The translations under genes and the position numbers were made by a program. Shown here in pieces: positions 1 through 64,000 of a stretch of DNA of 64,000 nucleotides. Each line of letters starts with the position of its first letter. Within the stretch, counting starts at the first letter, position 1. The DNA is taken from contig NZ_AP025592.1 of assembly GCF_023169965.1 (NCBI RefSeq), positions 1,426,001 to 1,490,000 on the forward strand, written 5' to 3'. This stretch comes from Anaeromyxobacter paludicola. Its GTDB lineage: Bacteria > Myxococcota > Myxococcia > Myxococcales > Anaeromyxobacteraceae. The notes under the pieces were generated by a model, which saw only the letters and a list, made by a program, of their open reading frames with translations, was not told the DNA's origin and did not search any database.

Positions 1-838
1 TCCCCTCGGCGTAGCTCGCCGAGACCACCACCGCCGACCGCGCCACGAGCGCCGGCACGTCGGCGCGGTGACCGAGGAAGCTCACCCGCCCGGCGATGCC
101 GAGCCGGGCCGCCTGGGCCTCCAGGGCCGGCCGGCGCGCCCCCCCGCCGATGAGCGCGAGCCGCGCCTCGGGGAGCTCGCGGAGCACGAGCCGCATGGCC
201 TGGAGCAGGTCGGGCTGCCCCTTCACCGGGTGGTGCATGTTGGCGACGTTGACCACGAGCGGCCCGCCGGGCTCCGGGGCGCCGGGCCCGGGCGGCGCGG
301 CGGCGGCCGCGTCGAAGGCGGCGAGGTCGAGCCCGTTCCGGAGCACCACCAGCTTCGACGGATCCACGCCGTCGCGCAGGCAGAGGTCGCGGATGCAGAG
401 CGCGTTCACGAGCACCCGCGTCGCGAGGTGCGAGGCGGCCCGGAGGAGCTGGTAGCGGACCGGGTCGAGCGCGTGCGCGAGGTCCACCCGCGTCACGACG
501 GAGGGGACGCCCGCGAGCCGGGCCGCGAAGGTGCCCACCACGTTGGTGAAGAAGTCCTGCGCGTGGACGAGGGCGATCCGCTCCCGGCGGATGCGCGCCG
601 CGAGCCGCCGGATCTCGAGCGCCGTCCCGGCGGAGGCGAGCGAGCGGATGGGGATCTCCACCACCGGCACCTCGAGCGCGCGCAGCTCGGCGAGGTGCTC
701 CCCCTCGGCCTTGAAGCAGGCCACGAGCGGCTCCCAGCGGCGCCGGTCGAGCGTGCGGAGGTGCAGCAGCGTCTGCCGCTCCTGGCCGCCGTAGAGGAAG
801 CGGTTCTGGAAGACGAGGACCTTGCGCGGGCCGGTCAC
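1..838 (-). CDS. Glycosyltransferase family 4, partial at window edge
   Basis: The gene reads right to left and its 3' end lies beyond base 1, so only about the first 279 residues are visible. The N-terminus shows the GT4 opening (FQNRFLYGGQERQ, a GG loop near residue 14) followed by alternating hydrophobic strands and helices. A second Rossmann half begins near VLRNGLDL, the usual linker of GT-B enzymes. The visible end stops just before the nucleotide-sugar binding E-x7-E motif. The GTG start at 838 overlaps the stop of the upstream polymerase gene by 4 bp (GTGA), so it is translationally coupled and belongs to the exopolysaccharide operon. It probably transfers a sugar from a nucleotide donor to the lipid-linked repeat unit at the cytoplasmic membrane. 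The sugar cannot be read from sequence. Confidence 0.85.
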   Translation of the reverse strand, partial: MTGPRKVLVFQNRFLYGGQERQTLLHLRTLDRRRWEPLVACFKAEGEHLAELRALEVPVVEIPIRSLASAGTALEIRRLAARIRRERIALVHAQDFFTNVVGTFAARLAGVPSVVTRVDLAHALDPVRYQLLRAASHLATRVLVNALCIRDLCLRDGVDPSKLVVLRNGLDLAAFDAAAAAPPGPGAPEPGGPLVVNVANMHHPVKGQPDLLQAMRLVLRELPEARLALIGGGARRPALEAQAARLGIAGRVSFLGHRADVPALVARSAVVVSASYAEG

Positions 839-2157
839 GCGGCGCGCTCCGCCGCCGCCATCCGGCCGTGCAGCGCCGCCAGCCGGGAGGTGGCGAGCCC
901 CACCGCGAACAGGAAGTAGAGCGAGTAGGAGTAGGAGTAGCCGTTCACGAGCTCGCAGAGGAGGTAGCCCGCGAGCGCGGCGAAGACGGCCCGCGCCTCG
1001 CGGCCGAGCACCGGGTCGGCGCCGGCGCGCCAGGTCCGCCAGAGCACCACGCCGACCCAGCCGAAGAACGCGAGCAGGGCGAAGACGCCCAGCTCGCCCA
1101 GGATCTCCATGAAGATGTTGTGGGCCACGAGGTGGTGGCCGCCCGCCGAGAGCGGCGCGTACCGGTCCCAGGCGTGGATGAAGCCGCCGGCGCCCACGCC
1201 GTTGAGCGGGCGCTGATCGACGATCGAGCCCAGCACCTTCCACGCGTTCTCGCGCCCCTCCACCGAGGCGTCGGCGGAGAGGTCGGAGAAGGTGCTCGAG
1301 CGCTCCCAGAAGGTCCGCGGCGCGAAGGCGAGCACCGCCGCCACCAGGCCCGCCGTCACCACCATCCCCTTCAGCACCGAGGAGAGCCGGCCGCGCAGGA
1401 GGGTGAGCCCGAGCGCCAGCGCCGCGGCGACGATGCCGGAGCGCGAGCCGGTGAGGACGATGGCGGCGAGCTGCGCCGCGACGGCCGCGCCGAGCAGCGC
1501 CCGCAGCCAGCGGCGGCGGGTCGCGCCGAAGGCGGCGATCGCGAACGGGAGCGCGACCACGAGCCCCATGGCGAGCCGGTTCGGGTCGGCGTAGATGCCG
1601 GCCCAGTGGGTGCGCGTCCCCTCGACGAGGTGGTCGCCGGCGAGCCAGGTCCGCACGCCGCCGACCGCGGGGGCGAGCGACGCCACCGCGCCCACGGCCA
1701 GGAAGGTCCGGATCCGCGCCGGCGTGTCGAGCGCGTTCAGCACCGCCACGTAGACCACGAGGAGCTTCGCGATCTCGAGGCCCGCCGCGCGCGAGGCGGC
1801 GGGGTCGATCGACCAGAGCACGGAGAGCCACGCGATGGCGGCGTAGCCGAAGAGGAGCAGCGCCGCCGGGCCGCCGAGCCGGAGCCGCTCGCCCGAGACC
1901 AGCCGCCGGGCCAGGACCGCGCCGCCGCCGAGGAGCGTCGCCGCGAGCCCGAGCCGCAGCACCTCGACGGTCGGGAACCAGTAAGCGGGGCTGGCGTAGA
2001 GCTGCGCCACGAAGAGCAGCGCGCCGGCCTGCGCCAGGGCGCCCCAGCGCGCCGCGGCCCGCGCGGCGGCCCCGCCGTCCCGCGGCGCCGCCCAGCCGAG
2101 CCCGGCCGCTCCCACCTGCGCCATCGCCATGCTCGCCTCGCTCTCCCGCCGCGTCAC
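835..2157 (-). CDS. O-antigen ligase/polymerase family (Wzy_C) membrane protein
   Basis: About 440 residues with some ten hydrophobic segments and, in the C-terminal half, a periplasmic stretch containing NGVGAGGFIHAW and AHNIFMEILGELG. This is the pattern of the Wzy_C/O-antigen ligase family, where an H-N motif follows the large loop. It most likely polymerises exopolysaccharide repeat units in the inner membrane. The chosen GTG at 2157 overlaps the upstream glycosyltransferase stop (GTGA). An ATG at 2130 (MAMAQVG) behind a GGAGAG sequence is an equally possible start. The 3' end overlaps the next glycosyltransferase by 4 bp. Assignment as polymerase rather than ligase is inferred from the operon context: there is no lipid A core locus here, while OPX and chain-length genes are present. 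Confidence 0.85.
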   Translation of the reverse strand: MTRRESEASMAMAQVGAAGLGWAAPRDGGAAARAAARWGALAQAGALLFVAQLYASPAYWFPTVEVLRLGLAATLLGGGAVLARRLVSGERLRLGGPAALLLFGYAAIAWLSVLWSIDPAASRAAGLEIAKLLVVYVAVLNALDTPARIRTFLAVGAVASLAPAVGGVRTWLAGDHLVEGTRTHWAGIYADPNRLAMGLVVALPFAIAAFGATRRRWLRALLGAAVAAQLAAIVLTGSRSGIVAAALALGLTLLRGRLSSVLKGMVVTAGLVAAVLAFAPRTFWERSSTFSDLSADASVEGRENAWKVLGSIVDQRPLNGVGAGGFIHAWDRYAPLSAGGHHLVAHNIFMEILGELGVFALLAFFGWVGVVLWRTWRAGADPVLGREARAVFAALAGYLLCELVNGYSYSYSLYFLFAVGLATSRLAALHGRMAAAERAA

Positions 2158-3311
2158 GCGGCCCTGCGGCCGTCGAGGAGCGCCGCCACGTGGCCGCGCA
2201 GCTCGTCCACCCTCGCCTCCCAGCTCTCGGCGCGCATCCGCTCCGACTGCGCCGCCCGCGGCCCGCCCTCGGCGAGGGCTCGCCCCACCGCCTCCAGGAA
2301 CTCCGCGCGGGTGCGCGTCACCGTGCAGCCGGCGATGGCCCGGAGCTCGGGGAGGTCGGTGCAGACGTTCGGGAGGCCGGCGGCGACGTACTCGCGCGCC
2401 TTGAGCGGGTTGGCGTGCAGCGCGAGCTCGTTCTGCCGGAAGGGGGTGATCGCCACCGCCATCCCCTTGCAGTAGCCGGGGAGGTCGGCGTAGGGACGGC
2501 GGCCGAGGAGGTGGACGTTGCGCGCGCCCGCGAGCGGGTCGGTGGAGGTGACGCACCGGCCCACCAGCGCCACCGACGCCCGCGGGAAGGCGTCGGCCAC
2601 CGCCCGGACGAGCTCGAGGTCGATCCAGTCGGCGACGAGGCCGTGGAACCCGATCACCGGCCCCGGCAGGCGCGCCAGGTCCTCGGGGACGCGGGTCTCG
2701 GGCAGGAGCGCCTTGCGGAAGTGCTCGAAGTCCACGCCGTGGCGCACGAGCACGGTGCGCGGGTTCACCCGGGCCTTGGCCTCGCGCAGGGGCTCGGCGC
2801 TCGCGATGACGAGGTCGGCGCGCCGGAGCAGCCGCTCCTCGAGCGCCGCCACCGCCGGCGAGGCGTCGCTGAAGGCCGAGAACTGGTCCACCACGTGGTA
2901 GACGACCAGCTCCTCGCCGAGCGTGCCCGCCACCGCCGCCGCCGTCGGCAGGTAGGACCAGCTGATGGGGCGGCGCATGCGCAGGCGCCGCATCGCGCCG
3001 AGCACCTGGAGCCGCAGCGCGACCCTGTTGAAGGCCTGGATCGCCTCCGAGCCGTAGGCCGGGACGTAGAGCGGCGGCAGCACGTGCAGGTTCGGCTCCA
3101 CCTCGCGCACGCCGCGGGCCGCGTCGCGCAGCTTCTCCCAGGCGCGCCGGACGTCGTGGGCGCTGGCCCGCGGCGCCCGGTTGCCTAGGGAGTTCACCCA
3201 GAGCACCCGGTTGTCGCGCGCCAGGATCCGCATGATGTGGGTCTTGGAGAGCGGATCCCCGTCCCAGTCGTTCGAGAAGCAGACGATGTCCCGGCCCCGG
3301 AGTGCTCGCAC
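2154..3311 (-). CDS. Glycosyltransferase (GT-B fold)
   Basis: 385 residues from a GTG start at 3311, placed 2 nt after the stop of the preceding gene. The N-terminal half contains DIVCFSNDWDGDPLSKTH and a conserved VVYHVVDQFSAFSD strand-loop. The C-terminal half has a GT-B donor domain with VIGFHGLVADWIDLEL and PLKAREYVAAGLPNV, the latter resembling the K-x-x-EYMAAGxPVV donor-site motif of GT4-like enzymes. A likely cytoplasmic exopolysaccharide glycosyltransferase of unknown sugar specificity. It is encoded between another glycosyltransferase and the polymerase, with a 4-bp overlap downstream. Confidence 0.85.
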   Translation of the reverse strand: MRALRGRDIVCFSNDWDGDPLSKTHIMRILARDNRVLWVNSLGNRAPRASAHDVRRAWEKLRDAARGVREVEPNLHVLPPLYVPAYGSEAIQAFNRVALRLQVLGAMRRLRMRRPISWSYLPTAAAVAGTLGEELVVYHVVDQFSAFSDASPAVAALEERLLRRADLVIASAEPLREAKARVNPRTVLVRHGVDFEHFRKALLPETRVPEDLARLPGPVIGFHGLVADWIDLELVRAVADAFPRASVALVGRCVTSTDPLAGARNVHLLGRRPYADLPGYCKGMAVAITPFRQNELALHANPLKAREYVAAGLPNVCTDLPELRAIAGCTVTRTRAEFLEAVGRALAEGGPRAAQSERMRAESWEARVDELRGHVAALLDGRRAA

Positions 3312-3313
3312 GG

Positions 3314-4390
3314 CTACAAGGTGGGCGCTCGCGCTCCGACGCGGCCACCGCTCGGAAGGGGGGGACCGCCCTGCAGGGCCGCGTAGATGGCCCACAGGTC
3401 GTCCACCGGGTCGCGCAGCGGGGCGACGCCGGCGCGCGGGGCCGGCGACCGCCCGGCCTCGGCCAGCAGCGCCGCCAGGGCGGCCACGTCTCCGGACGGG
3501 AACAGGAGGCACCCGGGGGGCCGGTGGCCGACGTCGCTCGCCACCACCACCCGCCCGAGCGCGAGCGCCTCGCGCACGCTGACCGAGTCCCCGTCGGTGC
3601 GGCTCGGGCGGACGAAGACGTCGCAGCCGCGCACCGTCGCCACGGCGGCGGGGTGCTCGAGCTCGCCGAGGGCGTGGATCCCGGCCGAGGCGCCGCGGCG
3701 CGCGGCGAGCCCGGCGCGGGTGCCCGGCCCGAACACCACCAGCCCGGCGCGGGGCGCGCCGGCCCGGACCTGCTCGAACGCGGGCACGAGCAGGTCCTCG
3801 CCGTAGGTGGGCCCCGGCGCCAGCGCGGCGCAGTAGAGCGGCGCGTGGCGCGCCCGGATCGCGGCGAGCTCCGGCGGCGGCGCGCCCGGCTCGGCGAGGG
3901 AGGGCGAGAAGGGCGAGAGCACCGTCAGGACCCGGCGCGGCACCCCGGCGCCGGCCAGACCGGCGGCGATGGCCTCGCTCACCGCCACCACCTTCCCGTA
4001 GCCGGCGCAGGCGGCCCGGGCGAGGAGCCGCCGGTCCGCGGCGGCGGCGAGCCAGGGCGGGCAGTGGCCGGAGTGGATGGTGAGGACGCCGCGCGGGCCG
4101 AACGGCCGCCGCGCCCGCCCGGCGGAGAGGGCGACGAGCCAGCTCTTCACGTTGGCGCCGTTGGTGTGGACGTGCAGGAGCCAGCCCTCCACGGCGGCCT
4201 GCGCCAGCGCGGCGCCGAAGGCCGCCGGGCCGCGGGCCCGCACCAGCTCCGGGCCGGCGTGATCCCCCTCCCCGATGTCGAGGACGCGCACCCGCGCGCC
4301 GCGCTGCCTGAGCGCGCGCGCCAGCCCGGCCACGTGGACCGCGATCCCGCCGTGCGGCGGCGGCCAGTTGCCGACCAGCGCGATCTTCAA
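3314..4390 (-). CDS. Glycosyltransferase family 4
   Basis: 358 residues. It begins with a rare TTG start (LKIALVGNWPPPHGGIAVH in uncorrected translation) that overlaps the deacetylase stop codon as TTGA. The first residues match the GT4 opening strand plus glycine-rich loop (GNWPPPHGGIAVH). The donor domain includes DVFVRPSRTDGDSVSVREAL, an E-x7-E-like region where the second acidic residue sits before the AL helix. Its position between the deacetylase and another glycosyltransferase supports a role in repeat-unit assembly at the inner membrane face. The TTG start is inferred from the coupled overlap and from family alignment; no in-frame ATG nearby would keep the glycine loop. Confidence 0.85.
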   Translation of the reverse strand: MKIALVGNWPPPHGGIAVHVAGLARALRQRGARVRVLDIGEGDHAGPELVRARGPAAFGAALAQAAVEGWLLHVHTNGANVKSWLVALSAGRARRPFGPRGVLTIHSGHCPPWLAAAADRRLLARAACAGYGKVVAVSEAIAAGLAGAGVPRRVLTVLSPFSPSLAEPGAPPPELAAIRARHAPLYCAALAPGPTYGEDLLVPAFEQVRAGAPRAGLVVFGPGTRAGLAARRGASAGIHALGELEHPAAVATVRGCDVFVRPSRTDGDSVSVREALALGRVVVASDVGHRPPGCLLFPSGDVAALAALLAEAGRSPAPRAGVAPLRDPVDDLWAIYAALQGGPPLPSGGRVGARAPTL

Positions 4391-5544
4391 CCGGCCACCC
4401 TCCCCTCCGCCGCGTCGGGCGCGTCCGGCCGCTCGCCGCTCACCGGCCGCTGCAGCCCGATGGTCCCGAAGACGCCCTCCAGGTTGCAGCTCGCGAGGGC
4501 CTCGCTGTAGCCGGCGGCGCCGAGCGTGCTGTTCTCCCAGAGCACCTTGCGCTTCAGCCGGAGCGGATCGCCCCCGCGGCGGTTCTCGACGTCCTCGGTG
4601 GTCACCGCGGCCTCGTAGCCCGCCTCGGCCACCATCCGGCGCACGGCCGGGGTGTGGTAGCCGTTCGGGTAGGCGAAGTGGCGCGGCCGGTGGCCGAGCC
4701 GCTCCGCCAGGTCGCGGAACGAGCCCTCGATCTCGGCGCGGGCCCGGGCCGGCGGCAGGTTGGCGAGGACCGCGTGGCTCACGGTGTGGCCGCCGAGCTC
4801 CACGCCGGCCGCCTCCAGCGCCCGGGCCTCCGGCCAGCCCATGATCCGGGTGCCCGGCTCCAGCTCCTCCTCCGCCATCCCGAGCCGCGCCTCGAGCGCG
4901 GCCGCCACCGCCTCGAGCGCGTCGTGCGGCAGGGCCGCGATGAGCCGCTCCATGGTGGTCGTGGGCCCCGGGCCGGCGCAGCGGTCGAGCGCGGCCTGGA
5001 GCGGCGGCGCGAGCCCCGCCTGGCCCGGCGTGAGCCCCCGCCGCCGCAGCTCGCGGAGGCTCGCCAGCAGCCGGTCGTGCGGGAGCCGCCGCGCGGTGCC
5101 GAGGTAGCCCGTCGGCACGAACATCGTCGCCGGGACCCGGAGCGCCTCCAGCACCGGCAGGCCGAAGTCGTGACAGCCCTGGTAGCCGTCGTCGAAGGTG
5201 ATCGCCACGGCGTCCCGCGCCGCGCGGCGCGGCGCCCGCTCCCGCAGGAGCCGGCACGCGTCCCCGAGCGAGACCAGGTCCCGCTCGCGGGCGAGCTGCT
5301 CGAGCTGCCGCTTCAGCGTCTGCGCCGAGATGAGCAGCGACGGGAGCGACTGCTGGGCGTCGGCCCGGAAGTCGAGCGTGACGCGGTGGTAGGAGAGGAT
5401 GATCACCCGGCCGCCCCCGGCGAGCCGCCGGCGCCAGGCGTTCACCGCCCAGCGCGCCCCGGCGGAGCAGAGCGCGCCCGCCAGCGCCGCCTTCGCGGTC
5501 CGCTGCAGGATCCACCTCGGACTGTCGTCGGCCCGCTCCGCCAT
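4387..5544 (-). CDS. Polysaccharide deacetylase (NodB/CE4 family)
   Basis: 385 residues. NodB motif 1 is visible as TFDDGYQGCHDFG (general base and metal Asp) and the zinc-ligand H-x3-H as GGHTVSHAVL. Both CE4 metal-binding elements are therefore present. Motif 3 is plausible at HFAYPNGYHTP. The N-terminus (residues about 15-60) is mildly hydrophobic and may be membrane associated. The ATG at 5544 follows an AGGAGG ribosome-binding site. The gene begins 11 nt after the upstream GNAT gene stops and ends in a TTGA overlap with the GT4 gene. Family knowledge points to N-deacetylation of an N-acetylhexosamine in the nascent exopolysaccharide; the exact substrate is inference. Confidence 0.9.
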   Translation of the reverse strand: MAERADDSPRWILQRTAKAALAGALCSAGARWAVNAWRRRLAGGGRVIILSYHRVTLDFRADAQQSLPSLLISAQTLKRQLEQLARERDLVSLGDACRLLRERAPRRAARDAVAITFDDGYQGCHDFGLPVLEALRVPATMFVPTGYLGTARRLPHDRLLASLRELRRRGLTPGQAGLAPPLQAALDRCAGPGPTTTMERLIAALPHDALEAVAAALEARLGMAEEELEPGTRIMGWPEARALEAAGVELGGHTVSHAVLANLPPARARAEIEGSFRDLAERLGHRPRHFAYPNGYHTPAVRRMVAEAGYEAAVTTEDVENRRGGDPLRLKRKVLWENSTLGAAGYSEALASCNLEGVFGTIGLQRPVSGERPDAPDAAEGRVAG

Positions 5545-5555
5545 GCCCGCCCCTC

Positions 5556-6737
5556 CTAGCGCCCCTCGAAGGCGCCCATCGCGCCCAGGCCGAGGTTCCG
5601 CCGCGCCCGCCGCAGCGCGAGCCAGATCCGCTCCGGCGCCACCCGCCGCGCCACGTCGCGCGCCGCCCGGAAGGCCCCCTCGGCCGCCTGCAGCGCCTCG
5701 GCGCGGAGCCCCGGCGAGCGGAGCCGGAGCGCCACCGTCTCCTGCCCGCCGTCCGCCCAGTCCCGCTTGTAGGCCTCGGTGCCGCGCAGGAAGTCGTAGT
5801 AGCCGAGGCCGCGGGCGTAGGCGTCCTCGACGGTCCGGCCGGTCAGCACCATGCCCGGGCTGCGCGGCGACCAGGCCGGATCCATCCCGGACTGGTAGTA
5901 GTAGAAGCGGCCGCCCAGCTCGAGGCCGTAGACCGCGGCCACCGAGCGGCCCTGGACGAAGAGCCGGTAGAGCCGCATGAACCCGCGCGCGGCGAGGAGC
6001 GGCGCCACGGCCCGGTGGAACTCCTCCACCCTCCCCGGCGGGATCCCGTAGGACCCGCCCTCGGGCGCCCAGCGGAGCCGGTGCAGGCGCAGGAAGTCCT
6101 CCATCGCCTCGGCCATCTCGCCCACCGAGGTGGCCACCTCGATCCGGAAGCCCGGCTGGCGCGCCAGCCAGCGGCAGCGCCGGCCGTAGGTCTCGCGCCG
6201 GGCGATGCGGCGGAGGTGCTCGGCGAAGCCGCCGCGGAGCGCGAACCCCGGGCAGGTGAAGCGCGGCGCCACCTCCACCTCGACCCCGTGCGGCGCGAGC
6301 GCCCGCGTCAGCGCCTCGACCGTCGGGCTGCCGGCCGGGAGATCCTCGAGGTCGAGCGCGTCCCACTCCGGCAGGGTGCGCAGGAGGTGCGAGGCGATGG
6401 CCGAGCGGACCTGCGGCTCCGCCCCCGGCCGCGCCAGGACGTCGAGCGCGTCGGCGCCGGCGAGGCCGTTGCCCAGGAGCGACCAGCGGCGCGGCCCCAG
6501 CGCCGGCCGCCGCCCCTGCAGCACGAGGAGCCCCTCGAGCCGCCCGGTCCGGCCGCGGGCCTCGAGGATGCGCACGTCCCGCCGCTGCCCGAAGGCGCGC
6601 CAGAAGGTGAAGAGCCACTCCCAGGAGAGGAACGGCGTGGGCTGCCCGGCGGCGTCGAAGAGCTCGGTCCACTCGGCCCGGAGCGAGGCGAGCCGCCCCG
6701 CCTCCGCGCTCTCCGACACGCGCAGGTAGAGGCTCAC
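5556..6737 (-). CDS. GNAT/FemAB-like acyltransferase (BcsL/CelD type)
   Basis: 393 residues. The C-terminal domain has the acyltransferase pattern of PF13480: FMRLYRLFVQGRSVAAVYG, then YYYQSGMDPAWSPRSPGMVL (acyl-donor loop) and GLGYYDFLRGTEAYKRDW at the end of the fold. The GTG start overlaps the DegT aminotransferase stop (GTGA). It is the second of two such acyltransferases in the operon and lies immediately upstream of the deacetylase. A likely role is acylation of an amino sugar made by the neighbouring aminotransferase or of the growing polysaccharide. The acyl group and acceptor are unknown. Fold assignment is firm; substrate is inference from neighbours. Confidence 0.8.
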   Translation of the reverse strand: MSLYLRVSESAEAGRLASLRAEWTELFDAAGQPTPFLSWEWLFTFWRAFGQRRDVRILEARGRTGRLEGLLVLQGRRPALGPRRWSLLGNGLAGADALDVLARPGAEPQVRSAIASHLLRTLPEWDALDLEDLPAGSPTVEALTRALAPHGVEVEVAPRFTCPGFALRGGFAEHLRRIARRETYGRRCRWLARQPGFRIEVATSVGEMAEAMEDFLRLHRLRWAPEGGSYGIPPGRVEEFHRAVAPLLAARGFMRLYRLFVQGRSVAAVYGLELGGRFYYYQSGMDPAWSPRSPGMVLTGRTVEDAYARGLGYYDFLRGTEAYKRDWADGGQETVALRLRSPGLRAEALQAAEGAFRAARDVARRVAPERIWLALRRARRNLGLGAMGAFEGR

Positions 6738-7930
6738 GCGAGGCTCTCCTCGACGGCGTCGCACAGGTAGGCCACGTCCTCCGGGGAGAGGTCCTGGTGG
6801 ATGGGCAGCTCCAGCACCCGGCGCCGGAGCATCGCCACCTCGGGGAAGCGCTCGGCCGGGCAGGCCGGGTGGCCGGTCCGCCAGAAGTCCACCGTCTCCA
6901 CGCCGCGCGCCGCGAGCCGCCGCTTCAGCCGGTCCTTGTCGTCGCAGAGGAAGGGGTAGAAGAGCGGGCAGACGCCGGGAGGGAGCTCGGGGTGCACGGG
7001 CGGCGAGAGCGTCTCGAGCCGGGCCTGCGCGAGGCGGTAGTTGCGCCGCCGCGCCGCCACGATCTCCCGGTGGTCGAGGTTGGCGGCGATGGCGGCGGAG
7101 AGGCGGCTCATCCCGAGGTCCACGGCGCCCGGATCGAAGTGCATGGTGCCGGTCGAGACGTGCTCGACCCGGGCGGCGCCGCGCACGGCGCGGGCCAGGC
7201 GGCGGCCGCCCTGCCGGAGCGCCTGCCCGGCGTCGCCGAGCCGGAAGGCGGCGTTCGCCAGCATCGCGCCGCCCGCGTGCGAGGCGGTGCTCGCGAGCGG
7301 CGCGGGGAGGACGGGGGGCGGCTCGCCCGCGAGCTCGCCGTTCACGACCAGCAGCCCGCCGTTCGGGACCGGGATGGTCTTGTAGAGGCAGAAGACGCCG
7401 AGGTCGCCCAGCAGGCCGAGGGGTACCGGGCCGTCGCAGGAGTAGAGGGCGAGCGCGCAGTCCTCGACCACCGGCAGCCCGGCGCGCCGGGCGATCTCCC
7501 GGATCTCGCGCATGGGCTGGGGGAAGCCGGCGTAGTGGATGACGTAGAGGGCGCGCGTGCGCGGCCCGACGCGGGCCTCGAGGTCCTCGAGGTCGAGCTC
7601 CATGCGCGCGTTCACCCGCACGAAGGCGGGCTGGCACCCCGCCGCCTCCAGCGCCTCCACCTCGACGCCGTGGTGGTAGGCCGGCACGAGCACCTCGGCG
7701 CCGGCGAGGCCGAGCAGCCGCGCGCCGTGGAAGACGGCGTTTCGCGCGAAGTAGTACGGGCGCGCCCGGCCCGCGGAGAACGGGAACGGCGGCGCCTCGG
7801 GGCGGCGCCGGGGCACCAGCATCTCGGGCCAGAGGGTCGGCAGGCAGGGGAGCCAGCGCCGCCCGGCCCGCCAGGCGGCCGAGCGCGGGGGAGCCGCGGC
7901 CGGGCCGGCGAGGGGCTCCGCCACCGTCAT
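6734..7930 (-). CDS. DegT/DnrJ/EryC1 family PLP aminotransferase
   Basis: 398 residues. The active-site segments are visible: LVPAYHHGVEVEALEAAG near the N-terminus, VVEDCALALYS (PLP-pyridine Asp), and CLYKTIPVPNGGLLV with the Schiff-base Lys. This family converts keto-sugar nucleotides to amino sugars. Placement between two GNAT/FemAB-like genes, with 4-bp overlaps on both sides (ATGA upstream, GTGA downstream), suggests the amino group it installs is then acylated. The segment before the PLP lysine is shorter than in well-studied sugar aminotransferases, so a related PLP reaction is not excluded. Cytoplasmic enzyme in exopolysaccharide precursor synthesis. Confidence 0.85.
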   Translation of the reverse strand: MTVAEPLAGPAAAPPRSAAWRAGRRWLPCLPTLWPEMLVPRRRPEAPPFPFSAGRARPYYFARNAVFHGARLLGLAGAEVLVPAYHHGVEVEALEAAGCQPAFVRVNARMELDLEDLEARVGPRTRALYVIHYAGFPQPMREIREIARRAGLPVVEDCALALYSCDGPVPLGLLGDLGVFCLYKTIPVPNGGLLVVNGELAGEPPPVLPAPLASTASHAGGAMLANAAFRLGDAGQALRQGGRRLARAVRGAARVEHVSTGTMHFDPGAVDLGMSRLSAAIAANLDHREIVAARRRNYRLAQARLETLSPPVHPELPPGVCPLFYPFLCDDKDRLKRRLAARGVETVDFWRTGHPACPAERFPEVAMLRRRVLELPIHQDLSPEDVAYLCDAVEESLA

Positions 7931-9054
7931 CGCCACCACCGCAGCACCTCCTTCGCGAGCGGCTTCACGCAGTGCTTCATCGTGTAGATGGTGCGGCCGG
8001 CCAGGCCCGGCCGGTAGACGTAGACCCAGTCGTGCGGCCGGTGCGCGGGCTCCCAGTCGCGCTTCCAGGGCATGTCGGGGCCGAGGAAGTCGAGCGCCGC
8101 GAGGCCCCGCGCCGCGCACTCGGCCACCACCTCCCGGAAGAGGAGCTGGCCGGGCGAGCACGGCCCGAGCCCCTCGTCGTAGGTCGGCTTCGGCAGGTAG
8201 TAGGCGCCGCCGTAGACGAGGCCGAAGTGCATCGCCACCGGCCGGCCGTCGAGGTCGAGCGCGCGGAGCGCCAGCCAGCCGCGCGCGGCGGCCACCTCGG
8301 CGAGCCGCTCGTAGAAGCGGCGCGTGCGGGGATCGCGGGCGATGGCGGTGCCGCGCTCGCCCTTCCAGCCGGCGGCCTCGAGGGCGAGGAACTCGCCGAG
8401 CATCACCCGGGCCTCCTCGCCGGCCCCTGCCCGCCGCACCGAGACCGCCCCCAGCTCGGAGAGCTTCTTGAGCCGCCGGCGCAGGTTGGCCCGGAACTTG
8501 GCCGAGAGCCGCTCCTCCACCGCCGCGCCGCCGAGCGCGATCCAGGGCGAGCGCATCGACTCCCAGCGGCCGGTGAGGTGGCCGTCGGCGGCGGCCAGCG
8601 CCGGTACGAGGGTCCCGGTGGGGCCGTCGCGCGGGAGGTCGCGCAGCAGGAGCAGGTCCCAGCCGACCCGATCGCGCAGGTGCGCCCAGAGGGCCGCGGC
8701 CGCGCCGACCGCGTCGGGGCCGAGGGCCCACTCGAAGCGGCAGGAGTGATCGTTCGCCGGGGCCACGAGCCGCCGCACCCCGAGCCGCCGCTCCCGCAGG
8801 AACGGCGCCGCGCCGGCGAGCCGCCCCGCCGCGTCCCGCGCCGTCACCACGAGCGGCTGCGCCTCCGGGGCGAAGGCGTCGAGCCACGCCGAGAGCCACT
8901 CGTGGCGGGCGAAGGGGAGATCGCAGGGGCCGCGCGCGAGGAGCGCGTTCCACTCCGGCGCGAGCGCGTCGAAGGCGGCCCGCCCGCGCAGGAGCTCGGT
9001 GGCGTAGAGGGCGGCGCCGGCGGCCGGCGCGGTGGCTGGGGCCGTGCCGATCAC
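7927..9054 (-). CDS. GNAT/FemAB-like acyltransferase (BcsL/CelD type)
   Basis: 375 residues from a GTG start that overlaps the phosphoglycosyltransferase stop. The first half has the CelD/BcsL-type helix PEWNALLARGPCDLPFARHEW. The second half carries the acyltransferase core, with RRRLKKLSELG, LDGRPVAMHFGLVYGGAYY and a donor-loop equivalent TYDEGLGPCSPGQLLF, then LDFLGPDMPWKRDW. It is clearly paralogous to the GNAT gene two positions downstream, since both end in a (D)FL(R/G)-x-KRDW-like block. Expected to be a cytoplasmic sugar N- or O-acyltransferase for exopolysaccharide decoration. Why the operon keeps two copies around one aminotransferase is not apparent from sequence. Confidence 0.8.
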   Translation of the reverse strand: MIGTAPATAPAAGAALYATELLRGRAAFDALAPEWNALLARGPCDLPFARHEWLSAWLDAFAPEAQPLVVTARDAAGRLAGAAPFLRERRLGVRRLVAPANDHSCRFEWALGPDAVGAAAALWAHLRDRVGWDLLLLRDLPRDGPTGTLVPALAAADGHLTGRWESMRSPWIALGGAAVEERLSAKFRANLRRRLKKLSELGAVSVRRAGAGEEARVMLGEFLALEAAGWKGERGTAIARDPRTRRFYERLAEVAAARGWLALRALDLDGRPVAMHFGLVYGGAYYLPKPTYDEGLGPCSPGQLLFREVVAECAARGLAALDFLGPDMPWKRDWEPAHRPHDWVYVYRPGLAGRTIYTMKHCVKPLAKEVLRWWR

Positions 9055-10439
9055 CGCGCCCCCCGGCCGGAGAGGACGGTCTTGGCGGTGTGGAACAGGC
9101 AGACGAGGTCGAGGAACAGCGAGCAGTTCTTGATGTAGTAGAGGTCGTACTCGAGCTTGCGCCCCATCTCGGCGACGCTCGCGCCGTAGCCGTACCGGAG
9201 CTGCGCCCAGCCGGTGAGCCCGGGCTTCACCAGCTCGCGCATGGCGAACAGCGGGTAGTGCCGCTTCAGCTCGGCGAGGAAGATCGGCCGCTCCGGCCGG
9301 GGGCCGACGAGGCTCATCTCGCCCCGGAGCACGTTCCAGAGCTGGGGCAGCTCGTCGAGCCGGCTGCGGCGCAGGAAGCGCCCGATGGGGAGGACGCGCG
9401 GGTCCCGGTCGGCCGCCCAGGCCGCCCCCATCTTCTCGGCGTCGCGCCGCATGGTGCGGAACTTCCAGATCCGGTAGCCGCGGCCGAGCGCGCCGGTGCG
9501 CTCCTGGGAGTAGAAGATGGGCCGCCCGTCGCAGACCCAGATGGCGAGGGCGGTGGCCGCCATGGCCGGCCCGGCCAGCACGAGCAGCGCCGTCGCCGCG
9601 GCGAGGTCGAGCGCCCGCTTCACCGCCCGCCGGGTGCGGCTGACCCGGAAGCCCTCGTCGAAGATCAGCGCCGACGGGCGCACCAGCTCGAGCGGGAGCC
9701 GCTTCAGGGTGGCCTCGGCGAAGCTCACGTCGTTGGTGACCTGCACGCCCCGGGTGCGGCAGGCGAGGAGCTCGTCCACCGGCAGCCCGGCGCGCCGATC
9801 CTCCACCGCCACGACGACGATCTGGGCCCGCGTCCGCGCCACCACCGGGCCGAGCGGGCCGATGAAGAGGAGCGGCGAGGCGCCCCCCTCGCCTGCGCCG
9901 GTGGCGAGGAAGCCGACCACCTCGAAGAGCTGATCGCCCTCCTCCTCGATGGCGCGCGCCAGCCGGCGGGCGCGGTCCCCCGCGCCGAGGAGGAGGATCC
10001 GGATGGGCGCGCCGAGCACCGCCGGCATGGCGGCGCGGACCGCGATCACCGCGAGCGCCCCGCCGGCCGCCGCGAGCGTGAGCGAGCCGCGCGGCAGCCA
10101 GCCCATCGGGACCAGGTGGGGCAGCACGATGTAGGCGGCCGCGAGCGCCGCCACCGCGGCGCCCAGCGCCCGCAGGAGCCGGCGTCCCTCGGCGCGGTCG
10201 CGCGCGGCCACGTGCAGGTCGTAGAGGTCGCCGAAGTAGAGCGAGCCGGCGAAGGCCATCGCCGCGAGCGTGGCCCGCAGGACCGCCGGCGCCACGTCCG
10301 GGCGCGCGTCCACCGGGTGCGGCGCCGCCACCGGGCCGAGCGCGGCCCCGGCGAGCAGCGCCAGCACGAGGACCGTCTCCTCGGCGACGAAGAAGGCCGC
10401 CTTGCGCGGAGAAAGCCAGTGGTTGAAGACGCGCACCAT
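9051..10439 (-). CDS. Polyprenyl glycosylphosphotransferase (WbaP/WcaJ/EpsZ type)
   Basis: 462 residues. There are four N-terminal transmembrane segments (about residues 10-130), a Rossmann-like CoA-binding domain (ILLLGAGDRARRLARAI), a fifth hydrophobic segment (ALDLAAATALLVLAG) and a C-terminal catalytic domain. The latter has IFYSQERTGALGRGYRIWKF, LRRSRLDELPQLWNVL and MSLVGPRPERP, all hallmark motifs of the bacterial sugar transferase family. It initiates repeat-unit synthesis by moving a sugar-1-phosphate onto undecaprenyl phosphate. The ATG at 10439 was chosen because the frame upstream has no family similarity. A 167-bp gap separates it from the kinase gene, and it ends in a GTGA overlap with the next gene. 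Confidence 0.93.
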   Translation of the reverse strand: MVRVFNHWLSPRKAAFFVAEETVLVLALLAGAALGPVAAPHPVDARPDVAPAVLRATLAAMAFAGSLYFGDLYDLHVAARDRAEGRRLLRALGAAVAALAAAYIVLPHLVPMGWLPRGSLTLAAAGGALAVIAVRAAMPAVLGAPIRILLLGAGDRARRLARAIEEEGDQLFEVVGFLATGAGEGGASPLLFIGPLGPVVARTRAQIVVVAVEDRRAGLPVDELLACRTRGVQVTNDVSFAEATLKRLPLELVRPSALIFDEGFRVSRTRRAVKRALDLAAATALLVLAGPAMAATALAIWVCDGRPIFYSQERTGALGRGYRIWKFRTMRRDAEKMGAAWAADRDPRVLPIGRFLRRSRLDELPQLWNVLRGEMSLVGPRPERPIFLAELKRHYPLFAMRELVKPGLTGWAQLRYGYGASVAEMGRKLEYDLYYIKNCSLFLDLVCLFHTAKTVLSGRGAR

Positions 10440-10606
10440 GATGAGCCGCTGCTGACCTCGCTCGATCCCAAGGGGGCTGCGCCCCCTCCCCTCCCCGCCT
10501 GCGGCGGGACCCCTCCCGTTGGCCGCTCCGCTCGTCTTCCTCGCACTGGCGCGGCGCCCTCCGCCGCCTCTTGGATCCTCCTGCGCCGAGTCCGGTACCG
10601 CCGGCC

Positions 10607-11317
10607 TCACGCCGCCGTCGGGTCGGCGTAGAGGTACTTGCCGTGCGGGAGCGCCCCCGCGTTGACGCGGTTGAGCACGATGCCGACCGCCCGGTCGCCG
10701 AGCGTGTCGAGGGCGAGCCGGACCACCTCGCGCGGCGTCTCCTGCGCGCGCACCACCAGCACCGCGCCGTCGGCGGCCGAGGCGAGCCGCTCGGCGTCGG
10801 CGAAGGCGAGCGCGGGGGGCGCGTCGAGGATCACGAGCCCGCAGCTCTGCCGGAGCGCGTCGATCACCGCCCGCAGCCGCGGGCTGCGCAGCACGGCCCC
10901 CGGGTCCTTCACCTCCCCGGCGCAGAGCACCGAAAGGCCGCCGACGCGGCAGAGCGCCTGCGAGAGCTCGGCCGTGCCGAGCGCCACCTCGGCGAGCCCG
11001 GCGCGCGGGGCGAGGTCGAGCCGCTGCGCCAGGCACGGCTTGCGCAGGTCGCACTCGACGAGCGCCACCTCGCGCCCGTCCTCGGCCGCGGTGAGGGCCA
11101 GGTTGAGCGCGGTGGTGGTGCGCCCCTCCCCGCGAGCGGAGGAGGTGATCGCCACCACCCGCATCGGGCGGCGGGCCGCGAGCCGCTCCAGGCGGTGCTG
11201 CAGCGCCCGGTACTGCTCGGCGGCCGCGGAGTCGGACGGCGCCAGGGTGGTCACGCCGCCCACGGCGTCGGGGCGGACGGCGGGGCGGATGCCCAGGGTC
11301 TCGGCGGGAATGGACAT
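10607..11317 (-). CDS. BY-kinase-like P-loop ATPase of polysaccharide export, atypical Walker A
   Basis: 236 residues resembling the cytoplasmic CpsD/Wzc kinase domain. Residues 51-71 form the Walker A region, but the expected GEGKT/S reads GEGRTT with Arg at residue 66 (codon CGC). Walker A' is VALVECDLRKP (Asp 90) and Walker B is LVILDAPPAL. The C-terminus is short with few tyrosines (KYLYADP), unlike the Tyr-rich tail of autophosphorylating kinases. It lies directly downstream of the chain-length determinant, which would be its membrane activator. By family it would control polymer length or export. The Arg in place of the Walker A Lys makes kinase activity uncertain; it may be a scaffold or use a variant P-loop. 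Confidence 0.85.
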   Translation of the reverse strand: MSIPAETLGIRPAVRPDAVGGVTTLAPSDSAAAEQYRALQHRLERLAARRPMRVVAITSSARGEGRTTTALNLALTAAEDGREVALVECDLRKPCLAQRLDLAPRAGLAEVALGTAELSQALCRVGGLSVLCAGEVKDPGAVLRSPRLRAVIDALRQSCGLVILDAPPALAFADAERLASAADGAVLVVRAQETPREVVRLALDTLGDRAVGIVLNRVNAGALPHGKYLYADPTAA

Positions 11318-11353
11318 GGTCGATTCCTTTCTGGCTGCGTGCTCCGGGTGAGG

Positions 11354-12724
11354 TCAGGCGGTCTTGCGCGGGCCGATGCGCGGGATGGCGGCGAGGACGG
11401 GGACGCCGAAGTCGGCCGCGTCCTCGGGGCCGCGCAGCGAGCTGTCGAGGAGCTCCGCCGCGCCGGCGGTCACGAGCCCGAGCGCGGCCGAGCCCAGGAG
11501 CGCCACGAGGAGGAGCGAGAGGCGCGCCGGGCCGGCGGGGCGCTCCGGCGCGACGGCCGGCTGGACGAACCGGAACAGGCTCGCGAGCCCGTCGGCCTGG
11601 AGCAGGTCCTGCGCGGCGGCCGCGTCGGCCGCCTTGGCGACGGTGGTGGCGTACTTGGCCCGCAGGACCTCGTAGTCGCGCGAGAGGTTCGCGAGCTCGG
11701 CGCCCCAGCGCGGGGCGACGTCGAGCCGCTGCTGGAACCGGGCCTGGTCGGCGCGCAGCCGCTCCAGGGCGGCGCGGTGCTCGGCCACCTCGCCGTCGAT
11801 GCGGCCGAGCTGCGCCTGGATCCGCTCCTTCTGGTAGCGCGTCACCTCGTCCTGACCGCGCTGCCTCGCCTCCTGGTACTGGCGGGCGAGCCGCTTCACC
11901 TCGGGGTTCTCGTCGCCGTAGCTGGCGCGGGCGGTCTGGAGCCGGCGCAGCACGTCCTCGGCGCCGATCTGGGCGCGGCCGGTGTCGCTCTCCGCCTCCG
12001 GGATCGACGCCAGCACGGCGAGCCTCCGCCGCTGGGCGTCGGCGAGGTTGGCGAGCCGCTGCTCGATCTCCGACTCGGTCCGGGCGGCGGCGCGCATGTT
12101 CGCCTCGGCCGACTCGGGCAGCTCGGCGGCGTGGGCGGCCTTGAAGGCGAGGAGCTTCGCCTCCTCGGCCGTGAGCTGCCGGCCCATGTCGGCGGCCTGC
12201 TGGGAGAGCGTCCGGTGCAGCGCCTTCGACTGATCGGCGAGCACCTGGAACGTCATCTCGGCGTAGTAGCGCGGCAGGAGCCCGGCGGCCTTGGCCACCT
12301 TCTCCCGGTCGCGGCCCCGCACCTCGACCACGAAGAGCAGGGCCGGCGGGCCGGCGGCGACCTCGCCCTCGAGCCGGACCTCGACGTGCTTGCGGAGCTG
12401 GGCGACCGCCTCGTCCATGTCGCCCGCGAGCTTCGGGTAGAGGTCGGTTCCGCGGAGGACCCGCTCCAGCACCGGCCGGGCCAGGATGCCGTGCTTGAGG
12501 GTGCGCATCCGGTCGTCGAAGCCGGTCGCGGGGTTCGCCGGGAAGTACTCCGGCGCGAGCCGGTGCGGCTCGACCTGGACCACCGACTCGGCCCGGTACT
12601 CGCTCGGCAGGAGCAGGATGATCGCGGCCGCGGCCGCGAAGGCCCCGGCGAAGACGGCCAGCGCCAGCCAGCGCCGCCGCTTCAGCGCGGCGAGGAGCTC
12701 TTGCAGCGTGTAGGTGCGTTCCAT
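11354..12724 (-). CDS. Chain-length determinant / polysaccharide co-polymerase (Wzz/GNVR)
   Basis: 456 residues. There is an N-terminal transmembrane helix (about residues 20-38), a long periplasmic coiled-coil-rich region (about residues 150-340, dense in E/A/R/L), a second transmembrane helix (LSLLLVALLGSAALGLVTAG) and a short cytoplasmic tail. This is the PCP-2 layout with the kinase encoded separately. The ATG at 12724 follows GGGAGAGGA; an ATG at 12742 would overlap the beta-barrel stop as ATGA and add six residues. Expected to set polymer length and bridge the polymerase to the outer-membrane exporter. Confidence 0.9.
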   Translation of the reverse strand: MERTYTLQELLAALKRRRWLALAVFAGAFAAAAAIILLLPSEYRAESVVQVEPHRLAPEYFPANPATGFDDRMRTLKHGILARPVLERVLRGTDLYPKLAGDMDEAVAQLRKHVEVRLEGEVAAGPPALLFVVEVRGRDREKVAKAAGLLPRYYAEMTFQVLADQSKALHRTLSQQAADMGRQLTAEEAKLLAFKAAHAAELPESAEANMRAAARTESEIEQRLANLADAQRRRLAVLASIPEAESDTGRAQIGAEDVLRRLQTARASYGDENPEVKRLARQYQEARQRGQDEVTRYQKERIQAQLGRIDGEVAEHRAALERLRADQARFQQRLDVAPRWGAELANLSRDYEVLRAKYATTVAKAADAAAAQDLLQADGLASLFRFVQPAVAPERPAGPARLSLLLVALLGSAALGLVTAGAAELLDSSLRGPEDAADFGVPVLAAIPRIGPRKTA

Positions 12725-12738
12725 GCGTTCCTCTCCCG

Positions 12739-13893
12739 TCATCTCGGCTTCAGTTCCCACCCGACGCGAAGTCCCACGAGGTTGCGGGCGTGGGCCGGCG
12801 AGGGATCGTCGAAGCGCGCGAACCGGCTCGCCGCGACGCCCATCGAGAGGCCGTTGCCGAACAGGTAGGTGAGCTCGCCGCCCAGCAGGTACCCGGTCAC
12901 GGCGTTGTCGCCGGTGGGCACGTCCCCGCCGCGCCAGACGCCCGAGTCGGCCGCCAGCCGCCAGGTGCGGCCGGCGCGCCAGGCCACCCCCGCCTCCACC
13001 GCGTCGTAGAGGCCGGGGTGGGCGAGCGCCCCGAGGGCGAGCCCGTGCTGGGCGGTGAAGCGCAGGTCCACCCAGCGGTGGTTGTAGAGCAGCGTCGCCG
13101 CGCCCTCGGGCACGACCGAGACCTGGCCGCCGCGCGTCCAGAGCGCCGGCCCGCCCTCGAGCTCGAGCGCGTAGCGGCGGTCGAGCTTGCGCCGGTAGAT
13201 GGCCTTGGCCTCGTGCGCCTCGGCCCCCTGGAACGCGGTCGCGCCGATGGGGCGGAACAGGTCGAGCCGGTAGGCCGCCGCGAGCTCGTCCCGCTCGGAG
13301 AGGATCCAGGCCGCCTCGACGCCGGGCACGTGGGCGGCCGCGCCGGTCCCGTCGTCGAAGCGGACGGCGCGCTCCTGGAACGTGAGCGCGAGCCGGAGCG
13401 GCTTCTCGGCCCGCCAGGCGACCCGCGCGCCGCCGCGGAGCAGCAGCGCCTGGCCGCCCTTGGCGAGCACGCCGACCTGCGCGAGCCCCACCGGATCGAG
13501 GGTGTAGGTCCCCTTGGCGTCGAGCTCCGCCGTCCATCGGCGGGCCGGGCGCCAGTCGAGGCGCAGCTCCCCGCGGTGGTTGGTGACGGCGTGGCTCACG
13601 AGCGTCGGGTAGAGCAGCAGGTCGGCCCCGTAGCCGAGGCCGAGCCGGTAGAGGTGGTCCTTCACCAGCACGCCGACGTCGGGCGAGACCCGGCCCATCC
13701 GGTCCCCGCCGCGCCCGTCGAGGTAGACGTTCGAGTCGTAGCCGCCCTCGAGCACGAGGCGAGCGGCGGGCTCCACCACGGTGGCCGCCCGCGCCGGACC
13801 GGCCGGCACGCCGAGCCACGCGGCGAGGACCATCGCCGCCCCGGCCCGACCCAGGCCCGCCGCCCGCCTCACGCTCTCGGGGATCCCCTGCAT
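12739..13893 (-). CDS. Outer-membrane beta-barrel of the exopolysaccharide locus
   Basis: 384 residues with a long signal peptide ending near GPARAATVV and no cytoplasmic motifs. The mature part is a run of alternating polar/aromatic strands ending in VGLRVGWELKPR, typical of an outer-membrane barrel of roughly 16-18 strands. It lies 24 nt after the short OPX lipoprotein gene and just before the chain-length gene. In Myxococcus xanthus, short OPX proteins that lack the membrane-spanning helix work with a separate beta-barrel as a composite translocon. This gene pair has the same arrangement. The function is inferred from that precedent and the position. Confidence 0.8.
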   Translation of the reverse strand: MQGIPESVRRAAGLGRAGAAMVLAAWLGVPAGPARAATVVEPAARLVLEGGYDSNVYLDGRGGDRMGRVSPDVGVLVKDHLYRLGLGYGADLLLYPTLVSHAVTNHRGELRLDWRPARRWTAELDAKGTYTLDPVGLAQVGVLAKGGQALLLRGGARVAWRAEKPLRLALTFQERAVRFDDGTGAAAHVPGVEAAWILSERDELAAAYRLDLFRPIGATAFQGAEAHEAKAIYRRKLDRRYALELEGGPALWTRGGQVSVVPEGAATLLYNHRWVDLRFTAQHGLALGALAHPGLYDAVEAGVAWRAGRTWRLAADSGVWRGGDVPTGDNAVTGYLLGGELTYLFGNGLSMGVAASRFARFDDPSPAHARNLVGLRVGWELKPR

Positions 13894-13917
13894 CCGGCCG
13901 CGCCTCGCTCGCCCGGA

Positions 13918-14487
13918 CTACGGGACGTAGACCACGTCCCCCGGCGAGAGCCACAGCGGCTTCCCCTCCCCCCGCACCAGCTCCCGGTACGACAGCTTCA
14001 CCCGCTCCACGCCCTCGGCGCCGGACTGCCGGAGCAGCACCACCTCGTTGCCGGCGAACTCGCCCGTGCCCCCGGCGAGCGCGATGGCCTGCACCACCGA
14101 CATCGAGCCGCGCAGCGGGAACCCGCCCGGCTTGTTGACCTCGCCCATCACGAAGACCTTGGGCCCGTTCACCTCGCGGACGAGGACCGAGACCGCCGCG
14201 TCCCGCACGTAGGGCGCGAGGGCGCGGGTGAGCTCCGCCTTCAGCTCCGGCGCGGTCTTGCCGGCCGCCTCCAGCTCGCCCGCGAGCGGCATGGCGATCT
14301 TGCCGTCCGGCCGGACCGGCATGACCCGGGTGAGCTCCGGCTCGTGGTAGACGACGATCTCGAGCACGTCCTCACGCCCGATCCGGTACTCCGCCTCCTG
14401 GCGAGGCGCGGGCACTTCGGAGCTCCGGCTGGTCGCGCACCCCGCGCCCCCGAGGAGAGCCAAGAGGAACAGCCCCTTTCCGCGCAT
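13918..14487 (-). CDS. Short OPX (Wza-like) polysaccharide export lipoprotein
   Basis: 189 residues from the ATG at 14487. A lipobox follows the signal helix (LLGGAGCATS), then a Poly_export domain starts at YRIGREDVLEIVVYHEPEL. One SLBB-like domain follows (VFVMGEVNKPGGFPL) and it ends at LSPGDVVYVP. The protein lacks the long C-terminal amphipathic helix by which E. coli Wza crosses the outer membrane. That fits the adjacent beta-barrel serving as the pore. It is the first gene of the operon. A longer frame to 14559 exists, but it would overlap the candidate promoter and precede the lipobox signal peptide. The 318 bp upstream to 14805 holds the promoter and no other gene. Confidence 0.9.
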   Translation of the reverse strand: MRGKGLFLLALLGGAGCATSRSSEVPAPRQEAEYRIGREDVLEIVVYHEPELTRVMPVRPDGKIAMPLAGELEAAGKTAPELKAELTRALAPYVRDAAVSVLVREVNGPKVFVMGEVNKPGGFPLRGSMSVVQAIALAGGTGEFAGNEVVLLRQSGAEGVERVKLSYRELVRGEGKPLWLSPGDVVYVP

Positions 14488-14547
14488 CCGTGAACCTCCG
14501 TCGAGCCGCGACCGGGGCGTGAGTCGCCCCGGGCTGCGCCGGACAGG

Positions 14548-14563
14548 AGCACGCGGCATGCCA
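14548..14563 (-). promoter_or_regulatory. Candidate sigma-54 promoter of the exopolysaccharide operon
   Basis: On the minus strand the sequence TGGCATGCCGCGTGCT matches the -24/-12 consensus TGGCACG-N4-TTGCW at all positions except two, with the GG and GC dinucleotides at the required spacing. It lies 61 bp upstream of the OPX start, leaving an untranslated leader of about 50 nt. An NtrC-type activator with an intact GAFTGA motif is encoded 0.6 kb away. The match is by eye; chance hits occur in G+C-rich DNA. Confidence 0.5.
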
Positions 14564-14805
14564 CGCCGCCGGCGCGCGGTCGGGGAGTGCGCGCTTCAAG
14601 GATCCCGGCCTCTGTGAGCGCCCGCCCGAGTCCCCGCAGCCGGGGCGTCCGCGCGTTTCCTGCGGAAGCGCGCTTCCATCGCAGGTCACTCTTTTTCCCC
14701 ACTCGGCCCAGCGGCGCGGCCGTTGCGCGCGGATCGACCGGAGCTCAGCTTTTGAGGCGGCGAAGCGGACGGTTCACCCAGGGACGGCGGGCGGGGATCA
14801 CCTCG

Positions 14806-15027
14806 ATGATGAGAGCGACGGCGTGGACGGGCGGCCTCTTCGCGCTGGGGAGCGCGATCTGTCACCTCTTCCCGGCTCCGTGGGTGGAGCCGATGGTGCT
14901 GCTGGGACTGGGCGTCACCTTGCTCGTCGTGAGCGGGCGCGGTGCCGCCGGCCGGCGGCGCGCCCCGGCGCCGGGCGCGGTCGCGGCGAGCGAGCTGGAG
15001 ACGGCGGGGAGCCGCGCGGCGCAGTGA
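14806..15027 (+). CDS. Small two-helix membrane protein, unknown function
   Basis: 73 residues from ATG 14806. Two hydrophobic segments (about residues 5-24 and 27-45, the second LLGLGVTLLVVSG) are followed by a basic and then Ala-rich tail. No family is recognised. It lies between the exopolysaccharide promoter region and the convergent response-regulator gene. A longer frame begins at 14587, but its extra N-terminus is Arg/Pro-rich and looks non-coding. The gene may be transcribed divergently from the exopolysaccharide operon. Moderate confidence that it is real, based on the membrane pattern and codon bias. Confidence 0.5.
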   Translation: MMRATAWTGGLFALGSAICHLFPAPWVEPMVLLGLGVTLLVVSGRGAAGRRRAPAPGAVAASELETAGSRAAQ

Positions 15028-15115
15028 GGGGGCGCGGCGCCGCGCTCGCGAGGTGACGGGGCCGGGGCGGGCGTGACGGCGGAGGCCGCGCGCGCGGTCC
15101 GGCGCGCGCCACCTC

Positions 15116-16579
<1,464 letters not shown>

Positions 16580-16833
16580 CTCCGTTCCCACGCGCGCCCA
16601 GCGGCTTTCCGACAGGGCGAAAGTGGGTTCTCTCGAACTCCCTGGCACCGGCCCGTTCAAGTGCTCCCGCAGCGGGTGTCCGAGCGGGCAGGCGCTCCGG
16701 ACACGCCCGAGGGCGGGCGCGGCGGGTCCGGGGCGCGGCCCTCCGGCGGCCATCGCCATCGCCATCGCGGCCGCGCCGCCGTCCACGGCCGCGGCGCTGG
16801 CGAGCCCGGGGCCGGCGTGCGATAAGGCGCCGC

Positions 16834-17115
16834 ATGCGGATGACGCTCCAGCGCGTGCTGCTCCGGGTGGCCCTGCTCTGCGCGGGGGGCGCGTTCATGC
16901 TCTGGCGCGCCGCCGAGGCGCGGCGGGCGGCGCGGCTGCTGGGCGGCGCCGAGGCGACGCTGCTCCAGCGCATCGCGCTCGTCGAGGCGCTGGTCGGCGC
17001 GCTCGCGCTGCTCACCGGCGCGGCGGTGGCGCTGTCCCTGCGGCGGCGGCGCCCGAGGAAGCTCCTGCGGCTCGGCGGCGAGGGGCCGGCCCCCGACCGC
17101 CACGCCCGTCAGTAG
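16834..17115 (+). CDS. Small membrane protein, unknown
   Basis: 93 residues with two hydrophobic helices (about residues 8-23 and 47-66) separated by an amphipathic, Arg-rich helix, then a basic tail (LRRRRPRKLL). No family recognised. The start ATG at 16834 (MRMTLQRV) is the first in frame; ATG 16840 is also possible. The 3' end overlaps the convergent SpoIID gene by 7 bp. It is divergent from the response-regulator gene with about 250 bp between them. Nothing in the sequence indicates function beyond an inner-membrane location. Confidence 0.55.
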   Translation: MRMTLQRVLLRVALLCAGGAFMLWRAAEARRAARLLGGAEATLLQRIALVEALVGALALLTGAAVALSLRRRRPRKLLRLGGEGPAPDRHARQ

Positions 17116-18869
17116 ATCCGCGCGACCTCGGCGCCGGAGTAGTACGCCCGCAGGATCTCGCGGTATCCCTGGCCGGCCTCGGCCCGCCCCACCGCGCCCC
17201 ACTGGCACATCCCGGCGCCGTGCCCCCAGCCGCCGCCGCGGAAGACCCACTCCCCGCCGCTCCAGCCGACGGTGAACATGGCGCTCATGAGGTTGCCCAG
17301 GAGGCGCCGGATCTTGAGCTCCCCCTGGACCGTCGCGGCCCCGCGCTCCCCCTCGATCCGGAGCGAGAGGGCCCGGCCGGAGACGCCGCGCGCGCCCACC
17401 TCGAGGGCGCGGACCGGCCCCACCCCGAGCGGCGCCGCGAGCCGGTCGAGCTCGGCGCGGGTGAAGCGGCGCTCCCAGCGGTAGCGCTTCTGCGAGATCC
17501 CGCGCGCCCGGGCGCACCAGCCCCGCGGGGCGCCGTCGAGGAAGGCGCGCAGCCGCGCCTCGTCGCGGAGCCCGCCGCGCCAGCGATCGGCCTCGGCCGC
17601 CGGGAGGTCGGGCCGGCCGCGCAGGCTGGCGCTCGGCAGGTTGCCCCAGACGGCGTCGTTGTCCTCGCCGTGCCCGCCGCAGACGGCGGAGTAGACCGCG
17701 TCCACGAGCGCCCTGTCGGCGCGCCCGAAGAGCGCCTCCCCGTGGGTGGCCCGCACCGCCTCGTCGGTGCGGGCGGTCTGGGCGGCCTCGCCGCGGTAGG
17801 CCTGGCAGTGCACCTCGCTGCAGAGCACCCAGGGATCGGTGAGGTGCCGGGTGCCGATCTGCGCGAGCACGTTCGAGCGCGCCGTCACCGCCTGGGCCTT
17901 GAGCGCCTCGAGCGGCGACCCGGCCGGCATCTCCGACGGCACGAGGCCGCGCAGCAGCTCCTCGAGCGCCACCCCGTGGACCGCCGCGAGCCGCCCCGAC
18001 GCGTCCACGGTGACGAAGAGCCGGCCCCGGTAGGCCCGGTCCTCGCGGCCCGGCCCCTTGCCCCGCTCCTGCTCCACCCGCGAGAGCACGAACCCGCGGT
18101 CGCCCTCCACCTCGAGCTCGACGAGCTGGTCGGCGAGCGCGAGCCGCTGCCCGGCCTCGTCGAGGACCTCGAGCGTGCCGCTCGGGCGGGTGACGACGTC
18201 GTCCAGGATGGCCGGCCTCACGCCCTGCTCGGCGAAGGCCCGCTCGGCGAACTCGCGGGCCCAGCGCTCGCTCCCGTCCCCCTCGGCCAGCAGGAGCGTG
18301 CGCCGGTTGTCGATGACGCGCCCGGCGATGCCGAAGACGCTGCCCACCAGCCGCTCGCGGAGCTTCACGCCGCGCGACGCCCAGAGCGCCCGGGCGCGCT
18401 CGAGCCCGGCGCGGTCCCCGAGCGCCACCTCGCCGAGCAGCGGGTGGTGCACCACCGCGGCCGGCAGCGCCTCCACCACGCGGACCTCGAAGCGGTGGCC
18501 GGCGGCGAGGTGGAGCGGGGAGCCGCCCCGCACCGCCAGGCTGGCGTGGTCGCGCGGGCGGAACTCCACCCGGTCCTGCCCCTCGAGGAGCCGGATGGTG
18601 ACGAGCGGCGCCCCCCCGGCGGCGAAGTTGAGCCGGTGCGCCCAGAGGAGATCGAGCGGGTCGTCTCCCGGGCCGAGCGGCGGGAGGATCGAGCCGGGCG
18701 GCGGCAAGGGCGGAGGGATCGGCGCGGGCGGCGCGTCCTGCCCCCCGACCGGCGGCGCGGGCGCGGCGGCGGGCTCCGCCTCGGCGGCCCGGGCCTCGCG
18801 CGGCGCCGGCGCGGACAGCAGGGCCGCGGTCAGGGCGGCGACGAGGAGCGGACGCGGGCGGGCGTTCAT
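17109..18869 (-). CDS. SpoIID/LytB domain protein, secreted
   Basis: 586 residues with a signal peptide (residues 1-28) and a Pro-rich linker. A central region follows, then a C-terminal SpoIID/LytB domain with the characteristic LEALKAQAVTARSNVLAQIG, VCSxVHCQAYRG-like and AVCGGHGEDNDAVWG segments, ending in GWGHGAGMCQWGA. In Bacillus, SpoIID is a lytic transglycosylase acting on denuded glycan strands. Outside spore formers the domain is found in cell-wall proteins and amidase enhancers. The probable location is the periplasm or cell surface. It stands alone, convergent with a small membrane protein. Family assignment is strong; activity on peptidoglycan is inferred. Confidence 0.9.
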   Translation of the reverse strand: MNARPRPLLVAALTAALLSAPAPREARAAEAEPAAAPAPPVGGQDAPPAPIPPPLPPPGSILPPLGPGDDPLDLLWAHRLNFAAGGAPLVTIRLLEGQDRVEFRPRDHASLAVRGGSPLHLAAGHRFEVRVVEALPAAVVHHPLLGEVALGDRAGLERARALWASRGVKLRERLVGSVFGIAGRVIDNRRTLLLAEGDGSERWAREFAERAFAEQGVRPAILDDVVTRPSGTLEVLDEAGQRLALADQLVELEVEGDRGFVLSRVEQERGKGPGREDRAYRGRLFVTVDASGRLAAVHGVALEELLRGLVPSEMPAGSPLEALKAQAVTARSNVLAQIGTRHLTDPWVLCSEVHCQAYRGEAAQTARTDEAVRATHGEALFGRADRALVDAVYSAVCGGHGEDNDAVWGNLPSASLRGRPDLPAAEADRWRGGLRDEARLRAFLDGAPRGWCARARGISQKRYRWERRFTRAELDRLAAPLGVGPVRALEVGARGVSGRALSLRIEGERGAATVQGELKIRRLLGNLMSAMFTVGWSGGEWVFRGGGWGHGAGMCQWGAVGRAEAGQGYREILRAYYSGAEVARIY

Positions 18870-18980
18870 CGGCCGGCGCAGCTTAGCGCGCGTGGGGATC
18901 CGGGGCGAGCCCGCGGCTCCGAGCCCGTCGGGAATTTCCGGGCCGCGACCGGTGACGGGCGGCGAGCTCTTCGACGGCGC

Positions 18981-19901
18981 TCAGCCGCCGCGCGCGAAGG
19001 CGTCGGCCCGCGCGCGGAAGCGCCGGTGCAGGAGGCGGGTCACCTCGCCGGGCGCGCCGCTCCCCACCGGCCGGTCCCCGAGCCGCGTCACCGGGAGGAT
19101 CTCGCGGGCGGTCGAGGTGAGGAACAGCTCGTCGGCGCCCGCGAGCGCCTCCGGGCGCGGCCGCGCCTCGCGCACCGTCAGCCCCGCCTCGCGGGCGAGC
19201 GCGAGCACCACCGCGCGCGTCACCCCGGGCAGGAGCCCCGCGTCGAGCGGCGGGGTGGTCACCGCGCCGCCCTGCACCAGGAAGACGTTCGAGGAGGCGC
19301 CCTCGGTGACGAAGCCGTCGCGATCGACGGTGAGCGCCTCGTGCGCCCCCGCCGCGCGCGCCTGCCGGAGCGCGAGGACGTGCGCGAGGTGCGCGCCGGT
19401 CTTGGCGCTCGGCTCCCGGGGGCGGCCCACGGCGGTCTCGCCCACGATCACCGCGCCGACGCCCTGGCGGTAGGCGGCGAGCGGCGGCGCCTGCAGCGGC
19501 AGCGCGAGCAGGATCACCTTGGGGTCGGCCGCGAGCGCCGGATCGAGGCCGAGCTCGCCCGAGCCGCGCGTCACCACCAGCCGCACCGTGCGCTCGCCCA
19601 CGTTCCAGGGCGCCGCGTCCGGCGCCGGCGGCTCCTCGTCGGGCCCGGCGGGGCGCGACGCCGCGACCACCCGGGCCACCTCGGCCGACAGCCGCTCCCG
19701 CGGCCAGGGCAGCGCGAGGCCGATGCGCTCCGCCGAGCGGGCCAGGCGCGACAGGTGCTCCTCCCCCTCGAAGGCGCGCCCGCCGTAGGTGCGGAGCACC
19801 TCGTACACGCTGTCGCCGTAGAGGAACCCCCGGTCGAAGACCGAGACCACCGCCCGCTCCGGCGGGACCCGCTCGCCGTCGATGCTCACGACTGCCGGCA
19901 T
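18981..19901 (-). CDS. Class IV PLP aminotransferase (IlvE/Dat/PabC-like)
   Basis: 306 residues. The N-terminus has FDRGFLYGDSVYEVLRTYGG, the standard class IV opening. The PLP Lys is in REPSAKTGAHLAHVL and the cofactor phosphate-binding EGASSNVFLV follows. Such enzymes act as branched-chain or D-amino-acid aminotransferases or as 4-amino-4-deoxychorismate lyase. The sequence alone does not separate these. The neighbours (a SpoIID protein and a zinc-ribbon protein) give no pathway hint. The length matches the family. ATG 19901 directly precedes the conserved start region. Confidence 0.9.
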   Translation of the reverse strand: MPAVVSIDGERVPPERAVVSVFDRGFLYGDSVYEVLRTYGGRAFEGEEHLSRLARSAERIGLALPWPRERLSAEVARVVAASRPAGPDEEPPAPDAAPWNVGERTVRLVVTRGSGELGLDPALAADPKVILLALPLQAPPLAAYRQGVGAVIVGETAVGRPREPSAKTGAHLAHVLALRQARAAGAHEALTVDRDGFVTEGASSNVFLVQGGAVTTPPLDAGLLPGVTRAVVLALAREAGLTVREARPRPEALAGADELFLTSTAREILPVTRLGDRPVGSGAPGEVTRLLHRRFRARADAFARGG

Positions 19902-19978
19902 GATTGCGCCCCCGATTGCGTCGCCAATCGCCTGGATAGCAGCTTTCTTGACCGCCCACCACGGCGGAGATATCGCTC

Positions 19979-20266
19979 GTGGACATGGATCCCGCCGTCG
20001 AGTGCACGTGGTGCGGCGTCGCGATGACGGCCTTCACGGCCCCCGGGCGGAGCGTCCGGTGCTGGCAGTGCCCCCACTGCCGGAGGACCTTCTCGAGCGC
20101 CCGCGCGCCCGCCCCGGCCGCCACCGCGGAGGTGCGCTGGCCGCAGCTCAAGGACCGCGCGGCGCGCTGGTTCGAGCGGCTCGAGCGCGAGGGGCGCACC
20201 GCGCCCGCGGCGCCTCGGCGACTCTCGGCCGAGGCGGTCGCCGCCGTCGCCGCCCGCGGCCGCTGA
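19979..20266 (+). CDS. Small zinc-ribbon protein, unknown
   Basis: 95 residues from GTG 19979 behind a GGAG element; ATG 19985 is an alternative. Two Cys pairs, C-x2-C (CTWC) and C-x2-C (CPHC) with an extra Cys before the second, make a zinc ribbon in the first 35 residues. The rest is an Ala/Arg-rich helix with WFERLERE. No specific family recognised. It is transcribed divergently from the aminotransferase gene. It is plausibly a regulatory or RNA/DNA-binding ribbon, but this is not shown. Confidence 0.6.
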   Translation: MDMDPAVECTWCGVAMTAFTAPGRSVRCWQCPHCRRTFSSARAPAPAATAEVRWPQLKDRAARWFERLEREGRTAPAAPRRLSAEAVAAVAARGR

Positions 20267-20302
20267 CCGGCCCGCTGCGACCGGGGCTCCCGTCACCGCC
20301 GC

Positions 20303-20596
20303 TCAGGCCCGGGCGCGCGCCGGATCCAGCCCCAGGTAGCGGAGCATCCGGACCTGGTGCTCCCGCAGCCCGTGGAACCGGATGGGCCCGGCGTGCGCCC
20401 GCGCGGCGGCGCAGAACCGCGCCACGCTGTGGTCGTCGAAGTCGCGGACCGCGCTGAAGTCCACGAGCAGCGGCAGGCGCTCGCTCCGGCGCAGCGCCTC
20501 GATGAGCGAGGCGGCGGCGGAGGCGTCGAACGTCTGGCAGCGGAGGCGCAGCAGCACGATGCCGTCGCGCCGCTCGGTACGAATCGTGTCGGCCAT
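20303..20596 (-). CDS. STAS-like domain protein
   Basis: 97 residues from ATG 20596 behind AAGGTGG with good spacing; a GTG at 20608 would add four residues. The pattern GIVLLRLRCQTFDASAAASL - LPLLVDFSAVRDFDDHSVARF resembles a STAS/anti-sigma-factor-antagonist fold: beta strand, helix, a second strand ending at the position of the phosphorylatable Ser, then helix. The usual D-S dipeptide is replaced by D-F-D-D-H-S, so regulation by phosphorylation is uncertain. Isolated gene, convergent with the zinc-ribbon gene. Confidence 0.6.
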   Translation of the reverse strand: MADTIRTERRDGIVLLRLRCQTFDASAAASLIEALRRSERLPLLVDFSAVRDFDDHSVARFCAAARAHAGPIRFHGLREHQVRMLRYLGLDPARARA

Positions 20597-20704
20597 GGGC
20601 TTTTCCACCTTCTGCTGAATTCGAAGGTAGGCACGGCGCTTCCGCCGAAGAAGCGCGCCGCGCGCGAGGGCCCCCGGCGTGGCCGACCCCCGGGACCGGG
20701 AAGA

Positions 20705-21082
20705 TCAGCGCAACCGGGGCTGCTCTGCGCGGAGCAGCGCGCAACGGTCCTGGAACTCGCGGCGCTCCGACAGCAAGGCGGACTGGTGCCGGCCGCCGGT
20801 GCCGGCGCGCCCCAGCGGCGGCGGACTGGCCGCCCGCATGGCCGTGCCGGGCTCGAAGCTCTCGTTGGCGCGGCTGGCGTCGCCCTCGCGGCCGTCCCGC
20901 TGCGCCGCGTCGGCGAGCGCCGCGTCGTCGAGCCAGTAGGGCAGCTTCCCGCTCCAGCAGGCCGCCGCCTCCGCCCGCTGCCGGTCCCGGAGGTCGAGCG
21001 GGGGTGGGCGCTCCAGCACCCGGTGGGCGCAGCCGGAGGCGATCACGAGGAGCGCGGCGAGGCGGGCGGATTTCTGAGTCAT
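20705..21082 (-). CDS. Small lipoprotein, unknown
   Basis: 125 residues. The signal sequence ends in a lipobox (LLVIASGCAH), so it should be lipid-anchored. The mature part is Ala/Arg-rich and helical with no recognised domain. It contains three further Cys. It lies divergent to the decaheme cytochrome gene, with a 447-bp intergenic region between the two starts. A role with the cytochrome is only a guess from position. Confidence 0.6.
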   Translation of the reverse strand: MTQKSARLAALLVIASGCAHRVLERPPPLDLRDRQRAEAAACWSGKLPYWLDDAALADAAQRDGREGDASRANESFEPGTAMRAASPPPLGRAGTGGRHQSALLSERREFQDRCALLRAEQPRLR

Positions 21083-21529
21083 GGAGATGACACCTTACCC
21101 CCACCTGAACTCACACGGAGGCCGAAACGCGCAGCCGAGGCAATTTTTGCGCACCCGTGGAGCGACCTGACGATATTCCGCAGGTCCTGCACGCTCAGGG
21201 TTTGCGGCGACCCATGTCGCCTCCTTCAGCGGTCGTTCACGGTGTGTGTCCCCGGCCCGCGGACCGCCAAAATCCTGCAAACCGATCTCGGGATGGAGCG
21301 ACTCCAAAATCGAGTGACCACTTCGGGGGAATTCCTCGCCGCGGACCGGCGAAGGACCGACCGACCGGATCGCTCGAGTACGCACGGAGTGAAGCGCGAA
21401 AGCGCTCGGACGGAGGAGGCCGAGGGCTCCCTCGCAGTGGCGCGGAAGTCGCAGACGCGGGGCTCGCATTCGCCGGTCACCCCCGGCCGGCGAGGCACGG
21501 GAAGACACCTCTAGTCGGAGTTCAAGGTA
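21083..21529 (+). other. 447-bp divergent intergenic region before the cytochrome gene
   Basis: No coding sequence is supported here. Short open frames are present on both strands, but their translations are Arg/Pro-rich and match nothing. The region must contain the promoters of the lipoprotein and the cytochrome. A weak sigma-54-like match is listed separately. I looked for a GEMM-type cyclic dinucleotide riboswitch because such elements precede cytochrome genes in Geobacter; I did not see one. Confidence 0.5.
21438..21453 (+). promoter_or_regulatory. Weak sigma-54-like motif upstream of the cytochrome
   Basis: TGGCGCGGAAGTCGCA keeps the GG and GC dinucleotides at sigma-54 spacing but deviates at two consensus positions, including the -13 T. 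It lies 77 bp before the cytochrome ATG. Treat as a possibility only. Confidence 0.2.
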
Positions 21530-24130
21530 ATGACGCAAACGCACAAGCATCGCGCGCTTGCCCTCGCTGCGTTCGTCGCCGTCGCGACGACCGCCTGCGC
21601 GGGGAAGGACGGCGCCAAGGGCAGCGACGGCGCCGCTGGTACGCCGGGCGCCGCCGGCACGAACGGGACCAACGGCACCAACGGGACGAACGGCCAGAAC
21701 GGCGTCGCCGGCGCCTCCACCGGTCTCAAGATCGCGGTGAGCGGCGCGACGGTCAACGCCGACGGCACCGTCTCCGTCCGCTTCACCGCCAAGGACGACC
21801 GGGGCTACCCGGTCGATCTCTCCGGCACCACCTACTCGGTCAACACCCAGATCAAGCCGCGCTTCTCGATCGCCTACGTGAGCCAGGACTCGAACGGCAA
21901 CGTCCTGCCGTACACGGTCCTCTCGAAGAGCGGCACCCCGGCCCAGCCCACGGCGTTCGACCCGACCGCCGCCAGCTCCGGCACCCTGGTGGAGAACGGC
22001 ACCAGCGCCGGCGACTACACCTACACCTTCCCGGCCTCCGCCGCGCTCGACTCGACCAAGGCGAGCAACACCCACGTCGTCTGGATCCAGGCCTCCCGCC
22101 AGACCGACACCAACAACCCGTACGACTCGGCGACGTTCACCACCGTGAACCAGGAGTACGACTTCATCCCGGCCGGCAGCGGCACGGTCGTGAAGCGCGA
22201 GGTCGCCTCGACCACCGCCTGCAACGCCTGCCACGCCGGCTTCAAGCCCGAGGGCGGCGGCCTCTACCCCGGCGCCGCGAACGCGCCGTTCCACGGCGGC
22301 GGCCGCAACCAGGCCGCGTACTGCGACATCTGCCACAACCCGGGCCGCACCTCGAACCCCGCGGCCGACGCCTCGGTCTTCGTGCACCGGATCCACAACG
22401 GCAAGAACATCCAGACCGCGAACCAGTTCCACGGCATCGCCGCCACCTACCCGCAGGATCTCCGCAACTGCGACGCCTGCCACAAGGGCGCCGCCCAGGG
22501 CGGCCAGGCGTACAGCCGCCCGTCCCGCGCGGCCTGCGGCTCCTGCCATGACGCGGTGGACTTCACCGGCGCCGGCACCGCCACCTGCCAGGTGAGCGGG
22601 TTCAACGTGACCACTGGCGTCACCACCGCCGGCAACACCATGGGCGGCACGAGCAAGTGCAACCACCAGGGCGGCACCTACTCGGACGACACCAGCTGCA
22701 CCGCCTGCCACTTCCCGAACAAGGTGCAGGCCTACCACGTCCCGGTGGTCAACCCCGACCCGAACGTCGTGCTCCTCGGCGGCACCAACGCCAACACCAA
22801 CGCCGCCTTCGTCGCGGCCGCCAACGCGGTCCCGACCGGCGCCGCCCAGATCACCTATGACGTCAAGAGCGTGGGCGTGACCACCGACGGCAAGCTCAAC
22901 CCCTACATCGTCTTCAAGCTCAAGTCGACGGTCGGCGGGACCACCACGGACGTGGTGTTCAACACCTACGCCGCGGGCGTGACCACCGAGCTCATCAACG
23001 GGTTCGTCGGCTCCCCGAGCGTCTACTTCGCCTACGGCGAGCCGCAGGACGGCGTCACCGCCCCGGCCGACTTCAACGCGGCCGCGAGCGCCTACATCAA
23101 GCGGATCTGGAACGGCACCTACGCCGCCACCACCGCCACCCTGACCGGCCCGGACAGCAGCGGCTACTACACCGTGACCCTGACCGGCACCACCATCCCG
23201 GCCGGCACCACCCTCCTGACCGGCGGCGTCGGCTACACCTACGGCCTCAACAAGACCGATCTCACCAAGGACACCCAGCCGCTCACCGAGATCGACCTGT
23301 CGGCCTACCCGTACAACTCCACCACCCGCGTGGGCGGCCTGCTCGTGCCGGCGCCGGACGTGACGAAGGTGGCCACCGGCTTCACCGGCCGCCGCTCCAT
23401 CGTCAACAACGCGGCCTGCAACAACTGCCACTCGTTCCTCGGCGTCGCCCCGACGTTCCACGCCGGCCAGCGCAACGACGGCCCCACCTGCGCGTTCTGC
23501 CACACGCCGAACAAGACGAGCTACGGCTGGGCCGCCAACTCCAAGGACTTCATCCACGCCATCCACGGCGGGCGCGTCCGCTCGGTCGCGTTCAACTGGC
23601 ACGCCAGCTCGCCCACCGACAACTACGGTGACGTCGGCTTCCCGAGCGCGCTGAACAACTGCCAGGCCTGCCACTACCCCGGCACGTACGACTTCAGCGC
23701 TGTGGCGTCCAACAAGCAGGTCTACACCGACTCGCTCATGGCGAACCTGCTCTGGAGCACCGCCGCGACGGGCACCTTCAACGGCGCCGACACGACGATC
23801 AACTTCGAGTTCTCGCCGTACGTCACGACCGACGGCGTCACCAGCTACGGCACGGGCTACAGCGTGAGCGCGGCCGGCGTCCCGACCCAGGCCGCCGCCG
23901 CCTCGCTCGTCACCTCTCCCGTCACCGCCGCCTGCGTGGCCTGCCACGACAGCACCCAGGACAAGGCGCACATGAAGGCCAACGGCGGCTCGTTCTACGC
24001 GTCGCGCGCCTCGCTCACCCCGAGCGGCGCCGCCTCGTTCACCACGACGGGCGCCACCTCGGTCGAGCAGTGCCTGCTCTGCCACGGCCCCGGCGCGATG
24101 GCCCCCATCGGCGACGTGCACGGGTTCTAG
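21530..24130 (+). CDS. Decaheme c-type cytochrome, OmcA/MtrC family, lipoprotein with collagen-like linker
   Basis: 866 residues. A signal peptide ends in a lipobox (VATTACAG). It is followed at once by about 13 Gly-x-y triplets, several reading GTN, a collagen-like stretch of about 40 residues. The body contains exactly ten CxxCH haem motifs in two groups of five: CNACH, CDICH, CDACH, CGSCH, CTACH, then CNNCH, CAFCH, CQACH, CVACH, CLLCH. Beta-rich domains lie between them, the split layout of the OmcA/MtrC family. These proteins are cell-surface electron conduits to metal oxides or extracellular acceptors. No MtrA/MtrB-like partners are adjacent. A strong terminator follows, so it is probably monocistronic. 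ATG 21530 is the start giving a proper signal peptide. Confidence 0.95.
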   Translation: MTQTHKHRALALAAFVAVATTACAGKDGAKGSDGAAGTPGAAGTNGTNGTNGTNGQNGVAGASTGLKIAVSGATVNADGTVSVRFTAKDDRGYPVDLSGTTYSVNTQIKPRFSIAYVSQDSNGNVLPYTVLSKSGTPAQPTAFDPTAASSGTLVENGTSAGDYTYTFPASAALDSTKASNTHVVWIQASRQTDTNNPYDSATFTTVNQEYDFIPAGSGTVVKREVASTTACNACHAGFKPEGGGLYPGAANAPFHGGGRNQAAYCDICHNPGRTSNPAADASVFVHRIHNGKNIQTANQFHGIAATYPQDLRNCDACHKGAAQGGQAYSRPSRAACGSCHDAVDFTGAGTATCQVSGFNVTTGVTTAGNTMGGTSKCNHQGGTYSDDTSCTACHFPNKVQAYHVPVVNPDPNVVLLGGTNANTNAAFVAAANAVPTGAAQITYDVKSVGVTTDGKLNPYIVFKLKSTVGGTTTDVVFNTYAAGVTTELINGFVGSPSVYFAYGEPQDGVTAPADFNAAASAYIKRIWNGTYAATTATLTGPDSSGYYTVTLTGTTIPAGTTLLTGGVGYTYGLNKTDLTKDTQPLTEIDLSAYPYNSTTRVGGLLVPAPDVTKVATGFTGRRSIVNNAACNNCHSFLGVAPTFHAGQRNDGPTCAFCHTPNKTSYGWAANSKDFIHAIHGGRVRSVAFNWHASSPTDNYGDVGFPSALNNCQACHYPGTYDFSAVASNKQVYTDSLMANLLWSTAATGTFNGADTTINFEFSPYVTTDGVTSYGTGYSVSAAGVPTQAAAASLVTSPVTAACVACHDSTQDKAHMKANGGSFYASRASLTPSGAASFTTTGATSVEQCLLCHGPGAMAPIGDVHGF

Positions 24131-24171
24131 CGACGTGAGGCCCGGAGCCTGACGGCTCCTGGTCGAGGTTC

Positions 24172-24200
24172 GGGGCGGGCCCTCCGGGGCCCGCCCCTTT
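24172..24200 (+). terminator. Rho-independent terminator of the cytochrome gene
   Basis: An 11-bp G+C stem, GGGGCGGGCCC (24172-24182) with GGGCCCGCCCC (24187-24197), has a TCCG loop and is followed by TTT. It lies 42 bp after the cytochrome stop. Confidence 0.85.
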
Positions 24201-24313
24201 CCATTTCCGGCGCTCCCCGCCAGGGCCACCCGGCGCGTCGTCGGCTGCAACAGTCCCCCCGGGGCGTGATATCTAGCCTCCGGCCACCCTGCGGCGGAGG
24301 TGGCGCGCAGCCC

Positions 24314-24350
24314 GGGGCGCTAGCTCAATGGTAGAGCATCGGCCTTTTAA
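24314..24350 (+). repeat. Left attachment repeat (attL core), orphan tRNA-Lys 5' half
   Basis: A 37-bp copy of the tRNA-Lys 5' half (acceptor 5' strand, D arm and anticodon stem-loop through TTTTAA). After 24350 the sequence diverges into island DNA, so no functional tRNA is made here. Upstream is the host DNA that originally held the tRNA promoter. Confidence 0.95.
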
Positions 24351-24468
24351 TTCTCCGGAAGGGGCCAACCCAGGCGACCCCGGAGACCCGGAACCCAGTA
24401 AATAGAGGGGGTTCTGGACCTCGGCTTCGACCCCCTTAGCCGCCCTTCGTCCCCTTTGGCGGAACATT

Positions 24469-24486
24469 GGTAACACTTTAGTAACG
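24469..24486 (+). repeat. Left-end GTAAC repeat, possible integrase arm site
   Basis: GGTAACACTTTAGTAACG contains GTAAC twice, 11 bp apart. It resembles the right-end sequence at 47175-47191 at 13 of 16 positions. Both lie within about 125 bp of the attachment cores, which fits arm-type binding sites for the integrase or excisionase. Unproven. Confidence 0.35.
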
Positions 24487-24558
24487 CCGAGCGCTCGCTC
24501 GCCCGGGCGCTCCCACCGCCAGCCGGCCCCAGCAGCGCACTCGCGTCCAGCACCGCGC

Positions 24559-25467
24559 ATGCTTCAGCCGGAGGGCGAGGTCACCCCACAGACAGGGGCC
24601 GGGGACCTCCAGGAACTACTCCAGCGTGACGTCCGCATCGTCCGCTGGTTCCTCGAAGACCGGTGGGGCCGGCGCACGAAGCCCAACTCGACGCTGGGCC
24701 AGCTACTGGCCACATCCGAGAAGCTCGACCTGCATAGCCCCGCCAAGTCCGTCGAGAGCCTCGACAGCGAAGTCGCTCGGCATCACCTCCACGCTAGCGC
24801 GGTGCTGTTTCGCCTCGCCTGGGCCATCCGCGCACTGCACGGGAGTCATGCCATCGACTGGGTGGACGGGAGCTTCATCGACGACGAGGTGCTGGGCGAG
24901 GACACCAAGGAGACCAACGTCGAGCGGAAGCTCCCCGGAGGCATCGGCACGTTGGTCTTCGCAGGCCGGCTCGTACAGGCGGGCGGCGGTCGCATCGTGT
25001 CCATCAACGGCAAGGGAGTACGCGGCCACGACATCCGCTGGGTGACCAAATTCGGAGACACGGTGCTCGTCGAACGCAAGGACCGGTCGTACCAGGCGGG
25101 CTTGACCGACACGTCTGAGAAGCGGGTCTCCAGGGTCATCGCGGAGGTCCGGAACGCCGTCCTCAACATGCCTCGCGAGCCGGGCGCAGGCCGCGTCTTG
25201 GTGGTTGGATTCCAGCACCTCGTCCGGCAACACGAGGCGGAGGGCGTGGACAAGACGTACGAGGCTGGACTGAAGCAGGCCTTCGGCGCAGGCGCCGTGT
25301 GGCTGGAAGACCTGCCACACGTTGTGGTCCCCGAACACCTCGGGTTCGAGCCCAAGACGCGCGGCGAGAAGTGGGACTTTTTCTCCCCGCAGCCGCTAAA
25401 CCCGGAGCCGTGGTTCATGGCTCGGGTCGCGCCGCTCCTTGTCAAGGCGCTTGGGGTCTCGCTGTAG
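24559..25467 (+). CDS. PD-(D/E)xK-like putative nuclease, island left end
   Basis: 302 residues, no specific family recognised. Residues 150-180 read as a strand-turn-strand with GHDIRWVTKFGD then TVLVERKDRSY. Asp158, Glu172 and Lys174 have the spacing of a PD-(D/E)xK restriction-like nuclease core (D-x13-E-x-K). The N-terminal 110 residues are helical and the C-terminal part is alpha/beta. It is the first gene inside the left attachment site and reads inward. No clear ribosome-binding site is seen before ATG 24559. The host promoter that once drove tRNA-Lys now points at it, about 250 bp upstream. The nuclease assignment rests on one motif; it could instead be a non-catalytic relative. Confidence 0.6.
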   Translation: MLQPEGEVTPQTGAGDLQELLQRDVRIVRWFLEDRWGRRTKPNSTLGQLLATSEKLDLHSPAKSVESLDSEVARHHLHASAVLFRLAWAIRALHGSHAIDWVDGSFIDDEVLGEDTKETNVERKLPGGIGTLVFAGRLVQAGGGRIVSINGKGVRGHDIRWVTKFGDTVLVERKDRSYQAGLTDTSEKRVSRVIAEVRNAVLNMPREPGAGRVLVVGFQHLVRQHEAEGVDKTYEAGLKQAFGAGAVWLEDLPHVVVPEHLGFEPKTRGEKWDFFSPQPLNPEPWFMARVAPLLVKALGVSL

Positions 25468-25491
25468 CTGCCCCTCTCGCTTGCTACGGCC

Positions 25492-25887
25492 CTACAGCGC
25501 CCTCGGGTCCAGCATCGACCGCATGGCGGTGTCCATGTCGTCCAGGACCTCCTCCGGCAGGGCATCACGCCAGCAGCGCACAGCAACCGCTTCGTCCCCG
25601 CGCAGCGCCTGGACCTCGACTTCAGTCGTGCCGCGCTCGTCCCGGCAGCCGATGAGCCAGCAGGTGCCGCGCCTGGTCAGGTGCTCGACGTAGACCCGGC
25701 CCTCCTCCCAGAACGGAGGCCCGTCAGGTACCGGCACCAAGTAGGCGAAGACGGGCGTGCGGCCCCACTGGAATCCGATGGAGCAGGCCACAACGGACCA
25801 GCCCTCGTCCCCGCCTGCTCGCAGCACCAGCCGTGCGCCCTCTGGATGCTGACGCATGACCTCCTGCACCAAGGAGGCGTCTATCAC
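25492..25887 (-). CDS. Hypothetical protein coupled to the DNA glycosylase gene
   Basis: 131 residues, no family recognised. It has a mixed alpha/beta pattern, with strands at GWSVVACSIGFQW, VFAYLVPVP and TCWLIGCRDERGTTEVEVQAL, then an acidic helical C-terminus (LPEEVLDDMDTAM). No signal peptide or membrane segment. Its ATG overlaps the stop of the upstream glycosylase gene (ATGA), so the two are translationally coupled and probably work together. It ends 24 bp from the convergent PD-(D/E)xK-like gene. Confidence 0.65.
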   Translation of the reverse strand: MIDASLVQEVMRQHPEGARLVLRAGGDEGWSVVACSIGFQWGRTPVFAYLVPVPDGPPFWEEGRVYVEHLTRRGTCWLIGCRDERGTTEVEVQALRGDEAVAVRCWRDALPEEVLDDMDTAMRSMLDPRAL

Positions 25888-26528
25888 TGGCCCCTCCCCA
25901 GGAACTCCCGCAGCACTAGGATGTCCTGCTTCTGCTTCTCCGCCGGCCGCGAAACGCGACCCAGCAGACCAGGATGATACAGCGGTAGCAGTTGCCGGCC
26001 GCCCCAGGGGTGGAGCTTGCCGGCGTCCCGCAGGGCAAGCCGGTGATGCTCCAGCCGAGCCATCGCCTGAAGCGCCACACCCCCGAAGGTGATGATGACG
26101 GCTGGGTCAGCCACCTCGATGAACCGGCCGAGCCACTTGGAGCACAGGTCCTGCTGTCGCGCCGAGACGGGGTACTTCCCTCCCTGCCTCTTGGCCGGCA
26201 GGCACAGAACTGAGTTGGTGAACAGCACCTGGTCAGTGCCGAGCCCGACTGAGTCGAGCAGTTCCCACATGAACGAGCCCGTAGGGTCGGTGTCAGCCTC
26301 GACAGTCAGTCTTCTCTTGCCCTCGTCGAACGTATCGGACCGATTCGGCGCCTCCATGACGGCCATCACCTTGACCGGCCAGGGCGGTGCCCGCTGGACC
26401 ACGGGGTAGGCGCGGTCCTGGCCCTCACCGTGGAGCAGCCGCTCTGCCTGGCAGGTCGCGCAAGGTCCGGTGGCCGCCTTGCAGGCAGCAAGCGCCTCGT
26501 CCTGGAGGAGTTCGATGGGGTTCGGCAT
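25884..26528 (-). CDS. Uracil-DNA glycosylase superfamily protein (family 4-like, Fe-S)
   Basis: 214 residues. Four Cys (23, 26, 109, 129) follow the C-x2-C ... C ... C pattern that binds the 4Fe-4S cluster of family 4 enzymes. Motif 1 is MEAPNRSD (family: GEAPG) and the end motif is YHPGLLGR (family: HPS). Between them is LFTNSVLCLPAKRQGG and a helix-strand DPAVIITFGGVALQAM, standard for the fold. It differs from housekeeping enzymes in the base-pocket motif (EAPN rather than EAPG). That may mean altered base specificity. It is coupled by ATGA to a hypothetical gene on a mobile island. A role against phage DNA carrying modified bases is a possibility, not shown. Confidence 0.85.
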   Translation of the reverse strand: MPNPIELLQDEALAACKAATGPCATCQAERLLHGEGQDRAYPVVQRAPPWPVKVMAVMEAPNRSDTFDEGKRRLTVEADTDPTGSFMWELLDSVGLGTDQVLFTNSVLCLPAKRQGGKYPVSARQQDLCSKWLGRFIEVADPAVIITFGGVALQAMARLEHHRLALRDAGKLHPWGGRQLLPLYHPGLLGRVSRPAEKQKQDILVLREFLGRGQ

Positions 26529-26604
26529 GGGCGCATCATCCTCCTCTGGCTCGGACTCTGGCCAGCGTGGTGACAGACCCCGCTACTACGCCAGGTTCTA
26601 CCTC

Positions 26605-27153
26605 TCAGTCTTCGTTCCAGGCGACCTGCCTTTCTGGCGCCGCGTCCCCCCTCAACAAGGCCAGTTCCGCCTCCTCGGCCGGCGCCAGCGGCAGTCCACC
26701 CTCCATGGCCATGCAGTCCTTGTCCATCAACTCCTCCCTGCGGAGGTGGCACCGGTAGCAGATGGCATACCGAGCATTCTTGGGCCCGCCGCAGACTCGG
26801 CAGGGCTCGCCAACATCTCTTGCGTCGCCGGGTCTCCGGTGGCTCCTGTGCCACCTCAGATGACAAGGCTTGCAAATGACGACCACCTCATCAGCGTGCA
26901 TCGCCATGTACGAGGTCCAGTCGGGGAAGCCTTCTGGTAGCGCGTAGCGTTCTTTTTCATGGTGCACGGCGGCAGGTCGGCGTGGCGGGTCGAAGGAGAT
27001 GCCGCACCACTCGCAGACTGGTGTCCGGGAGATGATTTCGGCTCGACGCCGGCGCCAGGCGACAAGCTGCCATGGCTTGGTCGTTGAGTGCTTGTTCCGG
27101 CACCTCCCGGCCCTCAGGGCCCATCCGCAGGTGGGGCACTTGGCCGTGGGCAT
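26605..27153 (-). CDS. HNH-like zinc-binding protein
   Basis: 182 residues from ATG 27153, which follows GAGGT at good spacing; an ATG at 27186 would add 11 residues. There are three zinc-type Cys clusters: CPTCGWAL at the N-terminus, CEWCGISFDPPRRPAAVHHEKE with IVVICKPCHLRWHRSH-like pairing in the middle, and CRVCGGPKNARYAICYRC near the C-terminus. The middle block, C-x2-C, HH-E, then C-x2-C-H, has the order of an HNH nuclease with a zinc finger. The third HNH residue is less clear. The C-terminal ribbon is separate. It lies 76 bp upstream of the glycosylase gene on the same strand, so it may be in the same operon. Confidence 0.65.
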   Translation of the reverse strand: MPTAKCPTCGWALRAGRCRNKHSTTKPWQLVAWRRRRAEIISRTPVCEWCGISFDPPRRPAAVHHEKERYALPEGFPDWTSYMAMHADEVVVICKPCHLRWHRSHRRPGDARDVGEPCRVCGGPKNARYAICYRCHLRREELMDKDCMAMEGGLPLAPAEEAELALLRGDAAPERQVAWNED

Positions 27154-27169
27154 CGGAGCTACCTCACAC

Positions 27170-27213
27170 GATGTCGAATCAGACATCCGACCATCTTCTC
27201 TCCGACATCCGAC
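27170..27213 (+). promoter_or_regulatory. GACATCCGAC repeat cluster, candidate operator
   Basis: GACATCCGAC occurs at 27182-27191 and 27204-27213, 22 bp apart (two helical turns). An inverted GATGTC lies at 27170-27175, forming a perfect 6-bp dyad with the first copy. The cluster lies just upstream of the HNH-like gene start, in the divergent region before the HEPN gene. Confidence 0.45.
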
Positions 27214-27472
27214 AGCCCCGGAGAGCGCACCGCTCACCCCGCAGATGGATAGCGGCCAGGCAGTCCGCCTCTCCATCAACGAGCGTGAGCGGCCACAACA
27301 GGAGCCCGCTCGACGGCTGGCATCCGCTGGACCTTGACCTCGGCCGTGCCTCGCTCGTCACCGCAGCCGATGAGCGACGACCCGTGGAGGCGGCGTGGAG
27401 GCGGAAGCCACGATGCCGCCCGTGGGTGGCCAGCGGCAGGACCACGGCAAAGGTTGAGGGTACGCTAGGAGC

Positions 27473-28456
27473 ATGAAGCTCCCTCTAGAACGCGGTGCCA
27501 AGTACGGACTCATCGGGCTCAACGCAACAACGAACGTCAAGGCTCCACTCGACCTCGGAAACGGGTTCTTAGCAGTCCCGGGCAATGCGTTGGACCTGCC
27601 TGACTACTGGCGGAAGTGGTTGGGAACCCTCCGCACGGACGAAATCCAAGAGGCGAGTCTGTTGCTCGTTGCGGTCGGGGCGAGCGAGCGCCCTAAGGTA
27701 CTGGACCGCGAGAACGAGACGCTTACAAGTCGCGTGGACGCCCTCTTCTCCGGCCTGCTCATCGCTGCTCGGCCGAGCTTCGAGGGAACGGGTTCGCGCA
27801 TCTCCGGAGCGAACGTCGATGGAACCATCGATGTGCGTAGCCTCGGCGAGACCGTCAGAGTCGTGCGCCCGGACGGGTTCGGGTGGGCGCACATCCACGA
27901 GGGGGAACTGCGGCGGGCTGCTGAACTGGCCCTCCGCATCGAAGCGTTCCACACCCAGCCACCAACCAACCGCTTCCTTCTCTCGCGCACCCTCGCGACG
28001 TTCTTCAAGGCGCTCACAGAGCGGGTCTTGGACGAGCGCATCCATCAGTTCGTGCGGGCTGTAGATGGCATCATCCGGTCGTCAGGCAACCGGGAGTTCC
28101 GGGATCGCTGCCGCACTCTCATGACAGGGGACACGGATGTCTGCCGCGAGCTTTACCTGATTCGGAACGCCACTGAGCACTTCCGCCACTGGTCTGCCGA
28201 CCTTGAGCCGCAGCTACCACCTCGCGAGGACCTGCACCGCCTGTTCCGTCGAGCCCACGAATCGGAGGCGCTGGCGCGCTACGCGGTCACTCGCGTCCTG
28301 GACCGCCCAGACCTCTGGGGGACGCTTGCAGACGACCAGGTCACCGCGTTCTGGAATAAGCCTGAGGACGAGCGCATCGCGAAGTGGGGTGAGCGCCTCG
28401 ACCTTGCCGCCGCGATGGAGGGATTCAACACTTGCTTCCTGCCTCCCATGGCTTGA
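27473..28456 (+). CDS. HEPN-domain putative ribonuclease
   Basis: 327 residues. The C-terminal half is helical, and residues 228-240 read YLIRNATEHFRHW. R231-N232-x3-H236 is the canonical HEPN catalytic motif (R-x4-6-H, with a polar residue after Arg), in the layout of Apea-type HEPN proteins. The N-terminal 150 residues are alpha/beta with no recognised fold and could be a sensor. No transmembrane segments. The gene is tail-to-tail with a putative ADP-ribosyltransferase gene, 14 bp apart, and has a repeat-rich region upstream. HEPN ribonucleases commonly act in abortive infection or toxin systems. That role is inferred from motif and island context. Confidence 0.65.
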   Translation: MKLPLERGAKYGLIGLNATTNVKAPLDLGNGFLAVPGNALDLPDYWRKWLGTLRTDEIQEASLLLVAVGASERPKVLDRENETLTSRVDALFSGLLIAARPSFEGTGSRISGANVDGTIDVRSLGETVRVVRPDGFGWAHIHEGELRRAAELALRIEAFHTQPPTNRFLLSRTLATFFKALTERVLDERIHQFVRAVDGIIRSSGNREFRDRCRTLMTGDTDVCRELYLIRNATEHFRHWSADLEPQLPPREDLHRLFRRAHESEALARYAVTRVLDRPDLWGTLADDQVTAFWNKPEDERIAKWGERLDLAAAMEGFNTCFLPPMA

Positions 28457-28470
28457 GGCGTGACCGGATG

Positions 28471-29394
28471 TCAGTCGAGCGGCAGCGCGGACTCAGACGA
28501 GATGCTGAGTCCTCGAGCGACAGCCGCTCGCACCGCGCTGACAAGGTCTGGCTTGGAAGCGAACAAGGCCCCGAGCACGCGCCACTCATCGTCGCCGCGA
28601 GCGAAGGCAGCCAGAACGCCGCGTGCGAGGGCTCCTGCTGCCGGTGCCTCGGCCGTGATGGTCCCGGCCGCGACGAGCCTCCGAGAAGAGAGGTAGCGCA
28701 GCAGGTTGTCCCAGGCGTCCCGCACCGTTCTCGTCGGCTCGCCTCCGAAGTCGCCGACGAGGGGATGCGGCTCGAATGGCTTCGTGCTCGCCAGGGTCGC
28801 CGCCGCCAAGAACCGCGCACTCGCTCGGTCAGCCTCCACCCCGGAGTCCGGGCAGACCTTCGGAGCGATGCAGCACCGGTTCTCGTGGTGGCGCACGAAG
28901 TCGATGCGCGTCGCGGACGTGAGGGGGATGCTCCGCTCCACCATCACTTCTAGACAGACTTCTGGGTTCCAGAAGTGCTTCCCCGCCGCGTCCGTCACCC
29001 ACGGACCGTCGCCCGCCGCCGGGTTGTACGGGATGAGCGTCGGGTCCCCGTCCCGGTCGTGAGTGGTGACAAGGATGCGTGTCGCGGTCGGCTTGTAACT
29101 TGTGACGGCCTCAACCCAGTAGTACTTCGCCCCGGCGACAAGCGTTGCCCAGTCGAAGCGGAAGCGGACGTTTCCGTACCGGAACCCCCCGGCGCCCGCC
29201 CAGTCGTTCGGAGACACCCAGACGACATGAATTCGCCTGGTGTTCAGCTTGCTGTGGTCGTAGACCGGGCCTGCCCGAAGCTGCCAGTCCCTCAGCAGCA
29301 GCGCCGCAGTGTCTAGGTGGGTGACGTGGGACACCCAATTCAGCGGCTCCGCCGGTCTGTAGGTGCTTGCTTTGTAGGAAGACCACTCAGGCAT
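28471..29394 (-). CDS. DarT-like ADP-ribosyltransferase candidate
   Basis: 307 residues. Near the N-terminus is WVSHVTHLDTAALLLRDWQL, closely resembling the DarT/DUF4433 opening HITHxxNLxxILxxGxL. Around residues 145-165, CLEVMVERSIPLTSATRIDF resembles the DarT catalytic-Glu block (QAEFLVxxxxPxxxIxxI). A YGNVRFRFDWATL strand pair lies between. The C-terminal 100 residues are helical and Ala-rich, an extension of unknown role. A GGAG lies 6 nt before ATG 29394, and an 18-bp dyad lies 57 bp upstream. No DarG-type macrodomain antitoxin is encoded nearby. The assignment is from two motif blocks only; another ADP-ribosyltransferase subfamily or an RNA-modifying relative is possible. Confidence 0.5.
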   Translation of the reverse strand: MPEWSSYKASTYRPAEPLNWVSHVTHLDTAALLLRDWQLRAGPVYDHSKLNTRRIHVVWVSPNDWAGAGGFRYGNVRFRFDWATLVAGAKYYWVEAVTSYKPTATRILVTTHDRDGDPTLIPYNPAAGDGPWVTDAAGKHFWNPEVCLEVMVERSIPLTSATRIDFVRHHENRCCIAPKVCPDSGVEADRASARFLAAATLASTKPFEPHPLVGDFGGEPTRTVRDAWDNLLRYLSSRRLVAAGTITAEAPAAGALARGVLAAFARGDDEWRVLGALFASKPDLVSAVRAAVARGLSISSESALPLD

Positions 29395-29450
29395 GGAGGC
29401 TCCGGGCGGACTTCCCCATGTACACCATGCTCACCCAGGTACGCCTAGCC

Positions 29451-29468
29451 CAGAATCGACCGATTCTG
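29451..29468 (+). promoter_or_regulatory. 18-bp dyad, candidate operator upstream of the DarT-like gene
   Basis: CAGAATCG-AC-CGATTCTG is a perfect 8-bp inverted repeat with a 2-nt centre. It lies 57 bp before the start of the putative ADP-ribosyltransferase gene and about 190 bp before the small + strand gene at 29655. Confidence 0.45.
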
Positions 29469-29654
29469 AGCATCGAGAACCGGCCGGCGAACACGGGCTT
29501 TAACTCGGTGCTCTTGCGGAGGGCGGCGGGTGGGGGTTTTTGAGCAGGGGTCCCCTGCGCCACCCGCCGGGCGGCTGCGCGACTTGCGCTCAGTGTCGGA
29601 CCCCTCGGGCATGATGCCCCGACGCCCCGGAGCCTGCGAGAACGGAGGAACATC

Positions 29655-29894
29655 ATGGCGACACAAGTAGCTACTGGTAGGCAAGTCATCAGCGGCCCGC
29701 TCCTCACGAGCGTGTCCGTGTACGACGTGGATGAGCGCCAGGAGCTGCTCCTCGACGTGCCGATGGCCTCGGTGCCTCGGGTCGGAGACATCGTGGAAAC
29801 GGACAGTCACGGGGAGCGTTACGAGGTGGTGCGGGTGGTGTGGATTCCCTTGGGGCACAAAGCAGAGCTACACGTGCGCGCGGGCGGGGCGTAG
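29655..29894 (+). CDS. Small hypothetical protein
   Basis: 79 residues from an ATG with an excellent ribosome-binding site (GGAGGAACATC). The sequence is mostly beta (LLTSVSVYDVDERQELLLDV, RYEVVRVVWIPLG) and resembles small phage- or island-encoded beta-barrel/OB-like proteins. I cannot name a family. No signal peptide. It is followed after 3 nt by a zinc-ribbon gene, so the two form an operon. Confidence 0.6.
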   Translation: MATQVATGRQVISGPLLTSVSVYDVDERQELLLDVPMASVPRVGDIVETDSHGERYEVVRVVWIPLGHKAELHVRAGGA

Positions 29895-29897
29895 GCC

Positions 29898-30284
29898 ATG
29901 CCCGCCAAGTGCGATTGTGAGCGGTCGGTCGAGGGGAACTCCGAGCGCCACTCAGACGGCACCGTCACGTTCCACACGTTCGCCGGCTGCCTGCGCGTGA
30001 AGCCCTGCGAGCACATCAAGAAGCAGTCGGACATCTCGCTCATTGGCCCGGACGGTCGCTGCACGAAGTGCCCGCCAAAGGACTTCGAGACGCCCGCCTA
30101 CTGCATGGCCTGCGGGAAGGACATGCGGACGAAGGGCGAGGACTTCGACCTCAACCGATACCGCGACCGTGACCGCATCCTGGTGTGCCGGCACTGCGGC
30201 GCCGAGAACGCTTATCGGCTCACCACGACCCCTGGTGTCCCCGGGCAGGCCATCGAGCTGCTCTGGGTAGTCAAGCCCAGGTAG
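29898..30284 (+). CDS. Cys-rich zinc-ribbon protein, unknown
   Basis: 128 residues. There are several Cys pairs: CDC near the N-terminus, CTKCPP, CMACGKD and CRHCGAEN. The last two form a likely zinc ribbon around residues 70-100. An additional C/H cluster around residues 25-40 (FAGCLRVKPCEH) may bind a second metal. No enzyme motif seen. It begins 3 nt after the previous gene's stop. A nucleic-acid-binding role is plausible for a ribbon protein but is not shown. Confidence 0.6.
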   Translation: MPAKCDCERSVEGNSERHSDGTVTFHTFAGCLRVKPCEHIKKQSDISLIGPDGRCTKCPPKDFETPAYCMACGKDMRTKGEDFDLNRYRDRDRILVCRHCGAENAYRLTTTPGVPGQAIELLWVVKPR

Positions 30285-30329
30285 CGACTAAGGCTTGCCA
30301 GACCGCGCAAGCTCGCTCACCTGGCAGCA

Positions 30330-30710
30330 TCATGCCGATGCGCGAGCGGCGTGCAGGAACCGCTGCAACGTCGCGCGCGACACGCCCTTGCGCCGTGCCG
30401 CCTCCGCGACGGGGACACCGGCAAGTACGAGGTCGCGGGCGGCGTGCAGCAGGACCTGCGACGCTGGAGGGCGGCCAAGCCGCTTGCCTTGCCGGCGGGC
30501 CCGTTCCAGTCCAGCCTTGGTCCGCTCGATGAGGCGGGTCCGCTCCTGCTCGGCCACCCAGCCGAAGATGGCCACCAGAAGCGGCCGGGCCGGACCGCTC
30601 GTGTCCAGCCAGCCCTCGCGGACCGACAGCACCGGCACGCCGAGGCGGTCGAGTTCCAGCACGGTCTGGATGGCGCTGACCATGGAGCGGTGAAGCCGGT
30701 CGAGCCACCA
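30330..30710 (-). pseudogene. Serine recombinase remnant, lacking the catalytic N-terminus
   Basis: The readable frame starts inside the resolvase catalytic domain at WWLDRLHRSM and continues through DTSGPARPLLVAIFGWVAEQERTRLI. It then passes the hinge KRLGRPP to a C-terminal helix-turn-helix (VPVAEAARRKGVSRATLQRFL). The first about 60 residues, including the nucleophilic Ser (expected in YxRVST), are missing, and upstream codons do not resemble a resolvase. The internal ATG at 30683 could give a 117-residue protein, but it would be recombinase-dead. A shorter related fragment is at about 33.6 kb, and an intact paralog is at 41716. Confidence 0.8.
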
Positions 30711-30835
30711 GCAGCGGCGGACGGAGCGGTTGGTGTCGAGACAGCTCTCAGGAACGACAGCACCAGTTCCCCCAGCCGGCCGAGTTCCAGGACCCAGTCT
30801 GGATGGCGCTGGCCATCGAGCGGTTTCCCCGGCAG

Positions 30836-31687
30836 CTACAGCGCCTTCTTTAAGGACTTTGCCTGGGCTTCATTCTCCGCCTTGATGGCCTCCCGAGAGG
30901 CCTTCAAGTACTTGTCCCACAACAGGCGGTCCACGTAGGCCACTTCGCAATTCAGTTCAGGCGCGATTGGAGCAGACCCGTTTGAAATGACGATACGAAC
31001 CGACCCCTGGTCACAGTAGGTCGCTCGCACTGGCATCTTCCGTTCAAGCGATGCGCTCGTCGCTTCATGCACTGAGCCCATCGTTCCGGTGCACTGTTCC
31101 TTCAGCGCACCCGCCACGATATCGAACGCCGCGGCCCGGTCAGCCGCATTCACGTCCACTGTCTTAGCAACGGCGAATATTTCTCCCGTCGACTTGAGCG
31201 CCATCGCATAGGCGGTGTGCCCAAAGTCATCCCACGACCGCGAGCAGTCGAGCGTGTACGCTGTAGCAACTCGCTGGTCCAGCGAGTGGAAGACTAAGTC
31301 CTTCCGGCGCAGACCCACATAGGCTCCCGCCTCAACAGGGAACAGCGCTTCCCACGGCGGACTATACCCGGTCAGAGCAATGGCCATATGCTCCCCGCCC
31401 TCTCGCCTGACACGGCACTTGAAACGTCTGGCCTTCAACTGCTCGACCGTAAGGCCCAAGGGCGCGGTTTTTTGGTCGAAGGTTCGGAGGCTCCTGAAGT
31501 CCACTGCGGCAAGAGACGCCACGTACGCAGCATGCTGTTGAAGCAGGCGTTCCTCTTCCAACCGGGCCTGTTCCTCCGCCGAGGGACCATGTTGTTGCGA
31601 GACAGGCGTTGCCGCCTCGCTCTTGTTCGGGCCACTTTCTCCCGAGCGACATGCAACCAGCAGCAGAGCAAGAAGGACACGCCACAT
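30836..31687 (-). CDS. Lipoprotein, unknown function
   Basis: About 283 residues from ATG 31687 (MWRVLLALLLVACRSG). A short signal peptide with lipobox LVAC indicates lipid anchoring. The start of the mature part is a charged, Gln/Glu-rich helix (AEEQARLEEERLLQQH), followed by an alpha/beta region with six or more Cys, suggesting disulfides in the periplasm. It is the last of three consecutive secreted-protein genes on the minus strand whose base composition is visibly lower in G+C than the rest of the island. No family recognised. Confidence 0.65.
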   Translation of the reverse strand: MWRVLLALLLVACRSGESGPNKSEAATPVSQQHGPSAEEQARLEEERLLQQHAAYVASLAAVDFRSLRTFDQKTAPLGLTVEQLKARRFKCRVRREGGEHMAIALTGYSPPWEALFPVEAGAYVGLRRKDLVFHSLDQRVATAYTLDCSRSWDDFGHTAYAMALKSTGEIFAVAKTVDVNAADRAAAFDIVAGALKEQCTGTMGSVHEATSASLERKMPVRATYCDQGSVRIVISNGSAPIAPELNCEVAYVDRLLWDKYLKASREAIKAENEAQAKSLKKAL

Positions 31688-31720
31688 ATTCGTGTTCACA
31701 CTATTCACCGAAGACTTTCG

Positions 31721-32191
31721 CTAGCGGCGCGAATCTTTATTTAACACCCTCTGCAACTCTTTCTGCGAATCCATGAACAGTCGCGCGCTCTCCTTGTTCT
31801 CCTCCTGAAATGCAACAAGGTTGCTCGCCGATTGCTTGCGCAAGCCATCCAGCATGAGTTGGCCAGCGCGCGAAGACGACCGAAACGCCGCCACCACCTT
31901 CAAACGAAACGGCTCAAGCCCGCGTGGCGCTCGCGCATTCCCGAAAACTTCGAGATTTGCCTCAGCAACCGACTTGAATTCTGCGGCCTGCGACATGCAG
32001 TCGAGCCAGGGGCTTTTTGATTGCTGCATGCAACTGGTGACGTCTACAGCAGCAGCGCTTATCCGATCCATGGCTTCTGTAGTCTGCGAGATGAACTGCT
32101 GCTCCCTCTCGCTGAGTGCCGCGCGCGCTGCTCTCGGCAGCAGTACTACACCGGTGCAAAGCAGCAAGACTGCCCAGCCCTTCCGCTTCAT
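31721..32191 (-). CDS. Secreted helical protein, unknown
   Basis: 156 residues with a signal peptide ending at ARAALSE. The mature part is almost entirely helical, with two Cys (SCMQQ, LDCMSQ) placed to form a disulfide and a Gln/Lys/Arg-rich C-terminus. No family recognised. It lies 33 nt upstream of the lipoprotein gene at 30836-31687 on the same strand and shares its lower-G+C composition, so the two are probably cotranscribed. Periplasmic location expected. Confidence 0.6.
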   Translation of the reverse strand: MKRKGWAVLLLCTGVVLLPRAARAALSEREQQFISQTTEAMDRISAAAVDVTSCMQQSKSPWLDCMSQAAEFKSVAEANLEVFGNARAPRGLEPFRLKVVAAFRSSSRAGQLMLDGLRKQSASNLVAFQEENKESARLFMDSQKELQRVLNKDSRR

Positions 32192-32360
32192 GGCGACCTC
32201 CCCTCCCTTAGCGCCGTTCGTAACTGGTCGAGTCCGCCCAACAGGGCTCCGATGACTGCATGCTCCCGAAGCGACCTTCTCACCTGCCCGCCCCGACCTT
32301 CAGGTCCCGACCCTGGCTTCGATGTCGGCGGCGATGCGCCTCCCACGCAAGCGATGATGC

Positions 32361-33308
32361 TCACCGCCGGCAAGCCAGCACGACGCTGTCCGAATCCAAA
32401 AAGTCGACGAGCGCAGCAGTGTCTGGAATCGCACAGCCCTCGTGAATCTGCCGGGCCCAGTCCAAGTCTACCCTGTTCGCGGCGCAACGACAGAAGTAGT
32501 CAACGTCGAACTCCGGCGCCTTCCCACCAAATATCCGGTTCCCGACGTACAGCCCTGCGCAATTCTGTGCGAAAATGCGTCTCATCTTCTCATCCGGGCA
32601 TTTCGCACGAGCCTGCTGCCGCGCCTTGTCCTTCGCGGCCTTGACCTTTGCTTCTGTGCCCGCCGCCTGAGCGTACTTCTCCATCAGCGGCCCGGGGTCC
32701 ATGTCGAATTTCTGGCCCACCTCGGCAGCGAGAATCTCGACATGGTCGGCAGATTGCCCGTCGTAACGCCTTTTTGAGTAGGCCACGATTAAAGTTGCCG
32801 TCGCGTACCGGTACTTTCCTCCTTCGAGTTGGTTGTTTACAGCCTCAAAGAACGGGCGCGCCCACGACCTCGCTGCATATCCATACAGTTGGTCCGAACC
32901 AACTCGTCCGTCATCGAGGGCGGGCCGCATTTCAAACGCGAAGTGTGAATTTCGGGTATCACGATAACCATAATTGAAGTAGTCACTTGGCTTCACGGCC
33001 ACGAACACCAGCGTTGGCTTCTCAAGGTAGCTGGGGGGGTCAGCCTTGATGACTGACAGCTCTGTCGGCTGCACCTTCCATGTCGTCGGCTGCGGGGGCG
33101 TTGGCTGTGCTCCGGGGTCGCTCTTTGCCTCGGGGGACCCCGACTGCGGGCAGGTCTTCGCGAGCACATCCTGGCCTGCACCGGCTTCCTTCAGGCGAGT
33201 CAGTCCCTCCAGGGAACAGAGTGCCGGGCCCTGTCCCGCCGATTGCTGTGGCTTCTTGCACGCCATGATGACGCCAAGCATTACGATTGACAGCACACCG
33301 AATCGCAT
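32361..33308 (-). CDS. Lipoprotein, unknown function
   Basis: About 315 residues from ATG 33308 (MRFGVLSIVMLGVIMACKKP). The lipobox is VIMAC. A Pro/Gln/Ser-rich linker (about residues 20-75) precedes an alpha/beta domain with WKVQPTELSVIKADPPSY and a Lys/Ala-rich helix. The C-terminus contains five Cys (for example FCRCAANRVDLDW and EGCAIPD), suggesting disulfides. It is the first of the three secreted-protein genes and shares their lower G+C. A surface or periplasmic protein of unknown role; a lysogenic-conversion-like or exclusion function is only a thought from its island location. Confidence 0.65.
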   Translation of the reverse strand: MRFGVLSIVMLGVIMACKKPQQSAGQGPALCSLEGLTRLKEAGAGQDVLAKTCPQSGSPEAKSDPGAQPTPPQPTTWKVQPTELSVIKADPPSYLEKPTLVFVAVKPSDYFNYGYRDTRNSHFAFEMRPALDDGRVGSDQLYGYAARSWARPFFEAVNNQLEGGKYRYATATLIVAYSKRRYDGQSADHVEILAAEVGQKFDMDPGPLMEKYAQAAGTEAKVKAAKDKARQQARAKCPDEKMRRIFAQNCAGLYVGNRIFGGKAPEFDVDYFCRCAANRVDLDWARQIHEGCAIPDTAALVDFLDSDSVVLACRR

Positions 33309-33362
33309 CTGACTTACTCCTCCGTTGGACACGAGGCGCTCTTCTGGAAGTACCGTCCGGTT

Positions 33363-33619
33363 TCAACGCCGGTAACGCCATCGGCGCCCCTTCACCTGAA
33401 CCAAGTCAACCACGTAGGTTACATCGCAGCCTGGTGCCTCTTTCGTCCGAGCTACCCGGGCAACCTTCAGAGCCGCCGGCGCGATGGCGTGATTGGGCGC
33501 ACCCCGGACGGCAGCGTCACGCGCCGCAGCGACAGCATCGCGCTGGCTTTGGTCTCGGCCACCGGCAACCCAGCGCCGACCATGTCGCGAGCGGCGTGGA
33601 GCATGGCGACCAAGGTCGC
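33363..33619 (-). pseudogene. Decayed remnants: resolvase tail and secreted-protein tail
   Basis: Reading leftward, 33619-33554 encodes TLVAMLHAARDMVGAGLPVAE, matching the C-terminal segment of the recombinase remnant at 30.3 kb (VLLHAARDLVLAGVPVAE). The frame then shifts. A different open frame down to a stop at 33363 reads like the end of a secreted protein (GCDVTYVVDLVQVKG), with a distant resemblance to the C-terminus of the lipoprotein at 30836-31687. Neither has a start. This looks like the scar of past recombination. Confidence 0.4.
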
Positions 33620-33626
33620 GTGGTGC

Positions 33627-34016
33627 TCACCACTGTGGCCAGATTCTGTGCGTTGCCGATTTCTGTTCCATGCCTTCACCAGGCTGGAACGTGTGGCCGC
33701 AGTGCTTGCAGGCCGTGGCCTTCCTCTTCACGTGTTCAGCGCACGCTGGACAGACCTTGCTACCCTTGGGCGAGAGGCGGGTCCCCAAGTACAGCATGGC
33801 GATGGAGACCGGCAAAGTGGCCAAAAGCGAAACCGCAGCCCTGAGCGAACGTTCGCTGTCAGGAAACAACAGTCCGACGAGGCTCGCCGTCCCCAGCGTG
33901 GCCGCCCAGCAGTAGACGAACCCGAGTAGGCGACCACGAGCGAACCACCAGTAGAGCCCGACGACAAGCACCGGGCCGAACCAGACCCATAGCAACCCCC
34001 CATCGACCTCCAGCAT
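33627..34016 (-). CDS. Membrane protein with C-terminal zinc ribbon
   Basis: 129 residues from ATG 34016. Three hydrophobic segments (LLWVWFGPVLVVGLYWWFA, YCWAATLGTASLVGLLF, AVSLLATLPVSIAMLYLG) are followed by a soluble C-terminal ribbon CPACAEHVKRKATACKHCG. This is the common zinc-ribbon signature with AExIKxxAxxCKHCG. Such proteins are widespread and uncharacterised. An upstream ATG at 34085 would add 23 polar residues. Divergent from the XRE regulator gene, with a dyad between them. Confidence 0.7.
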   Translation of the reverse strand: MLEVDGGLLWVWFGPVLVVGLYWWFARGRLLGFVYCWAATLGTASLVGLLFPDSERSLRAAVSLLATLPVSIAMLYLGTRLSPKGSKVCPACAEHVKRKATACKHCGHTFQPGEGMEQKSATHRIWPQW

Positions 34017-34087
34017 GACTGTCCCCTCCCACGACGCAGTGTACGTGTACCTGAGTGTGTACCGGCTGGAAATGTAGTCAGTCAAGC

Positions 34088-34111
34088 AACCGGGCTACTT
34101 ACAGCCCGGTT
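34088..34111 (+). promoter_or_regulatory. 9-bp inverted repeat between divergent genes, candidate operator
   Basis: AACCGGGCT-ACTTAC-AGCCCGGTT is a perfect 9-bp inverted repeat with a 6-nt centre. It lies 32 bp before the XRE regulator start and 71 bp before the divergent membrane-protein start. There is no T-run, so an operator is more likely than a terminator. Confidence 0.45.
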
Positions 34112-34143
34112 ATTGTTCGTCCCGGTCAGCTACCGGCGTCAGG

Positions 34144-34425
34144 ATGGTCGGCGCCCCGGTCCTCACCTACCTCCAGTTCATCGGCTCCAACGTGCAGCGG
34201 CTCCGGGCGCGCAAGGGTCTCACTCAAGAAAAGATGGCCGAGGCGGCCGACTTGGACGTTCGCTTCCTGCGGCGGGTGGAGCGCGGCTCGGTGATGCTGC
34301 GGTTCGACACCTTCGTCCGGCTGGCCGTCGCTCTGGACGTTGAACCTGGGGTGCTGCTTCGGCGGGTCAAGGTTGCGCCCGCCAAGCCCGGGCGGCCTCG
34401 GCGGCCGCGCCCCACGACCAGGTAG
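34144..34425 (+). CDS. XRE-family helix-turn-helix regulator
   Basis: 93 residues. A single HTH_3 domain: NVQRLRARKGLTQEKMAEAADLD (first helices) then FLRRVERGS (end of the recognition helix), followed by LAVALDVEPGVLLRRV. The tail is basic and Pro-rich. It is small and lacks a peptidase or ligand domain, like many phage- and island-encoded repressors. It is the only Cro/CI-like protein in the island, so it may control the island's lytic-like genes. The adjacent dyad is a candidate self-operator. The start ATG 34144 is the first in frame. Confidence 0.85.
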   Translation: MVGAPVLTYLQFIGSNVQRLRARKGLTQEKMAEAADLDVRFLRRVERGSVMLRFDTFVRLAVALDVEPGVLLRRVKVAPAKPGRPRRPRPTTR

Positions 34426-34430
34426 CGGCC

Positions 34431-34769
34431 TCACTTCTGACGTGCCGAGCCCCTGGCGCGGTCGGGGGATGGTGGCAGCACGACGTCTCGGTCCTCCCCT
34501 CCCCTGATGCCGTCCAGGGCCGCGTTGTGAGGTGCCCAGAGAACAGCAGGGTCGAGGTGGCCGCCCACGGCACGGCCCAGGTCACGTAGCCGGCAGCCGA
34601 CCAGCGCCAGCACGGCCAAGACCTGATGCTCCGCCCTGCCATCCAGGTCAGCCGACCCGGCTTCGACCAGTGCGGCGGCGGCTTCGACGGCGTGCTGAAG
34701 AGTCAGCAGTTCGTAGCCCACCGAGATGGCCTTCTGGTCACCTCTCGACACGGCCCGTGGCTGCTTCAT
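34431..34769 (-). CDS. Hypothetical protein
   Basis: 112 residues from ATG 34769 (MKQPRAVSRGDQKAI), overlapping the stop of the upstream gene as ATGA. The sequence is helical (LLTLQHAVEAAAALVEAG and HQVLAVLALVGCRLRDLG) with a polar C-terminus. No family recognised, no signal peptide. It is the last gene of a minus-strand run of four small genes (34431-35744) and is convergent with the XRE gene 5 bp away. Confidence 0.5.
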   Translation of the reverse strand: MKQPRAVSRGDQKAISVGYELLTLQHAVEAAAALVEAGSADLDGRAEHQVLAVLALVGCRLRDLGRAVGGHLDPAVLWAPHNAALDGIRGGEDRDVVLPPSPDRARGSARQK

Positions 34770-35032
34770 CCACACTCCTCGACGACTGTCTCCACCTCGC
34801 AGACGGAAGTTGGCAAACACCTGCGCTGGAGTACGCTGAGCGGCTTGGTGCGGATGACCAGGCGCGGCGAGCCGTCTGCCATCCACCGCACGACCACGCC
34901 CAGCACCCAGGGCGCGCCACCTAGCGTGCTGGTGACGAAGTCGCAACCAAGCAGAGCGTTCCGGTAGGCAGCCAGGTCGAAGACCACGGCCGGCTTCCTG
35001 AGCCGGCTTGCCTCGGCGTTCGGTCCGTCCAT
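34766..35032 (-). CDS. Hypothetical protein
   Basis: 88 residues, alpha/beta (VVFDLAAYRNALLGCDFV, WVLGVVVRWMADGSPRLVIRTK). Both ends are tightly linked: it starts 2 nt after the previous gene's stop, and its TGA overlaps the next ATG. No family or catalytic motif recognised. The tight packing suggests it acts with its neighbours. Confidence 0.5.
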   Translation of the reverse strand: MDGPNAEASRLRKPAVVFDLAAYRNALLGCDFVTSTLGGAPWVLGVVVRWMADGSPRLVIRTKPLSVLQRRCLPTSVCEVETVVEECG

Positions 35033-35034
35033 GG

Positions 35035-35529
35035 TCAGGCGCCCCTCTCGGCTTCGACCAGGAAGTTGTCAGGGTTGTCGAAGAAGCCTTCGCAGTCCCG
35101 TCGACTCACGACCGCGTGCGGGTTCCCCAGCACCAGCCACTTCAGCACCCGGACCATCGCCATCGGGGCATCCGGGTCGGCCGGCGCGATGCGCATCGGC
35201 ATGAGCAGGTCGAAGCAGCAGTCGGTCTCAGCCTGGGAGAAGCGGCGGTGGCTGGACAGCTTGCGGTCACTCTTCCGGACCACCGAGTGGCCGCCGTACT
35301 GACCGTCCGGAAGGAGCCGGTAGAAGACCACCACGTCCACGTCCTCGCCGTCCTGGACCGGGGCGCGCACCCGGGCCGCCAGGCGGCAGACCTCGCGAGC
35401 CTGGTCGAGCAGCGCGCCCTGAAGCTCGCCGCGCTCGACAGCCTGCACCACGTAGCCTGCGTCCTGCAAGAACACCTCGGGCAAGCTCTTGCCCTGATGC
35501 GGCCCGCTGGTCAGCAGCAGCCATTCCAT
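35035..35529 (-). CDS. Hypothetical protein
   Basis: 164 residues with no family recognised. It begins MEWLLLTSGPHQGKSLPEVFLQDAGY, a pattern seen in small zinc-independent prophage proteins that start with a G-x-x-x-G-K-S/T-L-x-E segment, though this is not a P-loop. A central alpha/beta region (VDVVVFYRLLPDG) and a helical C-terminus (MVRVLKWLVLGNP, FFDNPDNFLVEAE) follow. It overlaps the upstream small gene by 19 bp and is part of the four-gene run. Confidence 0.55.
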   Translation of the reverse strand: MEWLLLTSGPHQGKSLPEVFLQDAGYVVQAVERGELQGALLDQAREVCRLAARVRAPVQDGEDVDVVVFYRLLPDGQYGGHSVVRKSDRKLSSHRRFSQAETDCCFDLLMPMRIAPADPDAPMAMVRVLKWLVLGNPHAVVSRRDCEGFFDNPDNFLVEAERGA

Positions 35530-35744
35530 CCTGACCTCCTTGTCGGGTTGGACTGCCGGACGAAGAGACCACTCCCGGTCTCGACCTGGTCCCAGGTCGC
35601 CGCCTGCTCACAGACCCAGGCTTCCAGGTCCCGGAGCAGCGCGAGGCCACCACGGCCGCACTCTTGCGGCGGCTGACCCTGCACCAGGTACGTCAACCGG
35701 ACGAGGTCCTGCTCCGAATCGGTCTGGATTCTCCACACGGCCAT
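35511..35744 (-). CDS. Small hypothetical protein
   Basis: 77 residues from ATG 35744 (MAVWRIQTDSEQDLVRL). It is acidic and then Gly/Arg-containing, with LLRDLEAWVCEQAATWDQVE as a likely helix. No family recognised. It overlaps the next gene by 19 bp. A longer frame to 35795 exists, but the first residues look non-coding. The first gene of the four-gene run. Confidence 0.4.
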   Translation of the reverse strand: MAVWRIQTDSEQDLVRLTYLVQGQPPQECGRGGLALLRDLEAWVCEQAATWDQVETGSGLFVRQSNPTRRSGWNGCC

Positions 35745-36128
35745 GCACCACCCCGTGCCCGGACCAAGGCCCGAGCGTTGGACGTTGACGAGCACCGAGC
35801 CTGGTGGCCCGGGACTACGGTCTGCTGCTGGTGCTGGGGGTCATCGGCGTCTCCATCGCTAGCGGCTGAACCACATCGCCACGGTGCTCGTGGCTGTTGG
35901 TGGGGGTCATGGCGCCGCTCCGCTCGCCCCGTCTCGATGGTTGAGCAACGTCTACCAAGTTCTGGCCTCAGCGTCGTTGACGGCCATCAGCGGCCGAGGA
36001 CCAGCCCTGGACTTCATCCCGGCGAAGGCCAAGTCGCTCCGGGAGGTCCGATACGGGTAGTATCACCCACCGATGGACATGGTCCCTCCGCGCTGGTTCA
36101 GGGCACTTCGTCCTTCGCCACCATCGAG
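35745..36128 (+). other. 384-bp stretch without a supported gene
   Basis: Several short open frames are present on both strands. One + strand frame ending at the stop at 36058-36060 (VYQVLASASLTAISGRG ... REVRYG) looks coding-like but has no convincing start. It may be the tail of a lost gene. No repeat or RNA structure was recognised. Confidence 0.3.
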
Positions 36129-36266
36129 GTGGCCAAGACGTTCAAGGGGGCCAAGGGGGCCGACGTGGAGGAGGTGCTGACCACGCTGGCCGCACTCGAC
36201 ATGGCGATGTCGTTCAAGGCCGACGCAGTCAGGCGTTGGTGCGGAGCCGCCCGGATGGCGGGTTGA
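36129..36266 (+). CDS. Possible very small protein upstream of the GIY-YIG gene
   Basis: 45 residues from GTG 36129. It is helical and Ala/Lys-rich (VAKTFKGAKGADVEEVLTTL) and ends ARMAG. The stop codon lies inside the perfect AGGAGGTGA ribosome-binding site of the next gene, which argues for an operon arrangement. The start is uncertain, and similar frames can occur by chance in this composition. Confidence 0.3.
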   Translation: MAKTFKGAKGADVEEVLTTLAALDMAMSFKADAVRRWCGAARMAG

Positions 36267-36280
36267 GGAGGTGACCAAGC

Positions 36281-37168
36281 ATGCCGGGTCGTTCTGTGAG
36301 GCTGTTCCTCGTTGATGGCACGCCGCAGGGGATGCGTACCGCCGAGGTGGGGAACTGGACCGGTCTTGCGCTTTTCTGCCCCCGGACCGACTTGGTCGCA
36401 CTCGGCAAGCGCGATGAGGTGCGTCGTGCCGGTGTGTACATCCTGGTCGGACCGTCAGAAGCCATCGGCTCGCGATGGAGGGTGTACGTGGGGGAGGCCG
36501 ACGATGTCTGGGCCCGGTTGCAGTCTCACGACAGCAAGAAGGACTTCTGGAACTGGGTGGTCTTGTTCGTCTCAAAGGACCTGAACCTGACCAAGGCTCA
36601 CGTCCGGTGGCTGGAAGCCAAGCTCGTGCAGGAAGCGAAGGCAGCGAAGCGCGCCGACGTCGAGAACGGGGTCGAGCCCGGCGGCGGGCACCTCCCGGAA
36701 GCCGATGCTGCTGACATGGAGAGCTTCCTGGACAACGTGCGCCTCCTCCTGCCGGTCCTCGGCATCGACGTGCTGGCCCCCGACCTCCACGGCTCAGGCG
36801 CAAGTGGGCTGACGTTGGAGTTGGCGTGGGACGGCGCCGCAGCGGAGTGCATCGTCCGGGACGGCCAGTTCATCGTGAAGAAAGGCTCGACGGCGCGGAC
36901 GAAGGAAGTGGGCTCGCTCGGAGACAGCTACCGTGCACTTCGGCAGAGGCTGAAGCATGTCGGGGTGCTCCAGGCCGGCGTTGACGGACTCCTCCTCTTC
37001 ACCAGTGACTACACCTTCGACTCCCCTTCGGCAGCGGCTGCTGTGGTCACCGGGACTGGGCTGAACGGCCGAGCGCACTGGAAGGTGAAGGGCCAGGGCA
37101 TCTCGTACAAGGAATGGCAGGAGCAGCAGGTCGACGTTGCGGCTGAACCCGGGCAGTTGGGCAGGTAA
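36281..37168 (+). CDS. GIY-YIG nuclease with DUF4357 domain
   Basis: 295 residues. The GIY-YIG core is at 51-80: GVYILVGP ... RVYVGEADDVWARL, with the GVY and YVG halves, the following Arg, and WLEAKLVQEA as the metal-Glu helix. The C-terminal DUF4357 region has SPSAAAAVVTGTGLNGRAHWKV. The first 45 residues (VRLFLVDGTPQGMRTAEVGNW) match the N-terminal extension usual in this family. The start is fixed by a perfect AGGAGGTGA Shine-Dalgarno 8 nt upstream. These proteins are frequent on mobile islands, and nuclease activity on foreign DNA is presumed. It sits upstream of the Abi_C gene on the same strand, 65 bp apart. Confidence 0.9.
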   Translation: MPGRSVRLFLVDGTPQGMRTAEVGNWTGLALFCPRTDLVALGKRDEVRRAGVYILVGPSEAIGSRWRVYVGEADDVWARLQSHDSKKDFWNWVVLFVSKDLNLTKAHVRWLEAKLVQEAKAAKRADVENGVEPGGGHLPEADAADMESFLDNVRLLLPVLGIDVLAPDLHGSGASGLTLELAWDGAAAECIVRDGQFIVKKGSTARTKEVGSLGDSYRALRQRLKHVGVLQAGVDGLLLFTSDYTFDSPSAAAAVVTGTGLNGRAHWKVKGQGISYKEWQEQQVDVAAEPGQLGR

Positions 37169-37233
37169 GGCTCGGACAGGCGCGCCCGCACCTGCACAAG
37201 TTCGTCCAGGAACGCTGGTTAGGTGGACCAGAC

Positions 37234-37983
37234 ATGAGTCCGAACGAGGAACTACTGACCCAGGTTGAGTCGCTCCGGAACGTCCTGGTCTCGTGCGCGA
37301 CCGGGGGAGCGTGGAGCACGGACCAGTACAAGAAACTGCGGAGAGAACTGCTGGCAGTTCCTGCAATGAAGCGACTGCTCCCCCGTTTTGTAGCGGCGTG
37401 CTACACGCTGGACGATTTCTGGGGGTTCATCAAGCCGAAGTTCAACCACTACCAGGAGCGGCGGGAGTTCCTGCGCACTGAGTTCACACCGGCGCTGGAC
37501 TACCTGGAGGCGCAGCAGGGCGCGCCTGCCGACGAGCCCATCACCTCGTCCTTGAAGACCTTCGCACCGGCGGACATCAACGAAGTCTGGCAGAAGGCCC
37601 TCGACCGGCGAGAGGACGACCCGGAGGGCGCCATCACGGCGGCCCGCGCACTTCTAGAGACCACCTGCAAGCACATCCTCGACCAGCAGGGGGCCGAGTA
37701 CGACGAGGACGATGACCTACCGAACCTCTACCGGGCGGCGGCCCAGACGCTGAACCTCGCGCCCGAGCAGCATCACGAGGAGGTCTTCAAGCGCATCCTG
37801 GGGGGCTGCCAGAGCGTGGTGAACGGGCTCGGCACACTGCGGAACAAGTTGAGCGACGCTCATGGACGGTCACCGCTCCGCACCCGCCCGGCTCCACGCC
37901 ATGCGGCGTTGGCTGTTAACCTGGCCGGCAGCGTGGCGATGTTCTTGGCCGAGACCTTCCAGGCGAAGAACCGGCCGAAGTAA
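37234..37983 (+). CDS. Abortive infection family protein, Abi_C HEPN domain
   Basis: 249 residues. The C-terminal 130 residues match the Abi_C pattern: ITAARALLETTCKHILDQQG, DDLPNLYRAAAQTLNL, then ILGGCQSVVNGLGTLRNKLSDAHG. R203-N204 to H210 (R-x6-H) is the HEPN ribonuclease motif with the usual D-A-H-G ending. The N-terminal 110 residues are helical and may sense infection. It is expected to act as a growth-arresting RNase when triggered. It follows the GIY-YIG gene and may share its transcript. It is the second HEPN protein of the island. Confidence 0.85.
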   Translation: MSPNEELLTQVESLRNVLVSCATGGAWSTDQYKKLRRELLAVPAMKRLLPRFVAACYTLDDFWGFIKPKFNHYQERREFLRTEFTPALDYLEAQQGAPADEPITSSLKTFAPADINEVWQKALDRREDDPEGAITAARALLETTCKHILDQQGAEYDEDDDLPNLYRAAAQTLNLAPEQHHEEVFKRILGGCQSVVNGLGTLRNKLSDAHGRSPLRTRPAPRHAALAVNLAGSVAMFLAETFQAKNRPK

Positions 37984-38060
37984 CTGGCCGTCGTCCGCCC
38001 CCCTTCGATTCTCCGCCCTGCGTGCCCTCAGGAACCCTGGGCCCCTCCAGGCGCTTCTGC

Positions 38061-38281
38061 CGGTCGGCGCGCTGCCTCGGGGCTACTACACGCCGCTCGG
38101 GGCACTGGCACGGGACGAGGAGGAGGGCGTCAACCTCGGCGAGGTTCTCGGGCTGTTGGAAGTAAAGAGGACTCCAGACGGCCACATCGAGTCCTACTTG
38201 TGGAAGCTGGAGGAGGAAACGAAGAAGGAAGAGAACGCTGCCTCAGCGTCCCTCGCCACCCTGGGCGACGACGGGGTCTAG
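38061..38281 (+). other. Coding-like fragment without a clear start
   Basis: A + strand frame ending at 38281 reads plausibly (GYYTPLGALARDEEEG, LLEVKRTPDGHIESYLWKLE) with an acidic helical tail. Upstream it overlaps the end of the Abi_C gene and lacks an ATG or ribosome-binding site. It may be the remains of a small gene between the Abi_C gene and the next gene. From 37984 to 38060 nothing is seen. Confidence 0.3.
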
Positions 38282-38357
38282 AGGCACGCCCGTTCCACCT
38301 CGCCCGGCTCTTGGAAGCCAGCGAAGCGACACCCGGGCCACGTGCTACTACTCCCAC

Positions 38358-38843
38358 GTGTTCACCCTACGCTGCACCAGGAAGCTCCTCGACCGCCTGG
38401 GCTCGACGCCGGTGCTCAGTGAGGTCGAGCCGACCACGCTGCTCGGCGACTGGTACGCCAACCTTCTCTTCCGCCCGCGCGGTCAGGTTGTCCTGTTCGT
38501 CAACGAGCGGTCGTTGCTTCCAGTGCTCGTTCAGGCCGCCCCCGCGAGCAGCCTGCTGACTAGGTTCCCGGCCGCCGCCATCGGCATGCTCCTTCGTCTC
38601 GGCGCCCCGGCAGCCATCGTCGAGGCCGAGACGATGGAGATGGCAGACGTGTGCATCGGCAAGACCCTGAGCCGTCAGGTCCTCGGGTCAATGAACGACT
38701 TCGCCTACCTCTTCGAGGGCTACGGTAGGGAGCCAGAGGCCCTGACCGACATCGCCTTGAAGCTCGCCCAGGCGCCTTGCAGCCCCCTTGGTATGAAGCG
38801 GCCGGCAGACGTGGTGCTGGAGATGCTGGTCGGCGCCAAGTAG
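38358..38843 (+). CDS. DUF6933-like protein
   Basis: 161 residues from a GTG at 38358. It begins FTLRCTRKLLDRLG, followed by LGDWYANLLFRPRGQVVLFVNERSLLPVLV, the pattern of a widespread small family (DUF6933 as I recall it) with no known activity. A helical C-terminus ends MKRPADVVLEMLVG. These proteins often occur near toxin or island genes. The family name is from memory; the fold and role are unknown. Confidence 0.6.
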   Translation: MFTLRCTRKLLDRLGSTPVLSEVEPTTLLGDWYANLLFRPRGQVVLFVNERSLLPVLVQAAPASSLLTRFPAAAIGMLLRLGAPAAIVEAETMEMADVCIGKTLSRQVLGSMNDFAYLFEGYGREPEALTDIALKLAQAPCSPLGMKRPADVVLEMLVGAK

Positions 38844-38950
38844 ACAACAGCGCGTGGGTGGTCCCTCGAGCCGCAAGGCGGCGCGTGACCTCAGCCAGCC
38901 GTGAGGGCCGGGTAGCGTTGCCTCAAGCACGTGACGTCATGGTGGCTAAG

Positions 38951-39098
38951 GTTCCACTCCCTCCAAGCACTTCCAACTTGGACCCGGAACGGTTGGAGGG
39001 AGTGGAACTAAGCTATCCGGACCGCCGTTCTGCAAGCAGCCATCACATCACCCTTCATAATGGCGATTGGGTAGTCATCCAATCGTTCCAACCCCTCC
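38951..39098 (+). repeat. Origin-like inverted repeats upstream of the primase-helicase gene
   Basis: GTTCCACTCCCTCCAA (38951-38966) is repeated exactly inverted at 38993-39008, a 16-bp perfect stem with a 26-nt loop. The loop itself holds TCCAA-C-TTGGA (38972-38982). A further degenerate copy, GTTCCAACCCCTCC, is at 39085-39098. It is preceded by a perfect 7-bp dyad CGATTGG-N8-CCAATCG (39064-39085). There is no T-run, so this is not a terminator. Iteron-like repeats beside a replication gene suggest the island's replication origin. The whole 38844-39249 region is non-coding. Confidence 0.55.
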
Positions 39099-39156
39099 GC
39101 GTGACCGACCTGAGCCGGTGAACGACCGGGCTCCGGTCCGGAAGTGGGTATTTCTT

Positions 39157-39165
39157 CTGTTACAG
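39157..39165 (+). promoter_or_regulatory. CTGTTACAG, candidate shared operator (copy 1)
   Basis: A 9-bp near-palindrome (CTGT-T-ACAG) lies 85 bp before the primase-helicase start. The identical 9-mer occurs at 45443-45451, just before the excisionase gene. Both lie where a promoter is expected. A common regulator of replication and excision would explain the sharing. Confidence 0.4.
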
Positions 39166-39172
39166 TAGATGC

Positions 39173-39196
39173 AAGGGAGTCGAGGAACTCTCCCTT
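39173..39196 (+). other. Leader hairpin of the primase-helicase gene
   Basis: AAGGGAG and CTCCCTT form a perfect 7-bp stem around a 10-nt loop in the presumed 5' leader, 54 bp before the start codon. Function unknown; no T-run follows. Confidence 0.3.
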
Positions 39197-39249
39197 CCAA
39201 ACAGAACCCACAAGCACTCGCGAGCTACCGCTCGCACGAAGGAATTCTC

Positions 39250-41466
39250 ATGCAATTACTTACAGAAGCGCACCGTAGTCACTTGGCCGCCAGCGGTCTC
39301 ACCTCTGACACTATCGAAAAGTCCGGCATCTACTCCGTCCTTGACCGGGCGGAGTTCCTGCGGCTGGCCAACCTTCCTGAGAACGCCTACGCCAACATCC
39401 CGGCGCTGGCCTTCCCCTACCCTGGGAGCCCCGGGTACGTACGCCTGCGCCCGGACTGCACCACACGACCGAGCCCGAGCTACCGGGTCATCTCACACGA
39501 CCACCAGTACAGTCGGAACCCTGAGCAGCAGACCATCGAAGGCCCGAAGTACCTCTCTCCTCGCGGCTCCAGCCAGAAGCTCTACAAGCTACCGGACCTC
39601 TGCCCAAAGATTCTCGATGAAGAGACTCCTCTGTGGTTGGTGGAGGGGGAGAAGAAGACCCTTGCTGCCATCCAGTCAGGGCTGGCATGCATCGGCGCGC
39701 CTGGGGTGGACTGCTTCGGCAACCCGGCAGCCCGCTGGGCGGCCAAGGGAAGCGGCCAGGACCGGAGAGTTCTCCATTCCGACTTCGCCGACGTGCCCCT
39801 GGAGAAGCGCAAGGTCATCATCTGCTTCGACTCGGACCTCGACCAGAAGGCGCCGGTGCTGCAAGCAGCCATCCGCCTCGCGCAGATGCTGGAGGAGGAG
39901 GGGGCCGACGTTCACCTGGCCTATCTCGAGCCGGCTTCGGAAGGCAGCAAGCAGGGCCTCGACGACTTCCTGGCCTCGCTTCCGGAATCGGAGCGGCAGG
40001 GGCCAGCCCCTCTCAGGCGGGTCGAAGAGTCGGTGCGGCCGTTCAACGTCGTCGAGTGCCTCGAGTCGTTCCTGGCCGAGCGCTGGCCAGACCTGGATGA
40101 GCAGCAGCGGGAGACCGAACTCCAACGAGCGGTGCGCCTCGCCTGCTACCTCATGAAGAAGCGCGACCTGGCGAGCTTTCTGAAGCGGTGCTCCCAGGAG
40201 CTTGGGGTTCCGCTGCGCCGGGTCGAAGAGTTCGTGGTGCAGCCCGAGAAGGAGCGGGGCGGGCACGACCCTCGCACTTGGGTAGCCGAGTGGATGGCCA
40301 GGAACAACGTGACCTGCGTCTTTCGGAACTGCGCCGAGCAGTTCCAGCGGGATGGCCGGGCAGTCGAGGCTGAGGTGCTGCGCCGACTCATGGTCCTCGA
40401 CAGCGTCACCTACGGAGGCCCGCAGAGGCTGAGCATCGACGACGCCTTCTTCGTCTGGACAGTTGGCGCCCGGGACCGCGCCGTCGCCGACCTGCAAGCT
40501 CGGCTGAAGCACCTCCCAGAGACCGGCGACTTCACCCTGCGCTCCTACGTCCGCGCCCTCACCGGGAAGGAAGACCCCCTGGACGTGGCCGTCCTCGCCC
40601 ACTTCATCTGGCAGGTGAAGCGCAAGGTCTTTGACATGCCGGTGGAGCACCACCTCATGCCCATCCTGTTCGGAGCACAGCGGGCCGGCAAGTCGGAGGC
40701 AATCCGGAAACTTCTCGCCTTTGTAGAGCAGTTCAAGGATGAACCCGGTGACCTCACCATCGTCGCGGACGAGCGCCAGGCCTTCAGGTTCGCCCGGGCC
40801 TACGTGGTCTTCTTCGACGAGATGGCCAAGGCCAGCAAGACAGACCTCGACGCGTTCAAAAACCGCATCAGCCAGCCGGACGTGGGCTGGCGTGTCCTGG
40901 GCAGCAACCTGCGCCAGACAAGCCCCAACCGCGCAACCTTCATCGGAGCGAGCAACACACCTCTTGAGAACCTCATCGTAGACACTACCGGCATTCGCCG
41001 GTTCCACCAGGTCAACTGCTCCAACCCCATCGATTGGAACGCCGTCAACGCCATCGACTACCAAGTGCTCTGGAGCAGCGTTGACGAGAACGGCCCCGCG
41101 CCGGTCAAGAGCGTGCTGGACCAGCTAGCGGCACGGCAGGAGGAGATGAGGGTGAAGGACGCGGTCGAGGAGTTCTTGGCTGCGAAGTGCGAACTCAGCG
41201 AGGAGTGGACCACCGCCCACAGGGTCTTCGATTCATTCAAGGAGTTCCTGGAAAGGGACAACCACCCGAAGACCTTCTGGACCTCTGCCAGGTTTGGCAG
41301 GCGCCTCACCGAGCTTTTGGGCCAGGAGCGCAAGAAGACCTCCAACGGTGTCTGGTACCAGGTCGAAATCAGGGGTAGCACGGGCATGCGGGAGAACATC
41401 GACCGCTTCTTGGCCATGCGGCCCGCCAACCGGCCGATGCCCGGGGAAGTGAAGATTCCTGCCTGA
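39250..41466 (+). CDS. Island replication protein: DUF3854 toprim-like primase and VapE-like helicase
   Basis: 738 residues from ATG 39250, which follows AAGGA at ideal spacing. A toprim-like DUF3854 region (about 130-235) shows LWLVEGEKKTL and VIICFDSDLDQK. The C-terminal domain is a virulence-associated-E-like ATPase with Walker A FGAQRAGKSEA (Lys481) and Walker B YVVFFDEMAK (Asp523, Glu524), followed by TFIGASNTPL (sensor 1). It probably primes and unwinds island DNA at the repeats just upstream. Similar primase-helicases drive replication of phage satellites and integrative elements. An upstream in-frame ATG at 39169 would lie in the leader and lacks a ribosome-binding site. Confidence 0.9.
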   Translation: MQLLTEAHRSHLAASGLTSDTIEKSGIYSVLDRAEFLRLANLPENAYANIPALAFPYPGSPGYVRLRPDCTTRPSPSYRVISHDHQYSRNPEQQTIEGPKYLSPRGSSQKLYKLPDLCPKILDEETPLWLVEGEKKTLAAIQSGLACIGAPGVDCFGNPAARWAAKGSGQDRRVLHSDFADVPLEKRKVIICFDSDLDQKAPVLQAAIRLAQMLEEEGADVHLAYLEPASEGSKQGLDDFLASLPESERQGPAPLRRVEESVRPFNVVECLESFLAERWPDLDEQQRETELQRAVRLACYLMKKRDLASFLKRCSQELGVPLRRVEEFVVQPEKERGGHDPRTWVAEWMARNNVTCVFRNCAEQFQRDGRAVEAEVLRRLMVLDSVTYGGPQRLSIDDAFFVWTVGARDRAVADLQARLKHLPETGDFTLRSYVRALTGKEDPLDVAVLAHFIWQVKRKVFDMPVEHHLMPILFGAQRAGKSEAIRKLLAFVEQFKDEPGDLTIVADERQAFRFARAYVVFFDEMAKASKTDLDAFKNRISQPDVGWRVLGSNLRQTSPNRATFIGASNTPLENLIVDTTGIRRFHQVNCSNPIDWNAVNAIDYQVLWSSVDENGPAPVKSVLDQLAARQEEMRVKDAVEEFLAAKCELSEEWTTAHRVFDSFKEFLERDNHPKTFWTSARFGRRLTELLGQERKKTSNGVWYQVEIRGSTGMRENIDRFLAMRPANRPMPGEVKIPA

Positions 41467-41482
41467 CCCACCTATTTTTCGT

Positions 41483-41518
41483 GGCCAGTACGTCCGGACG
41501 ACTCTGGACGTACTGGCC
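41483..41518 (+). repeat. 13-bp perfect inverted repeat between replication and recombinase genes
   Basis: GGCCAGTACGTCC (41483-41495) and GGACGTACTGGCC (41506-41518) are perfect inverse copies around a 10-nt centre, overlapping a second palindrome CGTCCGGACG (41491-41500). A T-run lies before, not after, the repeat, so termination of the primase transcript is doubtful. Its position 197 bp before the serine recombinase start makes a recombination (res-like) site possible. Confidence 0.45.
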
Positions 41519-41644
41519 CATGCCGGAAGAAGGGAGCGAGGCGGCGGAACACGGCGTGCTGGGCGGAGATGAAGCGCCACCCAAGCTGTGAAAAAGGGAC
41601 CTCGCCCTCGACCCTGGTCAGCCGCCTTGTTCCAAGTGCTTAGC

Positions 41645-41658
41645 CCCATGACCATGGG
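41645..41658 (+). promoter_or_regulatory. 14-bp dyad upstream of the serine recombinase
   Basis: CCCATG-AC-CATGGG is a perfect dyad 57 bp before the recombinase start, a possible operator. Nothing else is recognised between 41519 and 41715. Confidence 0.3.
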
Positions 41659-41715
41659 CTTGTGAGAACGGGTCCCTTCCCGTACACCATCGCGATGGGA
41701 ACCACGCCTAACAGG

Positions 41716-42315
41716 ATGCGGGTCTGCCTGTACCACCGGGTCTCGACGCTGGACCAGAACCCGACCCTGGCACGCGAGGAGCTTCAGGGTGCCGCCGCCC
41801 GCCTGGGCGGCGAGGTCGTGCTCGAGGTGGAGGAGACGGGCAGCGGGGCGCGGAACGACCGCCCCGGCCTCCAGAAGCTCATGGACGCCGCTCGACGCGG
41901 CAAGCTCGATGCCGTGGTCGTTTGGAAGCTGGACCGCTTCGGCCGGTCGGCGCTCGACGTGCTCGCCAACATCCGGGACCTGGACGCCGCTGGTGTCCGG
42001 TTCCTTGCCATCACCCAGGGCATCGACATCCGGCCGGGCGGCGACGCGATGTCACGCCTCATGCTGACGATGCTCGCGGCGGTGGCCGAGTTCGAGCGGG
42101 ACCTCATCCGTGAGCGCACCCGGCTCGGCATGACGAAGGCGCGGGCCGCAGGCAAGCACATCGGCCGACCGCGTGCCGCCGGGCCGAGCCGGGCCGAGGT
42201 TGAAGAACTTCGTCAGGCGGGTCACTCCTGGCGCGAGGTAGCGAAGGCCCTCGGGTGCTCGACCTGGGCGGCCCGGCAGACTTGCGTGACAGGGAGCCCT
42301 ACTCGACCAGGCTGA
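41716..42315 (+). CDS. Serine recombinase (resolvase/invertase family), intact
   Basis: 199 residues from ATG 41716 (MRVCLYHRVSTLDQ). The nucleophile Ser is in YHRVST. The Arg-rich active-site region WKLDRFGRSALDVL, the E helix MLAAVAEFERDLIRERT and the hinge KHIGRPR are all present. A C-terminal helix-turn-helix follows (SRAEVEELRQAGHSWREVAKALGCS). Length and motifs are complete, so it should be active. Earlier starts (GTG 41662, ATG 41695) lack family similarity. Its 3' end overlaps the convergent small gene by 17 bp. It may resolve multimers of the replicated island; the two recombinase remnants at 30.3 and 33.6 kb are paralogous. Confidence 0.93.
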   Translation: MRVCLYHRVSTLDQNPTLAREELQGAAARLGGEVVLEVEETGSGARNDRPGLQKLMDAARRGKLDAVVVWKLDRFGRSALDVLANIRDLDAAGVRFLAITQGIDIRPGGDAMSRLMLTMLAAVAEFERDLIRERTRLGMTKARAAGKHIGRPRAAGPSRAEVEELRQAGHSWREVAKALGCSTWAARQTCVTGSPTRPG

Positions 42316-42547
42316 GCTTGGTGATGATGCCGGTGGCGGACTCCACGAACCGGACGCGCAGCCCGATGAAGGGAGCCATATCCAGGCAGCCGTCGGGCTG
42401 CGGGACCGCGTACTTCTCTGTCAGAGCGTTCACGACGGCCGGGGCCACGAGCAGGTTGACTCGGCAGCCATCGTCCAAGTGCAGGGCGATGGCCGCTCCG
42501 TTCTGGTCCCCGATGTACCGCAGCACCGTCCCCGTCGCTTCGCGCAC
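42299..42547 (-). CDS. Small hypothetical protein
   Basis: 82 residues, beta-rich (GTVLRYIGDQNGAAIALHLDDG, VRFVESATGIITKLSLVE), suggesting a small barrel. No family recognised. It lies 94 bp downstream of the methyltransferase gene on the same strand and overlaps the recombinase 3' end tail-to-tail. It could be cotranscribed with the methyltransferase. Confidence 0.5.
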   Translation of the reverse strand: MREATGTVLRYIGDQNGAAIALHLDDGCRVNLLVAPAVVNALTEKYAVPQPDGCLDMAPFIGLRVRFVESATGIITKLSLVE

Positions 42548-42641
42548 TGGTCCTCCTCTGGGCGAACCTTGCGTGAGAACGCCCGCCGGATGCTGGGCCT
42601 GCCGTACTGGACGTTGGCGCCCCTACCTCGGATGCCCTGGC

Positions 42642-43391
42642 CTAGCCAGCGGTGAGCAGCGAACGCTGCCGGGGCTCGACGGTCGTCGGCCTCCACTCTG
42701 CGACATCCGCTCCGGCTTCCGTGAACCGCTTCGTCGCCACAGCCAAGGCCTCGGCGCAGATGTCTGCCCCAGCGAACGACCTCTTGAGCCGGAGAGCCGC
42801 AACTCCCGAGGACCCCGAGCCCATGAAGGGGTCGATGACCAACTCGCCGGGCTGGGTGCTCTGGTTGATGAGCACCTCGCTCACCTCGACCGGCTTCTCG
42901 GTCGGGTAGCCGTTGTAGATGCGTGGGCACTCGATGATGTCGGGGACTCCGAGGTCGTTCAGCTTCCGCTTGCCCTTCTCGAAGAACAGGATGAACTCGT
43001 ACCGAGAGCGGTAGTGGTAGCCCATCCCGATGCGCTTCTTGTCCCAGACCAGGGGCTTCCAGAACTTGAACCCGGCGGCCTCGGCGAGCGGCTTTGCTAC
43101 GAACGCCGTCTCCTGGTCACAGAACAAGTAGAAGTGCCTGTCCTTTCGGAGCACCCGGTAGGCCTCGCTGAAGAGGTCGGGGAACCGGGAGTTCGGAAAG
43201 ATGGAGAACCAGTCGTTGCTGGACGCCTTGCTGTGCTTCAGCCGGGTTGTCGTTCCGATGGCGCGGTGCTTCTCTAGAGACTCGTAGGCGGGGTCGGTGA
43301 CGATGAGGTCCACCGAGCCGGACGGCATCGAGCGGAGCCACTCGACGGCATCGACCTGCGCGAGGCGGGCTGTGGGCGTGTTACTTGCCAT
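42642..43391 (-). CDS. DNA methyltransferase, probably N6-adenine, beta-class order
   Basis: 249 residues from ATG 43391. Catalytic motif IV is DPAY (residues 33-36, consensus DPPY), and the AdoMet-binding motif I is DPFMGSGSSGVAALRL near the C-terminus, giving the beta-class order with the target-recognition region between. WDKKRIGMGYHYRSRYEFILFF is the typical segment before the recognition part. The D-P-x-Y form points to adenine N6 rather than cytosine N4. It is transcribed divergently from an HNH endonuclease gene 103 bp away, so the two look like a restriction-modification pair, although solitary methylation is possible. The longer upstream frame lacks similarity. Confidence 0.9.
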   Translation of the reverse strand: MASNTPTARLAQVDAVEWLRSMPSGSVDLIVTDPAYESLEKHRAIGTTTRLKHSKASSNDWFSIFPNSRFPDLFSEAYRVLRKDRHFYLFCDQETAFVAKPLAEAAGFKFWKPLVWDKKRIGMGYHYRSRYEFILFFEKGKRKLNDLGVPDIIECPRIYNGYPTEKPVEVSEVLINQSTQPGELVIDPFMGSGSSGVAALRLKRSFAGADICAEALAVATKRFTEAGADVAEWRPTTVEPRQRSLLTAG

Positions 43392-43494
43392 GCTGTAGTG
43401 GTACCGCAGCCCCCTGACAGTCGGCTGATGAAGAAGGCCCCCTAGAACTCGCCGTAGGGGTAGGCTGAATGGTCCCCAGAGCCGGAGTCCGTGC

Positions 43495-44304
43495 ATGCCA
43501 AAGACGTCAGCACCATGCCCGTTCTGTCCCGAGCCGCTCAACAAAGGTACCGATGGTCTGTTCCTGGACACGAGAGGCAACGTTGTCCATGACTGGCACG
43601 AAGCCGTCGGAGGATGGAAGACGTGCCCCACTTGCTCGAAGATAGCGAAGAGGCACGTCTTTCTTCCCTTCCCTAAGGCGTTCGGTCGTCGGGGCATTAG
43701 AAAACATTCCAGCGGCAAGATTGAGCCCGAGAACAACTGTTCGCGTCATCGGGTCTATCGGGATGGCGAACAGGTGCATGCCGAGCAGCGCAACCTAGAC
43801 CCAGACCAGTGGGAGTGCAGTGGGGCGGGAGTAGTTCGGAGAGGCGCTTCCGTCCCTGTTCCAGCCCCTAGCATGCCACTCATCCGGCCAGGAGGGCGTC
43901 ACGACGGTTTTGATGATTTCCCCTGGAGCGAGGAGGCTGCCAAGGGAGCGGTGCGGTTCCAGGCGGGGACGGTATTCGACCCAGAAGGCGAACGACGGCT
44001 CATCACGCACTTCCTGCACGAACGCAATTCTCAGGTCAGGCCCCAGTTCATCGCTGCTCGGGAGCGTGAGGGGATTCTTGTATGTGACGCCTGCGGCGTG
44101 GACCTAGCAGGCCGATATGGCAGCGGTTTCTCCAAGGTCTTCGAGGTGCACCATACGATTCGGGTCTCCCTTGGACGCCAGGAGACGAGGATGCAGGACC
44201 TTGCACTCCTGTGCCCGACTTGCCACCGGGTTGCCCACTATCAGATGGCCGAGCCTCGTCGGCCTGAAGACATCAAGCGCCTCGTCAACCGCCAGCGACG
44301 GTGA
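43495..44304 (+). CDS. HNH endonuclease, likely restriction partner
   Basis: 269 residues. The C-terminal HNH domain reads CDACGVDLAGRYG, VFEVHHTIRVSLG, then LALLCPTCHRVAHY, the McrA-like order with C-x2-C pairs and the H-H and final H. The N-terminus has its own Cys motifs (CPFCPEPL, CPTCSKIA), perhaps a zinc domain for DNA binding. GGAG lies 7 nt before ATG 43495. Divergent from the methyltransferase gene, which suggests a type II-like restriction-modification unit. An alternative is a modification-dependent HNH nuclease acting independently. Confidence 0.8.
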   Translation: MPKTSAPCPFCPEPLNKGTDGLFLDTRGNVVHDWHEAVGGWKTCPTCSKIAKRHVFLPFPKAFGRRGIRKHSSGKIEPENNCSRHRVYRDGEQVHAEQRNLDPDQWECSGAGVVRRGASVPVPAPSMPLIRPGGRHDGFDDFPWSEEAAKGAVRFQAGTVFDPEGERRLITHFLHERNSQVRPQFIAAREREGILVCDACGVDLAGRYGSGFSKVFEVHHTIRVSLGRQETRMQDLALLCPTCHRVAHYQMAEPRRPEDIKRLVNRQRR

Positions 44305-44464
44305 CGTTTGTTCCGCCTACCTTCGAGTACGGGCATCTCCCCGGCGACTGCCTTCCGAACACTCGACGCCGCCGCGAGCAGCCACGGCGCCAGGCTCGGG
44401 GACAGGACTGGTCCGCATAGCAGCCGATTTCATCGTCTAGGCCAGAACTGCACCGGCCCGAAGC

Positions 44465-45313
44465 TCAGAACCGCCCCAGGAACCCGCCGCCCGTCCAGAG
44501 CCCTACCTGGCCAGGCTCAGTACGGGTGACCCCGTACTCGGCGATGGCTACCGCCTCCTGCACTGGAGTCTCTTCCAGAGCCTGTGCCGGCTCACCATCC
44601 GCCGGCTCCACCGCCGAGAGGTCGTCGAAGAAGGACCATCGCCGCTTGCGCAGGGTGGGCTCAGGGTTGACCTGAACCGCCTGATGCTCCACGCCGGTCG
44701 CGACCTTCACCGGCTCCGACGTCAGCATGCCTCTCTCAACCTGGGTCTCTTCATGATGCACCTCCACGCCGGCTCCCAAGCTGATTGCCGGGCGGCATGC
44801 CGGAGCGGCTGAGCAAGGCTCGCTCACGGTCACCGGCTGGAGACCGTGGTGCTTCGGCACCTCCTGCTCCGTCCCCATGCCGCCCAGCATGTCGCCAGGG
44901 CTGGAGACCGGGAGAGGCATGGCGGCGATGGCGGCCTCCATGCCGGTCGGGAGCGCGGCAGTGCCGGTGTCCTCCCTGTCGTCTCCGACATCGACGTTGC
45001 CCCCCTGCCCGCACCGGGAAGACCCCAAGGTCTCCAGTGCCGCCCGGCATGCCGCCAACCCGGCGAGTGCAGCATCCAGTCGCGCCTCGAACTCGACCAG
45101 CCTTGCCTGGAGCGCCTCGACCGTGCCGTCGAGCGGCACGCCCGCATGCCGGGGCGGCACGGCCGACCGTTCCTCGCCCAGGTACCGGGCCCGCCACAGT
45201 CGCAGCGTACGCTCGCCGATGCCCACCGAGGCGGCGTACTCCCGGGCCGTGCAGGCATGGGGATTCCATCCCGTCGCCAGCCGGCGGCGGGTCTCGTCAT
45301 CGAAGGCCTTCAT
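44465..45313 (-). CDS. Helix-turn-helix protein with coiled coil, unknown
   Basis: About 282 residues from ATG 45313; ATG 45349 would add 12. The N-terminal 45 residues contain a helix-turn-helix (TAREYAASVGIGERTLRLWRARYLG) resembling transposase or plasmid accessory DNA-binding domains. A predicted coiled coil (EALQARLVEFEARLDAALAG) follows, then a long low-complexity acidic/Pro-rich region and a C-terminal block RKRRWSFFDDLSAVE. It is divergent from the excisionase gene. A KfrA-like or replication/partition accessory role would fit the HTH-plus-coil layout but is not established. Confidence 0.55.
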   Translation of the reverse strand: MKAFDDETRRRLATGWNPHACTAREYAASVGIGERTLRLWRARYLGEERSAVPPRHAGVPLDGTVEALQARLVEFEARLDAALAGLAACRAALETLGSSRCGQGGNVDVGDDREDTGTAALPTGMEAAIAAMPLPVSSPGDMLGGMGTEQEVPKHHGLQPVTVSEPCSAAPACRPAISLGAGVEVHHEETQVERGMLTSEPVKVATGVEHQAVQVNPEPTLRKRRWSFFDDLSAVEPADGEPAQALEETPVQEAVAIAEYGVTRTEPGQVGLWTGGGFLGRF

Positions 45314-45442
45314 GGCAATCAGTAGATTGCCGCTGAGGTCGAGCGGCATGCCGGCCTTGAGCCAGTCGGCGTGAAGACAAGCGGTCTGGCTTGCCGAATC
45401 TAAAGCCGCCCCGGGGGCATAGACCGGGAAGTCCTCTGTGCT

Positions 45443-45451
45443 CTGTTACAG
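45443..45451 (+). promoter_or_regulatory. CTGTTACAG, candidate shared operator (copy 2)
   Basis: Identical to the 9-mer before the primase-helicase gene. Here it ends 7 bp before the excisionase start, so bound protein would block transcription or translation initiation. Confidence 0.4.
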
Positions 45452-45458
45452 GACTAGT

Positions 45459-45977
45459 ATGGCACCACCGACCAACAACAACACCAGTCCGGCCGTCCGC
45501 AGCGCGCAGCCGCACTGTGTTGAGTACTCTCTCGACCGTCACCTCCGTGAACTCGTTGACGAGCGCCTCGAAGCTAGAATCGACGACCTCGCCGCACGTC
45601 TCTCCGAGCTTCTCGGACGTCAGCCCACTCGGCGCTCGGACCCCCTGCTCAGCGTGAGCGAGGCCGCCGAGTACCTCGGCCTCAGTACCGGCACCGTCTA
45701 CAAGCGTGCCGAGGCGGGAGTGCTGCCTTGCGTCAAGGATGGAACCCGGCTGCTGTTCCGGCAGGCAGACCTCGACCAGTACATCGAGGGCAACGCCAGG
45801 TCTCGGACGCGCACCGCGCAGGCGGCCGGCTTGGCCAGGTACGCACTACGGCCTGCGCCCACCCCATCGACTCTCAGTGCACGACGTGCTAGAATGATTG
45901 ATGTTCGGCCGCTGCTTTCTAAGCTGCCGGCGAACCAGCCCGAGGGTGAATCCTCCGGGGAACCCCAGTCCAACTAG
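45459..45977 (+). CDS. Excisionase-family DNA-binding protein (MerR-like HTH_17)
   Basis: 172 residues from ATG 45459. The HTH_17 signature is at LLSVSEAAEYLGLSTGTVYKRAEAGVLP, with RLLFRQADLDQYIEGN completing the winged helix. An N-terminal helical region (LDRHLRELVDERLEARIDDL) may dimerise. It ends 11 bp before the integrase gene, giving a xis-int operon at the attachment site. Its role is most likely to direct excision or to regulate the integrase. The start at 45459 was preferred over 45438 because the earlier codons overlap the CTGTTACAG element. Confidence 0.88.
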   Translation: MAPPTNNNTSPAVRSAQPHCVEYSLDRHLRELVDERLEARIDDLAARLSELLGRQPTRRSDPLLSVSEAAEYLGLSTGTVYKRAEAGVLPCVKDGTRLLFRQADLDQYIEGNARSRTRTAQAAGLARYALRPAPTPSTLSARRARMIDVRPLLSKLPANQPEGESSGEPQSN

Positions 45978-45988
45978 GGAGACCCAGC

Positions 45989-47809
45989 GTGCCTCGAAAG
46001 CAACGCCGCCGCGCTCATGGGCAGGGGACGGTCATCCAGCGAGGGCCCAGGAACTTCTGGATTCGCTGGAGAGAGAACGGGGTCCAACGGTTCGACAAGG
46101 GCTACCTGACCCGAGATGAGGCTGAGGCAGTCCTCGACAAGATTGTCTCGGACATGAAGGCCGGGAGGGCAGGCCTGCCACCGGACCCGAAGACCCTGCC
46201 GACCCTATCCGTCCTGGCTGAGGACTGGCTCAAGCGACGCAAGCTCACGCACCGCGCTGCCGGCAACGATGCCTGCCGCTGGAAGAAGCACCTCAAGCCC
46301 TTCCTCGGCCAGTGCCGGCCCCCTGAGGTCAACTCCGCCCTCCTCCGTCGCTTCGTCGAGACCAAGCTGGCCGAGCATCTCAACCCGGCCACCATCGGGC
46401 ACTGCATCCGACTGCTCTCCACGTTCTACAGTGACCTTGTCGAGCGAGGCCTCGTGTCGGCCAACCCGGTGCGCAGCCTGCCTCGGTCCACCCGGCGGCT
46501 CTACCGCCCGACCCACGACCCCCGGGACACGCCGTACATCGAGCGCCTTGGCGACGTCGCGCGGGTGGCCGAGAAGCTATCGGAGCCGTACCGGGTCATG
46601 TTCTTGGTCGGTGCCTTGGCGGGCCTTCGTCCCGGCGAGATTCGCGGCCTACACTGGGACGACGTGGACCTGGTCACAGGGAACATCCGGGTCTGGCGTC
46701 AGGCTGCCAACGGGAAGCTGGGGCCAGTCAAAGACGACGAAGCTCGCGTCGTGCCTATCCAGACGGCTCTTCTCCCCGTCCTGCGGTCATGGAAGGAACA
46801 GTCGGGTGGTCTGGGGCTGATGTTCCGGCCGGTCTGCGCGGGCCGTGGAGGGCGTCCGGGGCGACCGGCCTCCTTCATCCGCGAGCACACGCTGCTGAAC
46901 CACATCTCCAAGGCACTGAAAGCCTGTGGGCTGCCCGACCTCACGTGGTATCAAGCCACGCGGCACACGTTCGCCAGCCAGTGGGTCCTGGCGAACGGGT
47001 CCATGGAGAAGCTGGCGCTCATGCTCGGCCACTCCTCGACCGAGGTCACCCGCCGCTACGCCCACCTGAAGGCAGACCTCTTCGGCCCCTCCGAGCGGGG
47101 TCTGCTTGCTGTCGAACTGGAAGCTGGGGCGAAGGTGCTGCCACTCGTTCAGCCCCCTCTTCCCGGTACACTTAGTTACACTGGAGTAACGGTCGAGGGT
47201 TCGACTCGGTCGGAACCCGACAAATCGGCCGCAGATTCAACAACTTGGGGCGCTAGCTCAATGGTAGAGCATCGGCCTTTTAAGCCGGTGGTTGTGGGTT
47301 CGAGTCCCACGCGCCTCACTCTCTCCGTCGCCGGCCCGCCCGGCGGTCAGCGCCGCAGCGCCGCGCCGACCCGGAGCAGCCGGCAGACGCGCGCCGCCGC
47401 CGCCTCGATGAGCGAAGGCCCGCGCGCCACGCACTCCTCGAGCGACATGGGCTGGGGCACGATGCTCGCGAGGGCGTCGATCCCGCGCGCGAGGACGTCG
47501 TCGGCGCCGTCCCCCAGGCCGCCCGAGAGGCAGATCACCGGCACGCCGTGCCGCGCCGCCACCGCGGCCACGCCCACCGGCGCCTTGCCCATGGCGGTCT
47601 GGAAGTCGGTCCTCCCCTCCCCGGTGACGACGAGGTCGGCGCCCTGCACGAGCGCCTCGAACCCGGTCGCCTCGAGGACGATCTCCACCCCCGGCCTGAG
47701 CCGCGCCGGGGTGAACCAGAGGAGCCCGGCCCCGAGCCCGCCCGCGGCGCCGGCGCCGGGCAGCCCGGCCACGTCGCGGCCCGTCGCCGCCCTCGCCACC
47801 TCGGCGTAG
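45989..47809 (+). CDS. Tyrosine integrase whose frame runs through the attachment site
   Basis: The functional integrase is residues 1 to about 420. It has an N-terminal arm-binding region, a core-binding domain (70-165) and a catalytic domain with Arg214 (ALAGLRPGEI), Lys248, Arg325 (YQATRHTFAS, with Gln in place of the usual first His), His348 (LGHSS) and Tyr357 (TRRYAHL). From Trp420 the frame enters the 37-bp core and tRNA-Lys. In the integrated state it continues to 47809, with a 174-residue tail that is antisense to glycerate kinase. In the excised circle the core joins the left end, and the frame would stop at 24403-24405, giving 449 residues. This resembles phage Mx8 of M. xanthus, where attP lies in int and integration alters the C-terminus. 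Confidence 0.93.
   Translation: MPRKQRRRAHGQGTVIQRGPRNFWIRWRENGVQRFDKGYLTRDEAEAVLDKIVSDMKAGRAGLPPDPKTLPTLSVLAEDWLKRRKLTHRAAGNDACRWKKHLKPFLGQCRPPEVNSALLRRFVETKLAEHLNPATIGHCIRLLSTFYSDLVERGLVSANPVRSLPRSTRRLYRPTHDPRDTPYIERLGDVARVAEKLSEPYRVMFLVGALAGLRPGEIRGLHWDDVDLVTGNIRVWRQAANGKLGPVKDDEARVVPIQTALLPVLRSWKEQSGGLGLMFRPVCAGRGGRPGRPASFIREHTLLNHISKALKACGLPDLTWYQATRHTFASQWVLANGSMEKLALMLGHSSTEVTRRYAHLKADLFGPSERGLLAVELEAGAKVLPLVQPPLPGTLSYTGVTVEGSTRSEPDKSAADSTTWGASSMVEHRPFKPVVVGSSPTRLTLSVAGPPGGQRRSAAPTRSSRQTRAAAASMSEGPRATHSSSDMGWGTMLARASIPRARTSSAPSPRPPERQITGTPCRAATAATPTGALPMAVWKSVLPSPVTTRSAPCTSASNPVASRTISTPGLSRAGVNQRSPAPSPPAAPAPGSPATSRPVAALATSA
47175..47191 (+). repeat. Right-end GTTAC/GTAAC repeat, possible integrase arm site
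   Basis: GTTACACTGGAGTAACG lies inside the integrase coding region, 56 bp before the right attachment core. It is dyadic (GTTAC-N6-GTAAC) and resembles the left-end element at 24469-24486. A third related unit, GTACACTTA, directly precedes it. Confidence 0.35.
47247..47283 (+). repeat. Right attachment repeat (attR core)
   Basis: An exact 37-bp copy of the left core. It forms the 5' half of the complete tRNA-Lys gene, so the integrated element restores the tRNA sequence but replaces everything upstream of it, including the native promoter. Confidence 0.95.
47247..47318 (+). tRNA. tRNA-Lys (UUU), reconstituted by the island
   Basis: A 72-nt cloverleaf. The acceptor GGGGCGC pairs with GCGCCTC, the D arm is GCTC/GAGC, the anticodon stem TCGGC/GCCGG encloses CTTTTAA (anticodon TTT), and the T arm is GTGGG/CCCAC with TTCGAGT. 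The discriminator is A, and CCA is not encoded. The 5' half (to 47283) is island-derived; the 3' half is host. The upstream sequence is now integrase coding DNA, so the tRNA must be expressed from an island promoter or processed from the integrase transcript. Confidence 0.95.
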
Positions 47810-48492
47810 CGGCCGAGCGCCGCGTCGAGCTCGGCCACCATCTCCGGGGTGGCGCCCTTCTGCGGCCCGTAGACCGCCGAGGCGCCGCGGGGCCCGATGA
47901 GCGGGTTGTCCACGTCGCAGGCCACCAGGAGCTCGGCCGAGGCGAGCCGCGGGTCGAGCCCGGCGAGGTCGATCCGGTCGAGCCGGGCCAGCGCCGCCCC
48001 GCCCTCCGGGAGCTCCGCGCCGGAGGCGTCGAGGAAGCGGGCCCCGAGCGCCCGCGCGAGCCCGGTCCCGCCGTCGTTGGTGGCGCTCCCGCCGATGCCG
48101 ACCACGAGCTTGCGGAGCCCGGCGTCGAGCGCCGCCTTCACGAGCTCGCCGGTGCCGAAGGTGGTGGTCACGCGCGGATCGCGCCGCTCCCTCGGCACGA
48201 GGGGGAGGCCCGAGGCGGCGGCCATCTCGACGACCGCGGTCTCGCCGTCCCCGAGCACGCCCCAGCGCGCCCGCACCGGCGCGCCGAGCGGCCCCCGCAC
48301 CGCGCTCTCCCGCAGCGCGCCGCCGGTCGCGACGACGAGGGCCTCGACCGTCCCCTCGCCGCCGTCGGCGATGGGCACCTTCCTCACCTCGGCGTCCGGG
48401 AAGACCGCGTGGACCCCCCGCTCCACCGCCTGCGCGACGGCGAGCGCGGAGGCGCTCCCCTTGTACGAGTCGGGCGCGACGACGACGCGCAT
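47347..48492 (-). CDS. glxK: Glycerate kinase (GckA/GlxK family)
   Basis: 381 residues. The family signature APDSYKGSASAL opens the protein; IADGGEGTVEALV, VGIGGSATNDGGTGLARALG and DLVVTGEGRTDFQTAMGKAPVGV follow. All are conserved in class II-type glycerate kinases, which phosphorylate glycerate using ATP. ATG 48492 lies 17 bp after the lactate permease stop, so it is the second gene of that operon. The last part of the gene is antisense to the integrase readthrough frame. It feeds glycerate into lower glycolysis. Confidence 0.95.
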   Translation of the reverse strand: MRVVVAPDSYKGSASALAVAQAVERGVHAVFPDAEVRKVPIADGGEGTVEALVVATGGALRESAVRGPLGAPVRARWGVLGDGETAVVEMAAASGLPLVPRERRDPRVTTTFGTGELVKAALDAGLRKLVVGIGGSATNDGGTGLARALGARFLDASGAELPEGGAALARLDRIDLAGLDPRLASAELLVACDVDNPLIGPRGASAVYGPQKGATPEMVAELDAALGRYAEVARAATGRDVAGLPGAGAAGGLGAGLLWFTPARLRPGVEIVLEATGFEALVQGADLVVTGEGRTDFQTAMGKAPVGVAAVAARHGVPVICLSGGLGDGADDVLARGIDALASIVPQPMSLEECVARGPSLIEAAAARVCRLLRVGAALRR

Positions 48493-48509
48493 GGCGGCCT
48501 CCGCTCCGG

Positions 48510-50132
48510 CTACGGGACGAGGTGCGGGAACAGGAAGGCGTAGCCCCACACCATGAGCCCGAGGATGACGAGGTACGGGATGGTGTACTTGATCGTCTGC
48601 CGCATGATGCGCCCCTCCTGGTTGAGGAGCCCCACCGCGGCGGCGGCGATGACGATGCTCTGCGGCGAGATCATCTTCCCCGCCGGGCTGCCGGCGTTCC
48701 CGCCCGACGCCATCAGGACGTCGGAGAGCCCGAGCCCGTGGGCGGTCAGCTTCTGGAGGTTGCCGAAGAGGGCGTTCGACGAGGTGTTGGAGCCGGTGAG
48801 GAAGACGCCGATGGTGCCGAACACCGGCGACAGCAGCGGGTACACGTGCGCGCTCACCACGCTCACGATGCTGTTGGCCATCGTGTTGACCATCGAGATC
48901 TGCTTCACCCCCAGCGTGCCCCAGACCGCCAGCTTGGTCTTGGGGTCGAGGATCGGCAGCGCCAGGTTCATCACCTCGGAGATCGAGAGGATGGAGGCGA
49001 CCGCCACGAAGGACGGCACCATCTGGCGCGCCGTCTTCCCGAACTGCTCGCCGAAGGTGCGCAGCCGGATCCCGAGGAACGGGAAGGCGAGCAGGCCGGC
49101 GATGAGCATGATGGTGCCGGGGCTCTGCAGCCAGGTGAACTTGTAGAGCTTGCCCGGGTTGTAGATCTGGAACTGGACCAGCATCCACTCCCAGCCCTTG
49201 GCGCTGCCGTTGAAGTAGCGCTTCGTCCCCTCCAGGTTCACCGCGATGACGAGCACGGCGAGCAGGAGGTACGGCAGCCAGGAGAGGAACAGCTCGCGGG
49301 GGTGGAACTCCTTGGGCTTCGCCACCGCCGCGCCCTCTCCCGGGAAGAGCCAGGGCCGGGCGTCGCGCCGGCGCGAGAGGTAGAGCGCCGTCGCCGAGAG
49401 GCACACCAGCGAGGCGACCACGTCGGTGAGCTCGGCGCTCACGAAGTTGGAGACGAGGAGCTGGGTCACCGAGAAGCTCAGGCCGGTGACCAGGATCACC
49501 GGCAGCGCCCCCTTCACGCCCTTGCCCCGCGACATCGCGAACACCGTCGCGAAGGCCATGATGAAGGCGAGCGGCGCCATGAGGCGGCCCGACATGCGCG
49601 AGAGGCGCATCAGGTCGAGCTGGGTGGTCCCGGCGAGGGTCACGGTCGGGATGGCGAGCGAGCCGAACGGCACCGGGCCGGTGTTGGCGACCAGGCAGAC
49701 GAGCGCCGCCATCATCGGCTCGTAGCCCAGGCCCACCAGGATGCTCGCCGGGATCGCCACCGGCGCCCCGAAGCCGCAGATCCCCTCGAGGAAGGCGCCG
49801 AACCCGAACCCGATGAGGAGCGCCTGGGCGCGGCGGTCGATGGTGAGGCTCGCCATCGCCCCCTGCATCTTGTCCATCCAGCCGGTGGCCTTGAGCGTGT
49901 TGTAGACCACGAGCGCGCCGAAGGGGATGTACATGATCGGGAAGATCCCGAAGAGCGCCCCCTGGAGCGCCGCCAGCAGGGTGACGCCCGGCGGCAGGTG
50001 GAAGTAGAGGATGGCGATGAGCACGGTCACGGCCCAGGCGACGGGCGCGACCTTGACGGCCGGCTTCATCAGCAGCGGCAGTCCGACGAGCAGGACGAAG
50101 AGGGGAAGGGCGGCTACCAGCGCGGGGAGCAT
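48510..50132 (-). CDS. lctP: L-lactate permease (LctP family)
   Basis: 540 residues with about 13-14 transmembrane helices. Family motifs include FIPFGALVVYNTLKATG-like IMYIPFGALVVYN, GFGAFLEGICGFGAPVAIPA and, near the end, LTGSNTSSNALFGNLQ with MASGGNAGSPAGKMISPQ. These are diagnostic of LctP lactate/glycolate:proton symporters. It is the promoter-proximal gene of a pair with glycerate kinase, suggesting coordinated use of small hydroxy acids; glycolate uptake would link naturally to glycerate metabolism. Lactate as electron donor would suit a metal-respiring organism. Inner membrane. Confidence 0.95.
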   Translation of the reverse strand: MLPALVAALPLFVLLVGLPLLMKPAVKVAPVAWAVTVLIAILYFHLPPGVTLLAALQGALFGIFPIMYIPFGALVVYNTLKATGWMDKMQGAMASLTIDRRAQALLIGFGFGAFLEGICGFGAPVAIPASILVGLGYEPMMAALVCLVANTGPVPFGSLAIPTVTLAGTTQLDLMRLSRMSGRLMAPLAFIMAFATVFAMSRGKGVKGALPVILVTGLSFSVTQLLVSNFVSAELTDVVASLVCLSATALYLSRRRDARPWLFPGEGAAVAKPKEFHPRELFLSWLPYLLLAVLVIAVNLEGTKRYFNGSAKGWEWMLVQFQIYNPGKLYKFTWLQSPGTIMLIAGLLAFPFLGIRLRTFGEQFGKTARQMVPSFVAVASILSISEVMNLALPILDPKTKLAVWGTLGVKQISMVNTMANSIVSVVSAHVYPLLSPVFGTIGVFLTGSNTSSNALFGNLQKLTAHGLGLSDVLMASGGNAGSPAGKMISPQSIVIAAAAVGLLNQEGRIMRQTIKYTIPYLVILGLMVWGYAFLFPHLVP

Positions 50133-50277
50133 CGAGGGCGTCCTCCTGGGTAGGGCGTGAGGCCTGGGCGCGGCGGGTGGGGCTGCGCGACCGTCTTGGG
50201 GGACGAGCGTAGCAGGTACGGCCGAGCGAGGAGGACGAAGTTATGGAACCGACTCCCCCCCCCGAGGAGGTATCGCG

Positions 50278-50715
50278 ATGCCCCAGCCCCACCCCCACCC
50301 ACACTGGGAAGAGCGGCTCGCCCTCAAGAACGAGCCGATCGACGGCGAGCACCAGCTGCAGGTCGATCTCGTGAACGCGCTCGAGGACGTGCTGGAGCGG
50401 GGACGGCCGCGCGAGGAGGCGGAGGACATCCTCCGGCAGCTCGACGACTTCAGCAACATGCACTTCATGAGCGAGGAGCTCATGATGCGCTTCCACTCCT
50501 ACCCCGAGCTGCACGCCCACGCCGACGAGCACCGGCAGCTGCTCGAGCACCTGCGGACGCTCCGCGAGCAGTTCGCCCGGGACGACATCCCGCTCACCCT
50601 CGAGACCATCCGGTCCCTCCGGCGCTGGCTCGGGGCCCACATCCGGACCATGGACCGGAAGCTCGCCGAGCACATCAACCAGGGGAAGGTGGGGCCGGAG
50701 GCGGAGCCGCACTGA
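50278..50715 (+). CDS. Bacteriohemerythrin-like di-iron protein
   Basis: 145 residues. The complete ligand set of a hemerythrin is visible: His25 (IDGEHQ), His62 and Glu66 (HFMSEE), His81 and His85 (HAHADEH), His121 and Asp126 (HIRTMD). The di-iron centre should therefore bind O2. The His-rich N-terminus (QPHPHPH) is unusual and may bind additional metal. GGAGG lies upstream of ATG 50278. It is divergent from the lactate permease gene. Probable cytosolic oxygen sensing, storage or protection in a microaerophilic or anaerobic lifestyle. Confidence 0.93.
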   Translation: MPQPHPHPHWEERLALKNEPIDGEHQLQVDLVNALEDVLERGRPREEAEDILRQLDDFSNMHFMSEELMMRFHSYPELHAHADEHRQLLEHLRTLREQFARDDIPLTLETIRSLRRWLGAHIRTMDRKLAEHINQGKVGPEAEPH

Positions 50716-50718
50716 TCC

Positions 50719-51615
50719 TCACGGCGGCGGCACCCACAGCTCCGCCAGCACCGGGCGGTGGTCCGAGGCGGCCTCGACGTCGTCGCCGCCCGCCACCTCC
50801 ACCCGAGCGAGCCAGTCGAGCGCGTTGGCGCTGGCGACGAGGTAGTCGAGCCGACCGCGGTACGCGGGCGGGGTGTAGGTGTAGGCGTCGGCCGGCGCGA
50901 CGAGCGCGCCCAGGTCGGCGAGCAGCGGATCCGCGAGCAGGGGCCGCAGCGGCGCCGAGCCGGGCAGGTCGTTGAGGTCGCCGGCGACGACCACCAGCGC
51001 GCCCGGCAGGCCGCTGAGGAGGTCCCGCGCGATCGCGTCGGCGCGGGCCGCCTGGGCGGCACGGAGCGCGTCCTGCGGCTCGCGCTTGGAGGCCAGGTGG
51101 GCCGCGAGCAGGACCACCGGCCGGCCCGCCACCGCGAGGTGGACCTCCGAGAGGTCGCGGGAGAAGAGGTGGGCTCCGGCCGCGTCGCGGTCCGCGAGGT
51201 GGCTCACGCAGCGCGCCAGCGGCCGGCGCGAGAGGACGGCCACGTCGATGCCGCGCGGATCCCGCCCCTCGGTGAGGTGGAGGTGGACGTAGCCGAGCGC
51301 CGCGAGCGGCGGGCCGCGCGCCAGCCGCTCCAGGAGCGCCAGGCTCTCCACCTCCTGCAGCACGATCACGTCGGCGTCGAGCCGCGCCAGCACGGCCCCG
51401 ACCCTGGCGAGCTTGCGCGCGACCGTGTCGGGGCGCGGCACGGGATCCTGCGTGAGCGGGTCGTCCGACTCGTCGAAGAGGTCGTGGACGTTCCAGGTGA
51501 CGAGCCGCAGCCGCTCCGAGCCGGGCGCGGGCTCGCGCGGCGCGGGGCCGCAGGCGGAGAGCAGCAGGGAGAGCGACAGCGCGGCGGCGAGGCGGCGCGG
51601 GGACGGCGCGGTCAT
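50719..51615 (-). CDS. Endonuclease/exonuclease/phosphatase family lipoprotein
   Basis: 298 residues with a lipoprotein signal (LSLLLSACGPAP). EEP catalytic motifs are intact: VTWNVHDLF (metal Asn), VLQEVESL (Glu), VAGDLNDLPGS (Asp/Asn) and the final SDHRPVLAEL (Asp-His). The lipid anchor implies an exported hydrolase, perhaps acting on extracellular DNA, phospholipid or a nucleotide. The substrate cannot be read from sequence. It ends 3 bp from the convergent hemerythrin gene. Confidence 0.88.
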   Translation of the reverse strand: MTAPSPRRLAAALSLSLLLSACGPAPREPAPGSERLRLVTWNVHDLFDESDDPLTQDPVPRPDTVARKLARVGAVLARLDADVIVLQEVESLALLERLARGPPLAALGYVHLHLTEGRDPRGIDVAVLSRRPLARCVSHLADRDAAGAHLFSRDLSEVHLAVAGRPVVLLAAHLASKREPQDALRAAQAARADAIARDLLSGLPGALVVVAGDLNDLPGSAPLRPLLADPLLADLGALVAPADAYTYTPPAYRGRLDYLVASANALDWLARVEVAGGDDVEAASDHRPVLAELWVPPP

Positions 51616-51726
51616 GCGCGGCGGGAGTGCAAGGGAGTGGCCGGCCCGGAGTGGCGATCCGGCGCGGGCCGAGGCGCCATCGGGCGTCCGCGGGGGAAGC
51701 GGAGCGGCCGCGCGGCGGACGCGAGG

Positions 51727-52731
51727 CTACGCCCGCAGCACCCGCCACCCCGCCCGCGCGCCGGCCGTGGCCAGCGCGGCGGAGGCCAGGGCGGCGAGCG
51801 GGTGCATCCGCATCCAGAGCTCCAGGCTGAAGCGGCGGGAGCGGCGGTCGAACCGCCCGTGCGCCCCGCGGTCGCCGGGCAGGGGCGCGTCCACGTTGTC
51901 GGGGCGGTTCGGCGGCTCGGGCTCGTCGGTCTGCTGCGCGTCGAAGCCGTGCCGGGCGAGGTAGCGATCGGCGAAGCCCGGCACCAGCCGCTGGCCGACG
52001 ATCGCCTTGATGGCGCTGACCGCGATCCAGAGCTCGCGCGCGGGGTGGCGCGCCGCGTGGACCGCGGCCCGGGCGATGACCTCGGGCTGGTAGATGGGCG
52101 GCACCGGCTGCGGCCTCCGCGGCAGCCGCGTCCGCACCACGTCGAACTGCGGCGTGTTCACGGCCGGGAGCTGGAGCATGACGAGCCTCACCCGGCTCCG
52201 GTCGTGGAGGAGCTCGGAGCGGAGCGAGTCGGTGAAGCCGCGGATGGCCGCCTTGCTGGCGCAGTAGGCGCTCTGCAGCGGGATGGAGCGGTAGACCAGC
52301 GCCGACCCGATCTGGATGATCGTGCCCTCGTCGCGCCGGCGCATGTGGCGGAGCGCGGCGAGGGTGCCGTGGACCGTGCCGAGGTAGTTCACCTCGGTGA
52401 CGCGCCGGTACTCTTCCGGCCGCATCTCCCAGGCCGGCGAGAAGACCGAGACCATGGCGTCGTTCACCCACACGTCGATCCGGCCGTACCGGGCCGCCAC
52501 CTCGTCGGCGGCGCGCTCCACCGCGCCGGCGTCGGCGACGTCGAGCGCGAGCGGGAGCGCCTCCCCGCCCGCTCGCGCGATCTCGGCCGCGGCGTGCGCG
52601 AGCCCCTCGCGCCCGCGGGCGATGAGCCCCACCTTCGCGCCCTCCGCCCCGAACGCCCGCGCGATGGCCCTCCCCACTCCGCTCGACGCCCCCGTCACCA
52701 CGACCACCTTCCCCGAAATCGCGCGCGCCAT
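51727..52731 (-). CDS. Short-chain dehydrogenase/reductase, extended C-terminus
   Basis: 334 residues. The NAD(P)-binding TGASSGVGRAIARAFG opens the protein; the catalytic Ser is in IQIGSALVY and Tyr/Lys in YCASKAAIRGF. The C-terminal about 90 residues extend beyond a classical SDR and contain a hydrophobic segment (LAALASAALATAGARAGW), suggesting membrane association. ATG 52731 fits the family start; the longer upstream frame crosses the tRNA-Glu gene and is spurious. Substrate unknown. Confidence 0.9.
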   Translation of the reverse strand: MARAISGKVVVVTGASSGVGRAIARAFGAEGAKVGLIARGREGLAHAAAEIARAGGEALPLALDVADAGAVERAADEVAARYGRIDVWVNDAMVSVFSPAWEMRPEEYRRVTEVNYLGTVHGTLAALRHMRRRDEGTIIQIGSALVYRSIPLQSAYCASKAAIRGFTDSLRSELLHDRSRVRLVMLQLPAVNTPQFDVVRTRLPRRPQPVPPIYQPEVIARAAVHAARHPARELWIAVSAIKAIVGQRLVPGFADRYLARHGFDAQQTDEPEPPNRPDNVDAPLPGDRGAHGRFDRRSRRFSLELWMRMHPLAALASAALATAGARAGWRVLRA

Positions 52732-52835
52732 CCGGCCTCCCGCAAAACGGTAGTGACGGCGCACGGGAGGGGCTCCCTCCGAGGGCCGGAAGGTGCTATA
52801 TCGGGCCTGGGTCGGCCGAGCGATCGGTCGGCCCC

Positions 52836-52909
52836 GACCCCATCGTCTAGAGGCCCAGGACTCGGCCTTTCTCGAGGTCGCAACCGGGGTTCGAATCCCC
52901 GTGGGGTCA
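52836..52909 (+). tRNA. tRNA-Glu-like gene with an 8-nt anticodon loop
   Basis: 74 nt. The acceptor, D and T arms are identical to the tRNA-Glu(UUC) gene 100 bp downstream. The anticodon stem CGGCC/GGTCG encloses eight nucleotides, TTTCTCGA, instead of seven. Aligned with the neighbour there is one extra base in this arm. It could present CUC (reading GAG) or a four-base UCUC. The discriminator is A; CCA is not encoded. A terminator follows at once. Confidence 0.8.
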
Positions 52910-52916
52910 CTCCGAG

Positions 52917-52946
52917 GCCCGGAGCGGTTCGCCGCTCCGGGCTTTT
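52917..52946 (+). terminator. Terminator after the first tRNA-Glu gene
   Basis: An 11-bp perfect stem, GCCCGGAGCGG with CCGCTCCGGGC, has a TTCG tetraloop and is followed by TTTT. Confidence 0.9.
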
Positions 52947-53008
52947 CGTCTTCGCCCACTCCCCCTTTGACACCTCGGGCCGCCTTCGCTAGTTTCCCGC
53001 GCCCTCAA

Positions 53009-53081
53009 GACCCCATCGTCTAGAGGCCCAGGACACGGCCCTTTCAAGGCTGTAACCGGGGTTCGAATCCCCGTGGGGTCA
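53009..53081 (+). tRNA. tRNA-Glu (UUC)
   Basis: 73 nt with a standard cloverleaf: acceptor GACCCCA/TGGGGTC, anticodon stem CGGCC/GGCTG with a G-T wobble and a normal 7-nt loop CTTTCAA (anticodon TTC), T arm CGGGG/CCCCG. Nearly identical to the gene just upstream outside the anticodon arm, so the pair arose by duplication. Confidence 0.95.
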
Positions 53082-53084
53082 CTC

Positions 53085-53120
53085 GAGGCCCAGGATGGTT
53101 CCGCCGTCCTGGGCCTCTTT
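53085..53120 (+). terminator. Terminator after tRNA-Glu(UUC)
   Basis: A 14-bp stem (GAGGCCCAGGATGG with CCGTCCTGGGCCTC, one T-G pair) and a 5-nt loop, followed by TTT. Confidence 0.88.
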
Positions 53121-53165
53121 GCGTTCGCCGTCCGGAGCGCGGAGGAGGTCCCGACGCCGAGCTCC

Positions 53166-54074
53166 CTACCCCCCCTGCCGCCACGGCTCGCTGGCGCGGA
53201 GCGCGGCCACGATGGCGCGGGAGGAGGGCGAGCGGTTGAGCGTGTAGAAGTGGATTCCGGGCACGCCGCGGCGGAGGAGCTCGGCGCACTGCAGGCTCGC
53301 GTAGGCCACCCCGAGCTGGAGGGCGCCGTCCGGATCGTCGCGCCGGGCCGCCATCGCGGCGCGGAGCGGCTGCGGGATCACCGCCCCGCACATGGCCGTG
53401 AAGCGCTCGGCCTGGTCCACGTTGGTGAACGGCATGATGCCGGGCAGGATGGGCACGCCGATGCCGGCGGCCCGGGCCCGGTCCACGAACCGGAAGTGCG
53501 CCTGGTTGTCGAAGAAGAGCTGGGTGACGAGGAAGTCCACGCCGGCGTCCACCTTCGCCTTGAGGTTCGCGAGGTCCCTCACGAGGTCGGGCGTCTCCGG
53601 GTGGCCCTCCGGGTAGGCGCCGGCGCCGATGCAGAACCGCCACCGCTCCGGCTGCGAGCGGATGAAGGCCACGAGCTCGCTCGCGTAGCGGAAGCCGTCC
53701 GGGTGCGGCTGGAAGTCCTTCGCGCCCCGGGGCGGATCGCCCCGCAGCGCGAGCACGTTCTGCACGCCCGCCGCCGCCACCTCGTCGAGCACCGCGGCGA
53801 TCTCCTCGCGCGACGCGCCCACGCAGGTGACGTGCGCCATCGCCTCGACCTCGGTCTCGCGCTTGAGCCGGGTGACGAGCTCGAGGGTGCGCTGCCGGGT
53901 CGAGCCGCCCGCGCCGTAGGTGACCGAGACGAAGGCGGGGCCGAGCGGCCGCAGCGCCTCGACGGTCTCGTAGAGCTGACGGACCCCCTCCTCCGTCTTG
54001 GGCGGGAAGAACTCGAAGGAGAAGATGGGCTCGCCCCGCTCTCGGGCGAAGCGCAGGAGCTCGGTGACCTTCAC
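53166..54074 (-). CDS. metF: 5,10-methylenetetrahydrofolate reductase
   Basis: 302 residues. It begins with the MetF hallmark FSFEFFPPKTEEG, and has VSVTYGAGGSTRQRTLELV, ALRGDPPRG and a C-terminal TQLFFDNQAHFRFVDRARAAGI. These are the FAD and folate sites of the bacterial MTHFR family. It reduces methylene-THF to methyl-THF for methionine synthesis. ATG 54074 fits the family length. It is divergent from greB by 47 bp; no SAM or cobalamin riboswitch fits in that space. Confidence 0.96.
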   Translation of the reverse strand: MKVTELLRFARERGEPIFSFEFFPPKTEEGVRQLYETVEALRPLGPAFVSVTYGAGGSTRQRTLELVTRLKRETEVEAMAHVTCVGASREEIAAVLDEVAAAGVQNVLALRGDPPRGAKDFQPHPDGFRYASELVAFIRSQPERWRFCIGAGAYPEGHPETPDLVRDLANLKAKVDAGVDFLVTQLFFDNQAHFRFVDRARAAGIGVPILPGIMPFTNVDQAERFTAMCGAVIPQPLRAAMAARRDDPDGALQLGVAYASLQCAELLRRGVPGIHFYTLNRSPSSRAIVAALRASEPWRQGG

Positions 54075-54121
54075 CGCGACAGCCTAGCTTCTCCCCCGCC
54101 GGGCTGCCAAGATCCGACGCG

Positions 54122-54622
54122 ATGACCGAGCAGAGAAGACCGCGCTACATCACGCCGGAGGGGTTCCGGCGGCTCTCCGAGGAGCAGCAGGAGATCTGGA
54201 CCGTGCTCCGGCCGAGGATCGTGGCCGAGGTGGAGGCCGCCGCCGCGCTGGGCGACCGGAGCGAGAACGCCGAGTACAAGTACGGCAAGCAGAAGCTGCG
54301 CGAGCTCGACCGGCGGCTCCGCTTCCTCTCCCTGCGCATGGACGAGCTCACGGTGGTGGAGCCTCGCCCGAACGGGAACGGGCGCGCCTTCTTCGGCGCC
54401 TGGGTCACGGTGGAGGACGAGGAGGGCGAGGTCCGGACCTGGCGGCTCGTCGGGCCGGACGAGTTCGACGTCTCGCAGGGGCTCCTCAGCGTGGACGCGC
54501 CCCTCGGCCGGGCGCTGCTCGGCAAGCGCGAGGGGGACGCGGTCCGGTTCCGGCCGCCCGGCGGCGAGGTGGAGCTCACGGTCGTCGAGGTGCGCTGGTC
54601 CGAGCCCGGCGCGCCGGAGTAG
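54122..54622 (+). CDS. greB: Transcription elongation factor GreB
   Basis: 166 residues. The N-terminal coiled coil carries the tip motif LGDRSENAEYKYGK with the acidic residues that stimulate RNA cleavage in backtracked polymerase. The C-terminal FKBP-like domain ends SVDAPLGRALLGKREGDAVRF. The start PRYITPEGFRRL is characteristic of GreB rather than GreA. Stand-alone gene between metF and a phosphodiesterase gene. Confidence 0.95.
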   Translation: MTEQRRPRYITPEGFRRLSEEQQEIWTVLRPRIVAEVEAAAALGDRSENAEYKYGKQKLRELDRRLRFLSLRMDELTVVEPRPNGNGRAFFGAWVTVEDEEGEVRTWRLVGPDEFDVSQGLLSVDAPLGRALLGKREGDAVRFRPPGGEVELTVVEVRWSEPGAPE

Positions 54623-54668
54623 CGGGCGGGCGGCCCCGTCCACAGCCTTCTCTCGCGAAGGGGGGCGC

Positions 54669-56432
54669 GTGCGCGAGCGGGCCACGGCGACGGGGCTGGG
54701 CATGGGGCGGCTCCTCGCCCGCTCGGTCGCCCCGCTGATGCGGGACGTGCTCCGGCCCATGGCCCGGCGCGGGCGGGTCCGCCCCGGCCCGCTCGAGGGG
54801 GGACGGCGCCTGCTGCTCATCCAGCTCGACGGCGTCTCGCACCGCCGGCTCGAGGGAGCGCTCGCGAGCGGCCGCATGCCGTTCCTGGCCTCCCGCCTCG
54901 CCCGCGGCACCCACCGGCTCTCGAGCTGCCGCAGCGGCGCCCCGGCGTCCACCCCCGCCTTCCAGGCCGGCCTGCTCTACGGGCGCGCCCCGAGCGTCCC
55001 CGGCTTCGTCTGGTACGACCGGCGCTCCGGCCGCGAGGTGCGGATGGACCGCGCCACCGACGCCGCCGCGGTGGAGCTCGAGCTCTCCCGCGGCGCGCCC
55101 GGGCTGCTGCGCGGCGGCACCTCCTACTTTTCCATCTTCTCCGGCGACGCCGCCCTCCCCCACTTCTGCCTGTCCGGCCTCGCCGGCGAGCTCTCCCTCG
55201 ACTACTACCGCGACCACTTCAACGGCTGGGACACGCTCGCGAGCGGCCTCGTGCACACCCTCACCGCCGCGCGCGTCGGGGGCCGGCTCGCGTGGGAGGG
55301 CGCGCTCGGCGCCTGGGACGCCGTCCGCTGGTCGGCGAGCCTGGGGCGCTGGAAGCACGAGCCCCGGTTCCTGCTCCACCGGCTCATGGTGGGCGCCCTC
55401 ATGCGCGAGCTGGCGGTGCAGGGGATCATCGTGGACGTGGCGCGCGGCGTGCCGGTGATCTTCTGCGACTTCCTCGGCTTCGACGAGTTCGGGCACCGGC
55501 GCGGCCCGGAGTCGGAGGCGGCGCTCGCCCACCTCGGCTCGATGGACGCCGCGCTCGAGGCGATCTTCGCGGCCGCGGACTCGGTCCCGGCGCTCCGCTA
55601 CGACGTCTTCGTCCTCTCCGACCACGGCCACGTGGCCACCCGCCCCTTCGAGTCGTACACCGGGCTCTCGCTGCCGGAGTACCTGGCGCTCGCGGGCGGC
55701 GGGGTCCACGTGCCGCGCGCGCTCGGCGGCGAGGAGGCGGTGAGGCTCGCCCAGACCCGCGCGCTCCGGACCTGGCTGGCGCGCCTGCCGCGGCGGCCGC
55801 GCCGGCTCCTCGCCGCCGGCCTGGATCGGGCCGAGCGCGGCCTCATCGGCCACGCGCTCGGCTTCGCCCGGTCGGACCGGGTGGTCACCGCGGAGGCCGG
55901 CGATCTCGCCCACGTCTACTTCACCGGCGAGCGGGATCCCCTTCCGCTGGCGGGGATCCGGGCGCGCCACCCGGACATCCTCTCCGCCCTGCGGGAGTGC
56001 GGCGCCGTCGGGCTCGTCGCCGTCCGCGACGGCGGGCGCGGCGCCGTCCTGTGCCGGGAGGGCGAGCTCGACCTGGCCGTGCCGGGCGACGTGGCCCGGC
56101 TGCCGCACCCCGAGCCGGCGCTCCTCGCCGACTACCTGGCCGGCCTGCTGCGCCTCCCCGACTCCGGCGACCTCGTGGTCCTCGGCTGGCGCGGCGAGCG
56201 GCGCGAGGTGGTCGCCTACGCCTGGGAGTTCGGCTCGCACGGCGGCGTGGCGCCGGAGGAGATCGAGACCTTCGTGCTCCACCCGGCGGGCTGCGCGTTC
56301 GACTTCCCGGCGGTGCGCCACCCGGACGCGCTCTACCGGCTGCTCACCGCCGCCTACCGCACCGCGCCCGGCCGGCCGCGGCGCCCTCCGGGGCCGCCGG
56401 CGCTCACCCCGCGCGAGCAGCACGCCCCATGA
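54669..56432 (+). CDS. Alkaline-phosphatase-superfamily phosphodiesterase
   Basis: 587 residues from GTG 54669. Type I phosphodiesterase/nucleotide pyrophosphatase features are present: LLLIQLDGVSHRRLEGAL (metal Asp), a presumed Thr/Ser nucleophile in GAPASTPAFQAG, FLGFDEFGHRRGP, and the C-terminal metal site FVLSDHGHVATRPF. The N-terminal 50 residues are basic without a clear signal peptide. Its stop overlaps the start of the next EEP-family gene (ATGA), so the two phosphoester hydrolases are coupled. Substrate unknown; a phospholipid or phosphorylated polymer is plausible. Confidence 0.85.
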   Translation: MRERATATGLGMGRLLARSVAPLMRDVLRPMARRGRVRPGPLEGGRRLLLIQLDGVSHRRLEGALASGRMPFLASRLARGTHRLSSCRSGAPASTPAFQAGLLYGRAPSVPGFVWYDRRSGREVRMDRATDAAAVELELSRGAPGLLRGGTSYFSIFSGDAALPHFCLSGLAGELSLDYYRDHFNGWDTLASGLVHTLTAARVGGRLAWEGALGAWDAVRWSASLGRWKHEPRFLLHRLMVGALMRELAVQGIIVDVARGVPVIFCDFLGFDEFGHRRGPESEAALAHLGSMDAALEAIFAAADSVPALRYDVFVLSDHGHVATRPFESYTGLSLPEYLALAGGGVHVPRALGGEEAVRLAQTRALRTWLARLPRRPRRLLAAGLDRAERGLIGHALGFARSDRVVTAEAGDLAHVYFTGERDPLPLAGIRARHPDILSALRECGAVGLVAVRDGGRGAVLCREGELDLAVPGDVARLPHPEPALLADYLAGLLRLPDSGDLVVLGWRGERREVVAYAWEFGSHGGVAPEEIETFVLHPAGCAFDFPAVRHPDALYRLLTAAYRTAPGRPRRPPGPPALTPREQHAP

Positions 56433-57268
56433 CCGGCGCGCGGGTGAAGGTGATGAGCTGGAACGTCCACGGGATGGTGGGGCTCCAGGGGGACTGGGAT
56501 CCGGAGCGGGTCGCGTCGGTCATCCTCCAGGCCGACGCCGACGTGGTGGGCCTCCAGGAGGTGGGGGCGCTGGGGCTCGGCGCCGGGGACCACCTCCCCG
56601 ACCCGGCGGGCGAGCTCGCCGCGCTCACCGGGCTCCGGGCGGTCTACGGCCCCACCCTGCTCCGCCGCGGCTTCCCGTACGGCAACTGCATCCTCTCGCG
56701 CCTGCCCGTCGCCTCGACCCGCAGCTACGACCTCTCGGTCCGGGGGCGGGAGCCGCGCGGGTGCCTGCGGGCCGACGTCCGGCTCGGCGACGCCGGGTTC
56801 CACCTCTTCAACTGCCACCTCGGCCTCGACTGGCGCGAGCGCCGGCGGCAGGCGGCGATGCTCCTCTCGGCCGACATCCTGCGCGACACCGCGCTGCAGC
56901 ACCCGCTCGTGCTGGTCGGTGACTTCAACGCCTGGTCGAGCCGCTCGGCCGTGCCGCGCTGGCTGCGCCGCCAGCTCACCGACAGCTCGCACGCCCGGCG
57001 CGGCGGAGGGGCCACCTTCCCCTCCTCGTTCCCCGTGCTCCGGCTCGACCGCGCCTACGTGGACCGCTTCTTCCACGTCGAGGCGAGCGAGGTCCTCGAC
57101 ACGCGCGAGGCCCGCGCCGCGAGCGACCACCTGCCGCTCGTGGTCCAGCTCCGGCTCGATCCCGCCGCGAGGCGCCCGGCGCCCGCCCGCCCGATCGAGG
57201 CCGCCGGCGTGCACACGGTGCTGACAGGGCAGCAGGCTGCCGCGCCGGGCCTCGATGCGAATGATTGA
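56429..57268 (+). CDS. Endonuclease/exonuclease/phosphatase family protein
   Basis: 279 residues. EEP motifs: VMSWNVHGM, VVGLQEVGAL, FNCHLGLDWRER, LVGDFNAWSS and ASDHLPLVVQL. No signal peptide. ATG 56429 overlaps the stop of the upstream phosphodiesterase gene by 4 bp. The pairing of two different phosphodiester-hydrolase folds suggests successive steps on one substrate, for example a lipid or nucleotide phosphodiester. The substrate is not known. The C-terminal tail (about 25 residues) is disordered. Confidence 0.88.
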   Translation: MTGARVKVMSWNVHGMVGLQGDWDPERVASVILQADADVVGLQEVGALGLGAGDHLPDPAGELAALTGLRAVYGPTLLRRGFPYGNCILSRLPVASTRSYDLSVRGREPRGCLRADVRLGDAGFHLFNCHLGLDWRERRRQAAMLLSADILRDTALQHPLVLVGDFNAWSSRSAVPRWLRRQLTDSSHARRGGGATFPSSFPVLRLDRAYVDRFFHVEASEVLDTREARAASDHLPLVVQLRLDPAARRPAPARPIEAAGVHTVLTGQQAAAPGLDAND

Positions 57269-57309
57269 GCCTGGGCGCCGCGGCGCGGCGCGAGAGGGAG
57301 GGAACGACC

Positions 57310-57609
57310 GTGAACATGGACTGGAAGAGCCTGAAGAAGCTGCGGAACATGGACCGCGACGACGTGCTCGACATGATGGGGCTCGAGCGCAGCACGCCCA
57401 CCGGCGACTTCTTCACCGGGCTCGGCCTGTTCGCCGTGGGGATGCTGGTGGGCGCCGGCCTCGGCCTGCTCTTCGCGCCGAAGCGGGGCGAGGAGATCCG
57501 CGCCCAGATGGGCGAGGCCTGGCGCAACCGCCGCGAGCACGCGGACGAGTTCGCCCACCAGATCGGGATGGAGACCAGCCCTGGCCCGACCGCGGGCAAG
57601 ATGCAGTAG
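57310..57609 (+). CDS. YtxH-domain small membrane protein
   Basis: 99 residues from GTG 57310, behind GGGAGGGA; ATG 57316 is an alternative. One transmembrane helix (FFTGLGLFAVGMLVGAGLGLLF) is followed by APKRGEEIRAQMGE, the classic YtxH signature. Such proteins are small envelope- or stress-associated anchors of unclear function. Convergent with engB, 2 bp apart. Confidence 0.85.
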   Translation: MNMDWKSLKKLRNMDRDDVLDMMGLERSTPTGDFFTGLGLFAVGMLVGAGLGLLFAPKRGEEIRAQMGEAWRNRREHADEFAHQIGMETSPGPTAGKMQ

Positions 57610-57611
57610 CG

Positions 57612-58229
57612 TCAGCCTCGCGCCAGCTCGACGAGGCGCGCCCAGAGGGCGTCGGTGCCGGTGCCCTCGACGGCGCTGAACGGCACCGCGCTCCCCTGCG
57701 GCAGCTCGAGCTCCCGCTCGATCTCCCGGACCGCGTGGAGCCGCCGGTTGCGGGCGAGCTTGTCGAGCTTGGTCGCGGCCACGAGCACGTCGCGGCCGGT
57801 GCTGCGCAGGAAGGCGAGCGCGTCGCGGTCGCTCTCGCTCGGCGGGTGCCGGCCGTCCACGATGAGCACCACCGCCCGGAGCGGCTCGCGCACCCGCAGG
57901 TAGTCCTCGATCATCCGCGCCCAGCGATCCCGCTCCGACTTCGACACCTTGGCGTAGCCGTAGCCCGGCAGGTCGCAGAACCGGATCACCTCGCGCGCCG
58001 CCGCCTTGGAGGGCACCTCGGTCACGAGGAAGAACTGGAGCGCCTGGGTGCGGCCGGGCGTGTTCGAGACCCGCGCCAGCTTCTTCTGCCGGGCGAGCGC
58101 GTTCAGCATCGACGACTTGCCGACGTTGCTCCGCCCCACGAAGGCGAACTCGGGGAGGGGCGGCTCCGGCCACTCCTCGCGCCGGGTGGCCGTCTTCTCG
58201 AACTTCGCCTCGATGACCTGGACTGGCAC
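57612..58229 (-). CDS. engB: Ribosome biogenesis GTP-binding protein EngB/YsxC
   Basis: 205 residues. G1 is FVGRSNVGKSSMLN, the G2 region is SNTPGRTQ, G3 is CDLPGYGYAKVS and G4 is TKLDKLAR, all in EngB order and spacing. This essential GTPase assists assembly of the large ribosomal subunit. ATG 58229 fits the family; the sequence before the G1 motif (about 30 residues) is normal. Single gene, divergent from a secreted-protein gene. Confidence 0.95.
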   Translation of the reverse strand: MPVQVIEAKFEKTATRREEWPEPPLPEFAFVGRSNVGKSSMLNALARQKKLARVSNTPGRTQALQFFLVTEVPSKAAAREVIRFCDLPGYGYAKVSKSERDRWARMIEDYLRVREPLRAVVLIVDGRHPPSESDRDALAFLRSTGRDVLVAATKLDKLARNRRLHAVREIERELELPQGSAVPFSAVEGTGTDALWARLVELARG

Positions 58230-58305
58230 GCGCCACCCTTCTTCCGCTCCGGGGAGGCGCCGATGCTAGCAGCCCTGCCGCCGCGGCGGCGGGGTATAAT
58301 GACCC

Positions 58306-58782
58306 ATGCCCACGCGCGCCGCCCTGCCCTGCCTCGCGCTCCTCGTCCTCCTCCCCCTGCCCGCCCTCGCCCGGCCCTGGAACGGCATCACGCCCGGCGC
58401 GAGCACCGCCGCCGACGTGGCGCAGCGCTTCGGCGAGCCCTCCACCAAGGGGCGGCTCGGGGGGCGCAGCGCGATGATCTACAAGGGCGACCAGGCCATC
58501 GACGGCACCCGCCAGGCGCAGTTCTTCACCCGCGACGACGGGCGGGTGCTCGAGGTGACGGTCTTCCCCTCCGCGCAGCTCGACAAGGAGGCGGTGGAGG
58601 GGACCTACGGCAAGGGCGCCCAGAAGACGTTCACCGACGACTTCCGGCCGGTCTGGCTCTACCGGTCGGCGGGGGTGATGGTCTTCTTCGGCCGGGACGG
58701 CTACGTCGAGGCGATCACCTTCAAGCAGGGCGACGCGCCCGCCGCCCCCCACGCCCGCGCCGGCGAGCCCGCGGCCCCGTGA
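58306..58782 (+). CDS. Secreted protein, unknown, coupled to coaE
   Basis: 158 residues with a signal peptide (LALLVLLPLPALARPW). The mature region WNGITPGASTAADVAQRFGEPS followed by VLEVTVFPSAQ resembles the small periplasmic SmpA/OmlA-like fold (G-x-x-P-x-x-V/D-V-x-x-x-x-G-x-P), which often helps outer-membrane assembly. A lipobox is absent. Its stop overlaps the coaE GTG start (GTGA). The coupling is probably only for expression. Confidence 0.7.
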   Translation: MPTRAALPCLALLVLLPLPALARPWNGITPGASTAADVAQRFGEPSTKGRLGGRSAMIYKGDQAIDGTRQAQFFTRDDGRVLEVTVFPSAQLDKEAVEGTYGKGAQKTFTDDFRPVWLYRSAGVMVFFGRDGYVEAITFKQGDAPAAPHARAGEPAAP

Positions 58783-59414
58783 GGCTCATCGGGCTCACCG
58801 GCGGCATCGCCACCGGCAAGAGCACCTTCGCCGCGGCGCTGCGCGAGCGCGGCGTCCCGGTGATCGACGCCGACGTCCTGGCCAGGCAGGTGGTGGCCCG
58901 CGGGACGCCCGGGCTCGCCCAGGTGGTGGCCGCCTTCGGCCCCGAGGTGCTCGGCCCCGCCGGCGAGCTCGACCGCAAGAAGCTCGCCGCCCGCGTCTTC
59001 GGCGACCCCGCCGCCCGGGCGGCGCTCGAGGCGATCACCCACCCCGCCATCCGCGAGGCCCTCCAGGCCGAGACCCGCCGGCTCGACGCCGCCGGGGCGC
59101 CCCTCGCCTTCTACGACGTCCCGCTCCTGTACGAGGTCGGGCTCGAGGAGGTGCTCGACTGCGTGGTGGTGGTGTACGCGCCCGCCGCGAGCCAGCTGCT
59201 CCGGCTCGAGCGGCGGGACGGGCTCACCTACGCCGAGGCGAAGGCCCGCCTCGCGGCCCAGCTCCCGATCGACGAGAAGGCCCGCCGGGCGGACGTGCTG
59301 GTCACCAACGAGGCCGACCCGGCCGCGCTCCGCGCCAAGGCCGAGCCGCTCCTGCGCGACCTCTCCCTGGGCCTCTCCCGGAAGCTTCCCAACGCGCCGC
59401 CGAAGCGCTATTGA
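58779..59414 (+). CDS. coaE: Dephospho-CoA kinase
   Basis: 211 residues from GTG 58779. The P-loop GLTGGIATGKST opens the protein; VIDADVLARQVV (substrate Asp), ITHPAIRE and PLLYEVGLEEVLD follow in CoaE order. This enzyme phosphorylates dephospho-CoA, the last step of CoA synthesis. The start overlaps the upstream stop (GTGA). A 6-bp gap separates it from the SDR gene, so a longer transcript into the dehydratase genes is likely. Confidence 0.95.
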   Translation: MRLIGLTGGIATGKSTFAAALRERGVPVIDADVLARQVVARGTPGLAQVVAAFGPEVLGPAGELDRKKLAARVFGDPAARAALEAITHPAIREALQAETRRLDAAGAPLAFYDVPLLYEVGLEEVLDCVVVVYAPAASQLLRLERRDGLTYAEAKARLAAQLPIDEKARRADVLVTNEADPAALRAKAEPLLRDLSLGLSRKLPNAPPKRY

Positions 59415-59420
59415 CGCTCC

Positions 59421-60578
59421 ATGGGCGGGCCGGCTGCGCGCGAGGTGGTGTTCGTCACGGGCTACCCGGGCTTCATCGCCCGGCGGCTGGTCCAGCGGCT
59501 CGCGCGGGAGCTCTCGCCCGGCGCCCGGCTCACGCTCCTCGTCGAGCCCTCGCAGCTCGAGGCGGCGCGCGCCGCGGCGGCCGACCTCCCGCTCCGCCCG
59601 GAGCTGCTCGAGGGAGACGTCTCGGCGATGCACCTCGGCCTCTCCGGGCCGGAGTTCAAGCGGCTGGCCGCCGAGGTCACCTGCATCTGGCACCTCGCCG
59701 CGGTGAAGGAGGTCTCGGCCGGGCGCGACCGGCTCCGGCGCGTCAACGTCGAGGGCACGCGGAACGCGCTCGACCTGGCGCGGAGCGCCCCGGGGCTGCG
59801 CCGCTTCCACCACTTCTCGAGCGCCTGGGTCTCCGGCGATCGGACCGGGGTGATCCTCGAGGACGAGCTCGAGTTCGGGCAGGGCTTCCACGACGCCTAC
59901 GAGGAGTCGAAGTACCGGGCCGAGGTGCTGGTGAAGCGCGCCGCCGCCGACCGGCTGCCGGTCACCGTCTACCGGCCCTCCATCGTGGTCGGCGACTCCC
60001 GGACCGGCGAGATCGACCGGTTCGAGGGGCCCTACGCGCTCGCCATCCTGCTGCTCGCCTCCCCGCTGACGCTGCCCTTGCCGCTGCCGGGCGACGGGGC
60101 GGCGCCGCTCAACGTGGTCCCGGTGGACTTCGTGGTCGAGTCGGCCGTCACCATCGGGCGGAACCCGGCGGCGGTGGGGCGCACCGTCCACCTCGTGGAC
60201 CCGGCGCCGCTCTCGGCCCGGCGCGTCTACGAGCTCGTGGCGGCGCGCGAGCACCGGCGGCTCCCGCCCATGTCGCTGCCCGCGCGCGCGGTGGACGCCA
60301 TCCTGCGGCTCCCGGTGCTCGAGCGGCTGACGCGCTCGCAGCGCTCCGCCATCGAGGCGGTGAGCCACGGCGCGCTCTACAACTGCCGCAACACGCTCGA
60401 GCTGCTCGAGGGCACGGGGGTGCGCTGCCCGCCGCTCACCGCGTACCTCGACCGGCTCACCGAGTTCGTGAAGGAGCAGTACGCCCGGCGCCGGGCCGCC
60501 CGCGCCCTCGAGGTGGACGACCCGCTCGACGACCCGCCGGCGCCCCCGCGCCGCGGCGCCGCGCCCGAGCGGCCGTGA
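59421..60578 (+). CDS. SDR of the thioester-reductase-like (NAD_binding_4) type
   Basis: 385 residues. The Rossmann motif is VFVTGYPGFIARRL (the G-Y-P-G-F form is typical of thioester-reductase-like SDRs). CIWHLAAVKEVSAGRD and YEESKYRAEVLV (Tyr-x3-Lys) follow. The C-terminal third is helical. This subfamily reduces or modifies acyl thioesters or sugar-linked substrates. Followed by two hotdog dehydratases, it fits a fatty- or polyketide-like acyl chain pathway. Exact reaction unknown. Starts 6 bp after coaE. Confidence 0.85.
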   Translation: MGGPAAREVVFVTGYPGFIARRLVQRLARELSPGARLTLLVEPSQLEAARAAAADLPLRPELLEGDVSAMHLGLSGPEFKRLAAEVTCIWHLAAVKEVSAGRDRLRRVNVEGTRNALDLARSAPGLRRFHHFSSAWVSGDRTGVILEDELEFGQGFHDAYEESKYRAEVLVKRAAADRLPVTVYRPSIVVGDSRTGEIDRFEGPYALAILLLASPLTLPLPLPGDGAAPLNVVPVDFVVESAVTIGRNPAAVGRTVHLVDPAPLSARRVYELVAAREHRRLPPMSLPARAVDAILRLPVLERLTRSQRSAIEAVSHGALYNCRNTLELLEGTGVRCPPLTAYLDRLTEFVKEQYARRRAARALEVDDPLDDPPAPPRRGAAPERP

Positions 60579-60640
60579 GCGGCGCACCGACGCCCCGACG
60601 GGTGCTGGCCGACGCGCCGCCCGCCCGGCATGCTGCCGAG

Positions 60641-61051
60641 ATGAAGCGGCTCGCGGACTTCCGCCCCGGCGACACCTTCGTCCTCACCCGCACCTGCGAC
60701 CGCTACCGGCCGGTCTACTACGCCGCGGCGTCCGGTGACTTCAACCCGATCCACGTCGATCCCGAGGTCGGCCGGCAGGCCGGGTTCCCGGGCGCGATCC
60801 TCCAGGGCATGTGCACGCTCGCCTGGGCGGCCGATGCCTGCGTCGGCTACTTCGACGACCCGGCGCGCATCCGGCGGCTCCGCGCCCGCTTCTCCCGCCC
60901 GGTGAACGTCGGTGACACCGTGACCGTCACCGGGCGCTGCGTGGCGGTCGAGGGGGGCACGGTCCGGGTGGAGCTCTCGGCCGTGAACCAGCACGGGCAG
61001 GAGGTGCTGAAGGGGGCCGTCGCCGAGGCCTCCTTCGGCGAGGAGCGCTGA
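60641..61051 (+). CDS. MaoC-like (R)-hydratase/dehydratase
   Basis: 136 residues from ATG 60641. The hydratase-2 motif is YYAAASGDFNPIHVDPEVGRQAGFPGAILQGM, with the catalytic Asp (SGDFNPIH) and His. FSRPVNVGDTVTVTGR completes the hotdog fold. A GTG at 60575 would overlap the SDR stop and add 22 residues of uncertain reality. Its stop shares a base with the next start (TGATG). The two hotdog genes resemble the HadA/HadB pairing in which two half-enzymes form one 3-hydroxyacyl dehydratase. Confidence 0.88.
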   Translation: MKRLADFRPGDTFVLTRTCDRYRPVYYAAASGDFNPIHVDPEVGRQAGFPGAILQGMCTLAWAADACVGYFDDPARIRRLRARFSRPVNVGDTVTVTGRCVAVEGGTVRVELSAVNQHGQEVLKGAVAEASFGEER

Positions 61052-61530
61052 TGGCCATCGACCGCAAGCACCTCGGCCGCCGCTACGGCCCGTACCGCTA
61101 CGCCGTGGGGCTCGAGAAGCTGCGCGAGTTCGCGGTGGCGGTGGCGGGCGGCATCCCCGGGAGCGCCTTCCCCGGCGAGCCGCCGCAGCCCCCCCACCCG
61201 CTCCTCGTGGACGAGGCCGCCGGCGCCGCCTCCCCCTACGGCAGCGTGGTCGCCGCGCCGACCTTCTGCGCGGTCTTCGCCATGCGCCCCTTCGCGGCGG
61301 CCTGCGTCGACCCGGCGCTCGGCATCGACCTCGTCCGGCTGGTCCACGCCGAGCAGGAGTTCGAGTACGGCGCGCCGATCCGGCCGGGCGACGTGCTCGA
61401 GACGACGGGCGAGGTGACCGGGATCGAGGCGCGCTCGCGGCTCGACTTCCTCACCGTCACCACCACCTCGGTGAACCAGCGCGGGGAGCGGGTGGTGCAG
61501 GGGACCTGGACGGCGATCGTCCGCGGCTGA
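61051..61530 (+). CDS. FAS1-like hotdog dehydratase partner (MaoC N-terminal family)
   Basis: 159 residues. It starts IDRKHLGRRYGPYRYAVGLEKLREFA, the typical opening of the PF13452 family, and ends RVVQGTWTAIVRG. The MaoC catalytic D-x-N-P-x-H is absent, as expected for the non-catalytic or HadA-type half. The start overlaps the stop of the catalytic partner (TGATG), so the two are very likely made in equal amounts and form a heterodimer. They would dehydrate 3-hydroxyacyl thioesters. The pathway (fatty acid, polyketide) is inferred. Confidence 0.85.
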   Translation: MAIDRKHLGRRYGPYRYAVGLEKLREFAVAVAGGIPGSAFPGEPPQPPHPLLVDEAAGAASPYGSVVAAPTFCAVFAMRPFAAACVDPALGIDLVRLVHAEQEFEYGAPIRPGDVLETTGEVTGIEARSRLDFLTVTTTSVNQRGERVVQGTWTAIVRG

Positions 61531-61554
61531 CGGCCGGCCGGGGCTGGCCGCCGC

Positions 61555-62096
61555 CTACCCGATCACCTTCTGCTCGACGAGCCGCGCCAGGATGCGCGCG
61601 GTCTCGAGCCGGGGCAGCCCGGAGAGCGCGAAGAGGTCCTCGTAGCTCACCGTGCCGTCCACCTGGGCGAGCAGGAAGCCGGCCCGGTGGTCGAGGTTGA
61701 GCCAGAGCACCTGGTCCGGCCGCATGCGCGGCTGCGGGACCGCCATCATCCCGCCGAGCTTGGACTCGTAGAGGCCGACCAGCTTCTCCTCGTTCCGGGC
61801 CAGCAGGGCCCGGGCCTCGGCGTGGCCCGGATCCGCGGCGAGCACCTGCTCCACGAGCTCGATGGCCCCGGAGAAGTCGTCGAGCGCCATCCGCCTCCGG
61901 GCCTCGGCCATCCAGGCCGGCACGCCCGACGGCGGGTCGCGGGCGGGCGGCGGGGGCGGCGGCTCGAGCGGCTCGTCGGCGAGGGCGGTCAGGTCGAGCC
62001 CGCCGCGCGCGTCGAGCACGATGGGCGGCTCGCGCGAGGGCTCCGCGTCCCAGGCCGAGCTCGGGGCCTCCTGCGGCCTCTGCGGCCGGTCTCCGC

Positions 62097-62100
<4 letters not shown>
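61555..62100 (-). CDS. TPR-containing protein coupled to Hsp70
   Basis: 181 residues. A Pro/Asp-rich N-terminal region (about 1-60) precedes one to two TPR-like helices (DDFSGAIELVEQVLAADPGHAEARALL). A C-terminal small domain (GTVSYEDLFALSGLPRLETARILARLVEQKVIG) resembles a winged-helix module common in myxobacterial regulatory proteins. Its ATG overlaps the Hsp70 stop (ATGA). It is likely a co-factor or client adaptor for that Hsp70. Specific role unknown. Confidence 0.7.
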
Positions 62101-63712
<1,612 letters not shown>

Positions 63713-63716
<4 letters not shown>

Positions 63717-64000
63717 CCGAAGATCCTCCAGCGCAGCTTGCGCAGCTGCGCGCGCGCGGCCTCGAGCGAGCCGTCCGCCGCCAGGGCGCGGCGCAGGGCG
63801 CGCCGGGCCTCCTTCACCCGCCCGAGCTGCGCCAGCGCGAGCCCCAGCTCCTCCGCGGCGCGGGGGTCGGCCGGGGCGAGCCGCGCGGCCGCCTCGGCCC
63901 GAGAGAGCGCCTCGGCGTGATCGCCCTGGAGCCGCGCCAGCCGGGCGCAGCCGAGCTGCCACGGCGCCCCCTCGGGATCGAGCCCGGCCGCCTCGACCCA
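63713..64000 (-). CDS. TPR-repeat protein, partial at window edge
   Basis: Only the C-terminal about 95 residues are inside the window. They form consecutive TPR-like helices (GAPWQLGCARLARLQGDHAE, AAEELGLALAQLGRVKEARR) ending KLRWRIFG. The stop overlaps the Hsp70 ATG (ATGA). It is the upstream member of a TPR-Hsp70-TPR operon. TPR proteins often deliver clients to Hsp70. N-terminal features are not visible. Confidence 0.7.

Follow-up and report, generated by a model that had tools for sequence, protein, structure and literature searches.

The window analysed is a 64,000-nucleotide stretch of the Anaeromyxobacter paludicola contig NZ_AP025592.1, and the positions used below and in Table 1 are counted from its first letter. 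It contains a tRNA-targeted genomic island, with an intact tRNA-Lys(UUU) gene at one end, an identical fragment of that gene at the other, and the integrase gene (int) at one of the two ends. The shared core extends from base 1 of tRNA-Lys(UUU) to the anticodon loop; its two copies agree at 37 of 37 positions, identity breaks off on both sides, and whole-genome searches returned the same two places. The island sits upstream of the intact tRNA and thereby leaves the host's original upstream region at its distal end, next to the 5′ half. An HTH_17 (excisionase-like) gene ends 11 bases upstream of int, with which it is probably co-transcribed. Among ten island proteins scanned, the sole packaging match was a weak terminase-small-subunit match of this HTH protein, so the island may be satellite-like. 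The window also encodes a primase/VapE-helicase-like protein (DUF3854, VapE-like; 39169-41463) and an HNH protein (43495-44301), and ARAGORN reports a tRNA without an assigned anticodon at 52836-52910, just before tRNA-Glu (53009-53082), with an Rfam score of only 42 bits.

Table 1. Positions in the window of the int gene, the two cores, and the associated attachment-site and tRNA features.
Feature	Positions	Strand	Basis
Left: probable native tRNA-Lys promoter element GTGATATCTAGC, now ahead of the half gene only	24266..24277	+	Rarity and relatives
Left core, isolated 5′ half of tRNA-Lys	24314..24350	+	Identity with right core
Island left end, encoding int residues 432-449 and stop in the circle	24351..24405	+	Junction translation
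Left putative arm-type repeat GTAAC-6-GTAAC in 11-bp register, 120 bp beyond the core	24470..24485	+
HTH_17/excisionase-like gene	45438..45977	+	PF12728 E=3.6e-14; excisionase families phrog_66, phrog_1840
int, island-encoded part (codons 1-419 and one base)	45989..47246	+	ORF, PF00589, phrog_1, Tyr357
GTGGTATCAAGC inside int (codons for WYQA), possible substitute tRNA promoter	46945..46956	+	Pattern match
Right putative arm-type repeat GTTAC-6-GTAAC in 11-bp register, within int and 72 bp ahead of the core	47175..47190	+
Right core, covering the 5′ half of tRNA-Lys(UUU) as far as the anticodon loop and supplying bases of int codons 420-432	47247..47283	+
Intact tRNA-Lys(UUU)	47247..47319	+	ARAGORN; RF00005 73.5 bits
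Predicted chromosome-encoded int extension, integrated state (codons 432-606 and stop)	47284..47809	+	ORF

By its sequence, Int is a member of the tyrosine recombinase (phage integrase) family. PF00589 covers residues 189-361 (E=1.1e-15, 58.3 bits against a cut-off of 27.1), the protein matches phrog_1 (E=3.5e-47), and it carries the catalytic set R-K-(H)xxR-H-Y, which we take to define membership. Residues R214, K248, H326, H348, and Y357 are identical in all 28 aligned members, and R325 is conserved at 90% or more, with K in its place at loci L088, L090, and L101. Past about residue 380 the protein is unconserved, with a block identity to the window of 0.04-0.20 and an occupancy of 0.14-0.87. 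In the predicted structure most blocks within residues 71-330 have a pLDDT above 90, residues 381-431 fall below 50 and have no secondary structure, and the tail is accordingly modelled as disordered.

The int frame starts at a GTG codon and, in the ORF reading, meets no in-frame stop upstream of or within the core; in the integrated state it runs on through the tRNA to 47809, giving 606 codons. When the sequence expected at the circle junction, with 47283 joined to 24351, is translated, the protein has 449 residues and ends at a stop at 24403-24405, and codon 432, AAG in the integrated state, becomes AAT. The original prediction had given both of these reading frames, and both agree with it to the base. 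It had also placed the attachment site inside int and the catalytic Tyr357 out of reach of the exchange, and this too was borne out: the core lies within the int frame, so recombination would exchange the C-terminus in an int-attP overlap of the Mx8 type, and the catalytic residues all lie ahead of the core. Searches for an empty site returned no flank joined to tRNA-Lys, whether with the right flank in 60 genomes or the left flank in 24 family genomes, among the best 8 or 19 candidates scored per genome; the one same-genus genome (80% complete) gave no match, and the left flank had no match in the plasmid collection.

The other two frames are blocked within the core, one by TAG at 47254-47256 and TAA at 47281-47283, the other by TAG at 47265-47267, so a frame that arrives stop-free passes in one phase of three. 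Beyond the core, stops occur in the flank at 0.9% per codon, and by arithmetic from the flank composition about one frame in five would be open for as long as the 175 extra codons of the integrated form, which are thus unremarkable. This extension overlies the 3′ half of the tRNA and runs antisense to the adjoining minus-strand gene, which we take from its sequence to encode glycerate kinase; on such a GC-rich antisense strand, no meaning needs to be sought in the length of 606 codons. An assembly frameshift is unlikely, because the window's tail keeps the same phase as its relatives across the arm-type site (GTLSYTGVTVEGSTR in the window vs GTFGYGMVTEGATR in L069 and GTLGYSMGTEAGKR in L071), the window being one codon longer than L069.

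The sequence around the core points to a compact attachment site. Ahead of the core, 27 of 37 loci have direct repeats with an 11-bp period, the expected number being 4.0 and neighbouring periods giving 3-10; the right pair of the window has one mismatch and is not counted among the 27. All but three of these repeats (L075, L083, and L153 are the exceptions) stand 65-79 bp from the core, and 22 of those 24 lie inside int, the int genes of L068 and L070 stopping before them. Such repeats look like arm-type sites of the integrase. A search for direct repeats of length at least 8 found none at either window end, the arm pairs being shorter. The viral contig L148 resembles an attP built in this way, with arms on both sides of half a tRNA-Gly and an int that ends 14 bases short of the core. 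A further element occupies tRNA-Phe; its two ends lie about 28.6 kb from each other and show the same type of 5′-half core.

Related integrases were found in 13 of 99 genomes, the window's own included; one distant match among the 13 (L013), with tRNA-Met on the opposite strand, was left uncounted. Wider scans covered the best 80 of 302 matches and 79 of 156 loci, and 62 of these 159 (40 + 22) were taken further, the rest being more distant. The 41 mapped members discussed here are the 39 of these 62 loci with a recognisable target, the window, and L008; excluded from them, having no mapped target or lying at a contig end, are L074, L081, L086, L089, L098, L123, L149, L150, L154, L155, and L157-L169, among which L149 and L163 resemble an attP, their int ending ahead of the core. 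Here the family was seen in Myxococcota genomes and on viral contigs. In the phage collection 230 records match the integrase, every one at less than 60% identity. The targets comprise the 5′ sides of 13 tRNA kinds (Lys-UUU, Lys-CUU, three Arg, Leu, Gly, Thr, Phe, Met, His, Asn, and Val), with int aimed at the tRNA 5′ end in every mapped tRNA-targeted member.

One branch of the family instead inserts at the 3′ end of rnpB, a gene on the opposite strand. The tree needs one step for this shift in target type when rows marked 'tRNA?' or 'other' are left out. Rfam confirmed rnpB (RF00010) in 6 of the 11 loci given to it; in the other five (L084, L085, L095, L151, and L156) no rnpB follows the core, and these loci resemble an attP, while L082, L102, L111, L152, and L153 were assigned to rnpB from the sequence pattern. 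The rnpB-3′-end branch includes L079, L080, L083, L096, L097, and L130 together with the attP-like L084, L085, and L095, in which non-rnpB DNA follows the core. The metagenome-assembled genomes CAIQRS01 and CAIVAR01 hold more than one copy, and these observations together suggest tandem arrays or circles.

Across the 41 mapped members, int stops before the core in 31, inside it in 5, and runs through it in 5, with core lengths set at 37 bases, as in the window, or 24, as in L079, for the other members. The window is the only one of the 25 tRNA-targeted members that reads through, 21 of them stopping before the core and three in it, at the TAG formed by tRNA bases 8-10. Among the 16 rnpB-targeted members, 10 stop before the core, two within it, and four run through (L079, L083, L085, and L111). 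These 41 rows are related rather than independent, L095, L096, L097, and L130 being near copies, as are L151 and L152, and the int genes of L102 and L111 are broken. On a 45-row tree, the minimum is two changes for read-through and seven for the three-state trait. Support for the rnpB read-through clade is 90 by SH-aLRT, and its frame is open in four of four members despite their divergence. For two of them both ends were mapped and reveal a swap like the window's: counted from the core start, L079 has 20 residues in the circle vs 128 when integrated, and L111, whose int has decayed, 34 vs 81. The window has no strongly supported neighbour on the tree; among its nearest relatives by tree path, int ends 78, 93, 13, and 14 bases short of the core in L068, L070, L069, and L148, respectively, and inside it in L071. 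Read-through is thus the exception in the family.

Based on these observations, the exchange of the tail is here regarded, with moderate confidence, as a tolerated by-product of the int/attP overlap that follows from the DNA, not as a selected switch. Arm-type sites would need a fixed distance from the core, and an element that packs them into its last gene would thereby create the overlap, with attP spanning the 3′ end of int and the DNA immediately beyond: arm-type sites in the last codons, then the core. Recombination of such an element with the 5′ half of a tRNA gene would leave int aimed into the intact tRNA. Stops near the core would be free to drift, and occasionally none would remain ahead of it. 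In the window, where no stop precedes the core and the frame enters in the passing phase, the 18-residue circle tail (432-449) would be replaced by chromosomal codons up to 606, the tail swap being an automatic consequence of a stop-free overlap. Lying in an unstructured tail, it would be expected to have little or no effect on recombination.

The original prediction had suggested, following the logic of phage Mx8, that the 449-residue circle form and the 606-codon integrated form could differ in activity or stability in a way that favours staying integrated. Such a switch is unlikely, although it has a precedent: according to passages of two reports, integration of Mx8 exchanges a 112-residue tail for 13 residues, the resulting enzyme having reduced activity (PMC4701971) or altered specificity (PMC6070905). 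As a conserved switch, the exchange is not supported by the comparison of int ends, in which 36 of the 41 mapped members would keep one C-terminus in both states, nor does an unconserved, predicted disordered tail with at least two separate changes to read-through on the tree speak for it. The family seems able to function with a wide range of tails, which in most members are identical in both states; this argues against a conserved switch and does not make this particular tail effect-free. The long form in the window is, moreover, the integrated one, and its chromosomal codons would lie beyond the reach of selection on the island; in Mx8 the situation is the opposite. Several points weigh against the by-product reading. 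The open frame in all four members of the rnpB clade could be kept by selection, an argument that is weak because one of the four has decayed, and Mx8 shows, by analogy, that such a tail can matter. The kinship among the 41 rows and the lack of a strongly supported tree neighbour for the window count on the same side.

Decidedly less probable is a recent accident at a single base. The second tRNA base sets int codon 420 as TGG or TGA; it is TGG in the window (T followed by tRNA bases 1-2), and a tRNA-Lys of the GAGGCGC type would give TGA, so a G2 allele, or a base error, might have removed a stop from an int that formerly ended at codon 419. Pair 2-71 (47248, 47316) is G-T in the window and does vary, being A-T in 10, G-C in 8, and G-T in 2 (the window one of them) of 20 distinct tRNA-Lys(UUU) sequences, and the three relatives that stop at tRNA bases 8-10 illustrate a stop supplied by the tRNA. 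However, G2 is present in both cores, so an error in a single place cannot explain it, and the nearest relatives stop elsewhere and thus give no proof that the core ever supplied the stop.

Aside from the tail of int, the island raises a neglected question, namely where the transcription of an essential single-copy tRNA comes from once an island has taken the place of the DNA in front of it. Typing of all 47 tRNA matches of the 4.59-Mb genome gave one tRNA-Lys(UUU) and one tRNA-Lys(CUU). The promoter-like pattern GTGRTATSWAGC precedes tRNA-Lys(UUU) in 8 of 15 relatives without a family element there and in 0 of 5 with one, a descriptive comparison since the pattern was chosen by inspecting the same sequences; in those relatives it starts 25-34 bp (once 80 bp) 5′ of the gene. 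L104, which adjoins a distant integrase, was set aside in this count, and the 15 were classed as unoccupied from the 99-genome integrase search. Independent weight comes from the rarity of the motif, which has three exact matches in the genome, one of them 48 bp ahead of the half gene and another within int. The island splits the only tRNA-Lys(UUU) from this probable native promoter, and if the motif is indeed that promoter, the sole tRNA for AAA codons would depend on sequence from the int end, on the island side.

Several sources for such a sequence were considered. A conserved internal tRNA promoter in int was rejected, since GTGGTATCAAGC encodes WYQA of the catalytic domain and the whole motif is found in none of the relatives checked, of which only L069 has TGGTATCAAGC; the match may have arisen by chance from the protein motif. 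GC content in the 40 bases ahead of the tRNA is below that of the int body in 24 of 24 tRNA-targeted members (mean 0.44 vs 0.66), the window, at 0.55, being among the less AT-rich, and this suggests a promoter brought by the element end; DNA bending may account for it instead. Promoter scans of both island ends, of low power with expectations near zero, found none; the one covering 46900-47500 gave no sigma-70-like promoter, with 0.0 expected in shuffles. The terminator scan of both ends, likewise of low power and with an expectation near zero, gave one terminator-like site (24172-24197), and the RNA fold of the int-tRNA junction was no more stable than shuffles (z -0.32).

These features touch on a further account, by which a promoterless tRNA-Lys(UUU) would be cut from the int transcript by RNase P (47246/47247), leaving a stop-less int mRNA whose product is tmRNA-tagged and destroyed, and the half tRNA of the circle, being no substrate, would allow a stable 449-residue Int. 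It is very improbable: the single-copy tRNA, the promoter-like motif stranded at the other end, an int open across the predicted RNase P site, and the empty low-power scan of 46900-47500 would fit it, but the window would stand alone among the 25 tRNA-targeted members, the rnpB clade is outside its reach, and the GC-poor stretch before the tRNA suggests an element-borne promoter. If true, integration would make the island's own target the off-switch of its integrase.

Several known systems bear comparison. In the passages cited, the attP of Mx8 and Mx9 also lies within the gene of a tyrosine integrase, and integration gives int a new 3′ end (PMC6070905, PMC4701971). The long tail of Mx8 belongs to the phage form, whereas in the window it is the integrated form that has the long frame, which passes through an intact tRNA gene. 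Homology to Mx8 does not explain the likeness: the two integrases are not close homologues, sharing 26% identity over 267 aa (E=1e-11 for the pair, with the BLASTP alignment ending at residue 268) and 21% in the alignment. The island had been proposed as an independent case in a non-phage element. Given this distance, its independence from Mx8 stands; the novelty of a non-phage carrier does not, in view of the streptococcal elements described next and the occurrence of the family on viral contigs (L148). A family with and without an integration-dependent integrase C-terminus amounts to a natural experiment that Mx8 alone could not offer.

In streptococcal ICEs inserted in rumA, as described in part of PMC4701971, the attachment site likewise lies in the integrase gene of a non-phage element, and the excised form has a different C-terminus; unlike the window, these ICEs use a serine integrase and a protein-coding target. 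The titles and abstract openings surveyed include none naming this integrase family, an attP with arms in int, or a tail swap through an intact tRNA or in a tRNA-targeted myxobacterial island. The Islander filter admits integrases extending across attP, naming Mx8 and SSV, and 159 of its 3919 islands have a 5′ tDNA fragment (PMC4383910). As in the window, the displaced fragment of those islands is the 5′ part of the tRNA, with the site at the anticodon loop, and the cited Islander passages mention neither the integrase family of the window nor a tail swap (PMC4383910). A related solution to the tRNA problem is seen in phages that disrupt tRNA-Lys-UUU and, according to an excerpt of PMC10865867, bring their own tRNA. 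Autoregulation of the KplE1 type, in which, in the portion of PMC2951348 cited, attL overlaps the int promoter, does not apply, the core of the window being at the end of int instead. Lastly, the suicidal integrases of the archaeal elements SSV1, pTN3, and pT26-2 carry the target within the integrase gene, which, in the account excerpted from PMC8371274, is split upon integration; the catalytic residues in the window all precede the core, so that integration leaves the catalytic part intact and alters the tail alone.
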